Origin: a virus
Direction: 5' to 3' (one strand)
Virus record (IMG/VR): IMGVR_UViG_3300044958_000179
Span: 1 to 45,837 of that record
DNA: 45,837 nucleotides
Below the pieces are notes generated by a model. It saw only the letters and a program-made list of their open reading frames with translations, was not told the origin of the DNA and searched no databases. Shown piece by piece: positions 1 through 45,837 of this stretch (position 1 is its first letter; the number at the start of each line of letters is the position of its first letter). The position numbers were made by a program, and so were the translations under genes.

Positions 1-2480
1 CCGATATTTACGTTACCACCTGAAGTGATACGAAGTCTTTCTGCAGTATTAGTTTGATCCCTTATTGCAAACCAAGCAGTAGCCTGAATTTGCCAGTCCT
101 GATTGTTATCGTCATCTTCAAAAGTAATGTATGGGGCATTAGATTTTAAGTGTAATAAAGCAGTAGGTATATTAGTTCCGATACCAACTGAGCCACCATC
201 ATTGACTCTGAATACTTCAGATGTTCCATCATAAGCAGCAATAATTGCACCAGCGCCACTCTGAGTAACACCAAGACCAGGTGTTGCACTATTGGCCTGA
301 ATGTTAAGAAGGTCTACTTCTTGAACAATCGTATCAAGTGTTGTAGTTGTTCCATTAACATTCAAATTACCATTGACTGTCAGGTCATTAGTAATTACCG
401 CAAAATCAGATGTAGAAATACCAGAGACATTGACATTGGTAAGTTGTAATGCTCCAGCAATAGAACTTGTACTACCAGCACCAGTGAGTGTCAGATTTCC
501 TTCAATCGTTGCACCAGCAGATACTTGAACATTGTCAAGTGCTATCGTGCCATTAAAATCGTGATCTGTACCATTAATATCAAAGTTTCCACTAGAATTT
601 ACATTACCACCAAGAGTTGTGATTCCGCTGATAACATTGAATCCACCATCAGTGATACGAACAATGTCAGTATCTGCGCTATTAGTAAAACTGACAATGC
701 CAGTTCTAAACTTAGCAGGGCCATAAACTTCAAAGAATGCTGTCTGTTCTGCAGTACCAACACCAACTGAAGTGAAGGTGTAGATGCCACCAGAACCAGA
801 TCCCACACTATCATTTCTCCATACAGGAGCAAGTTCAGAGATTGATCTCTTTTCAAAACTTACAAATTCAACAATATCACCGAAGGTTGCTGCAGTCGTA
901 AGAGTAATAGTATCGCTATCAGTTTCTGTGTAGTCACTGCCAGTCAGTCTAACACCATTCAGATAGACATCAATGTATCCAGTGGTATATGTACTAGCAA
1001 GATCAAATACAGTTTGAGTAGCAGTTGTGACTGTAAATTCTTCCTTGGTGATCAGAGTTTCAACTTCACCTGTAATTGCAACTACTTCATAGTTAACCAA
1101 TTCAACAATGTCACCATCAACTGCTGCAGTTGATAAAGTAACCGTTCCTAGTGCGCCATTAGTTTCAGTGAAGTCACCAGCATTTTGCTTAATACCATTG
1201 ACAAATATATCAATATATCCACTTGTATATGGACTACTAGAAGTAAATACTGATTGAGTTCCACTTACAGTAGTGCTATCTCTAACAATGGTAGTTTCAA
1301 ATCCTCCACCACCTCCACCACCACCAGAGAGATAAACTGTAGCAATACCAGAAGATGGGTTGATGGTAACACCAGTTCCACCAGCATGAGTTGCATTAGT
1401 GGATACACCTGGACCAGCAAAGGTAATGATTGTTGCACCAAGACCAACAATCTCAGAATATCCAGTGCTTGGATTTGTGGTTGCAATACCAACACCACTC
1501 TGAATGTTGGTCAGGTATTGACCGTCACCATAATATGTAACGATACCAGTGGTTGCAGTTACAATACCACCAGTGCCATCATTGAAGATCTTAACTCTAC
1601 CAATCGTGCCAATACCAGTGGCTTGAAGTCCACCACTAATTGAAATACTGCGGTTTACATCAACATCAGCATTGATATCTACATTGCTAGAAAATGTTGA
1701 GAGGCCAGTGACCGTTGCTCCACCAGTAACTGAAAGACTTCTATTGATATCTACGTCAGAGTTGATATCTACGTTACCAGTAAATGTTGAGAGACCAGTA
1801 ACCGAAAGTCCACCAGCAAGTTCTATACTTGCATCAGCATCAATCTGATTGGAAAATGTTGAGATTCCAGTGACAGTTACTCCGCCATTAACATCAAGCA
1901 GTCCAGTAAGTGTGGAGATACCTGAGACGGAGAGACCAGCACCAACTACTAATGTGCTGGTGATTCCTACATTAGCACCAATATCAACATAATGTGTAAA
2001 GGTTGAGAGACCAATAACATCCAGATTGGCAAAAGTACCAACACCAATGGTTACTTCAAGACCATCTCTGAAGTTTCCATATCTGTCAAAGGTAGAGATG
2101 CCTGAGACTTTCAGACTATCTGCAGAGACATGATCTAAAAGACTGTCTCCCATGACGTTGAAGACTGTTCCGATTCCACCATTACTTGGATCTCGGATAT
2201 CTAATAAAAATACTGGTATCGACGTACCAATACCAACTACGTTGCTATCAAGTGCTGTAAAAATCGTTCCAGCAATACCAGAACCAACTCTCAGGCCAGT
2301 TTGAATTGTGCTGATACCAGATACAGTAGTATTCGTAGCAGCAATGCCACCACGAACATCTAATTCTACGTTAGGTTGGGTACTTGCAATACCAACCTTA
2401 TTGTTTGCTGCATCAGCAAATATAAGTTGACTATTAACCTCAAGACCGTTCTTAACTACAAAATTCTTGTTGACTGCCAT
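1..2480 (-). CDS. Tail fibre protein, 3' end cut by the window edge
   Basis: The ATG at 2478-2480 opens a frame that runs to base 1 without a stop, so at least 826 codons are present and the C-terminus lies outside. The start MAVNKNFVVKNGLEVN is the typical opening of large T4-like cyanophage fibres. The body repeats short units such as DVRGG, TVSGIS and RITSGGNVNIG, which suggests a trimeric beta-rich fibre shaft. Expected role: distal tail fibre in host adsorption. A purine-rich GGGGGAGAG lies about 10 nt before the ATG. The next gene upstream ends 41 nt away, and a degenerate late-promoter/hairpin sequence covers its stop codon. The role is inferred from the N-terminus and repeat style. 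Confidence 0.85.
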   Translation of the reverse strand, partial: MAVNKNFVVKNGLEVNSQLIFADAANNKVGIASTQPNVELDVRGGIAATNTTVSGISTIQTGLRVGSGIAGTIFTALDSNVVGIGTSIPVFLLDIRDPSNGGIGTVFNVMGDSLLDHVSADSLKVSGISTFDRYGNFRDGLEVTIGVGTFANLDVIGLSTFTHYVDIGANVGITSTLVVGAGLSVSGISTLTGLLDVNGGVTVTGISTFSNQIDADASIELAGGLSVTGLSTFTGNVDINSDVDINRSLSVTGGATVTGLSTFSSNVDINADVDVNRSISISGGLQATGIGTIGRVKIFNDGTGGIVTATTGIVTYYGDGQYLTNIQSGVGIATTNPSTGYSEIVGLGATIITFAGPGVSTNATHAGGTGVTINPSSGIATVYLSGGGGGGGGFETTIVRDSTTVSGTQSVFTSSSPYTSGYIDIFVNGIKQNAGDFTETNGALGTVTLSTAAVDGDIVELVNYEVVAITGEVETLITKEEFTVTTATQTVFDLASTYTTGYIDVYLNGVRLTGSDYTETDSDTITLTTAATFGDIVEFVSFEKRSISELAPVWRNDSVGSGSGGIYTFTSVGVGTAEQTAFFEVYGPAKFRTGIVSFTNSADTDIVRITDGGFNVISGITTLGGNVNSSGNFDINGTDHDFNGTIALDNVQVSAGATIEGNLTLTGAGSTSSIAGALQLTNVNVSGISTSDFAVITNDLTVNGNLNVNGTTTTLDTIVQEVDLLNIQANSATPGLGVTQSGAGAIIAAYDGTSEVFRVNDGGSVGIGTNIPTALLHLKSNAPYITFEDDDNNQDWQIQATAWFAIRDQTNTAERLRITSGGNVNI

Positions 2481-2511
2481 TTGGGTTCACTCTCCCCCAG
2501 ATTATTCTGTG

Positions 2512-2528
2512 CTCCTATTATTTAGGAG
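2512..2528 (-). promoter_or_regulatory. Small hairpin / degenerate late-promoter-like box before the tail fibre
   Basis: On the minus strand CTCCTAAATAATAGGAG is a 6-bp stem with a 5-nt loop that contains CTAAATAA. It covers the TAA stop of the upstream adhesin gene and lies about 32 nt before the fibre start. CCTAAATA differs from the T4-type late box TATAAATA at two positions, so promoter function is only possible. Confidence 0.35.
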
Positions 2529-5500
2529 AAGTCTGGTACGCCAGGTGGAAGAATCCAATAGTTAACTGACTCTTGATAGTACTTAGTTGGTGCAAAGAAT
2601 GCATTGCTTGACCATCCATAGAATCCCCAACCACTACCAGTTACCCACCACATCATAGAATAGTCAATACCAGTAATTGACGAACCAGAAGTTTCATCCC
2701 ATGCTAATGCCTTTCTATCGGGATATATGTCATAAGTTGCTCCCATATCAACCCAACCTCTTGCCATGCTATTTTTAATTGGCATTCGGTTAGCATTTAT
2801 CATACGATGAATGTTTTTCTCAGTTGCGTTGCTAAGTTTGACAGTACTGTTATTAAGAGTAGCAGTAATTCTATAATTCTCCGTACCATCTCTTGCAAGA
2901 TCTAAGAATCTTTGCCATCTAATATCATCAAGAACCTTATTGTCTCCTGGCAAGATCTTGCCAGTAGTAATTTCAAGTGTATTTGGATCTCTAATATCAG
3001 TGCAAGACATGATAAGAATTCTACCTTGATCATCAGTATAAAACCCACCAAGTCCTTTGTTAAGTCTCACATTAATTCTTGCCGATCCAGTACTTCCGCC
3101 TACTTGAGTTCTAACGATGGCAACGGATCCATCAGAATATCCAGAGCCTCCTCCACCACCAAAACCTGAGGCGCTTGCAGTACCACCGACAGCACCATGG
3201 CCTCCATTAGATTGAAGGCCCAATCCTGATGCGGCACCAGTAGAATTGATAGAATATCCAGATTTAAATCCCCTATCAAGGATTGCACTATTGGTAACTT
3301 CTGTTCCATCGGATAATCTAAACTTGACTGTACCTACATCTTCACAAGAACCTTTACCTTGGTCTTTCCAATAAACTCCTTTGGAACACTTGATAGTTTG
3401 TCCCTCATAATTTTCATAAGTGCTTGGGTTAGATGATTCTTCTTTTAGATCTTCTGGATAAACATCATCAATATTAATTCCCGAACGAGATCCAAATCTA
3501 CCGTTTTCTCCCAATTGCCCAATACCAATTCTAGCCCCACCTACACCAGCATTTACACCACCGCCATTTTGACCTGCGATATTTACACCTCCACCGTCTC
3601 CTCCAACTCCAGATTTTCCTGCTGATCCACCTTGACCAACAACAGCAATCAGAGATGCTTTCCTGTATAAGAACAGTGCTGTATCTGATTTAATTCCTCT
3701 TAAGATATATTCCTCATTCTTTTTCATTGTAAATACAATTCTGGAATATCCTCCCTCACCGCCAACAAAACTCCCTCTGTCCGAACCCTTTGCTGCAAAA
3801 AGATCAAATTCAACATCAATATCTTTTTCTGCTGCATATAGGCAGATATCATCCGAATTTACATCACTTGCGGAAAGACTGAAGTCAGAGTCTTCAAGGT
3901 TTTTGTTGAGTAAAGATGCCGTAGACGTACTATCATAACCTTCAATATTAATCAGAGACTTGGGTTCAGTAATGACCAAATCTGCAGTATTTGATGTTTT
4001 AGTATCTGCATCCGGATGAGTGACAACACAATCAATCTTATTTGCTCCAATGGTGTCTGGAGTAATTGTCAATTCTGCTGTTTGAGATCCAGAAATTTCA
4101 GAATAAGTTTTATCCTCAGAAAGAATTGATCTGTTAGGAACAATAAAGTCTTCAGTATACTTAGCAACTCCTTTATATACAATTAAATCTTGAATATATC
4201 CACCCATTGGATATGTATTACCTGCAACTCCACCAACTCTTGGTTGTCCAGCACTATGAGAAGGTATTGACGCTCCGAAATCGTGACTATCTTGGAAATT
4301 GCCATTCAAGAACATTCTGACAACGCCATTCTGACGAGTCACAGCACAATGCACCCAAGTATTTTGTTGGATTGTGTCGCCAGTGAGGTTTTGACTTAAA
4401 CTTTCAAAACCAGGATTGCAATAGAAAGATAAAGTTTCAGAACTACTTTTTCTGAAAGCAAATAAACCAGAGCTACTATTGAATGTGGTGTAATTATCAG
4501 TTGAAAAAATATCACTCCAAGAATCTTTGGTAAAATAACACCACGCCTCAATAGTAAAATCCCCTGCTCCAAATGCAAGAACTTCAGATGATTCTACTGA
4601 AAGGTATGCATCGCTATCATTTGGAAAAAGTGCAGAACCATCGTACCATTTTTTTACATTCGTATCCCACGTTAATCTTATATCACTTGGAGTTATAGTC
4701 AACTTGTTTTCGGATCTATCTTCAACATTAACCTCATTAATTGTTCCAGTGCTGTTCCAAAGAGGAAGTGCTAGTGATGCTGGGAAAGAATCGTTAAAAA
4801 TACTTACGTTCCTACTGTATCCACGAATTGATATTGTAGAAGGAGTGAATGCCTCTTTATACTTGTCAAGTCCTTTATAACATCTAAAGTCCTGCATCCA
4901 ACAGTTTGGATAGTAATATCCAATAGTATGGAATGTTGCGTGCTCAAGTCCAATATAACCTAATGCTCCACCACCAAAGTTTTTATTAACAAAATTTACA
5001 CTATTTTCTCCTATTTTTTCACCATCCATCCACATTCTAATGAGGTGACCATCATTACTTGATGTTCTTGTTACTGCAAAGTGATGCCATTCATTATCAT
5101 CAGCTCTAATATCAATGTTGTTGGCAATTGCAGAATATCCACCTTGGTGAGAAATATAGAAAGTTGTGTCAGATCCTGTTGCATCCTTTCTAAGAATAGC
5201 CCACCAAATACCACCATCAGAATAATAACCACCACCAATACATGCCATTACTTCCCAAGTACTAGACCAACTATTATCTGACCATTTAATCCATGCCTCC
5301 ATGGTAAATGGTTGATCTGTCATTCTGAAGTCTGAACTTCCCGAAACATTAATGTATGAAGTTGATCCATTAAAATATGCTGCTCCATTATAAAAATTAC
5401 CTGTGGCAAAACCTGTATTTTGCCACACTGGAGCATCACCATAGGTAGAACCAGGAGTTATTGTTTTGGTATTATTAGAGTAGTCTCTAAAATTTACATT

Positions 5501-6157
5501 TCCAGAACTATCTGGATCTTCATCCATTGGAACAAGAAGAACTGCATCATCAATCTGACCTTTGATTCCTTCTTTTGCGGCAGAGACACTTTCATATATT
5601 CCGTCAGTAATATTTTCCCCATCAATTCTCCATTGATATGCGATACCACCATAAGACCCATCAGTAAGAGATGCATCAATAGTAAACGTTGTGTCTCCTC
5701 CAGCACCAACAGTAGCATCTGATGGTTGAGTATTGATTATAATCTCTGGATATACCGTCAGGTTTGCCCTAGAAGAAGTAAATCTGTCATTAACTGCATT
5801 GGGACTAGTTCCAATAGCAACATAGTTGGCACCCAAATAATATTGTTTTCCATTGTCATCTGGACTTGCAGAATCGTTAACATATAGTTGGGTTGTTGCT
5901 GTTCCAGTGTATTTTATGCCATCACTTAACTCACCAAGAGTTGCTTCATACCACTGATATACGATAGATCCAGTAGCAAATCCCACTGCTGGGTTTACTG
6001 GAGTTTGACTTGGGAATTGAGCTGTGGCAATTCCCGTGAAGAAGGCACTTTGACCAACTGATACTATTTGATCTGATGGGGTAGTCGTGAAAGAAAGGAT
6101 CGGACCATTTAACTGTTTGTCCGTAGGTATTGCGCGATATTGGGAATTCTGTATCAT
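2522..6157 (-). CDS. Large tail adhesin with Ig-like and two LamG-type domains
   Basis: 1211 residues. The N-terminal ~200 residues contain two Ig-like stretches (YQWYEA near 68-73 and a second YQWRIDG). Two concanavalin/LamG-type modules follow at about 260-440 and 505-690. Both carry the FTMEAW / FTIEAW, HHFAVTR / VHCAVTR and QDFRCYKG / QDLIVYKG signatures, so they are internal paralogues. Glycine-rich segments near 840-880 and 970-1006 precede an aromatic C-terminal domain rich in W and Y. This plan fits a receptor-binding virion protein that recognises surface glycans. The start overlaps the stop of the gene upstream by ATGA. Binding of a specific sugar is not shown. Confidence 0.8.
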   Translation of the reverse strand: MIQNSQYRAIPTDKQLNGPILSFTTTPSDQIVSVGQSAFFTGIATAQFPSQTPVNPAVGFATGSIVYQWYEATLGELSDGIKYTGTATTQLYVNDSASPDDNGKQYYLGANYVAIGTSPNAVNDRFTSSRANLTVYPEIIINTQPSDATVGAGGDTTFTIDASLTDGSYGGIAYQWRIDGENITDGIYESVSAAKEGIKGQIDDAVLLVPMDEDPDSSGNVNFRDYSNNTKTITPGSTYGDAPVWQNTGFATGNFYNGAAYFNGSTSYINVSGSSDFRMTDQPFTMEAWIKWSDNSWSSTWEVMACIGGGYYSDGGIWWAILRKDATGSDTTFYISHQGGYSAIANNIDIRADDNEWHHFAVTRTSSNDGHLIRMWMDGEKIGENSVNFVNKNFGGGALGYIGLEHATFHTIGYYYPNCWMQDFRCYKGLDKYKEAFTPSTISIRGYSRNVSIFNDSFPASLALPLWNSTGTINEVNVEDRSENKLTITPSDIRLTWDTNVKKWYDGSALFPNDSDAYLSVESSEVLAFGAGDFTIEAWCYFTKDSWSDIFSTDNYTTFNSSSGLFAFRKSSSETLSFYCNPGFESLSQNLTGDTIQQNTWVHCAVTRQNGVVRMFLNGNFQDSHDFGASIPSHSAGQPRVGGVAGNTYPMGGYIQDLIVYKGVAKYTEDFIVPNRSILSEDKTYSEISGSQTAELTITPDTIGANKIDCVVTHPDADTKTSNTADLVITEPKSLINIEGYDSTSTASLLNKNLEDSDFSLSASDVNSDDICLYAAEKDIDVEFDLFAAKGSDRGSFVGGEGGYSRIVFTMKKNEEYILRGIKSDTALFLYRKASLIAVVGQGGSAGKSGVGGDGGGVNIAGQNGGGVNAGVGGARIGIGQLGENGRFGSRSGINIDDVYPEDLKEESSNPSTYENYEGQTIKCSKGVYWKDQGKGSCEDVGTVKFRLSDGTEVTNSAILDRGFKSGYSINSTGAASGLGLQSNGGHGAVGGTASASGFGGGGGSGYSDGSVAIVRTQVGGSTGSARINVRLNKGLGGFYTDDQGRILIMSCTDIRDPNTLEITTGKILPGDNKVLDDIRWQRFLDLARDGTENYRITATLNNSTVKLSNATEKNIHRMINANRMPIKNSMARGWVDMGATYDIYPDRKALAWDETSGSSITGIDYSMMWWVTGSGWGFYGWSSNAFFAPTKYYQESVNYWILPPGVPDFS

Positions 6158-9100
6158 GCGAAGTTTTGTCCTCCAACGACTCCGTAGAACGAAGATCCTC
6201 CATCAAATGTTTTGTATGAATAAATGTCTGCTCTGCTTGCAGTCTGAGTCATAATTGGTACGACTCCGCCACCCGGCCAATTAACAGGAATTGCCGTTCC
6301 ACCTGAGGTCTTAAATGTATCTATACCAACAGCACGATCACCTGTTCCGTCCTGTAAAATTTTGAGACTGAATGAAGTAGATCCTGATGGAATGTTAGTA
6401 ATAGTAAAAGAATTAACATCATCATCTGCCGTCAAAGTGAATGATTGGGCAAGAGACAAGTCAACCGTAACAACGTTGGACAAGATATCTAACACTTCAA
6501 CATGTTCAGAATAAGTCTTGAATCTTGCTGCACCCTCGATATCAAGTTTTGCTCTAGGAACTGCGGTTCCTACGCCAACATTGTTACTTGCAGTTGTAAG
6601 TGCAGATCCAACTTGTAAGTTAGTTGCCGTTACAATACCAGCAGAGACATTCGCGTCAGTCAACAGAGCATTTGCTGCAGTTAGAATGCCCGTGACATTG
6701 ATGTCTGATACAGTGGTTAGACCAGTAAACTTAGACATTCCGTTGACAACTAGATCGAGTCCAGTGTTTCCTTGATCGCCAACTTCTAAGGTATATCCAG
6801 GAGTTGAGGTTCCGATACCAATGAACGAAAGATCTGTATTGTAATATCCGTTAAGACCAGCAGTTGGTGCCCAACCAGAAGCAGGGATGCTCAGAGCAGT
6901 TAATCCAGCACCAGAACCAACAAAACTGGTTGCAGTGACAGTTCCTACTATATTTGTATTACCTACAACGTGAAGTTGCATTCCATTAGCCGTGGTTCCA
7001 ATACCAACACCATCAGTATCAACGGCAAGCATTCCTGTGCCAGATCCAACCTGAAGAAGATTATCTCCAGGGCCTGTGGTGCCAACTCCTACTTTATCAA
7101 AGAGTGGTGACAATTCTTCAGTAGTCTTACTGACTGCACCAAATCTTTGCCATTCATTGTTGGTCGTAAATACCCAACCAGCATATCCACCAGAGGTAGG
7201 ATTAGCATTGAATACGATATCACCAGGGTTACCTGAGAGAGAAGGTGTTCCAACTCCGATGGTAACGTTTCTGGAGATAGTTGCACTTCCTTGCAGGAAG
7301 AGATTGTTAACCTCAAATCCCTTAGTGGAAGTTGATGTAACTTTCTCACCAAAAACAACAGGTCCGCTGAATTCAGAGAGTGCATTCTTGGTTGGACCAC
7401 CCTCAACCTTAATTGAACGGGTAATATTTGCCTCAAGACCTTGAACAAGGTTAAATCCTGCTACTTGACCAACATCCTCGCCAGTAACAGATTGAACAGG
7501 GGTGTCAAAGATTTCTTCTTCACCCGTAATAGAACTGAGTTTCTTGTTACCAGAATAAGAAATACCTCTATCGTTCATTCCAGTGTAGAAGTTGATACCT
7601 CCACCTCTCTTTGTAGATTGAGAGAGAAGTTCTTCAGTATCAGAGATTGCTCTATCCTGACGATCTGGTAGTGCAGTTGAGTAGTTACCAGGACCAAATC
7701 CAACATATTCAAAGGTATGAGCAGAAGCACGAATGATAGAGTGCCTTCTAAGTTCAATAGGAATTGGTTTAATTCTTCTGACTACAGAATTGATTTCGTG
7801 AGTTGCTGCTTTAGTTCCAAGTTGTCCACGAAGAACAACGATTGGATTGGTATTACCAGAAACACTACTAGTAGAAGTGGTGGTCTTAACTCTAACAATC
7901 TCACTATCAATCTCAAGATAATCACCAATGTTGATATCAAAATTTTCTGAATTAGTGATTGAAAGGTTTTGAGTTACCTCATCTGCAACAGTAGTACTCA
8001 AGGTTGTAGTAATGCCTGCATATTGAGCAACCATTCTTCCACTAACATTCTCTCTATTAACAGTAATGTCTCCTCCCTGTGCAGCAACACCAAGAGGATA
8101 AATCTCTAAATTTCCTGTTGCTGTTGGGGAATTGGTAGTGATACCAACGTTCAACTCAAGAGTCGTCAGAGTGTTTGCTCTGGTTACAACAAACTCTCCA
8201 TTATAGAGATCTTGTCCAGCACCAACGATTCTAATTCTTCTATCAACTGAAAGGCCATGCTGAAGATCAGTAGTAACCGATGCAATACCACTTGTGTTTT
8301 CATAAACAAATGAACTGATAGTCAACACAGGGCCATTCAACTGCATGAATGCATTAGTCATCGTCTCAGGTGCTGCACCGACGCTACCAATACCAGTGGT
8401 GGTAACACCAGTAATCGCGGTCAATGGACGTGCCACAAATGTTCTAGCAGCGCCAACGGCAATCTCAGAGATCTTATACAACTGGTTGCCAACAGCGTGA
8501 TTTGCAGACGTAATGCCAGTGATATTTACAATGTTATTATTGTTGTCATAAATCTGTTCTACCTGGACAACTGCTTCTTCAAACGGTGCTGCAAAAGTTG
8601 GAATACCAACGATCTGCATTGTATTGCCAATACCATATGAACTACCCCCGTCCATAATCTTAACGTCGGTAATTACGCCAGCAGCATCGAGGAATACCTT
8701 AGCAGTTGCAAACTCACCAGTTGTAGAACCAGCAGTTCCTACCAACCTTGCATTATAGTGTTCTTCAGTTGAACCAGAATTGTTACCATAACCAGCACCA
8801 TCATTAATAATACTTATTTTGGTAATTCTATTCAGTCCATGATCGTGAGTTGTCTTAAGGGTAACTTCAGTTCCAGCAATACTGACAGCATTTCCAGTAA
8901 CAATATCGGTTATGCCAACACCAACACTAAAATCTCTTCTCAGATAGTCAAATGCCTCTCTAGTGACACTACCCTTAGGGTCATTAATAACAACTTCTCC
9001 AATTATGTCGGAAGAAGCGAATGACTTAGTTGCTGCTGGATCAGAATGTGGATTGTCTCTATCAAGTTGTGGGTAGAGACTTGATACTGGTTGAGTGTAC

Positions 9101-12012
9101 TCTTCATTTTGGAATGGAGCAGCAGCAGGAGTGTTAGATCCATTCAGAATGGTGACATAATAAACTCCATCTTGTTCGTTTTGAATGTATTTTTGTGACT
9201 CAGTTGTTCTATACAGAATAGAGACATTACCTAACTTCTTACGTTTGAAGTGTGGAAGTGAAGTATTTCTTGCTGTGGTGTCGTTCTGGAAAGTTCCAGG
9301 ATTAGTATTGATGCCAACAGTAAATGCCTTGGCACTACTGACACCTACGACAGAGAGTAGTCTATTATATGCAGAGTCTGTAGCAGCAGAAGTATTTTCT
9401 GAACTCTTAACGTTGATAATCTCAACTTCGTTACCAACTTCTACATCATGTGGAACTTCAGTGTAGATCGTTGCGGTATTAGAAGTGCTATCCCAACTTG
9501 CGTCAGCAACCAGTCTAAAGTTTCTCTGTTGCTGTTCAGTGATAGATCCAGATCCAAAATATGTTTGAATCTCAGCAGTTGACAGACCTACAGTGGTATT
9601 AGATTCTTGAAGAATAAATCCTTCTTGTGGAGGTCTTCCTGAATTTGTAGAGTTTGCAGGAACGACATATCTCATACGATACAGTCTATCGTTGAGAGCT
9701 CTGTCGTCCTTCAGTCTGTTAATGAAGGATCTAGGAGTAGCAGAACCAAGGCCTGCAACTGCAAAGTCACTAATAGCAATGCCGATCTGATTGTCAGTGG
9801 ATGCAGTAGAGACGTTAATATACCATCTCTTTGATACGTCATTGAACTGAATTGGGTGGCCAACATCTCCAGAGTTCTTATCAGATACTCTACTTACAAG
9901 AGTCAGTTCTCCACCTTCAGCATTGAAGGTTAGATTCGTTGCGTTAGTTGATGCATCAAAAGTCAGTGCATCAGTTAGAGTAGCGGCAAGTTTTAACTGA
10001 GCATTATTGAGAGTCGTGTCAACAACAGCAAAGTATACTTTATTTGGTTCGATTCCGTCAGGGAGTTGACCAGTCTCCGAAATCATACGGACAGATTCGC
10101 CGTTGATGAAGTTGTGATCTTCAATAAAGGAGATAACATTATTAGAAATACTATTAGCAGTTCCAACTCTACCGATTTCAAATCTCTTCTCAGCACTTAA
10201 ATTAGAGTTAGGCATCACAATTCTGGATGCATATTCAGTAGTAACACCTGCTTGAGAGATCAGAACTCTAAGATCATCATTTACTCTTGCGCCAACACGA
10301 TATCCCTCAAGGACATTTGAAGGTGGCCTATCAGGGTTGGTTTCATCATACAGATATAGTTGTGAAGCAGTTGTTGTAATACCAACAGTTGCTGCTACGT
10401 CAATTGAATTGAATTCAATTGGAATTTCTACATTACTAACTTCTTGTGGTGGAATAATATGAGAAATATATGCAGTATTATCTTGGGTGAATGCAGTGTC
10501 TTTGAATCCTTCTGCAATCAGTGCTCTGGATCCAAAGTTAGAGTTAGAGTTGGTGACAGACATATCACCACCAGACTGACACACAAAGTGCTCAGCATAT
10601 CCAATAGCAAAGATGGATACATTCTGGATGATAGCATTGTTAGATGCCTTGATATGGAAGTTCTTATATGATGGTTTGAACTGTGCTCTTGAGTTTGTGC
10701 TCAGGTTCTCTTTACCATCATCCTTGTCTTCCCATTCACCAGTGGCGGTATTATACAGAACAAAGGCATTGTCATCCTTCTGAAGACCAATACCCGTAAA
10801 CTGTGCAACAACCATGGACTTGAATCCAGTTGCAGCAGAACCGTCAGCATGAAGGCCACATTGCCCAAATACAGAGCGCAGAGATATGTTGAAGATATAT
10901 GGAGACGCAGAAGTAACAGTATCAGTACTGAGAGTTACAGTAGCACCAGCAACCGTTGGGGCTAGATTTACTGGAGTGTTCTGAACCTTATACTTGAATT
11001 GAGTCGTGCTAATTCTTTCACTAACGACTTGTTTGCCATCATAACCAACAGCAGAAATTCCGTCGATAACAATAGGAGTATCAACGTCAAGACCAGAAAG
11101 TGCAGAATCAAGAGTTACTGTGACAGTAGTTCCTGCTGCAGTGGCAGTAGCGATACCAACGCTACCTGAGGTTGCACCAACGATACGGTATTCGTCGATC
11201 TTGGGCTGAATGTCAAGTGATGCCGAAGGATAGTCTGGTTCAATCGCTCTACCAGATGCTTGACCATAAACTCTACCAACCTTCTCATAATACATATCCA
11301 GATCAGTTCTGGCAGTAGAGTAAGTTTGGAAGGTATCTGCAATGTTAATGCCATTTACACCATCAGCATACTCAAAACAGGTGAGTTTATGGTGGGAGAA
11401 ATTGGGAACAACTACGTTATCAGTATAGTTGGTAAATGCAATGCTATTTGGATCAGCATCAAAAATAGAGAACTGCCAGAAGTAACATGCACCAGTTACA
11501 CGGAAGATTGCTGATCTTCCAATATTGTCATTAGTTGGATCAGGAACATACTTAGGACGAATCTTAGTCTTACGAAGGTCGAGACCAACAATCGAAGTAC
11601 CACGGGGAATAATTACACCACCATAAACACTATTAAGTTTATAGAGTTCGTTAGATGCCGTATTGAGATCAAAGTTAGTATTCAGATCAAATGGTGGAAG
11701 ATTATCTGAGGTAGCACCACTTCTCAATCTAAAGTTATTTGTCCCGTCAGGAATCCAACCTGGTCTGTTATCAACAATGTGATCGCCAGGATATAACAGG
11801 ATAGTTGTTTGTCCAAATCTATCGTTATTCAGACCTGCTTGGTATGAGAACCTTGATGCTTCGATCAGGGATCTTTGAATGGTTTTGAATGGTCTCGCTA
11901 AAGAATTGCCTTGGTTCTCAATGCTATCCGTTGCGTCTAAATCGTTGGGATTAACATAGAGAATATTACCGCGAACATTCTTCAGGAAATTATCTAAGCG
12001 ACTGAGTGGCAT
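6154..12012 (-). CDS. Very large virion structural (tail fibre-like) protein
   Basis: 1952 residues, the largest gene here. The N-terminus MPLSRLDNFLKNVRGNILYVNP followed by a LYPGDHIVDNRPG segment is conserved in large T4-like cyanophage structural proteins. The early part resembles the right-handed beta-helix (pectate-lyase-like) style. The middle is rich in V, T, G and I beta repeats. The last ~450 residues contain fibre-type units (GVGIGTT, VGTVTATSFVGSGAGLT) and end in a beta domain. Probable role: part of the distal tail or baseplate fibre apparatus. A GATAAATA late box lies 31 nt before the ATG, and the stop overlaps the next gene by ATGA. The exact virion position is unknown. Confidence 0.75.
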   Translation of the reverse strand: MPLSRLDNFLKNVRGNILYVNPNDLDATDSIENQGNSLARPFKTIQRSLIEASRFSYQAGLNNDRFGQTTILLYPGDHIVDNRPGWIPDGTNNFRLRSGATSDNLPPFDLNTNFDLNTASNELYKLNSVYGGVIIPRGTSIVGLDLRKTKIRPKYVPDPTNDNIGRSAIFRVTGACYFWQFSIFDADPNSIAFTNYTDNVVVPNFSHHKLTCFEYADGVNGINIADTFQTYSTARTDLDMYYEKVGRVYGQASGRAIEPDYPSASLDIQPKIDEYRIVGATSGSVGIATATAAGTTVTVTLDSALSGLDVDTPIVIDGISAVGYDGKQVVSERISTTQFKYKVQNTPVNLAPTVAGATVTLSTDTVTSASPYIFNISLRSVFGQCGLHADGSAATGFKSMVVAQFTGIGLQKDDNAFVLYNTATGEWEDKDDGKENLSTNSRAQFKPSYKNFHIKASNNAIIQNVSIFAIGYAEHFVCQSGGDMSVTNSNSNFGSRALIAEGFKDTAFTQDNTAYISHIIPPQEVSNVEIPIEFNSIDVAATVGITTTASQLYLYDETNPDRPPSNVLEGYRVGARVNDDLRVLISQAGVTTEYASRIVMPNSNLSAEKRFEIGRVGTANSISNNVISFIEDHNFINGESVRMISETGQLPDGIEPNKVYFAVVDTTLNNAQLKLAATLTDALTFDASTNATNLTFNAEGGELTLVSRVSDKNSGDVGHPIQFNDVSKRWYINVSTASTDNQIGIAISDFAVAGLGSATPRSFINRLKDDRALNDRLYRMRYVVPANSTNSGRPPQEGFILQESNTTVGLSTAEIQTYFGSGSITEQQQRNFRLVADASWDSTSNTATIYTEVPHDVEVGNEVEIINVKSSENTSAATDSAYNRLLSVVGVSSAKAFTVGINTNPGTFQNDTTARNTSLPHFKRKKLGNVSILYRTTESQKYIQNEQDGVYYVTILNGSNTPAAAPFQNEEYTQPVSSLYPQLDRDNPHSDPAATKSFASSDIIGEVVINDPKGSVTREAFDYLRRDFSVGVGITDIVTGNAVSIAGTEVTLKTTHDHGLNRITKISIINDGAGYGNNSGSTEEHYNARLVGTAGSTTGEFATAKVFLDAAGVITDVKIMDGGSSYGIGNTMQIVGIPTFAAPFEEAVVQVEQIYDNNNNIVNITGITSANHAVGNQLYKISEIAVGAARTFVARPLTAITGVTTTGIGSVGAAPETMTNAFMQLNGPVLTISSFVYENTSGIASVTTDLQHGLSVDRRIRIVGAGQDLYNGEFVVTRANTLTTLELNVGITTNSPTATGNLEIYPLGVAAQGGDITVNRENVSGRMVAQYAGITTTLSTTVADEVTQNLSITNSENFDINIGDYLEIDSEIVRVKTTTSTSSVSGNTNPIVVLRGQLGTKAATHEINSVVRRIKPIPIELRRHSIIRASAHTFEYVGFGPGNYSTALPDRQDRAISDTEELLSQSTKRGGGINFYTGMNDRGISYSGNKKLSSITGEEEIFDTPVQSVTGEDVGQVAGFNLVQGLEANITRSIKVEGGPTKNALSEFSGPVVFGEKVTSTSTKGFEVNNLFLQGSATISRNVTIGVGTPSLSGNPGDIVFNANPTSGGYAGWVFTTNNEWQRFGAVSKTTEELSPLFDKVGVGTTGPGDNLLQVGSGTGMLAVDTDGVGIGTTANGMQLHVVGNTNIVGTVTATSFVGSGAGLTALSIPASGWAPTAGLNGYYNTDLSFIGIGTSTPGYTLEVGDQGNTGLDLVVNGMSKFTGLTTVSDINVTGILTAANALLTDANVSAGIVTATNLQVGSALTTASNNVGVGTAVPRAKLDIEGAARFKTYSEHVEVLDILSNVVTVDLSLAQSFTLTADDDVNSFTITNIPSGSTSFSLKILQDGTGDRAVGIDTFKTSGGTAIPVNWPGGGVVPIMTQTASRADIYSYKTFDGGSSFYGVVGGQNFA

Positions 12013-12042
12013 CTTCTTCGCGCTGTGAGTTCTATTATGATT

Positions 12043-12050
12043 TATTTATC
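12043..12050 (-). promoter_or_regulatory. Late promoter box GATAAATA
   Basis: Minus-strand GATAAATA matches the NATAAATA late consensus of T4-like cyanophages. It is 31 nt upstream of the 1952-residue structural gene and just downstream of the accessory-cassette terminator, so late transcription can restart here. Confidence 0.65.
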
Positions 12051-12055
12051 ACATG

Positions 12056-12086
12056 AAAAAGGGTGACCCCAGAGGATCACCCTTTT
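12056..12086 (-). terminator. Rho-independent terminator of the accessory cassette
   Basis: Perfect 10-bp stem AAAAGGGTGA / TCACCCTTTT with a 10-nt loop, followed on the minus strand by TTTTT. It lies about 40 nt after the stop of the Fe-S protein gene. The stem is near symmetric, so some plus-strand function is possible, but no plus-strand gene reads into it. Confidence 0.8.
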
Positions 12087-12094
12087 CGCACTTC

Positions 12095-12138
12095 CTTCAC
12101 ACCTTTATATAGTATCATAAAATCTATTAGGTGTGAAG
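12095..12138. repeat. 10-bp inverted repeat spanning a stop codon
   Basis: CTTCACACCT at 12095-12104 and its exact complement AGGTGTGAAG at 12129-12138 flank a 24-nt A+T-rich loop. The second arm includes the TAA stop of the Fe-S gene and its last codons. With the terminator just beyond, the transcript would carry two successive hairpins, possibly protecting its 3' end. Confidence 0.6.
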
Positions 12139-12930
12139 AGGTGCCTTGCTGCATCTTGGTTGACAAACACACTCTCTACATTGTGGTATTCCTATCCGTT
12201 TTCCATCCTTGTATAGATTAAATCCATCATCACTTTCATAATAACCATCAATACCTTGACCCCATTCAAATCTGCCTGCTTTTTCAAAACAGTCCCAATT
12301 TTCAATCACTTCCTTGGAAATGTCTGGATTCATCTTTTCATACCAAAACCACTTTGTTGAAGATATTGTTGGATGATTTCCAAACCCCAAAAAATCATCA
12401 CACTTTCTAGCATCAATCCAATCTTCTTCAATTGCTCCCACAGGACAATTTTTTATACAATCGTTACAATCGGTACACAAGTCCAACAGATCTTTGCTTG
12501 GTTTTAAGTTTTCATGGTTTATGATTTTATCAATAAACATAAACACACAAATTTTTGATTGGAATCCAAACTTTCTATTGTAAATTAGAGAATTTTTTGC
12601 TCTATGTCCAGTACCCGATAAGAGAGCAGATTCTTTGAAATTAGAATATGTTGGAATTACTTTATCACCAAACTTCTCTTTGAGAATCTCAAAGGATTCG
12701 TCATAAAGACTATAATTGTTTGCTTCATCAGTATATCTGATTACCACAATACCATTGAGTGTTGTATTGTGAATATGATTTGTCAGATCAAATCCATCAT
12801 GTAAGTGAAATTTTGCTTTCAATGGGGTATTTCCTGCTCTGTCCATTTGGTGAGCAGAAAGATATCCAAGATCCCATAAGTTAGGATCAAATAATGAAAC
12901 TATGTCTAAAAACTCTACTGTGGATTCCAT
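12127..12930 (-). CDS. QueG-like 4Fe-4S protein
   Basis: 267 residues. A ferredoxin-type cluster motif CTDCNDCIKNCP gives C152, C155, C158 and C162. It is followed by DARKC (C177) and a C-terminal cysteine set CRECVCQPRC (C251, C254, C256, C260). A conserved-looking GTGHRAKNSL stretch lies near 107. The spacing of cluster, DA(R)xC and distal second cluster resembles epoxyqueuosine reductase (QueG) and related Fe-S reductases. An electron-transfer or reductase role is therefore likely, but the substrate is unknown. The ATG has AAAGG about 5 nt upstream. The start overlaps the Mom-like gene by 16 nt, so the two are probably translated together. It is the last gene before the cassette terminator. 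A plain ferredoxin-domain protein is the alternative. Confidence 0.7.
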   Translation of the reverse strand: MESTVEFLDIVSLFDPNLWDLGYLSAHQMDRAGNTPLKAKFHLHDGFDLTNHIHNTTLNGIVVIRYTDEANNYSLYDESFEILKEKFGDKVIPTYSNFKESALLSGTGHRAKNSLIYNRKFGFQSKICVFMFIDKIINHENLKPSKDLLDLCTDCNDCIKNCPVGAIEEDWIDARKCDDFLGFGNHPTISSTKWFWYEKMNPDISKEVIENWDCFEKAGRFEWGQGIDGYYESDDGFNLYKDGKRIGIPQCRECVCQPRCSKAPLHT

Positions 12931-13514
12931 AATACCTTTAATGTTTTATCAAATATCATCAAATAACGGTGTTTTTGACTTCTATCACGCCATTTACCTT
13001 CTACACCTTTGACTGAACCACGAGAGTGTTTTGTCCCATCACTATAATAGAAGTCTTTCTTAGGATCTGTCAACCCATAGTATTTGAAATTACATGCACG
13101 ATAAATGACTCCGCTATGATGAGTAGAGTCGGCATAACTGAGAATAGAGCGAACAATTGTATCTTTGCGAAACCTCTTAATACATCGACTTACAAACCAG
13201 GAAGTAATATTATACTCCTCTTTTTGAAGTTCTGGGTCAACGCACAATCTAGATAATTCAAATAATCCGTCCTGTTCATCTCTTTCTAATCCGAATGCTC
13301 CTTTGGCAATTTCTGGAACAGGGAGCCCAGTAAAAATACAAACGGCAAGACACCCACCAATATTAAGAGGGCAGTTCCAATCGGTGTGTCTAAAAAGTCC
13401 ATAATTATATCCCGACTTAAAGTCCTTTGATTCGTCTTTTAGGTAATGGTAGTTATATAGTAAATTTTTACAACTCCCCTTATCTACTCTATCAATGTAA
13501 AAATTAGATTTCAT
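12915..13514 (-). CDS. Mom-like DNA modification acyltransferase
   Basis: 199 residues from the ATG at 13514, which overlaps the upstream stop by ATGA. A GTG 15 nt earlier is less likely. The pattern ELSRLCV (86-92), a serine/tryptophan helix ITSWFVSRCI, SYAD (126-129), IYRACNF (137-143) and a terminal RSQKHRYLMIFD (178-189) matches the GNAT-fold Mom family. Phage Mu Mom converts adenine to N6-methylcarbamoyl-adenine and shields DNA from restriction. I infer a similar role here. Its partners are an Fe-S protein downstream and a 2OG oxygenase-like protein upstream, in overlapping genes. A different GNAT acyltransferase substrate is the main alternative. Confidence 0.7.
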   Translation of the reverse strand: MKSNFYIDRVDKGSCKNLLYNYHYLKDESKDFKSGYNYGLFRHTDWNCPLNIGGCLAVCIFTGLPVPEIAKGAFGLERDEQDGLFELSRLCVDPELQKEEYNITSWFVSRCIKRFRKDTIVRSILSYADSTHHSGVIYRACNFKYYGLTDPKKDFYYSDGTKHSRGSVKGVEGKWRDRSQKHRYLMIFDKTLKVLWNPQ

Positions 13515-14143
13515 TTTCCATAAAACCACTCAGTATTATATGAAGAATCTCCTTCTCCGTATAACCCAAAAGGAACTATATTAAATGCTAAGGAATATCT
13601 TGGTTTATCGTCATTATGTGTTCCAATTCTATGATTTAAGTAACTTGGAAATAATAAAAGAGTTCCTGTTGTTGGGTATATGTCCCAAGTAAAGCAATTA
13701 TGAATATTCCACTTTTTTGGTACTATGTAATGTGAGGGAAACTCTGCAATAGGACTTTCAAATTGAATAGGCGCATGTTTATTCTCTTTTGAGTATTCTC
13801 CAAAATATAAAATTCCACTATAATAACTATTCCTATGAGTATGAAACTGGGAGAAGTTATTCTTAGTTACTTTCGTTAACCAAGAAGTTGTTATAATAAA
13901 ATTTACATCCAATTCCAGAATTTCATTCTTTACAAAGTGAAAATAATCGCATAGTGACTTTTTTATTTCTGGATAATCTTCTAAAATATATCTGTTTTGA
14001 GTAACAGAATTGCCATTGCTTCCCTGGGTTTCAGTGAGTTGCCAATCAACATTTTTACAAATTTGATTGAGTGATTTTAGAGATTCTTCATCATCAAACG
14101 AACTTTCGATTACGTTTGATGCAAATAAAGGTATTACTCTCAT
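13511..14143 (-). CDS. 2OG-Fe(II) oxygenase-like protein
   Basis: 210 residues. The central part has SWLTKV, then SQFHTHRNSYYSGILYF with H101 and H103, and LFPSYLNHRIGTHN with H171, ending PRYSLAFN with R182. This order (two metal ligands, a distal histidine, then an arginine for 2-oxoglutarate) is that of the phage 2OG-Fe(II) oxygenase group common in cyanophages. Expected chemistry is Fe(II)- and 2-oxoglutarate-dependent hydroxylation or demethylation; the substrate is unknown. The gene starts in an ATGA overlap with the 59-residue gene and ends in an ATGA overlap with the Mom-like gene. Whether the iron ligand is H101 or H103 cannot be decided here. Confidence 0.75.
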   Translation of the reverse strand: MRVIPLFASNVIESSFDDEESLKSLNQICKNVDWQLTETQGSNGNSVTQNRYILEDYPEIKKSLCDYFHFVKNEILELDVNFIITTSWLTKVTKNNFSQFHTHRNSYYSGILYFGEYSKENKHAPIQFESPIAEFPSHYIVPKKWNIHNCFTWDIYPTTGTLLLFPSYLNHRIGTHNDDKPRYSLAFNIVPFGLYGEGDSSYNTEWFYGK

Positions 14144-14319
14144 GTATCTTTATCGTCTAGAATGTACTCCACAGTATTAGCCACATCATTCATTGCATCT
14201 CGCAATTCTTCACGTTGTCCAGCGTGCTGTTCTACTTTTGTAACACCATTTTTAAATTCTTCACAAAGAGTCCATCTCCATTGACTCATACTCGTAGAGT
14301 ACCAAAGATTAATTTTCAT
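14140..14319 (-). CDS. Small conserved cyanophage protein, 59 aa
   Basis: Encodes 59 residues beginning MKINLWYSTSMSQWRWTL and ending AMNDVANTVEYILDD. The tryptophan-rich start and the AMND(V)ANTV helix resemble a small protein repeatedly found in marine T4-like cyanophages; its function is unknown. The gene is joined by ATGA overlaps at both ends (gene upstream stops at 14316, oxygenase starts at 14143). That is strong positional evidence that it is translated. Confidence 0.75.
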   Translation of the reverse strand: MKINLWYSTSMSQWRWTLCEEFKNGVTKVEQHAGQREELRDAMNDVANTVEYILDDKDT

Positions 14320-14591
14320 TCTGTATCTACGGGCAAAAGTTCAGGATTTTCTAATTCTAATTCAAACATCAAAGGATGGCAACCTTCTTCAATAAGATAT
14401 GAAGAAGCTCTGTAAACTTCATCAAGTTCCCAAGATTTTTCATTATTTGCTGCTTCTATTATTTCATACAAATATAAAGATCCATGCGGCAAATCATCAA
14501 AAGTAAATGGGATTCCTTGAATGAAATACATTAAGACAATACTCATCTTATTGTTATACCAACAATATTTCGTGTCTATACGGTATTTCAT
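14316..14591 (-). CDS. Hypothetical acidic protein, 91 aa
   Basis: The ATG at 14591 (MKYRIDTKYCWYNN) has AAAGG about 6 nt upstream, so it is preferred over a longer start that would run into the tRNA. The protein is acidic, with SLYLYEIIEAANNE and a C-terminal ELELENPELLPVDTE. No domain is recognised. The stop overlaps the next start by ATGA, which places it in the cassette operon just after the tRNA-like gene. Confidence 0.65.
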   Translation of the reverse strand: MKYRIDTKYCWYNNKMSIVLMYFIQGIPFTFDDLPHGSLYLYEIIEAANNEKSWELDEVYRASSYLIEEGCHPLMFELELENPELLPVDTE

Positions 14592-14615
14592 ATGATACCT
14601 TTTTGGATATTTAGA

Positions 14616-14689
14616 TAGGAGTAGTGGGAGTCGAACCCACACTGTATTGATTTTAAGTCAACTATCTCTGACTATTGGATTATACTCCT
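14616..14689 (-). tRNA. tRNA-like gene, anticodon UAA (Leu), short variable loop
   Basis: The 74-nt minus-strand sequence folds as a cloverleaf. It has a perfect 7-bp acceptor (AGGAGTA / TACTCCT), an anticodon arm GTTGA-CTTAAAA-TCAAT with anticodon TAA, a perfect 5-bp T arm GTGGG-TTCGACT-CCCAC, and discriminator A. UAA reads leucine UUA/UUG codons. Oddities: the variable loop is only ~5 nt, whereas leucine tRNAs normally have a long variable arm. The D stem is only about 3 bp, and the D loop lacks the usual GG. The first acceptor pair is A-T. CCA is not encoded. The tRNA fold is well supported; amino-acid identity and activity are less certain. Confidence 0.8.
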
Positions 14690-14694
14690 AAAAA

Positions 14695-14865
14695 TCAAGA
14701 GATTAATTCACCTGCTTGATTGTAGATTGCTGGGTTTAAACGGCAATACTCATTAAAGGTGATTTTCATCTCTTTCTCTGTCAGACCGCAATTTTTCGCT
14801 GCTTTTGGTAAATTCCATTTCGCCGCGAATAACATTTCCATAGATTGTCTGGTTTCTGTTCTCAT
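14695..14865 (-). CDS. Small conserved cyanophage protein, 56 aa
   Basis: Encodes 56 residues starting MRTETRQSMEMLFAAKWNLP, with KAAKNCGLTEKEMKITFNEYCRLNP after it. The pattern looks like a helix-turn-helix-type phage peptide (AAKNCGLTEKEMK) and resembles small conserved proteins of T4-like cyanophages. It overlaps the 54-codon frame upstream by 113 nt in another frame and ends just before the tRNA-like gene. No clear Shine-Dalgarno is seen. Confidence 0.55.
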   Translation of the reverse strand: MRTETRQSMEMLFAAKWNLPKAAKNCGLTEKEMKITFNEYCRLNPAIYNQAGELIS

Positions 14866-14917
14866 ATTTGTAACATTTCAGGATTTCATTATAAAAGTCG
14901 GCAGAATAAGTATTCAT
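14753..14917 (-). CDS. Possible small protein, 54 aa, overlapping another frame
   Basis: The ATG at 14917 has TTAGG 6 nt upstream and reads MNTYSADFYNEILKCYKYEN to a TAA at 14753. It overlaps the 56-residue gene out of frame for most of its length. It has the better ribosome site of the two, while the other has the better-looking protein. It may be real, or it may act as a translated leader coupled to the next gene. No function is recognised. Confidence 0.4.
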   Translation of the reverse strand: MNTYSADFYNEILKCYKYENRNQTIYGNVIRGEMEFTKSSEKLRSDRERDENHL

Positions 14918-14928
14918 AAAAAACCTAA

Positions 14929-14998
14929 GAGGATCAAATTTTTGCCGGAGTTTTTTGCGACCAAAACTAGAAAATAAATTTGATTTTGGTCAGAGAGG
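14929..14998. repeat. Copy B of a non-coding element shared with 37661-37712
   Basis: On the plus strand the core TCAAATTTTTGCCGGAGTTTTTT is followed by GCGACCAAAA, a spacer, TTTTGGTC and AGAGAGG. Apart from small changes, the core and the AGAGAGG end are repeated at 37661-37712. In both copies the AGAGAGG end includes the Pro-Leu-stop end of the upstream minus-strand gene. GACCAAAA / TTTTGGTC in this copy is an 8-bp inverted repeat. Function is unknown. Confidence 0.65.
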
Positions 14999-15172
14999 AT
15001 TAGTATATGCTAACACGCTATCGGGGGTAATGTCACGCACTAGTTCAAGCACATTCATGAACTGCTCCATGGTCTCACAGTCTACGGTACGCTCATCACC
15101 TTCACTAGAATACAGATAGAACTTGCGTTTGAGAGGATCAACGACGCAGCGGGTCAGGAATTCGTCTTGCAT
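14990..15172 (-). CDS. Small conserved cyanophage protein, 60 aa
   Basis: 60 residues beginning MQDEFLTRCVVDPLKRKFYLYS, then EGDERTVDCETMEQFMNVLELVR. This plan is familiar from small conserved proteins of marine T4-like cyanophages; the function is unknown. It is the first gene behind the consensus promoter at 15196-15224, with a short leader of roughly 17 nt. Its end overlaps the shared repeat element. Confidence 0.7.
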   Translation of the reverse strand: MQDEFLTRCVVDPLKRKFYLYSSEGDERTVDCETMEQFMNVLELVRDITPDSVLAYTNPL

Positions 15173-15195
15173 GAAGTTTGTTTGTATGTCTGCCC

Positions 15196-15224
15196 ATTAT
15201 AGGGCATCCAGACAGTCGTGTCAA
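15196..15224 (-). promoter_or_regulatory. Consensus sigma70-type promoter of the accessory cassette
   Basis: On the minus strand TTGACA (15219-15224), a 17-nt spacer and TATAAT (15196-15201) match the bacterial consensus perfectly. The -10 box sits inside the dyad TGCCC-TATAAT-GGGCA, which could bind a regulator. The -35 begins two bases after the stop of the upstream virion gene. It should be read by host RNA polymerase early in infection. Confidence 0.85.
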
Positions 15225-15225
15225 C

Positions 15226-15879
15226 CTATTTGTTGCAGGTGTACTGGGTGTTGTCGCCTGGATAGTCCTCAATACCCTTGCCTTGATACTCCACGATGAG
15301 TTTCTCACCATCCTTACGCTCACCATATACATGGTAGAAGCAATCGATTGGCATACCACCTTGAGATTGGAGATAGATCTTCTCTTCATCCCAACGCTTT
15401 ACAATCACGTTTTGATGAGCACCAACAGGAGTAAGATTTACAGTGATTGAATCAGTATGAACAAGATCCTTCCAATAGTTTGGGAGAGCAATCTCTTTTC
15501 CCTTTACTCTTCCACGAAAGTACACTCCAGACTCTGGGCCCTCCAGGCAAATGTGGCGAAGTCTATATCCTTCTTTTGTTGGGTGTGGAATATCAAATGA
15601 TTTTCTTGAAGTAAGAGTTATACCGCCAGCAGTTACTTCAGAAGCAGTAATTTCACCTGTAATATTAATATCACAGGCACCAGTCATCTCAGCAGTCACT
15701 TCCCAGTTATCAATCTTTGCTGTATGATATTTGTATGGGGCACAAGCATCCTCAGGATAGTCTTCCTCAGCAATAATAAACGGTTTCGCAATATACTGAT
15801 CTAGATTTGATGCTATCCCATATGCGGCACGATCTTCACAATCTGGACCTGGCGGTCTTGTACCTGGTACGAATTCCAT
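15226..15879 (-). CDS. Virion structural protein, paralogue of the gene upstream
   Basis: 217 residues. The C-terminal domain (about 92-213) has SFDIPHP, LRHICLEGPE, NYWKDLV, LTPVG and LIVEYQGKGIEDYPGD. The same motifs recur in the neighbouring 286-residue protein at about 136-265, so the two are tandem duplicates. The N-terminal ~90 residues differ and carry a short beta segment (INITGEITASEVTAGGI). This domain is widespread in cyanophage tail structural genes and is probably a surface-exposed tail or fibre domain. The start overlaps the upstream stop as TAATG. No catalytic motif is evident. Confidence 0.7.
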   Translation of the reverse strand: MEFVPGTRPPGPDCEDRAAYGIASNLDQYIAKPFIIAEEDYPEDACAPYKYHTAKIDNWEVTAEMTGACDINITGEITASEVTAGGITLTSRKSFDIPHPTKEGYRLRHICLEGPESGVYFRGRVKGKEIALPNYWKDLVHTDSITVNLTPVGAHQNVIVKRWDEEKIYLQSQGGMPIDCFYHVYGERKDGEKLIVEYQGKGIEDYPGDNTQYTCNK

Positions 15880-16739
15880 TAGTCTTTTTCCTCTCCAATT
15901 TGTTCTACTTTTTGATTTACCATTCCTCTAATCATGTTCTCAACATAATTATGCTCGAAGTTGAATGAGTACCCTTCATTACCACCTGGATAATCTTCAT
16001 GAGATTCTCCTTCATATTCTACAATAAGATCGTCATCAAGTCTACGGGCTACAATATAGTAGTCTGCATTGATTGGACCTCCTGCATTGTTTCTTACAAT
16101 AACTTGTTTGCCAAATACAATCTCTTTAACAAATAATTCTTGCCAACTTCCAATAGGAGTCAGACTGATAGACATATCTTCTGGATTCACAAGACCATCC
16201 CAGAATGAAGGAAGTTCAATCACACCATTCCCAGAAACTTTTCCTCGGCAATAGACAGCAATCTCTGGACCTTCAATACAAACGTGGCGAAGTCTCCATC
16301 CTTTCTTATTGGGATGGGGCATGTCGAATGGAAGGTCTTTCTTATTAGAAAGCCAATGCCTGCCACTCATTCCCCAAACTTCTTTCTGTGCATTGAGGTC
16401 AATCGCTGCAGTGATATGACCTTGGACATCAAGATTGCCAAATACAGCACCACCACCCAAAACAGATAATGAATATGGTGAACTATTTCCCCCTCCACCA
16501 CCAGGAAAAACACTCAATGTACCAGGAACAACTGGTTTTGGAGAATCACTATTAGCTATTGGTGCAACCATTAAAGTTGCATATGGGAATGGATATGCTG
16601 CAGCAGTACCGACTAATTGAGGACCTTCAATGAATGATGAACCTCTAATCTTTGCATCTCCAAGACCAAGTGAGATAGGAAATCCTACACCAACACATTG
16701 CTGGCCTCCAAGTGCAATATCATCAAATAAAAAAGACAT
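15879..16739 (-). CDS. Virion structural protein with the same C-terminal domain
   Basis: 286 residues. An N-terminal beta and glycine-rich part (PGGGGGNSSPYSLSVLGGGAVFGNL, then GHITAAIDLN) precedes the shared domain: FDMPHP, LRHVCIEGPE, SFWDGLV, LTPIG, LIVEYEGESHEDYPGG. The ATG has AGGAG about 8 nt upstream. It lies after the spike-like protein and before its duplicate, inside the tail block, so a tail or baseplate-periphery role is likely. The exact place in the particle is unknown. Confidence 0.7.
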   Translation of the reverse strand: MSFLFDDIALGGQQCVGVGFPISLGLGDAKIRGSSFIEGPQLVGTAAAYPFPYATLMVAPIANSDSPKPVVPGTLSVFPGGGGGNSSPYSLSVLGGGAVFGNLDVQGHITAAIDLNAQKEVWGMSGRHWLSNKKDLPFDMPHPNKKGWRLRHVCIEGPEIAVYCRGKVSGNGVIELPSFWDGLVNPEDMSISLTPIGSWQELFVKEIVFGKQVIVRNNAGGPINADYYIVARRLDDDLIVEYEGESHEDYPGGNEGYSFNFEHNYVENMIRGMVNQKVEQIGEEKD

Positions 16740-16749
16740 TTATATTCTC

Positions 16750-17370
16750 CTATGCTTGTTGTTCTGTCCAGAAGTTTTTGCCGCCAAGTTTACTATCCTT
16801 ACTTGAGACAGCATCAGAGACTCCACGGATAAGTCCTCCATATAGTTTTAAATTTTCATTAGCACATATCTCCATCTTAGCAGGAGTTTGCCATTTTAGA
16901 AAGTTCTTTGCAGTTCCTTGAATCTTTTTGGAATCAAGAAGAATACTTTCTGAAGCATTGACTATAAAGTTTCCTTCAGATCCATCATCACCCTTTACAG
17001 TAAACTCTACATTATTTGCAATAAATCTAATATTACCGTTACCAGCATTGATAATGATATTACCATTATCTGCATATAAGATCATAGAATCTTCTTCTTT
17101 CTTTGAGTCCCTTCCACAGTCCAATTGGAAGCGTTGTGGACTGATGCTAGTAGTGCATCCTTCCCTCTCACCATCATTATCCATACTGAAGGTATGTGTC
17201 CCCTCCTTAGCATTCAACTGGCATCCAGCAGTTACTCTACCCTGTTTATCAATCTGACCAAAGCGAAGTTCACCATGATCGTTACCGTAGCGAATGGCTG
17301 TGTAGTTCTTCTTTGAAGAATCCTGACCTTGACCTGCTTTTGTGTTACTTCTATTTTGGGGGGTTGCCAT
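16750..17370 (-). CDS. Spike-like beta structural protein
   Basis: 206 residues. The middle has alternating beta repeats of the kind NGNIIINAGNGNIRFIANNVEF and GNFIVNASESILLDS. These resemble the beta-prism or beta-helix of phage membrane-piercing spikes (T4 gp5 C-terminus type). The hub gene at 22154-23947 has the gp5 OB-fold but no such tail. This separate protein could therefore supply the spike; that is inference. It follows the PA14-repeat gene after 8 nt and has no clear Shine-Dalgarno. Confidence 0.6.
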   Translation of the reverse strand: MATPQNRSNTKAGQGQDSSKKNYTAIRYGNDHGELRFGQIDKQGRVTAGCQLNAKEGTHTFSMDNDGEREGCTTSISPQRFQLDCGRDSKKEEDSMILYADNGNIIINAGNGNIRFIANNVEFTVKGDDGSEGNFIVNASESILLDSKKIQGTAKNFLKWQTPAKMEICANENLKLYGGLIRGVSDAVSSKDSKLGGKNFWTEQQA

Positions 17371-17378
17371 TTTCTATA

Positions 17379-20300
17379 TTAAATAAGTTCATTAGGAGTG
17401 CCTGGTATATCTAGGCGTTGGTTATTACTATTAGTATCCGTACCCTGTCTGAGGATCGCAGATGGATCTGTAGTGACCTGAGCAGTGATGCTCTCTTGCA
17501 GAGTATCATAGACCTGAATCTGCTGTCCTGCGGTCTCAAAGTATCCAGCATAGCGGATGCCACCTTTATAGAAGACTGCTCCATAGTATGATCTACCATC
17601 AACATATCCAGTCTGCTTGAGACCAACCAAGTCAGTAACCTGAACTAGTTTGTCTAGTGGTATGTCACCAGTCAGTGCTGCTACAGGATCTCTTTCAACT
17701 TCAAACAGTGGAACTGCCTGGAAGTTCACACCAGTTGCAGGAATGCCAGGTATACCCCCGCCAGGAATAACTTTAATGATAGGAAGTTCAGTAAATGGGC
17801 CACCAGAAACGATAACGTTAATTTTGACAATTCTACCAAAGGCATCGCACTCATAATCGAGTTCAGCACCATTGGATGGTTCAACTACAACTTGATCTAC
17901 ACCACAATTATAGTTGATGCCTGGATTTTTTACAAGAACTTCCTTAAGTTTAAGAATTGCTGGGTATCCAGGTTCGTTTGGTGCAGGCGGAACATACCCA
18001 TTTCCAGGATTCTCAACAATCACATCAGTAACAAGACCTCTGCCGTCAATCCTCCTTGGACAAGGAGGAGAAATAAGAACTGCAGAGATTCCGATTGGGT
18101 TAGTTTTCCATGGTTGAGATGCATTTGGAACTTTTATGGGAGTATCAATCTTCAACGCAAGTCCTGTTGGATTATTATTAAAGATAAGACTTGGTGGCGC
18201 ATTCTCTACCTCCACTCTGATCTCATATCTTCCTGCTTTTAGATTGATATACTCTGGAGATGGATTACCTATAAATCCCTTATTTTTAGAGACAGATTGA
18301 CCGTTGATGAAAACAGTTCCCGCGTTATCACTTTGGAATCTAATACGATACCGTCCACCCTCAGAGAAATTGACATTGCTCCATGTGTAAGTAAAGAATC
18401 CAAGAATACTTGAGTTTTCTTCATCGATAGGGGCAAGAAAAGGAGACACATTATTTTTGTTCATAAACTTGCTCCATCTCTTATGATTGAAGCGGAACAG
18501 ATCAGGACCAGAATAAGTTGCACCATTCCTTTTTCTGACCGTGGATGGTGATAGTGATGCACCTACCGTAAACTTAGCCTTATTTCCCTGAAGATCAAAA
18601 AACTTTCCTGCACTTGAAGTCACTACCAAATCTGCCCAATCATTATCCTTATGGTCTTCCATTTGAACAGTTCGTTCGCCAGCATTTCTAAGTTTTATAC
18701 TTGACTTATTGTTATCGCCAGATCCTCTTCCTCCAGTGTCTACATTAATTGTTTTACTTTCAATTCCTCTCTTGCCTCTCTGAACAAATGTAGCACTTAC
18801 TTTTTCACCACTACCAATTCTTAAAGTTCCAACAGAGAGACCTGATGTAGATGGATTATCATCCCATTCAAATCTAAGAGAGACGTTGCCATTACCATTA
18901 ACAATTAACTCTGATCCATCAGCAGAGAATTTTGCATCAACACCAGGAGATGATGATTGAATTCTCAGTGTTGCGTTTACATCAAATCCATTATTAGCCT
19001 TATCATCAAACTGAATCTCTTTTCCCTTAGAGGCAACTCTTCTACCAGCCGTGCTACTTGCTCCACTGGTTCTTACTTTATAAACTCTTGCACCACTATC
19101 AGATCCTCCTGAAAGGTTGCTATTGAAAGTGACATCATAGACTTTACCTGCTTGTAATCTCTTAGTAGTTTGTTCATTCAACTGTGACCCATTATAAGAT
19201 TTGCCAAAGGAGAATCCTTCACCACCATCACCACTACCAAACTTAATCGAGTTTGCAAACTGTGCAGAGGTAGTAACTTTAAAATCTACATTGACAAAAT
19301 CATTTGTTATGGCAGGAGACGCCCACTCTTGTGAGTTGAAAATCGATTTGATAATCGTATCGTAAGTAACTGTTGTTTGATTGATAACCTCAACGTCAAT
19401 AACATGAGATCCTTTTGAGAGAAATATTTTCTTGGTTTCTGGACTATTAGTTTTGAACCCACCAAGTCTTGGTTTTGTGCTATTAAATCCAAGACCACCA
19501 GCGATTTGTTCATTACCGTCAATTAATACCCTTCCACCATTGTCTACAGTTCCTTTCAATCCATAGAAACCTTCAAATGGAACATCAATAGTCCAAGAAT
19601 TTTGATATACAATTCCACCACCATCAGTCCCCTCTTGGGCCAATGGTTTGATTGGAGACATTGCATATCTATTTGTAAAATCAGACCAAGATCTTATATT
19701 ACCTGGAAAAGAGTGGGTTACTGGATACCATTGTTCTTTTGCACCAGAAGTTCTAGTTGTCCAGAGTGGATTAGGAGGACATCTACCCTCCTGAACTGGA
19801 GGTGGTTCTTGGGGAACAATTGGTTCGGGAGCATCAATGGTAAGTGATACGCCCATTGGGTTCTGGTTCCAAGATTTGGGAGAGATTCTGGTTACATCTG
19901 TTCTACTACCAGTAATTCTGATAGCAAGAGCCATTGGATTGGCTCCCTTGACACCAGAAAATTCAAATATACCACCAGGAATTTGTTCCAGTTCTGCTCT
20001 AACTCTATACTTTCCTTTCTTAAAAAATCTTGTATAAGTGGACTTACCAGTTCCACTGCTTGTAGTTGGTTTAAATCCCCTCTTCGTAATGATTACTTCA
20101 TCGCCACCTTTGTTAATATTTTCTAATCCATTACCAATACTCATCTGACCATCGCCAGCATTATTGCCGATAAGTAATCTAACATTATCATCAACCGCTA
20201 CTTCAATATCATAATTACCGTCAGCAGGAATATCAATTCCTTCCCAACGAATTACGTGAGTTCCTGCATACACTTCTTTTTTATTTCCATTAGTATCAAA

Positions 20301-22130
20301 TGGACAGATACCATAATGACTCATGAATCCACCACCACCATTGGGATTGGTTCTCCACAGTTTTCTATCAGATCTACCAATCCAGTCAATTGTATTGAAC
20401 ACTTCTGTGTTTATAATATTAACATCTGGACCCTTCTCTACTTTCTTTGATCTTGCTTTCTGGATATTCTTGGTGCCGGCAATTTCCAGAAAGGCATTTA
20501 CATCTTTTCCATCATTATCAAATAGTTCTACCTTGCCATACTTGTTAGAATCTTCTCCATATGCTTTGTTTCTCTTCGCAAGTTTTGGTGTCTTAACAGA
20601 CCCTTTAAATTTGATAGGACCATAACCATCTTCACTTCTCTGGAAGACTTCAGAGGCAGTAACTTTTCCTTTTTCTTTCCAATCTTCTCCTTTTTTCTTT
20701 CTTTTAAGAACAAGATCTGGTCTTCCAGGAGAATTGGGGATTATAATTTCAGTAGCTGCTGTTCCTGCATTATTTGGATCATCATCATAATTAAAGGAGA
20801 GAGCAACATCAACATCTTGGTTACCACCAACAGTCATGTAAATTCCATTTGACTTCTGAATAAAGTCCACTCCAGGAATTTGTCTCTCGTAAGCATCAAT
20901 AGATACAGTCTCATAAATTGGTTTGTTTAGTAGTTCAATCTTGACTGTATGCAATCCTTCTTCATAATACTTTTTGATTAGATTTCCACCGCTCTGGAAG
21001 TGACCAAGGTCAGCAATAAATTGATTATCTACATAGAGTTTTGCTACGTTATCCTTTACTCCTCTAAATTTATATTCACCAGTTGTTGGGAAGTCTAAGT
21101 TCCATTCAAATGTAAATAGAGTTCCAGCAAAGTCACTACCCTTTGCATTCGATGGTGGTTTGGGTGAGATAGCATACTTATTCATAAAACTGCCCCAGCG
21201 AACAGCATTTGCAGGTATACCGTCTGGATAAGCCTGATTTACAAAGGTTTTATCAGTGACAGGATGGTATCCACCGATAACATTCTGATCGCTTGAAGAT
21301 ATTTTAGATGGTTTGATCTTTCTTGTGTTGAAAAATCCACCCTCAAGAGCACGAACATCACGTTGAAATTCTTGAACGTCTCTTAGAATTGGATCCGATC
21401 CACCAATAAAAGAAGTTGGTTTCCACTCTCCAAGATCCTCTCCATTAGGACCCCAAAGTCTGCCATAGGGGATTAACGTGCTGTCGCAGAGAAAATACTC
21501 TTCATAATCATCTGCACGATCATAGTATTGATAGATAAAGGTTTCATTTTTACCACGATACCCACGAATAGTACCTGTCCTTGATTTTAAAGTTCTAGTA
21601 GTAGTGAAAGTTAATCCTTCCGTGACACTGGCGTCAGATACAATAACAAGGTCGTCTCCTTCGACTACAAGTTCACCAAGAACTGCCGTAAGAACTGCAC
21701 CACCACCATAGTCCGACTCATCATTGGCGCTGACTAGAGGTTGAAATACATAACCATTACCAGTTCGTACAATATCTACAGCAAGTAGAGAACCATCGCG
21801 TCCAATGATAGGGTTTCCTACTGCACCAACTCCACCACCACCTATAATTTCAATCTTTGGTGGTCCTACCTTTACCTTTTGATTTACTCCAGCACAACTT
21901 TCCTTTCTATTTAAAACATCATTAGTCGTGAGTTCGTTGACTTCATTGATGTTGAGGTACTTAAGTTTATTATCGCCCGACTTAAATATAAAAACTATTC
22001 CAGGATCTTTCTGGGCAATTTCATTTGCCTTACACACAGAAATCCCTTCAACGAAGCCGTTTTTGCTATCAATATATCCAACTCTAATATCAGAGTCTTT
22101 ATTGAGAGGACCGAATAACTGACTACCCAT
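17379..22130 (-). CDS. Giant virion protein with four PA14-like repeats
   Basis: 1583 residues. Four modules share a signature: RWGSFMNKYAISP (~312), GFMSHYGICP (~602), SWSDFTNRYAMSP (~813) and RWSKFMNKNNVSP (~1217). Each is followed by a W-containing strand and G(X)Y...DN...L(Y/I)(V/I)(D/N)(N/G), as in PA14-type beta-barrels. Short stretches ending NPMGVSL / NPIGISA also recur after modules. The C-terminus has proline/glycine-rich beta repeats (GNGYVPP). PA14 modules commonly bind glycans, so an adhesion role at the baseplate or tail is likely. A CATAAATA late box lies about 20 nt before the ATG. Confidence 0.75.
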   Translation of the reverse strand: MGSQLFGPLNKDSDIRVGYIDSKNGFVEGISVCKANEIAQKDPGIVFIFKSGDNKLKYLNINEVNELTTNDVLNRKESCAGVNQKVKVGPPKIEIIGGGGVGAVGNPIIGRDGSLLAVDIVRTGNGYVFQPLVSANDESDYGGGAVLTAVLGELVVEGDDLVIVSDASVTEGLTFTTTRTLKSRTGTIRGYRGKNETFIYQYYDRADDYEEYFLCDSTLIPYGRLWGPNGEDLGEWKPTSFIGGSDPILRDVQEFQRDVRALEGGFFNTRKIKPSKISSSDQNVIGGYHPVTDKTFVNQAYPDGIPANAVRWGSFMNKYAISPKPPSNAKGSDFAGTLFTFEWNLDFPTTGEYKFRGVKDNVAKLYVDNQFIADLGHFQSGGNLIKKYYEEGLHTVKIELLNKPIYETVSIDAYERQIPGVDFIQKSNGIYMTVGGNQDVDVALSFNYDDDPNNAGTAATEIIIPNSPGRPDLVLKRKKKGEDWKEKGKVTASEVFQRSEDGYGPIKFKGSVKTPKLAKRNKAYGEDSNKYGKVELFDNDGKDVNAFLEIAGTKNIQKARSKKVEKGPDVNIINTEVFNTIDWIGRSDRKLWRTNPNGGGGFMSHYGICPFDTNGNKKEVYAGTHVIRWEGIDIPADGNYDIEVAVDDNVRLLIGNNAGDGQMSIGNGLENINKGGDEVIITKRGFKPTTSSGTGKSTYTRFFKKGKYRVRAELEQIPGGIFEFSGVKGANPMALAIRITGSRTDVTRISPKSWNQNPMGVSLTIDAPEPIVPQEPPPVQEGRCPPNPLWTTRTSGAKEQWYPVTHSFPGNIRSWSDFTNRYAMSPIKPLAQEGTDGGGIVYQNSWTIDVPFEGFYGLKGTVDNGGRVLIDGNEQIAGGLGFNSTKPRLGGFKTNSPETKKIFLSKGSHVIDVEVINQTTVTYDTIIKSIFNSQEWASPAITNDFVNVDFKVTTSAQFANSIKFGSGDGGEGFSFGKSYNGSQLNEQTTKRLQAGKVYDVTFNSNLSGGSDSGARVYKVRTSGASSTAGRRVASKGKEIQFDDKANNGFDVNATLRIQSSSPGVDAKFSADGSELIVNGNGNVSLRFEWDDNPSTSGLSVGTLRIGSGEKVSATFVQRGKRGIESKTINVDTGGRGSGDNNKSSIKLRNAGERTVQMEDHKDNDWADLVVTSSAGKFFDLQGNKAKFTVGASLSPSTVRKRNGATYSGPDLFRFNHKRWSKFMNKNNVSPFLAPIDEENSSILGFFTYTWSNVNFSEGGRYRIRFQSDNAGTVFINGQSVSKNKGFIGNPSPEYINLKAGRYEIRVEVENAPPSLIFNNNPTGLALKIDTPIKVPNASQPWKTNPIGISAVLISPPCPRRIDGRGLVTDVIVENPGNGYVPPAPNEPGYPAILKLKEVLVKNPGINYNCGVDQVVVEPSNGAELDYECDAFGRIVKINVIVSGGPFTELPIIKVIPGGGIPGIPATGVNFQAVPLFEVERDPVAALTGDIPLDKLVQVTDLVGLKQTGYVDGRSYYGAVFYKGGIRYAGYFETAGQQIQVYDTLQESITAQVTTDPSAILRQGTDTNSNNQRLDIPGTPNELI

Positions 22131-22150
22131 TTTCTATATCTGCGTAACTA

Positions 22151-22158
22151 TATTTATG
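22151..22158 (-). promoter_or_regulatory. Late promoter box CATAAATA overlapping a stop codon
   Basis: Minus-strand CATAAATA matches NATAAATA. The TAA inside it is the stop codon of the gp5-like gene. It is about 21 nt before the ATG of the PA14-repeat gene. Confidence 0.6.
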
Positions 22159-23947
22159 ACGACTCTGCCGATCCTGCTTTTTCAAGATCAACGTCTGCTG
22201 AATCTCTTGGTGGTGTTGCAAATGGTTTAGATTCTTGCGGAGTTACACTTGCATCAGTGCTAGATGCTTTGGCAGCAACAGCATTGACATTAGGAATCTG
22301 TGATTGTGATTGCCCACCTGAACCACGGGCAAATTGATAGAAGTCACTGATAGAGGGTTTTGGAATAACATCACAACCAAAAACACTGAACTGTATATTC
22401 TCAAAGGATAATGCTGATGCCATATTACCAGCAATACCATCAATAGATGGAACAGCATTAGAGATATCAGTCAATCCACTCTTAACCGCGTTCAATTGCT
22501 TACTGACTTCTTCCAAGAATGAACCAACCTTATCGATAATGTCATCTACCGTGTTAGTAATTTCTTTTTTGTTTGCAGAGATTGAGTCTCCAGTCAATGA
22601 TTCAACATAACAAATAGGCACCTTAGGGACTCTATCGTTTGGTGTAATAGTATTGGTATCTAACTTTTCAAGGAAGTCACCAACATTTCCACTGTTATTA
22701 CCGGCACCTATCATACCCAATCCTTTCTTAAGGATACTGCATAGTTGTTCTTGTAACATGCCAATGATCTTTTCAAATAAGCATGTGATCACTTTTGTGA
22801 TTTGCTCTTTGAGATCAGAAACTGTGTTCCTCATATTGGGGAACATAAGATTTACTGTGGGTGCTATTGCTTTATGAACTGTCTTGAGAATAAACTCAAG
22901 CATCTTATCATAAATGGGTTTCATATACTTTGCAAGTTTAGCACAAGCAGAATTGATTATACTCTCAATACTAGAAAGAACACTGGTAGCTGCGTCAACA
23001 TATGATAGAGCAGTTTCCAAAACTTTATTAATATCATTGGTAAGATTATTCAAGATAACCTGAATATTCTTTAATGAAGAATTAATAGCATCATAAGGAT
23101 TGTCAAGAGGAATCTTTCTGATTTGCCTTTCATGCTTCTTGACATCAGCGACTGCTTGCTGATGAACAGCATCAGCACTCTCTTTTGTTGCTCCTGGTTG
23201 TGAAGGTGCAGCAGGACTCTCTGCTGCTGATTTTCTTGCAGCAATGCCGTCAGCGACGGCCTTCATTACAAAGTTTTCTTTTTCTTGTCCTTGAAGGCCC
23301 TTTTCTTCTGCTTCTGCTCTTGCGTTTTTTGAATCCGCGAACTGCTCTTTAGTTAGAGATTTGTCTGATCTTAACCCGTACTTATTAAGTTTGACTCCTG
23401 GTGGTGCAGGGTCAGTATCTGCTACTTGCTCAGGAGTCTTTGGTTTAGTGATTACAAGGTCAGAATCAGGAACTGTTCTGTTAGGATCAGTTTCTCCTTT
23501 ACTTGACTCTGCAAATCCACTGGTGGGGCCAAAGTTAGAATCAGTTGTTCCTGTTTTAGTCTTGAGTGCAGTCTGAGCATTGTTGCCCAAGACACCCATA
23601 ATAACAGGAACTTGCATGTCTTGCCCATCCAAGAAGAAACCGAAGACAAAGTTGCCCTGTCTTAAGTTTGTTGTTTGAGATGAACTGCCTTGTCCACCAC
23701 CAGCAGTGATAGGATACATGACTTGCGCCCAAGGAAGTTGATCTGAAGGGATCGTCTCTTCTTGTTGATCATGATAACCAATGATACGGACTTTATATCG
23801 TCTAGAGTTTCCTGGGACTTGTGAAGCGGATTCGTGCTTTCCCGCAGCAGTATTATCGCGCCAGGTTGCATCATCTGCAATCTGCCCGACCCACCAATTA
23901 AAATGGGATCCTGCGAACCCTGAAGTGAAAAGCGATCCGTTCTCCAT
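22154..23947 (-). CDS. gp5: gp5-like baseplate hub protein (OB-fold), no lysozyme domain seen
   Basis: 597 residues. The first ~130 form a gp5/VgrG-type OB domain: FNWWVGQIADD, YKVRIIGYHDQ, IPSDQLPWAQVMYPIT, FVFGFFLDGQDMQVPVIMGVLGN. A charged linker (180-270) and a long helical part (290-480) with several cysteines follow. Then comes a small domain (FENIQFSVFGCDVIPKP) and a Ser/Pro-rich tail. T4 gp5 carries a lysozyme and a C-terminal spike after its OB-fold; neither is seen here. Role: central hub at the tail tip. It lies next to the gp27-like hub gene with the CP12-like gene between, as expected for hub partners. Confidence 0.8.
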   Translation of the reverse strand: MENGSLFTSGFAGSHFNWWVGQIADDATWRDNTAAGKHESASQVPGNSRRYKVRIIGYHDQQEETIPSDQLPWAQVMYPITAGGGQGSSSQTTNLRQGNFVFGFFLDGQDMQVPVIMGVLGNNAQTALKTKTGTTDSNFGPTSGFAESSKGETDPNRTVPDSDLVITKPKTPEQVADTDPAPPGVKLNKYGLRSDKSLTKEQFADSKNARAEAEEKGLQGQEKENFVMKAVADGIAARKSAAESPAAPSQPGATKESADAVHQQAVADVKKHERQIRKIPLDNPYDAINSSLKNIQVILNNLTNDINKVLETALSYVDAATSVLSSIESIINSACAKLAKYMKPIYDKMLEFILKTVHKAIAPTVNLMFPNMRNTVSDLKEQITKVITCLFEKIIGMLQEQLCSILKKGLGMIGAGNNSGNVGDFLEKLDTNTITPNDRVPKVPICYVESLTGDSISANKKEITNTVDDIIDKVGSFLEEVSKQLNAVKSGLTDISNAVPSIDGIAGNMASALSFENIQFSVFGCDVIPKPSISDFYQFARGSGGQSQSQIPNVNAVAAKASSTDASVTPQESKPFATPPRDSADVDLEKAGSAESS

Positions 23948-23953
23948 TAGTTA

Positions 23954-24190
23954 TTAATCATCGTAAATTAAACATTCTGGTTCTGATGGATTTGCATCAC
24001 AAAATAGTTCTAGTGGTGAAGGATCATGATGATCACCTTCTTGGATTTCTTTTTTGTGATGCTCTACATATTCTTCCAACTCATGCAACTCACCTTCAAT
24101 GTGACGACGCTGCTGAGGTGATATAGTTGGATTGTCTAAGATTTTATAATCTTCTTCGACATGTTCTTCGATTGTTCTTTTTTTTGACAT
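23954..24190 (-). CDS. CP12-like small protein in the baseplate operon
   Basis: 78 residues. The C-terminus LELFCDANPSEPECLIYDD has exactly the spacing of the C-terminal CP12 motif (C-x2-NP-x3-EC-x-x-Y-D-D), with C64 and C73. The usual Arg after the second Cys is Leu here. The N-terminal half is charged and helical (HELEEYVEHH), like the CP12 helical arm, but lacks the N-terminal cysteine pair. CP12 bridges GAPDH and phosphoribulokinase and shuts down the Calvin cycle. Cyanophages are known to carry cp12 genes. Its place between two hub genes is unusual for a metabolic gene, so an assembly role is possible. Confidence 0.65.
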   Translation of the reverse strand: MSKKRTIEEHVEEDYKILDNPTISPQQRRHIEGELHELEEYVEHHKKEIQEGDHHDPSPLELFCDANPSEPECLIYDD

Positions 24191-24191
24191 T

Positions 24192-25496
24192 TTAGTTTAC
24201 CCTCCTTCCATAAGAATCTCTAATAAGATTTAATTGTGTAAGACAACGACTAGGCGTAACGTAGTGACATAAATCCGATATAATATATAGTCCACCAGTT
24301 TCAGCGTTTGGTTTTTGGTTCTTTTTATCTTTAGATGCTGCTGGTATATCCAGAAAAATTATGTCCCCTGCGTTAAGCGTGAAGTCTCCTGGTATTGTAA
24401 TAGATTTCTGCAAAGTGAACAACTGATTGTATCTCATAAGTGATTGATTCAAGATATTCTCAGGATCAAAGTTTGCTTCTTTTGATTTTTCAATTTGTTC
24501 ATCTGTTGTTCCTGATGGCAATGATCCTTTATCAATCAACATGTATGTTGTTCTTGAAAATTTGCTGACTGCCTCATCAAATTCGCTATTGAGTACGGGC
24601 AATTCTTTACCAGCCAAACTCAAATCACTTTCTGTTTGCCCTACATTCTTTTCAAGAACTCTGTATTGACAGTTGAATGGATCAAACAGAACTACTCTAG
24701 TTGAATATGATCCACTTTCAAGTTTGCTTTGCACATTGATAGAATTATCACTATTCAATCTCAAAACTTTACCATCATATCCCTCAGGAATATTAGCACC
24801 TCTAGCATCAGGTGTCTCATTAAAAATAAGTTTTCTTTTTTGTTTTTGTTCTAAGAGTTTATCGATCGACTTAAAATTATATCCCTTATTAGTTTCAAAG
24901 AAAAAATAACCTGCAGTTTTGCCTGGAGATTTTGAACTGGGAATACCTTTTTTAGCCAACCAAGTACAAATGTAGAATGGTTTTTTATTATTTCCGAAGA
25001 AGTTATAGTTATTCTGAGTCTCTTCGATATCAAGAGTTTTATCAGTACCAATAAAACCCTTTAGAATATCATTCACATGGTCAGATAACTTTCCGTCATA
25101 TCTTTTATTAACTCTGATTACTTGATTACGAATGTGTTCTTTAGAAACTAAGTTTAAAGAAACCATAGTCTTTTTGGCATCTTCAACAATTGGATCAACA
25201 CTATTAACATATAATGTTACTTCAAGTTTGTTCTTATTAGTATCCTTCATTTTAATCACAGCCTTCTCAGTTCCAACTAGAGGGAGACCTTCAAGGACAG
25301 ATTTATCTTTAACAGAATTGCCAGTATCAACAAAAGACACACTCACTCTGATAGTCGATTCTCTAATACTCTCATAATATTTCAGTTCAATGACAGCCGA
25401 ATTGATGTCGATACTTCCATCCTTGTTAGAAATAATGGAAAAACTATCAATACTACTAGCTCTTGCTTTACCCGAATCTAGTATTTCTTCTGCCAT
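24192..25496 (-). CDS. gp27-like baseplate hub protein
   Basis: 434 residues. The beta-rich N-terminus (IDINSAVIELKYYESIRESTIRVSVSF) and the run of strands at 80-130 fit the hub-forming tube-like domains of T4 gp27 and gpD. The C-terminus FTLNAGDIIFLDIP...GGLYIISDLCHYV is typical of hub proteins. It precedes the gp5-like gene with one small gene between, as expected for partners in the hub trimer. T4 gp27 has 391 residues. Similarity is by fold pattern and context rather than a single diagnostic motif. Confidence 0.7.
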   Translation of the reverse strand: MAEEILDSGKARASSIDSFSIISNKDGSIDINSAVIELKYYESIRESTIRVSVSFVDTGNSVKDKSVLEGLPLVGTEKAVIKMKDTNKNKLEVTLYVNSVDPIVEDAKKTMVSLNLVSKEHIRNQVIRVNKRYDGKLSDHVNDILKGFIGTDKTLDIEETQNNYNFFGNNKKPFYICTWLAKKGIPSSKSPGKTAGYFFFETNKGYNFKSIDKLLEQKQKRKLIFNETPDARGANIPEGYDGKVLRLNSDNSINVQSKLESGSYSTRVVLFDPFNCQYRVLEKNVGQTESDLSLAGKELPVLNSEFDEAVSKFSRTTYMLIDKGSLPSGTTDEQIEKSKEANFDPENILNQSLMRYNQLFTLQKSITIPGDFTLNAGDIIFLDIPAASKDKKNQKPNAETGGLYIISDLCHYVTPSRCLTQLNLIRDSYGRRVN

Positions 25497-25516
25497 AATA
25501 CTTCTTGGTTATATAT

Positions 25517-25524
25517 TATTTATT
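25517..25524 (-). promoter_or_regulatory. Late promoter box AATAAATA overlapping a stop codon
   Basis: Minus-strand AATAAATA contains the TAA stop of the 1079-residue tail protein and lies about 21 nt before the start of the gp27-like hub gene. Confidence 0.6.
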
Positions 25525-28500
25525 GTCCCGCAGCAAGGGCATCTGAATAGTCATCCATTCCACCACCACTACCAACAGAGACTGGAACCATTTTAGTAGA
25601 AGATTTGGATTGTGATACGATATTGTTTATAACAGTAACTGGAACTACTGCATTCTCACCAGCACCAGATTCATAAGATGCATAGTTTCTAAGAACACCG
25701 ATTGCAGCATCATACTTTGCATGATTCAAGGCATCTAAGAAACCAGGGAACTTATCCTCTAGTGCTTGAGTTGAATTGACATCCAGAATGAATTCACCAT
25801 GAGTAAGCATCACAGGAATCATATCCTGACCTCTTCTACCAGACACTCTACCACCATAATACATCCTATTCTTAATCATACTACGCAGAACTCCACCGCC
25901 ACTCCCATCCTGACCACCCTTAGACAGTTTATGCAAGTCAGATCTTTCTCCATCACCATTCCAATAAGTTGGTCCATAGTTATCAGGATCTGTTGACGCA
26001 CCTGCCATTGTTGGACTATGTAATCCTAATCTACCGTCTTTACCTGATGCTGCTTCAGCATGAGTCATCACGTTCTTTATATTAATATCACCGGGTTTCC
26101 AACCCCATGCTTTGGCGATTGTCGCAGCTTCAGTTGTCATAGCATCTAACTGCTTTTTCGTTGGAGCATATGACCAATTATAACCTTTCATAGCGGCAAC
26201 TGCCAGTCCTATACCACGACTATTTCTATATGCGGTATGTCCCTCTTGAGTCCTAAAGTTGCTGTAGTCAGGATTTGATGGATACTTGCTTCCATCTCCC
26301 GTAAAGAGAGCATGATACTTATTCCCAGCGCCATATGTGCTGTTGTTACCCGCAGCGTTCCAGTGAAGATAAATCTCCCCCTTCTTGTTTATTTTTAACG
26401 CTGATGGATCAGTTGTTGCTGCACCACCACCTCCGGGTCCTGATGTAGATCTTGTAACAGTTGCAGCTGCGCCAAAATTTGGAACTGCTGCTACTTTATT
26501 TTGAGTGTAATTATTATACCATCCAAAGTAATTATCACCAGGTTTTCTAGTCAATCCACCTTCAACACTATAACCTCTGAAATCTGTTCTTCCTTGTATA
26601 AATTCTCTTGCCTTGTCTTGAAGAGATGGATTTAAGATCGCAGCTGCGACAGATTTCATTGCGTTTTGAGACATTCCTGCAGCAGCCGCTGCTGTTGCAA
26701 CATCCTTAATAGCAAACCATTCATCATTAGAATTGCCCCTACCTTTCTTTGCTCCATTAGGGAATTTCCAAGTAGGTTCATACTGCATCCTCCCAGTGAC
26801 CAGTTCTTTGATTGTACTGCCACTATATGCACCAGATCCAAGTCTATTATAAATGGATTGTGCTACGTCTGCCCAGGATTGAGGTTCTCCATCCTCTCTA
26901 GATGCAACAGCAACCAATGTCCAGAAGTCAGCATCTCCTCCACTAATATTGACTGTGCTAGTGGTTTTTTCGCCACCATCACCATCAACACTAGGTCCAG
27001 TTCCACCAGTTGTTTGTTTCTTAAGACCAAGTTGCTTTCTCAGATCAGAGATAGCATTTGTGACTTTACTTGATATGATACCTTCTATATTTTTAGTAAG
27101 TGATTGGGTCATGTTTTGGCCCTTCATCAACATTTCAACATCAACTTCACCACCACCAGCCATTCTCATCTGAGAACTCTTGATATCAAAAGTATATCTA
27201 GTCCATCTATCAAGACCACCAGCAACATTTCTATAATCAGTAGAGTTTGCTTTGTCACCTAACAAAGTCTTATATGCTATACCGAAGAGTGGTCCAAGGA
27301 AAGGCATCGTTGACATTTCCTTATTCACATCTTCAATGTATGTCATTGGACTAACATTCTTAGAATCCTTTGATTCTGGGAATATTTTTTTAACTTTCTT
27401 TTTGCCGCCAGTTTGAGATCCTACATTGATTTTAGTTTCTCTTGATTTTTCAGCATAAATTCTTGGCGGTTCTGATTTTTCTCTTTTGAGTGACCTACTA
27501 ACAGCACCCATCTTTCTACCACCTCTTGTGATGCCTCCTCCAGCCTTTCCTTGAACTCTTTGATTTTTTTGTTGAGGTTTTTTATTACCAAAGAACATAT
27601 CATAAAGTGCTCCACCAATTGCATCACCTGCCATTCCACCAACAATACCACCAACAATATTTCCTGCGATAGGAACCACAGAACCAATTGCTGCGCCAAC
27701 AGAACCAAGAAGTCCAGCACCAATTGCTTTGAATGCAGCTCTACCAGGACTTTCCCCAAGTGCCACTGACAGTCCAAAATCAATCAGTGCTCCAATAATT
27801 GGAAGTCTCTTTAATAAAGGTCTTACCGTTCCAAGAATTGCCTTGGCACCACCTTTACCTGCAAGTGAAACTAAACCTTTTCTTGCAAGATTTTCTGCAC
27901 CAGACCTTGCATATTTTCCACCTAAAGACCGAACTCCTTCTTGACCAAATCTATTGACAGCAGCATCTCTTCCAAATCTTTGTGCATATCTTCTTGCTGC
28001 TTCATTAGTTCTATATGCCCCATCTCTTCCAGTAAAACTTCCTTGCCAACGACCGGTTCTTTCATTCCAAAATCCCTTATTAACAACATTTGGTTTTCCA
28101 CCACCTCTTCCAGGTGTTCCTCTTCCTCCACCAGGACCACCACCTAAATTACCAGCAGCCGCAGCAAAGATAAGAGTGGTAATTACTGTTTCTACTGCAC
28201 CCTCAAACTTTGAAAATGTATTAACTAAATTTTGACCTCCAAGATCATCAATAAATCCAATAGTCTTAGTTCTTAAATCATACGCACCTTTGACAAAAGA
28301 ACTAAGCGCATCAATGGTCCCTATACCAAAATTAGCAATCCAAGTTGCTGCACTATTAATTTTGGGCAAAAACGCGATCATCTGTGGCAGATAATCAATC
28401 ATCTTGAAAGCGATGAATCCTAATAGAATCTTACCAATAAAAGATTTTATTCTATCAAGGAATCCAAGTTTCGGACCTTTCAGAAGTTTCTTTTTCCCCT

Positions 28501-28759
28501 TATTTTCGTCATCTTTTTTTGGTTTCTCTAACTTATCTTCTTGTTTTGCTCTAGACTTCTTCTCTTCTTGCTGCCCCGCTTTCTTTTTCTGCTTGGTATA
28601 AAGTTTATTTTGACGACCAAGTAGTTTCTCAATATTGATTACTCTAGATTTAACTGATACAAGTCCTTTATGACCACTCTTTCCTTCGCCACTAACTGGG
28701 TTAACAGATATTTTTTTGGTCTGAGTTTGAATCGATGGTGCGGATGGAAGTAATTTCAT
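25520..28759 (-). CDS. Tape-measure-like tail protein with two cell-wall hydrolase-like domains
   Basis: 1079 residues. A basic Lys-rich start and a hydrophobic Gly/Ala region (about 325-375) fit a tail tape measure or tail-lumen protein. At about 610-735 lies a SleB/hydrolase_2-like domain (VAVASREDGEPQSWADVAQSIYNRLGSG). At about 795-945 there is an amidase-like domain (IYLHWNAAGNN, NVMTHAEAASG, RLGLHSP, WNGDGERSDLHKL) with His residues placed like zinc ligands. Near 985 the motif MIPVMLTHGEFILD matches a C-terminal motif of tape-measure proteins and of the 682-residue neighbour. Likely role: released at infection to open peptidoglycan. Catalysis is inferred from pattern only. Confidence 0.7.
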   Translation of the reverse strand: MKLLPSAPSIQTQTKKISVNPVSGEGKSGHKGLVSVKSRVINIEKLLGRQNKLYTKQKKKAGQQEEKKSRAKQEDKLEKPKKDDENKGKKKLLKGPKLGFLDRIKSFIGKILLGFIAFKMIDYLPQMIAFLPKINSAATWIANFGIGTIDALSSFVKGAYDLRTKTIGFIDDLGGQNLVNTFSKFEGAVETVITTLIFAAAAGNLGGGPGGGRGTPGRGGGKPNVVNKGFWNERTGRWQGSFTGRDGAYRTNEAARRYAQRFGRDAAVNRFGQEGVRSLGGKYARSGAENLARKGLVSLAGKGGAKAILGTVRPLLKRLPIIGALIDFGLSVALGESPGRAAFKAIGAGLLGSVGAAIGSVVPIAGNIVGGIVGGMAGDAIGGALYDMFFGNKKPQQKNQRVQGKAGGGITRGGRKMGAVSRSLKREKSEPPRIYAEKSRETKINVGSQTGGKKKVKKIFPESKDSKNVSPMTYIEDVNKEMSTMPFLGPLFGIAYKTLLGDKANSTDYRNVAGGLDRWTRYTFDIKSSQMRMAGGGEVDVEMLMKGQNMTQSLTKNIEGIISSKVTNAISDLRKQLGLKKQTTGGTGPSVDGDGGEKTTSTVNISGGDADFWTLVAVASREDGEPQSWADVAQSIYNRLGSGAYSGSTIKELVTGRMQYEPTWKFPNGAKKGRGNSNDEWFAIKDVATAAAAAGMSQNAMKSVAAAILNPSLQDKAREFIQGRTDFRGYSVEGGLTRKPGDNYFGWYNNYTQNKVAAVPNFGAAATVTRSTSGPGGGGAATTDPSALKINKKGEIYLHWNAAGNNSTYGAGNKYHALFTGDGSKYPSNPDYSNFRTQEGHTAYRNSRGIGLAVAAMKGYNWSYAPTKKQLDAMTTEAATIAKAWGWKPGDINIKNVMTHAEAASGKDGRLGLHSPTMAGASTDPDNYGPTYWNGDGERSDLHKLSKGGQDGSGGGVLRSMIKNRMYYGGRVSGRRGQDMIPVMLTHGEFILDVNSTQALEDKFPGFLDALNHAKYDAAIGVLRNYASYESGAGENAVVPVTVINNIVSQSKSSTKMVPVSVGSGGGMDDYSDALAAGQ

Positions 28760-28762
28760 GTC

Positions 28763-30811
28763 TTACGAAATACCCAAAATCTTAGAGTTTCTTACTTTAT
28801 CCCTAGAACTAAAGGAAGCACTGAACGTTGGAATCTGCTCTACTTCCATTGGGGAATCGGATTCATAACCACCTCCACCAGTATTCATAGAGACTGGTGG
28901 TTGAATAGTAACAGGAGGTCTAGACGGTGCCCCAGGTATACTTACCTTTGCTTTCTTAGGTTGTAGTTGTGCGGTTGGTCTCACAGATCCAGACTTTCCC
29001 ACACTCTCTTGTTGCATATTATTAGCAACCATCATCATCATTGGCAAAACATTATTAACTCCCATAATCATATTACCACCACCACCACCAAACATAGTGC
29101 TATTAATATTTGGGGAGAAAACATTAAGAGAGTTGCCACCAAATGAAGCAAAGGTGTTTTTGCTTCCTCCAATATTCATCTTAGAACTAAATGATGGGTT
29201 GACGGACGCCATATTCTTTCGGACAGATCCCCCACCAATTTTTATGTTTGTATTATTGGTGCCGCCAGAAGTTCCCCCACCAATTTTTATGTTTGTATTA
29301 TTGGTGCCGCCAGAAGTTCCTCCACCCCCACTCAAATTCACATTGACAGATGATGAGGGTTTTCCCCCTTCAGTTTCTGGTGGAGCAGGTTCAGAGTCTC
29401 CTTTTAATTTTCTTGGTTTTCCAATCATTCCACCGCCATGAGCCTTAATAACGTTCTGAACAATCTGTGGTCTGTTGGTTCCTCCTCCAGCAGCGTTCAT
29501 TGATTCAAGAGCACCAACACCATACTTTTCAACAGCACCGCGAGACATTACAAACTCACCATCCGAAAGCATAGCAGGGACTTTATCGACACCCTTCTCA
29601 CCACTAACGAATCCACCAAGAGTTCCATAGGTTCCAGCCAGAGACTTACCGAATTTGCCGACCATTCCCATCATACCGCCCATCATCTTACTGAAGACTC
29701 CTCCACCACCATCAAATTTTTGTAATGGAACGACTGCTCCACCGCCATTATAATTGGTACTTGGTGCTTTGATGTCTGGTAGAGGTTCAGGTTTGAATGT
29801 GTCCTCAATTTTATTTGAGAGCATCATACCGCTTCCAGCAACTGCTGCTGTTGTGATAAGACCAGTCAAGAGTTTTCCTTTACCCCCACCAAGGAATCTT
29901 GCTGCGCCACCCGCTTTTCCAATGCCTGCTCTTGCTGCTAATCCTAAAGCAGCCTTAGTTAATCCTACAGCACCTTTAACGAGTAGTCCTATCAAACCAC
30001 GAACTAATCCACCAACACCAGTTCCAAATAATAAAAATGCCGCTGCAAATTTAGGCCAATGGTCACTTAAAAATTGACCAAGTGCTTTTAGTTTATCTTG
30101 ATTCTCTTTTTTAGCAAACCAATCAATTAACTTGATTAAGAATTTGCCCAAGATAATTCCCATTATAAAGTCAATAATCTTTTGAAGGATACTCTTCACT
30201 GGTGCAACTATCTTCATAGCACCATCTACATTCTTTTTAAATCCTTTCTCAAGATTATTTTCTAATTTTGATCTCTTTTCTTTCTCTTGTTTTTTTCTTT
30301 GTGCTTCAGCAGTATCTCTAATAAGAGTATTTTGTTCCTTCAGTATTCCAATGATATTATCGAGAGACTTAATGATGTCTCCAATATAATCTTTATCATC
30401 TTCCTTTTTTTCCTTTGCAGCAGGTAAAAGTTTTGGTGCAGTAACTCCACCCAGTTTCTTCATGGGACTGGGTGAAGTAATATCTGCTGCTTTAATTTTT
30501 TTCTTCTTGACTTTAAATCTACCAGTCTTTCTCTTGATCTTCTTAAATTCTTCAGTCAGTATCTCTGTTTCTCCTGTAGGAATCTTATTATCTGCCATCC
30601 TACCAGCAGCCATCTTCTCTCTTAAGAGAGTTTTATATGTAGCGTAGTCGATACCAATGGCATCATCAAGACCAAGAAGATTTAAGATTCTCTCATCTAT
30701 TTCTTCATCAACCATCTTATCATCTGCATCCCCTTCGTACACGGCAAGGGCAGACTCTTTCTTTGCCTCGTCGCGTATAGAATTTATAAGATCGTCAAGA
30801 TCAGATGCCAT
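28763..30811 (-). CDS. Tape-measure-like tail protein
   Basis: 682 residues. The N-terminal 200 are charged and coiled-coil-like. Hydrophobic segments lie at about 215-240 and 250-300 (FIMGIILGKFLIKLIDWF, AAFLLFGTGVGGLVRGLIGLL). Near 410 the motif KVPAMLSDGEFVMSRGAVEKYG is common at the end of phage tape measures and recurs as MIPVMLTHGEFILD in the downstream gene. The C-terminal third is Gly/Asn-rich and contains two exact copies of a 15-residue repeat. Membrane-like segments fit a protein packed in the tail lumen and inserted in the host envelope. A T4 gp29 counterpart is likely but not proven. Confidence 0.65.
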   Translation of the reverse strand: MASDLDDLINSIRDEAKKESALAVYEGDADDKMVDEEIDERILNLLGLDDAIGIDYATYKTLLREKMAAGRMADNKIPTGETEILTEEFKKIKRKTGRFKVKKKKIKAADITSPSPMKKLGGVTAPKLLPAAKEKKEDDKDYIGDIIKSLDNIIGILKEQNTLIRDTAEAQRKKQEKEKRSKLENNLEKGFKKNVDGAMKIVAPVKSILQKIIDFIMGIILGKFLIKLIDWFAKKENQDKLKALGQFLSDHWPKFAAAFLLFGTGVGGLVRGLIGLLVKGAVGLTKAALGLAARAGIGKAGGAARFLGGGKGKLLTGLITTAAVAGSGMMLSNKIEDTFKPEPLPDIKAPSTNYNGGGAVVPLQKFDGGGGVFSKMMGGMMGMVGKFGKSLAGTYGTLGGFVSGEKGVDKVPAMLSDGEFVMSRGAVEKYGVGALESMNAAGGGTNRPQIVQNVIKAHGGGMIGKPRKLKGDSEPAPPETEGGKPSSSVNVNLSGGGGTSGGTNNTNIKIGGGTSGGTNNTNIKIGGGSVRKNMASVNPSFSSKMNIGGSKNTFASFGGNSLNVFSPNINSTMFGGGGGNMIMGVNNVLPMMMMVANNMQQESVGKSGSVRPTAQLQPKKAKVSIPGAPSRPPVTIQPPVSMNTGGGGYESDSPMEVEQIPTFSASFSSRDKVRNSKILGIS
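29231..29320. repeat. Exact 45-bp tandem duplication (two copies)
   Basis: 29231-29275 and 29276-29320 are identical. The unit is 15 codons, so the reading frame of the 682-residue tail protein is kept and a Gly-Thr-Asn-rich repeat (SGGTNNTNIKIGGG) is doubled. Absence of any difference suggests a recent slip event. Confidence 0.9.
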
Positions 30812-30971
30812 TTGCTTGCTGTTGTTTTAATTTTTCTTCTTCAAGGTGTTGTTGGAGTAACGCAACATAGATGTCACGTTCCCAAGGCATCATATTTTCT
30901 ATTTCTGTTAATGAGTATTTATGATACTGCATTAAGGCAAAGTTTAATCTAAAGTATGACTCTAAGTCCAT
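30801..30971 (-). CDS. gp51: gp51-like small baseplate hub assembly protein, 56 aa
   Basis: Encodes 56 residues: MDLESYFRLNFALMQYHKYS, then LTEIENMMPWERDIYVALLQQ and a basic coiled tail. The ENM(M)PWERDIYV core is seen in the small gp51-position proteins of T4-like cyanophages and resembles tail-assembly chaperones of other phages. T4 gp51 is much longer, so identity rests on position (between gp26 and tape-measure genes) and this core. It starts 11 nt after gp26 ends and overlaps the next start by 11 nt. Confidence 0.75.
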   Translation of the reverse strand: MDLESYFRLNFALMQYHKYSLTEIENMMPWERDIYVALLQQHLEEEKLKQQQANGI

Positions 30972-30982
30972 ATGACTTAGAC

Positions 30983-31702
30983 CTACCCGAAAAAACTTGC
31001 TAATCCCTCAAGTACAACCTCACTCTCAACTTTAGTTTCAGGATTTATTACATTAACAGTATGAGAAAGTTTTGGCATAGTAGCATAAAAATTTTCAATC
31101 TGTTGGAACTGAGAAGAATTCATCGAATCAATGAAATCTCTAATTTCCTTTTTAGTACAGTCAGCAGCAACCCAAACTTCATCAGAAGTGAAGATAGTGT
31201 CAATACCTGAAGCAATCAATTCAAAAGATTGATCCATTTGATTGCCAGTTTCCAAATCAAAGTTATTCTTGATGAACTCATCCAGTGAAGGATACTTCAT
31301 CTGCATCATGATGATATCGTCAAGTTTGATCTTGTTAGTATGTTCATCATTCTTTTGAACTTGAATATCATCCAGATTGATTTGGATCTTGACTGGAGTC
31401 TTTTCATCATCAGGACAAACTATATTAACTTCAATCACTTCTCCGACAGACTTGCCGCGAATATTCAAGAAGAGATATTCAATATCAAATGTAGGCAGTT
31501 GCTCTACCTTGATACCTTTAGTCAAAATACAGTTTTTGATAACTGTTTTGATCGCTGTCGTGATTTGCTTTGAGTCTTCACTCTCCAATGCAATTACAAG
31601 AACCTTTTCTTCTTTTACCAAGAAAGGTCTGTACTTAACTTTTTCTCCTGTAGATGGCAACTCAAGTTCATAAGTTGGTGTAGAAATCTTTGGTAAAGGC
31701 AT
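30983..31702 (-). CDS. gp26: gp26-like baseplate hub assembly protein
   Basis: 239 residues (T4 gp26 has 208). The opening MPLPKISTPTYELELPSTGE and KYRPFLVKEEKVLVIALES are hallmarks of the T4-type baseplate family. The central part has VEVNIVCPDD(E) beta strands, and the C-terminal helical part ends EGLASFFG. Role: assembly of the central baseplate hub. It lies 23 nt after gp54 and before the gp51-like gene, as expected for a hub operon. Confidence 0.8.
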   Translation of the reverse strand: MPLPKISTPTYELELPSTGEKVKYRPFLVKEEKVLVIALESEDSKQITTAIKTVIKNCILTKGIKVEQLPTFDIEYLFLNIRGKSVGEVIEVNIVCPDDEKTPVKIQINLDDIQVQKNDEHTNKIKLDDIIMMQMKYPSLDEFIKNNFDLETGNQMDQSFELIASGIDTIFTSDEVWVAADCTKKEIRDFIDSMNSSQFQQIENFYATMPKLSHTVNVINPETKVESEVVLEGLASFFG

Positions 31703-31724
31703 AATAACTTATTCAGTATGATTA

Positions 31725-31732
31725 TTTAGAAG
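31725..31732 (-). promoter_or_regulatory. Degenerate late box TCTAAATA at the gp54 stop
   Basis: Minus-strand TCTAAATA differs from TATAAATA at one position. Its TAA is the gp54 stop codon, and it lies about 23 nt before gp26. The same stop-embedded arrangement occurs at other late boxes in this window. Confidence 0.35.
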
Positions 31733-32619
31733 GTTGTAAGAGATGTGTCAAAGGCTCCAGTTGGAGTATCAAAATTGAAGTCTCCGTATTTAACTCCAGT
31801 ATCAAACTTTGGTGGATTCAAGAATGAATTCTGAATGTCAGCTGCGGAGAGCGGATCTAGTGATCCAAACAATTGGCCAAGACTATCAATCATAGGATCA
31901 GTCTTTGATCCAGAAACTGTATCAATAAAGTATCTTACATAAGAGAATGATACTGTACATTTCAAAAGATCGGATGAATCATAAGTCACTGGCATTGATG
32001 AAACAGAGATTGGATATGCATTTACAAAATTATACCTCAATACATTATTATTGTAATCTCTCTCATATTTTGTAATTGCTATTCCACCATAATACTCATT
32101 GGGGAATCTCATTCTGTATGACATGTTTGGTTGAGCAACACTGTTATTACCTGACTGAGACTCCATAACAATATATTTTATCCAAGCCTCAAAGAACCTG
32201 ATAGGTAAGTAACTGTTTGGAGATGGTTTAGGAAACACTTTTTCAAGGTAAGACTTCGCACCCATAATACTATTAGGGGTAGGCAAGGATTGATCTTGCA
32301 TGACATAGAATGTCAGATCAATACGATCATCAAATAATCTACGATATGCGTGTCTCTCTGTTACACCTGTAAAGTCATTATTAATTTCTGTAGTTGCCAG
32401 AGATGATCCTGGTAAAACAGTCTCAGAACAACATAGATGTAAAAAGTTTTGATCAAAACCAATTAACCCATTATCTGTTTTAAAATTATTCCAAGTATAT
32501 CCACTTGTTCCTGCGGGTTCTCTAATATGAACATCAAAATGTGAAGTCGTCGCAGGTCGCATCAAATTGGATTTAATGTCAGATAACGATCTCCTCTTTG
32601 GCCCTGGTGCGAATGTCAT
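31726..32619 (-). CDS. gp54: gp54-like tail tube initiator
   Basis: 297 residues. It starts MTFAPGPKRRSLSDIKSNLMRPATTSHF, with a CCSETVLPGSSLATTEINND stretch near 63-82 and WIKYIVMESQSG, then a beta-rich part (YNFVNAYPISVSSMPVTYDSSDLLKCTVSFSYVRY). This is the tube-protein-like fold plan of T4 gp54/gp19 relatives. Role: starts tail-tube polymerisation on the baseplate together with gp48. It is the first gene of the minus-strand hub operon and diverges from gp4. No minus-strand late box is evident in the 40-nt divergent gap. Confidence 0.8.
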   Translation of the reverse strand: MTFAPGPKRRSLSDIKSNLMRPATTSHFDVHIREPAGTSGYTWNNFKTDNGLIGFDQNFLHLCCSETVLPGSSLATTEINNDFTGVTERHAYRRLFDDRIDLTFYVMQDQSLPTPNSIMGAKSYLEKVFPKPSPNSYLPIRFFEAWIKYIVMESQSGNNSVAQPNMSYRMRFPNEYYGGIAITKYERDYNNNVLRYNFVNAYPISVSSMPVTYDSSDLLKCTVSFSYVRYFIDTVSGSKTDPMIDSLGQLFGSLDPLSAADIQNSFLNPPKFDTGVKYGDFNFDTPTGAFDTSLTTF

Positions 32620-32620
32620 C

Positions 32621-32628
32621 TATAAATA
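32621..32628 (+). promoter_or_regulatory. Perfect T4-type late promoter TATAAATA
   Basis: TATAAATA on the plus strand is 32 nt before gp4 and starts only 1 nt outside the divergent gp54 start codon. It should drive gp4, the 128-residue gene, gp48 and gp53. Confidence 0.75.
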
Positions 32629-32659
32629 GATTTACGTTATATATTATGTAGCAGAGATA

Positions 32660-33103
32660 ATGGGGGAAACATATAAAAGTAGATACTACCCATCTTTCCC
32701 AAAAAAATACAAAGGCAATCCAAATAATATCATATGTCGTAGCAGTTGGGAAAGACGTTTCTGTCGGTGGTGTGATCTAAATGAGAACATTCTTCAGTGG
32801 GGTAGCGAAGAGTTTTCAATTCCATATATCTCTCCAATTGATAATAGAATCCATAAATATTTCCCAGACTTCATTGTCAAACTAAAAGAAAGTAGTGGGA
32901 AAATCAAAACTTATGTGATTGAAGTTAAACCAAAAAAGCAAACCCGTCCACCAAAAACGCCAAAGAGACAAACAAAGTCGTATATCTATGAGGCAACTGA
33001 GTATGCAAAGAACCAAGCAAAGTGGAAGGCTGCTCAAGAATTTTGTGATGACAGAAGAATTGAATTTAAAATTATAACAGAAGACGAACTAGGTATTAAG
33101 TAA
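32660..33103 (+). CDS. gp4: gp4-like head completion protein
   Basis: 147 residues, close to T4 gp4 (150). Conserved blocks are SRYYPSFPKKYKGNPNNI, RSSWERRFCRWCD, LQWGSEEFSIPY and KYFPDFIV. E31, D70 in PD and E88-x-K90 in IEVKPKK form a TnsA/PD-(D/E)XK nuclease signature, as known for gp4. Role: finishing packaged heads, joining head and tail, and perhaps trimming DNA ends. It is the first gene of the plus-strand cluster under a perfect late box, and its stop overlaps the next start as TAATG. Confidence 0.85.
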   Translation: MGETYKSRYYPSFPKKYKGNPNNIICRSSWERRFCRWCDLNENILQWGSEEFSIPYISPIDNRIHKYFPDFIVKLKESSGKIKTYVIEVKPKKQTRPPKTPKRQTKSYIYEATEYAKNQAKWKAAQEFCDDRRIEFKIITEDELGIK

Positions 33104-33489
33104 TGCCAAGAAAGACACTCAAGCAAAGACAACAAAGTAGTGATATAGATAGAGGTCTTTCTATTAAGAAAAACTTAATTGGTAATGAAAGTCCTGATGA
33201 TATTATGGAATTGATTATGGAAACTTTTTCTGAAGAATTAGTTCCTGAAGTTGGTAGTTATTATACTTTTGTTTATAGTCCAACAACTCCAAACATACAG
33301 TATGACCAATATCCATTAATAGCAATGACAGAAGTATTTGCTTGGGGGTTTCGTGGTATCAATTATCACTGGGGATCATTTAGAAACTATGGATGGGGAG
33401 AAGTTGTTGGTAAGTTTCATCCCGTAAATACTATGGAGTTGAAAACAATGAGATCCTTGCCTTATGCAAATTACCTCATAAATAACTAA
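33103..33489 (+). CDS. Conserved cyanophage protein in the gp4-gp48 interval, 128 aa
   Basis: The N-terminus is basic (MPRKTLKQRQQS). The core is EVGSYYTFVYSPTTPNIQYDQYPLIAMTEVFAWGFRGINYHWGSF, and the end is LKTMRSLPYANYLINN. This YDQYPL...WGF.G.N(Y/F)HW pattern is familiar in T4-like cyanophages at this place. It is probably a virion or assembly protein, but it is not clearly one of the named T4 genes. It overlaps gp4 by 1 nt. Its last codons contain the late box for gp48. Confidence 0.7.
   Translation: MPRKTLKQRQQSSDIDRGLSIKKNLIGNESPDDIMELIMETFSEELVPEVGSYYTFVYSPTTPNIQYDQYPLIAMTEVFAWGFRGINYHWGSFRNYGWGEVVGKFHPVNTMELKTMRSLPYANYLINN
33477..33484 (+). promoter_or_regulatory. Late promoter box CATAAATA before gp48
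   Basis: Plus-strand CATAAATA lies in the last codons of the 128-residue gene, about 15 nt before the gp48 ATG. Confidence 0.55.
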
Positions 33490-33498
33490 AAACATAAA

Positions 33499-35007
33499 AT
33501 GCCTATTCCAGAAGGTTGGAAACCACAGAGGGACGTAAAAGGATCAGAGAAGGCACCACTCTCTGAGTATTCTGCTATACTTCACAACCAACAGAAACGC
33601 ACTATCAGGCAACAGGGCGGAGCAAGTAGTGTAAGGTTGAAGAAAGGAAACATTAGACTTGTCACCGATGCAAAGACTGGTGATATGCAAATGTATGAAA
33701 CCTATGGATTTTTGGGTGCTGGAGATAAGTTGATTGGAACATGGAGTCCTAATAATGAAGATGGTTGGGCACCAAGTGAAGAAAATAAATCCACATTTGA
33801 TTCATATTTTGGATCAGATAATTCAAAAGGAAAAGAACAACTAAAACAGATCACCCAGTCTGGGAAAGCAAGAAACCTGGAAATTGCAACAGAACTTTCA
33901 ACTTCAAAAGATCCAGAACTTGTTAAGGCTGGAGTGACATCAGCAGATGTAGAAGCACTTAAAGAAAAACCTGGATTAGTATCAGTTAAGAATACAGAAG
34001 TTACAGATCCAGTTTCAAATGTAGAACTAAAAGAACAAAGAGAAGCTGCGGAACAAGCAACGCAAGATGCAGAAAATGGTGAGGCCTCAAATACTGATTC
34101 AACCGAAGATGATAATCCAAAGATTGGTCTTCCGAAAACACTGGAGGGGGTTAAACAAAGGAAGGAATTTAAGAAGAGTATGACATATCCCACAACACTT
34201 CTAGATGAATTTCAAGATTATCTGAAGATTCAAATGGTTGAATATAAATTTAGAGGTCTTGGTGCTCAAGATGGATCATTTGCATTAGCTTCAAGACCTA
34301 ATGCTGCAGGTGATAGAACAATATTATCTACAATTTTTCTTCCAATCCCTGGCGGAATCGCAGATAATAATACTGCCAATTGGTCTAAGGGGGAAATGGG
34401 TATGTTATCTTCTATTCTTGGTGACACGGCCTTAAGTGCAATGGGAACTGGAGAAACATTCAGAAGTTCAATAGATAGCACAGGTGCAGCCGTCGCAAAT
34501 AATACTCAAGGTTTGAAGACTGCGGCCAGTTCTAAGATTGTTGAGAACCTTGCTAATGTAGATCCATTGAAAAGAAATCTTGGTGCTGTTCTTAATACCA
34601 ATGCTGAGTTGTTATTCGATGGTCCTACCCTCAGACAATTTACTTTTACATATAAATTCGCAGCCAGAAGTGATGGTGAAGCAAAGGAAATAAGAAATAT
34701 CATCAGAACCTTGAAACAAGGTATGAGTGCAAAGAAAGCAAATGAATTCCTATTCATCAAATCTCCGCACACATTCTTCCTAAGTTATCAACATAAAAAT
34801 GAAGACCATCCTTACTTGAATAAATTTAAAGAGTGTGCTCTGACAGGATTAGCAGTTCAATATGCACCTGACGGTAACTATGCAACATATTACAGTGGTT
34901 CAATGGCTGCGTATCAAGTAACTATGTCATTCTCAGAACTTGAACCAGTATTTGATAGTGATTATGAAGGTGGTGGTACAAATGGCGAGACATCAATAGG
35001 TTTCTAA
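33499..35007 (+). CDS. gp48: gp48-like baseplate tail tube cap
   Basis: 502 residues, longer than T4 gp48 (364). The first ~215 residues are polar with an acidic Gln/Glu-rich linker (about 170-210). From about 230 on it carries the conserved part: MVEYKFRGLGAQD, TIFLPIPGGI, ELLFDGPTLRQFTFTYKFAARSDGEAKEIRNIIR, TFFLSYQHKNEDHPYLNKFKECALTGL and SFSELEPVFDSDYE. This block is diagnostic of gp48/gp54-type tube caps in cyanophages. Role: platform on the baseplate from which the tail tube grows, with gp54. gp53 starts 2 nt after the stop. Confidence 0.85.
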   Translation: MPIPEGWKPQRDVKGSEKAPLSEYSAILHNQQKRTIRQQGGASSVRLKKGNIRLVTDAKTGDMQMYETYGFLGAGDKLIGTWSPNNEDGWAPSEENKSTFDSYFGSDNSKGKEQLKQITQSGKARNLEIATELSTSKDPELVKAGVTSADVEALKEKPGLVSVKNTEVTDPVSNVELKEQREAAEQATQDAENGEASNTDSTEDDNPKIGLPKTLEGVKQRKEFKKSMTYPTTLLDEFQDYLKIQMVEYKFRGLGAQDGSFALASRPNAAGDRTILSTIFLPIPGGIADNNTANWSKGEMGMLSSILGDTALSAMGTGETFRSSIDSTGAAVANNTQGLKTAASSKIVENLANVDPLKRNLGAVLNTNAELLFDGPTLRQFTFTYKFAARSDGEAKEIRNIIRTLKQGMSAKKANEFLFIKSPHTFFLSYQHKNEDHPYLNKFKECALTGLAVQYAPDGNYATYYSGSMAAYQVTMSFSELEPVFDSDYEGGGTNGETSIGF

Positions 35008-35008
35008 A

Positions 35009-35671
35009 ATGGGTTATTTCAATTACGTTCCAAACTTCAACTACGTTGATAGAAACTCTGGCGCAAAGATCGGAGACTATACAAAGGTCAAAAATCTTTC
35101 CAGAAGAATTAAATTAAGAGAAGATATTTTTCAAGAAGCAACTGTCTTTGAAAAATATACTATACGTGGAGATGATCGTCCAGATAATGTTGCCAATCAA
35201 ATATATGGTGATCCACAACTTGATTGGTTAGTTTTAATTTCAAACAATATCATAAACATTCAAACAGAATGGCCGATGCCACAATTTGCATTTGATTTAT
35301 ATCTTATCGATAAGTATGGTTCTTATGAAAACTTGAACTCTACACATCACTACGAAACCAGAGAAGTATTAAATAGTCAGGGTGTTGTAATTGTCCCTAA
35401 AGGTTTGACTATTGAATCAGGATCAAAATATACTTACTATGATGCTTTTGGGAGAAGTGAAGTGAATACTGGGGATTTCACTATAGAGGTATCGAATAAA
35501 GAATATGAAGAAAAAATAGAGGAAGCAAAAAGAAACATCAGTCTAATCAAACCAAGATATCTTCCAATCATTCTTGACGATATTGAATCTACAATGGAAT
35601 ACAAAAAAGGTTCCTCTGATTATATCAGCGGAACCTTGAAGTCGTCGGATAATATTAGACTTACTACTTAA
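35009..35671 (+). CDS. gp53: gp53-like baseplate wedge protein
   Basis: 220 residues (T4 gp53: 196). YFNYVPNFNYV, then EKYTIRGDDRPDNVANQIYGDPQLDWLVLISN at about 48-79, is the LysM-like core found in gp53 (GD.RPE.(L/V)AN.IYG.PQL.W). A C-terminal helical part has EAKRNISLIKPRYLPIILDDIE. Role: wedge protein joining wedges to the hub. It is the last gene of the plus-strand cluster and converges on gp32, with a nested hairpin between. Confidence 0.85.
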   Translation: MGYFNYVPNFNYVDRNSGAKIGDYTKVKNLSRRIKLREDIFQEATVFEKYTIRGDDRPDNVANQIYGDPQLDWLVLISNNIINIQTEWPMPQFAFDLYLIDKYGSYENLNSTHHYETREVLNSQGVVIVPKGLTIESGSKYTYYDAFGRSEVNTGDFTIEVSNKEYEEKIEEAKRNISLIKPRYLPIILDDIESTMEYKKGSSDYISGTLKSSDNIRLTT

Positions 35672-35680
35672 ACAACAGAT

Positions 35681-35731
35681 TGAAGTATTCTGCCACAACT
35701 AATAAAGTGAGGCAGATTTGATTATACTTCA
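35681..35731. terminator. Nested hairpin between convergent gp53 and gp32
   Basis: TGAAGTAT (35681-35688) pairs with ATACTTCA (35724-35731), and inside it TCTGCC (35689-35694) pairs with GGCAGA (35711-35716). The outer right arm includes the gp32 stop codon. There is no long U tract, so it may be a 3'-end stabiliser or weak bidirectional terminator rather than a classical one. Confidence 0.55.
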
Positions 35732-36661
35732 CTCCTCAGCAAGTTTTTGGAAGTAGGAGAGAGCATCATCCTCATCTTCATCAGTCTTGGTAGGACTCAG
35801 GTTGCTGAGTTCTTCCTTCAGATTAGGGGGGATGGGCTTAGACTCTTGACGGGAGGAGAAGTCGGGGGCATAAGAACCACGATCATTATCCTCATTGTCA
35901 GTCTCTTCGTCAAAACGACGGTTGGCAGGTTTCTGTCCCAGAACCATCTTCATACGCTTATCAAGATCATCATATGACTTGAACTGATCGGCAGCGACTA
36001 GTGCCTGCAGTGAATATTGCTTCTTCCACAGTGCCTCAAGGGCATCGTCATCATCAAGAAGAGGAGATGGTGCTGCAAACTCTGAAGAATCATAGTTCCA
36101 GTAACCTGCAACCTTCTTCAACTTCAGTTTGAAGTTTGCACCCTGCCAGAAGTCGAAGGGATTGATTGCAGTCTCATCTTCATACTCGGGCTGCATTGCT
36201 TCCATGACCTTATCAAAGATCTTCTTACCAAACTTATATAAGAAGACTTTACCTTCGTTCTGAGGATTTGCTTTGTCCTGCACAACATAGATGTTGGCAT
36301 AGAAGGATAGTTTACGCTTCTGCTTACGGACAGTATCTTTGTCTGCATCGATACCACTGTTCCAGAGTTCACGGTTATACTCAGAGACAGGATCTTTGCC
36401 ACCAGTAGTGGTCAGGGAGTTCTCAATATACCATCCACCAGGTCCCTGGAAGGCGTGGGAGTACAGTTTGACCCAAGGGAGATCTTCATTATCAGGAGCA
36501 GGCAGGAAGCGGATTACAGCGTAACCATTACCAGTCTTGTCCATCTCTGGTTTCCACAGGCGGTCATCACCACCAGTATTGTTCTGCTTCTCAACTTCTT
36601 TGACAAGTTTAGCAGTCAGAGAACCAAGAGAAGATTGCTTTTTAAGATTTGCGAAAGACAT
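35729..36661 (-). CDS. gp32: gp32-like single-stranded DNA binding protein
   Basis: 310 residues from the ATG of MSFANLKKQSSLGSLTAKLVKEVEK (36661); a longer frame upstream overlaps DUF1825 and is not used. T4 gp32-type features: a basic N-terminus with the (K/R)KQSS-LGSL cooperativity region, DDRLWKPEMDKTGNGYAVIRFLPAP, an OB-core with aromatic residues (PWVKLYSHAFQGPGGWYIEN) and a strongly acidic C-terminal tail (KTDEDEDDALSYF) for protein contacts. The Zn-binding residues are not obvious. Role: coats ssDNA in replication and recombination and helps gp59 load the helicase. gp59 is two genes upstream. No Shine-Dalgarno is seen; the leader may be autoregulatory. Confidence 0.9.
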   Translation of the reverse strand: MSFANLKKQSSLGSLTAKLVKEVEKQNNTGGDDRLWKPEMDKTGNGYAVIRFLPAPDNEDLPWVKLYSHAFQGPGGWYIENSLTTTGGKDPVSEYNRELWNSGIDADKDTVRKQKRKLSFYANIYVVQDKANPQNEGKVFLYKFGKKIFDKVMEAMQPEYEDETAINPFDFWQGANFKLKLKKVAGYWNYDSSEFAAPSPLLDDDDALEALWKKQYSLQALVAADQFKSYDDLDKRMKMVLGQKPANRRFDEETDNEDNDRGSYAPDFSSRQESKPIPPNLKEELSNLSPTKTDEDEDDALSYFQKLAEE

Positions 36662-36725
36662 AGGATTTTTAGATTCGTTAGATTTGGTTTTTGTGGACTT
36701 CGTTATTCTACAGGTCGGAACCTGT
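36662..36725 (-). promoter_or_regulatory. gp32: Candidate autoregulatory leader of gp32
   Basis: Reading the minus strand, a 6-bp stem with a 4-nt loop (ACAGGT-TCCG-ACCTGT, 36710-36725) covers the end of the DUF1825 gene. About 47 nt of A-rich, weakly structured sequence follows, with AATCTAA twice, up to the gp32 ATG. T4 gp32 represses its own translation by binding a structured element followed by unstructured A/U-rich leader RNA; the layout here is similar. Confidence 0.45.
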
Positions 36726-37052
36726 AATGTCAATCTGTTGGCGCATTATATCCAGGAGAGATCCCATGTTGCTAAAAATGACACTCATATCAACATCCTT
36801 AGACATACCCATAGCGACTGCGGAGTCGATAATACGCTCCTTCATCATCTTGGCCTCAGGATCATCAGACAAACTTAATCGAGCATACAGAGTTTGTTGT
36901 TTAGACAACAATTTTTCTAACAACTCAACGTGCTTGATCTTCTCATCTTTACTCATCGATGGAAACTTAAAAACGTTACCATAGACATCTTCTTGCAACT
37001 CTGAAATCTCAGACATCTCAGAACGAACAAATTCAGAATCAAAGAAACTCAT
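36708..37052 (-). CDS. DUF1825-type protein of cyanobacterial affinity
   Basis: 114 residues: MSFFDSEFVRSEMSEISELQ, DVYGNVFKFPSMSKDEKI, LLEKLLSKQQTLYARLSLSDDPEAKMMKERI, then a DVDMSVIFSNM segment. This is very like the small DUF1825 family found across cyanobacteria and their phages; function unknown. It lies between gp59 and gp32 with an ATGA overlap at its start, so it is co-translated with replication genes. A role linked to replication or to a host target is possible. Confidence 0.75.
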   Translation of the reverse strand: MSFFDSEFVRSEMSEISELQEDVYGNVFKFPSMSKDEKIKHVELLEKLLSKQQTLYARLSLSDDPEAKMMKERIIDSAVAMGMSKDVDMSVIFSNMGSLLDIMRQQIDITGSDL

Positions 37053-37648
37053 TTAACTTCTCCTAGAACAATCTCCTTCAGAATTCTTTTATAACGAAAT
37101 ACATCTATATGTAGGAACGAAGAATACTTTTCAATTCTCATACTTACGGTTTCCCACACTGGATCAGATAGATGGCGATCAAAATCTACCCGATACCCTA
37201 GTATCTTGTCAAGGATAACCATAGTTTCAATGGAAATCTCTCCTCTCAGATACGTCTTGAGGATTTCTGGATGGCGTGTTCCATCCTTTGTAAACAGGTT
37301 ATCAAACCTGCCAGTAACGATACGTTCAATCTCTTCTCTGAACAGATAAGAGAGGGACTGGGTTCTCTTCTTCCAATCAGTGTATCGAACTTCACCCTCA
37401 CGGATCATCTCACCAATCCACAGTTTACTGGGATCAGTACAAGTGATAAAGTTAGATACAAAAAATTCAATTACTTCTTGGTCTGACTTGTTTCTTGCAA
37501 GTTTCTCAAACCAAAAGCGATCTTTTCTTTTATAGAAAGATTGTACGGTCGCACGACTCTTTCCACAATACTTGTGGTAATCATACTTCTCTTTGGTAAA
37601 GTGATTCTTCAAAGAGAGGTATTGCTTATAGGCATCAAAGGGCATCAT
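37049..37648 (-). CDS. gp59: gp59-like helicase loader
   Basis: 199 residues from the ATG at 37648 (37645 is equally possible). The pattern FDAYKQYLSLKNHFTKEKYDYHKYCGK, YKRKDRFWFEKLAR, FFVSNFITCTD and LWIGEM matches T4 gp59 (217 residues) in order and length. Its all-helical C-terminal part (RGEISIETMVILDKILGY) also fits. Role: binds fork DNA and gp32 and loads the gp41 helicase. Its stop overlaps DUF1825 by ATGA. A shared non-coding element (37661-37712) fills the gap upstream. Confidence 0.85.
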   Translation of the reverse strand: MMPFDAYKQYLSLKNHFTKEKYDYHKYCGKSRATVQSFYKRKDRFWFEKLARNKSDQEVIEFFVSNFITCTDPSKLWIGEMIREGEVRYTDWKKRTQSLSYLFREEIERIVTGRFDNLFTKDGTRHPEILKTYLRGEISIETMVILDKILGYRVDFDRHLSDPVWETVSMRIEKYSSFLHIDVFRYKRILKEIVLGEVK

Positions 37649-37660
37649 CAAAAAGTAACA

Positions 37661-37712
37661 GAGTCAAAATTTTTGCCGGGATTTTTTTCAACCCAAAATT
37701 AAATCAGAGAGG
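37661..37712. repeat. Copy A of a non-coding element shared with 14929-14998
   Basis: Plus-strand core TCAAAATTTTTGCCGGGA followed by TTTTTTT, CAACCCAAAATTAAAT and CAGAGAGG. Copy B has the same core and the same end. The AGAGAGG end is the Pro-Leu-stop of gp33. It lies 13 nt before the gp59 start. Confidence 0.65.
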
Positions 37713-37961
37713 TAATTTGGCACGAGTAGTTCTCTTCAAGAAGTTTAACTCCATTGCCTCCCCCTTTATCTTCTCCTTCAAAGGTTTAGAGATCAGTTTT
37801 GATACAGACTCTACGTCAATATTATTCTTCTCACAGAAGAACACTACCGCATCAATGTACGACATCTCAAGGTTGTCTAAAACAACGTTCTCGATTTCTT
37901 GTGCAAACCTAGACGGGCAGTAAAACTTTTTCTCTAGGACCTTCTCTAGATCATTCTCCAT
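37704..37961 (-). CDS. gp33: gp33-like late transcription co-activator
   Basis: 85 residues from the ATG at 37961 (a longer TTG start inside the exonuclease is rejected). The core FAQEIENVVLDNLEMSYIDAVVFFCEKNNIDVESVSKLISKPLKEKIKGEAMELNFLK is the pattern of the phage late-transcription co-activator family. T4 gp33 (112 residues) links RNA polymerase to the sliding clamp and turns on late promoters. It overlaps the exonuclease gene by 11 nt. Its presence agrees with the NATAAATA boxes in this window. Confidence 0.8.
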   Translation of the reverse strand: MENDLEKVLEKKFYCPSRFAQEIENVVLDNLEMSYIDAVVFFCEKNNIDVESVSKLISKPLKEKIKGEAMELNFLKRTTRAKLPL

Positions 37962-38634
37962 CTTTTGTCCCAGTATTGTGATGTACAAATTCTTTGATAT
38001 ACCTTACTAGTAGCTTAATATAGTCTCCTTTATTACGTTTGTCAAATACTTTAACCTCACCACTAGGTGTAACCATAATAGTGATAAGTTTTTTGACAGA
38101 GATGCCAGTCATCTCATAGTAAGCAGAGGCATAAAACATCTCCTGAACAAAATAGTTTTCTAACCATGCTTCAGGTTTAATCTTTTCAGATGTCTTGAAG
38201 TCAATGACTGCTAGTTCTCCTTCGTACTCACCAATGCAGTCAACTCTTCCTGCTAATCCAAGGTACTCTGAATACAGAGTTCTTTCTATAGCATGTATAT
38301 TATTTATCTTATCTAGATATGGTCTTGCATGAGCAAACATGATCTTGGTCAGAGGTTTAAACTCATTCCAATCGATCTCTTTGTTTAGCATATAAAGTTC
38401 CGTTGCCGAGTGGAAGTCTGTCCCACGCGACGTAGCCTTCTTTGTGATGCGATTTGCTTCTTCAATACCAACTCTCTTTCTCCAGTTGACAAAAATCTGT
38501 CGGTTGTAGAAAGAAGTTACAGACGTAATAGAAGGCACCCAGTCTCCATTGGGAAGGTTATAGAGACGGATACCGTTCGTTTCTTTTTTTGTTAGTTCAA
38601 CGTCACCGAGATAATTACAATGAACAAAATTCAT
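37951..38634 (-). CDS. PD-(D/E)XK exonuclease (RecB/MGME1-like)
   Basis: 227 residues. A helix RGTDFHSATELYM (70-82) precedes GRVDCIG (D132) and LAVIDFKTSEK (D145, K147), then Q164 and Y168. This is the RecB-family order (G.(V/A)D ... DFKT ... Q...Y) seen in MGME1-like exonucleases and common in cyanophages. Likely acts on host or phage DNA ends in recombination or nucleotide recycling. It overlaps PhoH by ATGA and gp33 by 11 nt. Confidence 0.8.
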   Translation of the reverse strand: MNFVHCNYLGDVELTKKETNGIRLYNLPNGDWVPSITSVTSFYNRQIFVNWRKRVGIEEANRITKKATSRGTDFHSATELYMLNKEIDWNEFKPLTKIMFAHARPYLDKINNIHAIERTLYSEYLGLAGRVDCIGEYEGELAVIDFKTSEKIKPEAWLENYFVQEMFYASAYYEMTGISVKKLITIMVTPSGEVKVFDKRNKGDYIKLLVRYIKEFVHHNTGTKDGE

Positions 38635-39383
38635 AAACCAAGATCCATTTTAGCAAGTAGATATTCTTTACAGAGTCCAGAACGGACAATATCATCAACA
38701 CCAAATTCAATAATATCTACTGAAGGCATTGACCTAAGAATATTCATAAAGTCAATGATGCCATTTTTTTCATTAGTTTTTACAAGATCTGTCTGTGTGG
38801 CATCACCACAGAACATAATTTTAGAGTCTTCACCAACACGAGTAATGATTGAATCAAGTTCGTGAAAGTTCAGGTTTTGGAATTCATCAACAATAATAAT
38901 TGCCTTATCCAGAGTAGTACCACGAATAAAAGAAGTGCTCCAGAAACTAATTGTATCCTGAGTTTTGAGATTTGCATAAAGCATCTCAAAGTCAGCATCA
39001 CTAGGCATCTGGAACATGTACTTTACCATGTTCTTGTATGGAATCTGATAAAGCGAAGATTTATCTTCATGATCTCCAGGAAGAAAACCAATCTCCCTGG
39101 TTGCTACCAGAGAACGAACGATATAGATCTTTTCATATGGAGTGTTGTCACTAAGGACATCATTCAGAGCATTGTATAAGGTGATAAATGTTTTACCTGT
39201 ACCAGCACAACCATAAGCAACTACGTTCTGGTCTTTTTCATAACTATCAAATAATAATTTTTGATTGTCTGTCAGTGGATCAATGTCTCTCAGAAAGTCG
39301 CTGTTGATAGGCTTCTTTCTTTTCATCTGTTTAGCAGTCAATCCTACACCAATAGGTTGATCAGATTTCTTTCTTCTTGGCAT
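38631..39383 (-). CDS. phoH: PhoH-like ATPase
   Basis: 250 residues. Walker A GCAGTGKT at 58-65, IVRSLVATREIGFLPGD at 88-104, Walker B-like IIIVDEFQN at 162-170, then MFCGDATQTDL. This is the single-domain PhoH family, found in most marine myoviruses. The N-terminus is basic (PRRKKSD). It is an RNA/DNA-dependent ATPase or helicase-like protein of uncertain role; host phoH belongs to the phosphate regulon. No pho box was recognised. It lies 6 nt after the 82-residue gene. Confidence 0.9.
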   Translation of the reverse strand: MPRRKKSDQPIGVGLTAKQMKRKKPINSDFLRDIDPLTDNQKLLFDSYEKDQNVVAYGCAGTGKTFITLYNALNDVLSDNTPYEKIYIVRSLVATREIGFLPGDHEDKSSLYQIPYKNMVKYMFQMPSDADFEMLYANLKTQDTISFWSTSFIRGTTLDKAIIIVDEFQNLNFHELDSIITRVGEDSKIMFCGDATQTDLVKTNEKNGIIDFMNILRSMPSVDIIEFGVDDIVRSGLCKEYLLAKMDLGL

Positions 39384-39389
39384 ATGAAA

Positions 39390-39638
39390 TTAGATGGGGC
39401 GAACAATAGAGCGGGGGGCTTTAGATGCTTTATGAAGTACATCATTCCAACCTGGATGAGACTTCTTTAATTTGTCGTAGATCTCTCCAATCTCACCACA
39501 ACTAGGTGCAGTGGATGGATCGCTCCAGTCTCTATCCCATTCAGGGTTATCTAATTTCCACTGATCCCATTCATGAACACTGAGAGTTACTTCTTTCTGT
39601 TCACCAGTTTCCTTCTTAACAACGGGGTATGTAGCCAT
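39390..39638 (-). CDS. Conserved cyanophage protein, 82 aa
   Basis: MATYPVVKKETGEQKEVTLSVHEWDQW, then NPEWDRDWS and a C-terminal PGWNDVLHKASKAPRS. The plan (MATY-P, a TGE(Q/E) strand, a 'NP' helix, PGWN(E/D)VL) recalls small FmdB-like phage proteins, but the zinc cysteine pairs are missing. Function unknown. It has its own late box and sits directly before phoH. Confidence 0.65.
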   Translation of the reverse strand: MATYPVVKKETGEQKEVTLSVHEWDQWKLDNPEWDRDWSDPSTAPSCGEIGEIYDKLKKSHPGWNDVLHKASKAPRSIVRPI

Positions 39639-39660
39639 AAAATAATCTCAAGTGTGTGTT

Positions 39661-39668
39661 TATTTATT
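39661..39668 (-). promoter_or_regulatory. Late promoter box AATAAATA
   Basis: Minus-strand AATAAATA, 23 nt before the 82-residue gene and between thyX and phoH. It would add late transcription to the 82-residue gene and phoH. Confidence 0.55.
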
Positions 39669-39676
39669 AAGGAGTG

Positions 39677-40321
39677 TCAAGTCCACTCCATTGCTTCTGC
39701 AACAGCAGGGAACTGTTCAATAAAGATCTTCTTAGCACCCAATGCAATGTCCATATGCTCCTTCTGTGTGCCATTTGCAGAGCGCAAATCAATATAATGG
39801 ATCCATGACCTCACAGAGCCTGTCATGTAGATCCTAGTGGGGCAGGCCAGGGGGAGCACAAAACGAGCACACTCCTTTGCAATTGATGCATCGAGCATCT
39901 CTTGATAAAGTTTCATTCCTTCTTCAAAGTGCTGCTGCATTTTGATCTGGAAGTTTTGACGAACAAATGGGTCAATGTCATCAATAGAATTTTGACGATT
40001 CTTGGTGTCTTGTCTGCGTAGTTCAGGTAGAGGGATCTCCTCCGCGAGTAGGGAACTATCAGCATATCGTTGTGAAAATTCCTGGTATGTAAATGAACGG
40101 TGACGCAGCACTTGAGCTGCGATTCCTCTAGTAGTATTCAACTCCAGAGTCATATATGCTTGCTCAAAGATACTCCAGTGTTGGTGCTTTACACAATACT
40201 TAAGCAATCCAGAGAACTTTTCGTTCTCCTGGTTGTTGGGGTTTGACACACGAGCACAGTATGCCATGTGCTTCTCTGCATCAGGAGTTGCGCTGATTAG
40301 TTTTACGTTGTTCTCGCTCAT
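39677..40321 (-). CDS. thyX: Flavin-dependent thymidylate synthase ThyX
   Basis: 214 residues from the ATG at 40321; a TTG one codon earlier is rejected. The ThyX motif RHRSFTYQEFSQR is at 73-85 (Thr78 replaces the usual Ser). A C-terminal block RIYMTGSVRSWIHYIDLR follows. ThyX makes dTMP from dUMP with FAD, NADPH and methylenetetrahydrofolate, supplying thymidine for phage DNA. It overlaps the upstream small gene by about 41 nt and is probably transcribed from the promoter at 40663-40691. Confidence 0.93.
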   Translation of the reverse strand: MSENNVKLISATPDAEKHMAYCARVSNPNNQENEKFSGLLKYCVKHQHWSIFEQAYMTLELNTTRGIAAQVLRHRSFTYQEFSQRYADSSLLAEEIPLPELRRQDTKNRQNSIDDIDPFVRQNFQIKMQQHFEEGMKLYQEMLDASIAKECARFVLPLACPTRIYMTGSVRSWIHYIDLRSANGTQKEHMDIALGAKKIFIEQFPAVAEAMEWT

Positions 40322-40472
40322 CAAGTGTCTCGTTAATAATGTCTTTTAGTTCCTGTCTTTCTAAATCAGTAAAGACATTTCGTTTTGGTGGATTGAATGG
40401 TGGGATAGGCTCCCTTACTTTCTTACCACTAGAGGATTGTATACTCATCCCCTGTGTATCTATCTTATCCAT
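40281..40472 (-). CDS. Small conserved cyanophage protein, 63 aa
   Basis: The ATG at 40472 has GAGG about 6 nt upstream and overlaps the gene before it by 8 nt. The body IQSSSGKKVREPIPPFNPPKR, then a helix TDLERQELKDIINETLDERE, is conserved in style in T4-like cyanophages next to thyX. An internal ATG at 40448 is an alternative start. Function unknown; basic with a charged helix. Confidence 0.65.
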   Translation of the reverse strand: MDKIDTQGMSIQSSSGKKVREPIPPFNPPKRNVFTDLERQELKDIINETLDEREQRKTNQRNS

Positions 40473-40641
40473 CGTCATCCTCAAAAACTTCGTCGTAATC
40501 TAAAATGTAATTGGTGCTAGGATCATCAAAGTTTTCTGATATATCCACATATGATCCAACATCAGAGTGTACTTCTGATTCTAAGGCATCAACAAGCAAT
40601 TTTAAGTTATTAACTATTAATTTAAGTTTGTCTTTGTCCAT
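40465..40641 (-). CDS. Small acidic protein, 58 aa
   Basis: Starts MDKDKLKLIVNNLKLLVDALESEV and ends DYDEVFEDDDG. The first ATG of the frame (40659) lies only 4 nt from the TATAAT of the promoter, so the transcript would begin at or after it. The ATG at 40641 is therefore used. A helical N-terminus and acidic tail fit a small protein-binding factor, but the function is unknown. First gene of the unit leading into thyX. Confidence 0.7.
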   Translation of the reverse strand: MDKDKLKLIVNNLKLLVDALESEVHSDVGSYVDISENFDDPSTNYILDYDEVFEDDDG

Positions 40642-40662
40642 AATAAGGATGTATTCCATCTA

Positions 40663-40691
40663 ATTATAGACAAAAAAAGGGGGTTAGTCAA
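40663..40691 (-). promoter_or_regulatory. Sigma70-type promoter whose -35 lies in a terminator loop
   Basis: TTGACT (40686-40691), a 17-nt spacer and TATAAT (40663-40668) on the minus strand. The -35 occupies the loop and one stem edge of the terminator at 40672-40696, and the spacer is the terminator's T tract. Drives the 58-residue gene, the 63-residue gene and thyX. Confidence 0.8.
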
Positions 40692-40696
40692 CCCCC
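40672..40696 (-). terminator. Rho-independent terminator of the 60-residue gene
   Basis: Minus strand GGGGGTT-GACT-AACCCCC (7-bp stem) followed by TTTTTTT, 9 nt after the stop of the 60-residue gene. It overlaps the next promoter. Confidence 0.85.
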
Positions 40697-40705
40697 TCTG
40701 CTAAA

Positions 40706-40888
40706 CTATTGTAAGATCCTCCTACAAATTCGTTTACACACTGACTGATTATCGTCACATTCAATTAAACAGTCATAATAATCATTAATTAGATCTGATT
40801 CTTCCATGCTCCTATCTAAAGTTTTTTCCAGATTCTTAACAGTATTTTTCCATCCTGCTAATTGATTATATGAAATAAGATTATGCAC
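40706..40888 (-). CDS. Small conserved cyanophage protein, 60 aa
   Basis: MHNLISYNQLAGWKNTVKNLEK, then LINDYYDCLIECDDNQSVCKRICRRIL with cysteines at 39, 44, 51 and 55, a possible disulphide or metal set. A GGGAGG lies about 8 nt before the ATG. It forms a one-gene unit with its own promoter (40958-40986) and terminator, which supports early expression. Function unknown. Confidence 0.75.
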   Translation of the reverse strand: MHNLISYNQLAGWKNTVKNLEKTLDRSMEESDLINDYYDCLIECDDNQSVCKRICRRILQ

Positions 40889-40957
40889 AATAACCTCCCG
40901 ATAGTTTTTTTTAGTCTATGATTTAATAGGTTTTTTAGTTCACCTCTTAACCTCTTA

Positions 40958-40986
40958 ATTCTACTACTATCTATGAGAATTGTCAG
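40958..40986 (-). promoter_or_regulatory. Sigma70-type promoter of the 60-residue gene
   Basis: CTGACA (40981-40986), 17-nt spacer, TAGAAT (40958-40963); one mismatch in each box. The ~65-nt leader downstream contains a tandem TTAAGAGG TTAAGAGG and an A-rich stretch before the ribosome site. Confidence 0.65.
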
Positions 40987-41011
40987 CAAACCGTAACAAA
41001 AATTTATGCCT

Positions 41012-41038
41012 AAAAAAAGAGGGGTCGAAACCCCTCTC
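41012..41038 (-). terminator. Rho-independent terminator with UUCG loop
   Basis: Minus strand AGAGGGGT-TTCG-ACCCCTCT (8-bp stem, very stable UUCG tetraloop) followed by TTTTTT, about 20 nt after the DUF4278-like gene. Confidence 0.9.
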
Positions 41039-41056
41039 AATAAGTAAGTAAGTGAA

Positions 41057-41224
41057 TCACTTGCTGTAGGTCTTCCCACGATAGCAGAATGTACCATGGG
41101 TTTCCTTGGATTCTACACAACGTGTACTATACTCAACACCACGATATGAGGTGTGGGTAATCTGTGCGTCGTGAAGAGCAGATGCTTTGTTGATCTGCTT
41201 GCGAATCATGTTTAGTGTGTTCAT
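41057..41224 (-). CDS. DUF4278-like small protein, 55 aa
   Basis: Encodes 55 residues: a basic amphipathic start (MNTLNMIRKQINKAS), then THTSYRGVEYSTRCVESKET and FCYRGKTYSK. The paired YRG(V/K).Y motifs are typical of the DUF4278 family of cyanobacteria and cyanophages; function unknown. AGGAGT lies 6 nt before the ATG. It is the second gene after the promoter at 41517-41545 and is followed by a strong terminator. Confidence 0.75.
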   Translation of the reverse strand: MNTLNMIRKQINKASALHDAQITHTSYRGVEYSTRCVESKETHGTFCYRGKTYSK

Positions 41225-41267
41225 TGTGTTACTCCTAAAGTAATAGAGGGTTTTAATCCCCGTTCCT

Positions 41268-41429
41268 TCAGTCGTGTGCGTCCCATATACACTCAGGTGT
41301 AGATTCCTTTACGGTCTCTATCAACTCTACCTTAAAAGCATTTGAGATATTCTCATTTGCTTTCATTCTCAGCATGATTGTATCAGCTTGTTGGCAGGTG
41401 AGTGATGAATAGAATAATAGTTCTAGCAT
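41268..41429 (-). CDS. Small conserved cyanophage protein, 53 aa
   Basis: Encodes MLELLFYSSLTCQQADTIML, then RMKANENISNAFKVELIETVKE and a C-terminal PECIWDAHD. The start MLELLFYSSLTC and the end resemble a small conserved protein of T4-like cyanophages; function unknown. It is the first gene behind a strong promoter with a structured ~80-nt leader. Confidence 0.75.
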   Translation of the reverse strand: MLELLFYSSLTCQQADTIMLRMKANENISNAFKVELIETVKESTPECIWDAHD

Positions 41430-41434
41430 GGGAT

Positions 41435-41501
41435 GAACGGCTCCGTTCCGCGACTTACTTGCGTCTCCTAATTAAGTCCAAATTTGTTCCAAATTAGGAG
41501 A
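41435..41501 (-). promoter_or_regulatory. Structured leader with two inverted repeats
   Basis: TCTCCTAATT (41464-41473) pairs with AATTAGGAGA (41492-41501), a perfect 10-bp stem around an 18-nt loop. GAACGG/CCGTTC (41435-41448) is a second dyad just before the 53-residue gene. Both lie between the promoter and the first ATG, so they would be in the 5' UTR. Confidence 0.55.
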
Positions 41502-41516
41502 TGAACGACAGGTCTT

Positions 41517-41545
41517 ATTATAGACCTCATACACTATTTAGTCAA
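41517..41545 (-). promoter_or_regulatory. Strong sigma70-type promoter
   Basis: TTGACT (41540-41545), 17-nt spacer, TATAAT (41517-41522) on the minus strand; 11 of 12 consensus positions. Drives the 53- and 55-residue genes up to the UUCG terminator. Confidence 0.8.
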
Positions 41546-41556
41546 GTGTCTTCGTA

Positions 41557-41799
41557 TTAACACGAACATATGTAATTATGCTTATTCAAATAATGCAGAG
41601 TCTCCTTTAGATCTCCACGATGCTTGAGTCCAATAGCAATCTGTGGGTACTCTGCAGTGTCACCAAACTCTGCATGGAATTGATTGGCAGTAAAATCTTT
41701 ATTCAAGAAGTATTCATGGAAATCTTCATGAATACTTTTCAAGAGCATACCAGCCCGTTCACATTCTTGACTACCGTTACTGTAAATTACTGCTTGCAT
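41557..41799 (-). CDS. Glutaredoxin-like protein without CxxC
   Basis: 80 residues from the ATG at 41799 (MQAVIYSNGSQECERAGMLL); an in-frame ATG at 41817 would add six residues. The fold pattern (AVIYS, C11, FTANQFHAEFGDTAEYPQIAIG with a cis-Pro-like YPQ, GDLKETLHYL) is glutaredoxin-like. The CPYC redox pair is replaced by NGSQEC with a single Cys, so monothiol redox or a binding role is likely. It overlaps the upstream Cys-rich gene by 13 nt. Confidence 0.7.
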   Translation of the reverse strand: MQAVIYSNGSQECERAGMLLKSIHEDFHEYFLNKDFTANQFHAEFGDTAEYPQIAIGLKHRGDLKETLHYLNKHNYICSC

Positions 41800-41936
41800 T
41801 TGCTTTTTAACCAACATGGTTTACATAGTGAATTTTTATATTTAGTTTCAGACGGAACGTAACACCCAACTTGAGGGCATTGATTTGCTGGAATCATATT
41901 TCCACACCCAACGCATTGTGTTTCCCACATTTTCAT
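41787..41936 (-). CDS. Small cysteine-rich (zinc-ribbon-like) protein, 49 aa
   Basis: Starts MKMWETQCVGCGNMIPANQC. Seven cysteines at 8, 11, 20, 25, 38, 41 and 47; CVGC and CKPC form two CxxC knuckles that could bind one zinc. The ATG overlaps the stop of the 99-residue gene by ATGA, which supports real translation. It could be a small regulator or structural zinc peptide; function unknown. Confidence 0.65.
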   Translation of the reverse strand: MKMWETQCVGCGNMIPANQCPQVGCYVPSETKYKNSLCKPCWLKSKCKQ

Positions 41937-42232
41937 AATGTTCTTTCAAGTCTTTCAGTTGGTTGATCTGGAAAATCTCTTGGACGATTGTCTAATGCAT
42001 TATCAGTCTTGGGCGATCCTTCATTTGCCTTCATCGTATGCTGATAGTTTGATCTTGGATATCTAATACAGAATGGATCAGGCATCCAGTATGTTACCTG
42101 CCATTCTTGATCAGGACATAGTTCGAGATGTTTCTCTACACTATGAGAGAAAATACCAATTTGAATGTACCCATCATGACTGACACATCTACCATTACCA
42201 ATGTCAACTAGGAATAGTATTTTACTACTCAT
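41933..42232 (-). CDS. Hypothetical protein, 99 aa
   Basis: Begins MSSKILFLVDIGNGRCVSHDGYIQIG, with a central HLELCPDQEWQVTYWMPDPFCIRY and a hydrophilic tail rich in Asn, Pro and Arg. No domain recognised. It has ATGA overlaps with the genes on both sides, so it belongs to the small-gene operon. Confidence 0.65.
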   Translation of the reverse strand: MSSKILFLVDIGNGRCVSHDGYIQIGIFSHSVEKHLELCPDQEWQVTYWMPDPFCIRYPRSNYQHTMKANEGSPKTDNALDNRPRDFPDQPTERLERTL

Positions 42233-42360
42233 AGCACTTCTTGCTCTGGGTTGAGATTTTTTACAAATTGCACAGGATTTTTTTCAGACCTATGTACCCA
42301 ATGGTACTGCATACGTTGAAAAATAGGGTTCCATGTTTGCACACGGACATAATCAGTCAC
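42229..42360 (-). CDS. Small protein, 43 aa, probable GTG start
   Basis: A GTG at 42360 with GGAGG 4 nt upstream gives M(V)TDYVRVQTWNPIFQRMQYHW and ends NPEQEVL. The start overlaps the stop of the 104-residue gene (GTGACTGA). An in-frame ATG at 42384 (51 residues) is the alternative but overlaps more. Stop and next start overlap by ATGA. Function unknown. Confidence 0.5.
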   Translation of the reverse strand: MTDYVRVQTWNPIFQRMQYHWVHRSEKNPVQFVKNLNPEQEVL

Positions 42361-42667
42361 GTTGCCTCCAGTCAGAAATATCATCCCTCTTAAACCAATT
42401 CTTAATGTCGTCAGCATCAGTAAATCCCGTTTTGTGATTGGATGGGTCCGGGTCTCCCAAACCTAATCTATTCAGAAAATCATCGGTACTACCTTCCTCA
42501 ATCTTATATGCGATTTGACGACGAGCCATTTTTAACATCTCATTAGCAGATGTATTTGCCTTGGCAAGTTTATTTGCCCAAATCATATCAGACAATTTTA
42601 CTTCTTCTCCATTCGCAATACATTTGCAAATAAATTCCAGTCGTAGTCTATACTGCGTGGAAAGCAT
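42353..42667 (-). CDS. Conserved cyanophage protein, 104 aa
   Basis: The ATG at 42667 (MLSTQYRLRLEFICKCIANGEE) has AGGAGT 8 nt upstream, so the longer frame is rejected. The protein continues VKLSDMIWANKLAKAN and ends FTDADDIKNWFKRDDISDWRQRD, a C-terminus familiar from T4-like cyanophages. Helical and charged; function unknown. It has its own late box at 42690-42697. Confidence 0.75.
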   Translation of the reverse strand: MLSTQYRLRLEFICKCIANGEEVKLSDMIWANKLAKANTSANEMLKMARRQIAYKIEEGSTDDFLNRLGLGDPDPSNHKTGFTDADDIKNWFKRDDISDWRQRD

Positions 42668-42689
42668 ACTTGGAACACTCCTGCTGGTG

Positions 42690-42697
42690 TATTTATT
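42690..42697 (-). promoter_or_regulatory. Late promoter box AATAAATA overlapping a stop codon
   Basis: Minus-strand AATAAATA contains the TAA stop of the 73-residue gene and lies 23 nt before the 104-residue gene. Confidence 0.6.
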
Positions 42698-42914
42698 CAA
42701 ATGCTTCAGAATCCATACCATACTCATCAACTAATTTGTCGATGCTGGTTTTGTTTCCTGACATTTTTTCAATCTGAAATATGGAAGATTTTTGATACTT
42801 TTTCAGACTCTTATACTTTTTAATAATATTATTAATTTCGTCTGAATTGATATTGAAGCGGATGTTTCCATCCTTACTTGAATCATCAGCGAAACCTTTG
42901 AATCCTGCACTCAT
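42693..42914 (-). CDS. Small conserved protein, 73 aa
   Basis: MSAGFKGFADDSSKDGNIRFNI, then a charged helix DEINNIIKKYKSLKKYQKSSIF and NKTSIDKLVDEYGMDSEAFE. No domain recognised; the helical middle could bind nucleic acid or a partner. Joined to the upstream gene by ATGA. Confidence 0.65.
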   Translation of the reverse strand: MSAGFKGFADDSSKDGNIRFNINSDEINNIIKKYKSLKKYQKSSIFQIEKMSGNKTSIDKLVDEYGMDSEAFE

Positions 42915-43252
42915 TTCTTCTTCTTCTCTTCAGGTTTTTTATATCCCCACAACTTAGGATTGACTGCCCCAAATCCAAAATCAATCTTTTGGACTGCTCC
43001 AGGACCGTACTTATCATAGTACATATCAAATAATTCTACAGTCTTTCTACATCGAGTAAGGTCAATATACTGGACCCCATCAACAATGTAATAGATTAGT
43101 CTTGCATCATTTGGAAGCGACTTGTCATTCGCTGCTTCAATAGTTGTCTTCTCTTGCAGAATCTGACAACTATAGTCCGAAGGATTTATATTCGGTTTGC
43201 CTGTACCAAACTCTGCCATTTGTTCTTCCTGTTCCTGTACAGATGCTGTCAT
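42911..43252 (-). CDS. Conserved cyanophage protein, 113 aa
   Basis: The start MTASVQEQEEQMAEFGTGKP at 43252 has GGGAGG about 7 nt upstream and overlaps the preceding stop by ATGA. The core is LIYYIVDGVQYIDLTRCRKTVELFDMYYDKYGPGAVQKIDFGFG, and the end is NPKLWGYKKPEEKKKK. This core and end look conserved in T4-like cyanophages; function unknown, possibly structural or assembly. Confidence 0.7.
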   Translation of the reverse strand: MTASVQEQEEQMAEFGTGKPNINPSDYSCQILQEKTTIEAANDKSLPNDARLIYYIVDGVQYIDLTRCRKTVELFDMYYDKYGPGAVQKIDFGFGAVNPKLWGYKKPEEKKKK

Positions 43253-43827
43253 GAGCGACCTCCCCATTGAATATCTGGATATGCATCCTTCACGTTTTGA
43301 AGTGTAACCTTATATTTTTTTTCTAATGCCCCATCCTTAATGAGGATAAGGACTTCTGCCTCTAGTGGATGAAGGCCGCGGAGAAGATTGATAAACATCA
43401 TCTCTCTACGGATGTTATTAAGAGTATCATTACCACCCTTTACAAAGTGATAGAGACTATGCCACTCACGACGGAGAGAGGTCTTGCCTCGTCCATCCAT
43501 ATCTTGTCCAGTAGCAGACTCTCCACCCCTTGCTTCTTTAGCGATGTTCTCTGAGAGTGTTCCAGAATAGACTGATTGATCTTCCGCATCACCATAAGGA
43601 ACCTCTCCCTTAGGAAGAAGACTAATTACAGTCTCATCAAAATTAAAGATGAAAATACTTTTCAGAGAATCATGTTCATACTTCTTTAGCACCTCTACCT
43701 TCTTAGCAGCAGAACGTTGCTTTGATGCAAGATCTAATACTTCATACACAAAAGGATTGGGAGGAAGATCGGGGATCTTTGTAGGCGTTTTAGGATTCGT
43801 TGCCGTCTTCTTCTTCGTCGTGGTCAT
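43249..43827 (-). CDS. Conserved myovirus protein, 192 aa
   Basis: The ATG at 43827 (MTTTKKKTATNPKTP) is used instead of an upstream TTG. The core is NPFVYEVLDLASKQRSAAKKVEVLKKYEHDSLKSIFIFNFDE, then ISLLPKGEVPYG and GRGKTSLRREWHSLYHFVKGG, ending LHPLEAEVLILIKDG. Conserved in many T4-like phages of cyanobacteria (possibly the family listed as DUF6433; not checked). Function unknown. It overlaps the membrane protein gene upstream by 38 nt. Confidence 0.75.
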   Translation of the reverse strand: MTTTKKKTATNPKTPTKIPDLPPNPFVYEVLDLASKQRSAAKKVEVLKKYEHDSLKSIFIFNFDETVISLLPKGEVPYGDAEDQSVYSGTLSENIAKEARGGESATGQDMDGRGKTSLRREWHSLYHFVKGGNDTLNNIRREMMFINLLRGLHPLEAEVLILIKDGALEKKYKVTLQNVKDAYPDIQWGGRS

Positions 43828-44017
43828 AATCGTTTTCAAATCGTACTGCTAAAATTTCATCGGGAAGAACATTCCCATTTTCATCAAACATCTCTGGATG
43901 TGTGAAGACTGGTTGCGTTTGGAATTGATGTTCTTTTGCAAGCCATCCTACCACACCTCCTACAAAAAAGAACATTATGGAAAGCAATGTTCCGAACGTG
44001 AGAGCTACTGCTAACAT
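43790..44017 (-). CDS. Small membrane protein, 75 aa
   Basis: MLAVALTFGTLLSIMFFFVGGVVGWLA forms one clear membrane segment (about 2-26). An acidic, probably cytoplasmic tail follows, rich in Asp/Glu (NDYDHDEEEDGNES). TGGAGT lies 6 nt upstream. Similar one-helix proteins with an acidic tail occur at this place in cyanophages. It could be a virion-assembly or host-membrane factor; function unknown. Confidence 0.75.
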   Translation of the reverse strand: MLAVALTFGTLLSIMFFFVGGVVGWLAKEHQFQTQPVFTHPEMFDENGNVLPDEILAVRFENDYDHDEEEDGNES

Positions 44018-44031
44018 CTTTTTACTCCAGA

Positions 44032-44238
44032 CTATTTTTTTCTAATGTCCAAATAAAAGTTTAGATGGAATACAATCTCTCTTCGGAAAAAAGAAATCAT
44101 CTTACCAAACTTCACTTGAAAAGTTTTGGGCTTCTCTGGGGGTCTTCTCCTATTCCGTAGTAGTAATTCTACACCCCGATTTATATTTTGGGGTTCTGGT
44201 TTATTTAGTGCGCCTTTTGCGTCCTGGTTTTCGGTCAT
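44032..44238 (-). CDS. Small conserved cyanophage protein, 68 aa
   Basis: The ATG at 44238 (MTENQDAKGALNKPEPQN) has AGGAG about 8 nt upstream. The body has a strongly basic stretch RGVELLLRNRRRPPEKPKTF, and the C-terminus QVKFGKMISFFRREIVFHLNFYLDIRKK is amphipathic and may lie on a membrane. The pattern is familiar in T4-like cyanophages. Overlaps the gene upstream by 38 nt. Confidence 0.65.
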   Translation of the reverse strand: MTENQDAKGALNKPEPQNINRGVELLLRNRRRPPEKPKTFQVKFGKMISFFRREIVFHLNFYLDIRKK

Positions 44239-44557
44239 CACTATATCTCCTAACATCTTCAACGATGTTGTTCAAATAATTTTTGATTTTCCTTGCCTGT
44301 GGTTTAGGAATGTGACCATAACCCTCACGCAATTGTTTATGTGCATCATCTGAACCACCTTCCAGATATGCTTCTAGGTCATTTACAAGTGAGTTGAGTT
44401 CTGTGATAGTCGTGCTACCAAGGAACCCATCAATCTCATGTTTTTTTATTTTTGTATCTTTTAAATAATCATAGAATTTTAAATTCATTTGTCCCTCAAA
44501 GGCATTGTCGATTGCATGTTCAATTAGATCGTAGATGTCGATGAGGTTCTGTTCCAT
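44201..44557 (-). CDS. Hypothetical helical protein, 118 aa
   Basis: The ATG at 44557 shares one base with the stop of the glutaredoxin gene (TAATG). It starts MEQNLIDIYDLIEHAIDNAFEGQ, then has GFLGSTTITELNSLVNDLEAYLEGG and a basic end DRKPGRKRRTK. Mostly helical, no recognised domain; the basic tail suggests nucleic-acid contact. Confidence 0.65.
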   Translation of the reverse strand: MEQNLIDIYDLIEHAIDNAFEGQMNLKFYDYLKDTKIKKHEIDGFLGSTTITELNSLVNDLEAYLEGGSDDAHKQLREGYGHIPKPQARKIKNYLNNIVEDVRRYSDDRKPGRKRRTK

Positions 44558-44790
44558 TAGACTAAATTTTGCTCCCGTAAATACTTGACCGTTTCCGTGC
44601 ATCCACCAATAAGTTCATCATCTTTGACAACTCTAGGGAAAGTAGAACCTTGACCAAACTTCTCATAGAATTCTGTTCGATCAAAATCTCGTTCCAGTTT
44701 GTTGACAACATATTTGAGTTCTGCCAATTGGAGAACTTGTTCAACTTTGCTGCAATAGGGGCAGCCATCTCTTGAATAAACGACGTACAT
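44557..44790 (-). CDS. Glutaredoxin
   Basis: 77 residues. The classic active site CPYC is at 10-13 (YSRDGCPYCSKVEQVL), with a cis-Pro motif STFPRVV and GGCTETVKYL at the end. T4-like phages use such NrdC-type proteins as electron donors for ribonucleotide reductase. Translation links to the next gene by TAATG. A degenerate CCTAAATA covers the stop of the gene upstream. Confidence 0.9.
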   Translation of the reverse strand: MYVVYSRDGCPYCSKVEQVLQLAELKYVVNKLERDFDRTEFYEKFGQGSTFPRVVKDDELIGGCTETVKYLREQNLV

Positions 44791-44805
44791 AGGTTTAAAA
44801 TTTAT

Positions 44806-45090
44806 TTAGGGGTCGAATGTTTTTAGATTAGAAGGTTCTAACCTTTGTATAGTCTCAATAGTATGCCAGGATCCTCCAACACCACCGTCCATATTAACAA
44901 TAATGTCTCCAGTTGGCAACTTATACATCTTACCAACATCAACAATGTCACCAGGAAGTGGGGTGAATTGGTAGTAGTGTCCGTCCCATCGACGGTTCCT
45001 CATACCAATGAGATTGACTGCATCTCTTTCGATACCACAGTCAGCAATCTTCTCACCCCTAGGATTATATACAGAGTAGAGGCCTCTCAT
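44806..45090 (-). CDS. Hypothetical protein, 94 aa
   Basis: MRGLYSVYNPRGEKIADCGIERDAV, then GDIVDVGKMYKLPTGDIIVNMDGG and a C-terminal ETIQRLEPSNLKTF. Beta-rich, with no domain recognised. Joined to the gene upstream by ATGA, so probably co-expressed with it and the glutaredoxin. Confidence 0.65.
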   Translation of the reverse strand: MRGLYSVYNPRGEKIADCGIERDAVNLIGMRNRRWDGHYYQFTPLPGDIVDVGKMYKLPTGDIIVNMDGGVGGSWHTIETIQRLEPSNLKTFDP

Positions 45091-45455
45091 TTACTATAGG
45101 TATCATACATTTTTACATCATCTCCTTTCTTGAGTTCGGCAGCAAGTTCCTTCTCAGTCTTGTGATGATGTGGTTTGTGCTCTCTATCCATAGGTTTAGA
45201 AGACTCAAAGAGATCTCTTGAGAGATTTTTAATAACAATAAAGGCTTCCTTGTTGTACTTACGAGTGCCAATAGGTGACTGCCACTTCTTGTTATACACT
45301 TCACCAACATCAATACCAGATACTTGAGTACCTGCCATTTCAACTACAATGTTGTCACCTTCTTCCCACCCATATTTTTGAGCAAAAAGAGCAACTTGTT
45401 CATAAACAGATGGAGAATCCATTACTCGATCTTCTGGTTCAAGACTTCCGTGCAT
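45087..45455 (-). CDS. Hypothetical protein, 122 aa
   Basis: MHGSLEPEDRVMDSPSVYEQVALF, then YGWEEGDNIVVEMAGTQVSGIDVGEVYNKKW and a His/Lys-rich stretch KPHHHKTEKELAAELKKGDD. No domain recognised. The ATG directly follows the terminator T tract; an internal ATG at 45422 is the alternative. It is the first gene of a long unit behind the promoter at 45482-45510. Confidence 0.6.
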   Translation of the reverse strand: MHGSLEPEDRVMDSPSVYEQVALFAQKYGWEEGDNIVVEMAGTQVSGIDVGEVYNKKWQSPIGTRKYNKEAFIVIKNLSRDLFESSKPMDREHKPHHHKTEKELAAELKKGDDVKMYDTYSK

Positions 45456-45480
45456 AAAAAAAGAGGGTGGTTAACCCTCT
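45456..45480 (-). terminator. Rho-independent terminator after the RimK-like gene
   Basis: Minus strand AGAGGGT-TAACC-ACCCTCT (7-bp stem) followed by TTTTTT. It begins about 70 nt after the RimK-like stop and ends at the next ATG. Confidence 0.75.
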
Positions 45481-45481
45481 T

Positions 45482-45510
45482 AGTATATCAATCATTTCCT
45501 TGTTTGTAAA
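45482..45510 (-). promoter_or_regulatory. Sigma70-type promoter abutting a terminator
   Basis: TTTACA (45505-45510), 17-nt spacer, TATACT (45482-45487) on the minus strand. The expected start near 45475 lies within the hairpin, so transcripts from here would lack part of the 5' stem and read through. Confidence 0.6.
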
Positions 45511-45552
45511 GGTCTTCTAGTTTTTCTCTAGACAGATCCACATACATCAACG

Positions 45553-45837
45553 TCAAGAATTTGTCCTCAAACTGGCATAATCAAAAACTTTCTGAGGAAT
45601 ATTAATTCCTAATGATTCTTCAAATCCTTTGAATCCTGGAGCAGAATTTGCTTCACAGATTCTATATCCGTCATCGTGAAATAATAAGTCAACCCCAGCA
45701 ATATCAAGATCAAGAGCTTTTGCAACTTGAATACTAAGCATTTCCAATTCGTCATCCACATCGTATGCTTCCCCTTGACCTCCACGGGAAATATTGGCTT
45801 TAAATGAACCATCAGTAGATTTGCGTTGCATAGCACC
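45553..45837 (-). CDS. RimK-like ATP-grasp ligase, C-terminal part
   Basis: The frame runs in from beyond the window; the last 95 residues are seen. AMQRKSTDGSFKANISRGGQG, then LDLDIAGVDLLFHDDGYRICEANSAPGFKGFE is the ATP-grasp end of RimK-type ligases: the RGG loop, D for Mg and E-x-N (EANS). RimK adds glutamates to ribosomal protein S6 or makes related peptide bonds; in a phage it could modify a host or virion protein. The N-terminus is not available. Confidence 0.85.
   Translation of the reverse strand, partial: GAMQRKSTDGSFKANISRGGQGEAYDVDDELEMLSIQVAKALDLDIAGVDLLFHDDGYRICEANSAPGFKGFEESLGINIPQKVFDYASLRTNS

Follow-up and report, generated by a model that had tools for sequence, protein, structure and literature searches.

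A probable cargo site in a conserved, predicted early transcription unit of T4-like cyanophages, holding an exchangeable Mom-family gene and two apparently unrelated passengers

Phage Mu holds its DNA-modifying enzyme Mom under late control. The uncultured virus studied here has its closest isolates elsewhere, among the Kyanoviridae, and two of these, S-SM2 and Bellamy, share with it a locus composed of a promoter, a DUF7294 gene, tRNA-Leu, phrog_4134, phrog_2818, a terminator and a tail-fibre gene. The locus in our window (the whole 45,837-nucleotide stretch that was analysed) differs in having three further genes, for a Mom-family enzyme, a 2-oxoglutarate (2OG)-Fe(II) oxygenase and an Fe-S protein, where the two isolates have an empty site. 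We propose, with a probability of roughly 0.77, that this is a cargo hotspot in a conserved early unit of T4-like cyanophages, occupied by an exchangeable Mom anti-restriction gene and by two unrelated passengers.

The unit ahead of the tail-fibre gene

The unit contains seven protein genes and one tRNA-Leu, all on the minus strand (Table 1), in agreement with the eight or nine genes counted in an earlier, sequence-only reading of this DNA. The perfect TTGACA-17-TATAAT promoter described there is the one exact match to TTGACA-(16..18)-TATAAT in the whole window (expected 0.05). Its other two structural claims also held: the unit is closed by a strong terminator (-22.2 kcal/mol when folded as RNA with its flanks, z -4.6, matched by no shuffle), and the last five protein genes are joined by short overlaps of 4, 4, 10 and 16 bp. 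The hairpin was missed by an automatic terminator scan and is detected by RNA folding. As arranged, these genes probably form a single early transcription unit between tail genes, the timing being inferred because the promoter is of the sigma-70 type. Beyond the terminator, the motif GATAAATA occupies a position common to most relatives, and its window-wide count is no higher than chance; given that position, we regard it as a putative late-type promoter.

Table 1. Features of the pre-fibre unit and its downstream boundary, in order of transcription
Feature	Position	Strand	Basis
Sigma-70 consensus (early-type) promoter TTGACA-17-TATAAT	15196..15224	-	12/12 matches
DUF7294 / phrog_662 small protein, gene 1 of unit	14990..15172	-	PF23966, E 4e-22
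phrog_1308/phrog_1920 small protein	14695..14865	-	PHROG match
tRNA-Leu (TAA)	14614..14690	-	ARAGORN; Rfam RF00005, 58.5 bits
phrog_4134 small protein	14316..14591	-	E 1e-35
phrog_2818 small protein, final gene of ancestral unit	14140..14319	-	E 3e-27
2OG-Fe(II) oxygenase (PF13759, phrog_81), putative accessory insertion in phrog_2818/Mom gap	13511..14143	-	Pfam
Mom-family DNA adenine-modifying enzyme (predicted), probable resident cargo	12915..13520	-	PF25680, phrog_1384
QueG/reductive-dehalogenase-like double [4Fe-4S] protein, putative accessory insertion in Mom/terminator gap	12127..12930	-	TIGR00276 below cut-off; Foldseek
Intrinsic terminator, hairpin and T run	12056..12085	-	RNA fold
Putative T4-late-type promoter motif GATAAATA before fibre gene	12041..12050	-	ATAAATA core 12043-12049
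Large tail-fibre gene, downstream boundary of site, outside unit	6154..12012	-	'fiber'/'tail fiber' in S-SM2, Bellamy

The promoter and terminator bracket an ancestral early unit, and not a Mom-specific one, as both are shared with the Mom-less S-SM2 and Bellamy. A near-identical promoter precedes the DUF7294 gene, which is kept in relatives, in many of these relatives and in the Mom-less isolates S-SM2, Bellamy, SynMITS9220M01 and S-SCSM1. In S-SM2 and Bellamy the tRNA-Leu lies at the same site and phrog_2818 is the final gene ahead of the fibre, and the same terminator hairpin precedes the fibre gene in these two isolates and in a near relative (L036). In this group it is normal for such an early unit to lie amid the virion genes; the earlier reading had called the presence of the enzymes together in one there unusual.

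Mom as a recurrent occupant of the pre-fibre site

Nearly all of the best 80 Mom loci that reach far enough have Mom directly before the fibre gene. When virus loci were selected by their fibre gene instead, Mom preceded the fibre in 32 of 97 (33%), where most virus records are fragments and 'absent', here and in the counts below, means missing from the recovered piece. The distance from Mom to the fibre gene was 65-130 bp in 31 of these 32 loci. Mapped on the fibre tree, Mom presence changes 17 times, and supported branches require 8 or more of these gains and losses. Genes of the psbA/psbD type were present in 15 of 27 Mom-bearing records; these genes, and Kyanoviridae as the nearest isolates, mark the virus as a cyanophage. 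We found the Mom clade of the window in none of the cyanophage isolate records searched, and no paper reporting Mom in cyanophages in the open-access literature searched. The pre-fibre site is in all likelihood a cargo hotspot, of which Mom, patchily distributed among the uncultured relatives, would be a recurrent occupant. Among a wide range of uncultured T4-like cyanophages, about one in three has a Mom-type gene at this same site, yet it appears in no cyanophage isolate record searched. This pattern suggests a part for restriction in shaping the contacts between cyanophages and hosts where isolate collections do not reach.

The oxygenase and Fe-S genes beside Mom

HMM searches bore out the earlier assignment of a 2OG-Fe(II) oxygenase (PF13759, 2OG-FeII_Oxy_5, 56.1 bits against a cut-off of 27), although the protein fails the cut-off of subfamily TIGR02466 (45.6 versus 62.5 bits). 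It resembles other cyanophage oxygenases of phrog_81 in being a family member above the Pfam cut-off, and differs from them in sequence (33-36% identity to the nearest) while having no special partner. The proposal of a QueG-like protein with two cysteine sets stood in part. The protein may share with QueG a cobalamin-type N-terminal domain and two [4Fe-4S] clusters: eight cysteines are invariant across 17 relatives, in a pattern that would suit the double 4Fe-4S type, and the top Foldseek matches over most of its length are QueG, MMACHC and reductive dehalogenases, with low TM-scores (about 0.43 to QueG) from a model of medium confidence (pLDDT 74 when built from 17 sequences, 62 from 8). QueG identity itself did not stand: the score against TIGR00276, the QueG equivalog, is 41 bits, far under the cut-off of 200, the match to the profile covers about 75 residues and 72 profile columns and is not full length, and the protein has 267 residues as against 379 in E. 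coli QueG. It apparently belongs to a small, virus-only family with a modelled QueG/reductive-dehalogenase/MMACHC fold; the peptide patterns used did not find this family in bacterial or archaeal genomes. With its members beside oxygenase genes or nrdB, the family is a second lead from this locus.

This neighbourhood raises the possibility that the Fe-S and 2OG genes are a pair of their own with Mom merely between them, the QueG-like protein acting at low potential to sustain an iron enzyme, or modifying a protein, tRNA or small molecule by redox chemistry. Other T4-like marine contigs have an overlapping cassette, phrog_1458 - 2OG - FeS - 2OG, followed by a neck gene, and in two loci (L002 and L003) the Fe-S gene lies directly downstream of nrdB, which encodes a di-iron enzyme. 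The phrog_1458 protein (567 aa) has a C-terminal methyltransferase-like domain; an assignment as a U32-type hydroxylase was rejected after its profile had been compared with those of UbiU and UbiV from E. coli. However, the oxygenase of the window does not join the Fe-S-linked oxygenases of the cassette in the 2OG tree, and so joint import of the pair from that source is unsupported. Three further Fe-S loci (L007, L008 and L012) have no neighbouring 2OG gene, and adjacency is weak evidence where 2OG genes are as frequent as in cyanophages (PMC3037559, Table 3). We therefore consider such a pair unlikely.

Mom and its relation to the neighbouring enzymes

The Mom-type enzyme recognised in the sequence-only reading matches PF25680 nearly full length (71.6 bits against a cut-off of 27.1, profile positions 1-190 of 202) and phrog_1384, 'Mom-like DNA modification protein' (E 2e-27). 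A profile built from 13 phage Moms, with Mu Mom excluded, had Mu Mom (8bv8, 'Methylcarbamoylase mom') as its sole match in the PDB (E 0.0011). In an alignment of 11 sequences including Mu, 28 residues are invariant with Mu Mom, among them H25, Y26, R91, D131 and Y140, which we take to be the equivalents of its active-site residues H48/Y49, R101, D139 and Y149. The gene is under purifying selection (omega 0.07-0.15). Its role is probably adenine hypermodification of phage DNA as a shield from restriction, so that the anti-restriction function first suggested for it is kept as likely on the strength of family identity. Substrate switching is easy for GNAT-fold enzymes, identity to Mu Mom is just 23% in the alignment and the modified base is a prediction, all of which would suit a domesticated GNAT acting on another substrate such as a protein or tRNA; a score above the Mom family cut-off over almost the whole profile, together with the invariant residues, makes this improbable.

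A module of the three enzymes for hypermodification or anti-restriction, as originally put forward, would be striking if true, and the evidence points against it. In that model a group is attached to adenine by Mom; the other two enzymes, the oxygenase and the QueG-like reductase, either produce the precursor of this group or act on it by trimming, oxidation or reversal. The three genes share one promoter and their overlaps look as if they were translationally coupled, as those of a functional trio would; a few loci (L031-L033 and L261) have a different 2OG gene directly upstream of Mom, and other phages have oxygenases whose targets are modified bases. However, none of 50 Mom-bearing virus records has the Fe-S gene and none of 23 records with the Fe-S gene has Mom, in counts for which the control worked, and the Fe-S gene was found in none of the 97 fibre-selected loci. 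At the pre-fibre site, 2OG genes are not enriched with Mom (1/23 with Mom versus 11/62 without). Mom is conserved under purifying selection without either partner, and we know of no such oxygenase or Fe-S partners that Mu Mom needs. In the near relative L036, which is 92-97% identical around the site, Mom is present and both the 2OG and Fe-S genes are missing at these points. Because this relative has Mom and neither neighbour, the two genes appear to be later, separate insertions flanking Mom. Relatives among the searched records, from which the closest kin of the window may be missing, carry the three genes separately and without association, and we reject the single module, a shared pathway being very improbable. 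Less probable again is recruitment of the Fe-S and 2OG genes around Mom in the lineage of the window, giving a redox-tailored adenine modification through a three-enzyme pathway with a viral cobalamin-type reductase.

Under the cargo-hotspot explanation, the ancestral unit (promoter, DUF7294, phrog_1308, tRNA-Leu, phrog_4134, phrog_2818 and terminator, then the late-type promoter and fibre gene) would have come first, with Mom exchanged in and out of the interval between phrog_2818 and the fibre, where about a third of uncultured relatives now have it. Expressed early, Mom would modify adenine in the phage DNA at N6 with a group of the acyl type (carbamoylmethyl), and this modification would block host restriction enzymes. 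Of the two passengers, each inserted separately and later, the 2OG oxygenase would be of a kind common and varied at this site, and the QueG-like gene would come from a small viral family; both may be co-transcribed with Mom and not needed by it.

Among 50,697 phage records, the nearest Mom is the Mom-like gene of Roseobacter phage CRP-212 (53% identity). It lies in a replication/nucleotide region, adjoining a MazG-type gene, with no annotated 2OG or Fe-S neighbour. Control also appears to differ between the window and Mu: in this lytic cyanophage the gene lies behind an early-type promoter and no Com gene was seen alongside it, whereas mom of Mu is late and Com-controlled, which makes early timing of the window's Mom less certain. 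In sequence the two are only about 23% identical, yet they belong to the same family over nearly their full length and share its conserved residues, and adenine modification is what we would expect of both.

Composition of the unit and identity of the Mom protein

The window, a 45.8-kb virus record with genes for a baseplate hub lysozyme, tail tube and PhoH, represents a T4-like cyanophage with S-SM2 and Bellamy (Kyanoviridae) as its closest isolates. The promoter, gene run and terminator described in the sequence-only reading are borne out by the sequence features (see table), and the last five protein genes of the unit overlap by 4, 4, 10 and 16 bases. ATAAATA motifs lie directly ahead of several structural genes, with a window-wide total no higher than chance. 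The adjacent paralogous fibre-region genes, which overlap by 1 base, are found upstream of the unit in most relatives too.

Features of the unit, in order from the promoter, and of its surroundings
Feature	Position in window	Strand
Promoter, perfect sigma-70	15224-15196	minus
DUF7294 gene		minus
phrog_1308 gene		minus
tRNA-Leu(TAA)		minus
phrog_4134 gene		minus
phrog_2818 gene		minus
2OG-Fe(II) oxygenase	13511-14143	minus
Mom-family protein	12915-13520	minus
Fe-S protein	12127-12930	minus
Strong terminator	~12085-12056	minus
T4-late-type GATAAATA motif, downstream of terminator
Large fibre gene, after the motif
ATAAATA motifs (T4 late-type)	12043-12049, 22151-22157, 25517-25523, 32622-32628, 33478-33484
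Paralogous fibre-region genes	15226-15879, 15879-16739

The assignment of the 201-aa protein to the Mom family is genuine. Against PF25680 it reaches 71.6 bits (cut-off 27.1) over almost the full profile, and it matches phrog_1384, 'Mom-like DNA modification protein'. A PDB search using a profile of 13 phage Moms, with Mu Mom left out, returned one entry, Mu Mom itself (8bv8, named methylcarbamoylase). In comparison with Mu Mom, 28 residues are invariant, including H25, Y26, R91, D131 and Y140, which correspond to residues essential in that enzyme, and an omega of 0.07-0.15 indicates purifying selection. Segment 76-168 shows a further, weak similarity to the C-terminal region of the phage HNH/homing endonuclease families phrog_559 and phrog_3339, in which nucleases may be fused to Mom-like domains.

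Mom at the pre-fibre site

Searching IMG/VR gave 454 confirmed Mom stretches, and among the best 80 of these Mom precedes a fibre gene in nearly all that reach far enough. Loci were also gathered by fibre gene (those of S-SM2 and the window), so that selection was independent of Mom. Among 97 distinct loci, each with at least 1.2 kb upstream, we found Mom in 32, and in 31 of them it ends 65-130 bp upstream of the fibre gene; a 2OG gene was present in 16 of the 97 and the Fe-S gene in none. On a quick tree of the fibre N-terminus, Mom presence requires 17 changes, of which supported branches force at least 8, indicating that Mom was repeatedly gained and lost at one site. Mom is the recurrent occupant of the pre-fibre site. 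Genes of psbA/psbD type, in 15 of 27 Mom-bearing records searched, mark these as cyanophages. The sole Mom of the window's clade among 50,697 phage records is that of Roseobacter phage CRP-212 (53%, two different queries), in a set that may lack the window's closest kin.

S-SM2 and Bellamy share with the window the order DUF7294, tRNA-Leu, phrog_4134, phrog_2818 and fibre, a matching TTGACA-17-TATAAT promoter, the same terminator and the same late-type motif, but Mom, the oxygenase and the Fe-S gene are all absent from their pre-fibre locus. An early cassette amid virion genes is therefore normal for this group, and the unit is older than its cargo.

Origin of the oxygenase and Fe-S genes

Mom, the Fe-S protein and the oxygenase had been proposed to form one early DNA hypermodification or anti-restriction module. 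The stretch and the Mom family are confirmed, whereas the three-enzyme partnership is not supported and the proposal as a whole only in part: the Fe-S gene occurs in 0/50 Mom-bearing and Mom in 0/23 Fe-S-bearing records (many of them fragments), and a near relative, L036, whose sequence near the site matches the window at 92-97% identity, has Mom without the oxygenase (window 14149 to 13517) or the Fe-S gene (12945 to 12119). The Fe-S profile recovered its target in 4/4 control records, and the Mom profile the window's own Mom. Divergence is uneven gene by gene (phrog_4134 identical, Mom and fibre more distant), indicating frequent recombination at the site. Judged from these comparisons, the oxygenase and Fe-S gene are insertions separate from Mom, made in one event or two. 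In other phages this position holds 2OG genes drawn from various families, CpeT genes and HNH genes. We detected no 2OG enrichment where Mom is present (1/23 with Mom vs 11/62 without, Fisher p 0.17). In the tree, no branch with support gives a sister to the oxygenase of the window, and its nearest neighbour is another hotspot oxygenase rather than the Fe-S-linked ones.

QueG itself was rejected as the identity of the Fe-S protein, which scores 41 bits against an equivalog cut-off of 200 and aligns with E. coli QueG over 72 columns only. The best PDB matches of its AlphaFold model (17 sequences, pLDDT 74) are QueG, MMACHC and reductive dehalogenases (lowest E 2.5e-7, with a TM-score near 0.43), and its eight invariant cysteines would be enough for two [4Fe-4S] clusters; together with the missed cut-off, this points to a relative within the QueG/reductive dehalogenase superfamily. 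Searches of virus contigs gave some two dozen relatives; the phage records searched gave none, and neither did bacterial and archaeal genomes screened with the chosen patterns. In two contigs (L002:4775-6768, L003:1151-3141) the Fe-S gene comes immediately after nrdA-nrdB, the gene ends overlapping, an arrangement that recalls E. coli, where the ferredoxin gene yfaE comes after nrdB. A conserved cassette of T4-like marine virus contigs, joined by start/stop overlaps and directly ahead of the neck (head-tail adaptor) gene, runs phrog_1458, 2OG oxygenase, QueG-like Fe-S protein, second 2OG oxygenase; it is complete in L009, L011, L106, L107, L109 and L111 and without the second 2OG gene in L114 and L115. 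The phrog_1458 protein has a C-terminal methyltransferase-like domain. It is possible, though only suggested, that the Fe-S protein supplies electrons or keeps iron enzymes active.

Proposed function of the unit

Early T4-like promoters are treated as sigma-70 type (PMC3037559), and the unit is most likely transcribed early from its host-type promoter. Mom-family proteins are GNAT enzymes that acylate adenine N6 (PMC7824862), and the modification by Mu Mom confers restriction resistance on DNA (PMC6483171). The Mom of the window would modify adenines of replicating phage DNA, which would stop host restriction enzymes cutting it, while the oxygenase and Fe-S protein are most likely co-expressed passengers with other tasks. 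The closest description of the unit is a member of the known Mom family at a cyanophage cargo hotspot.
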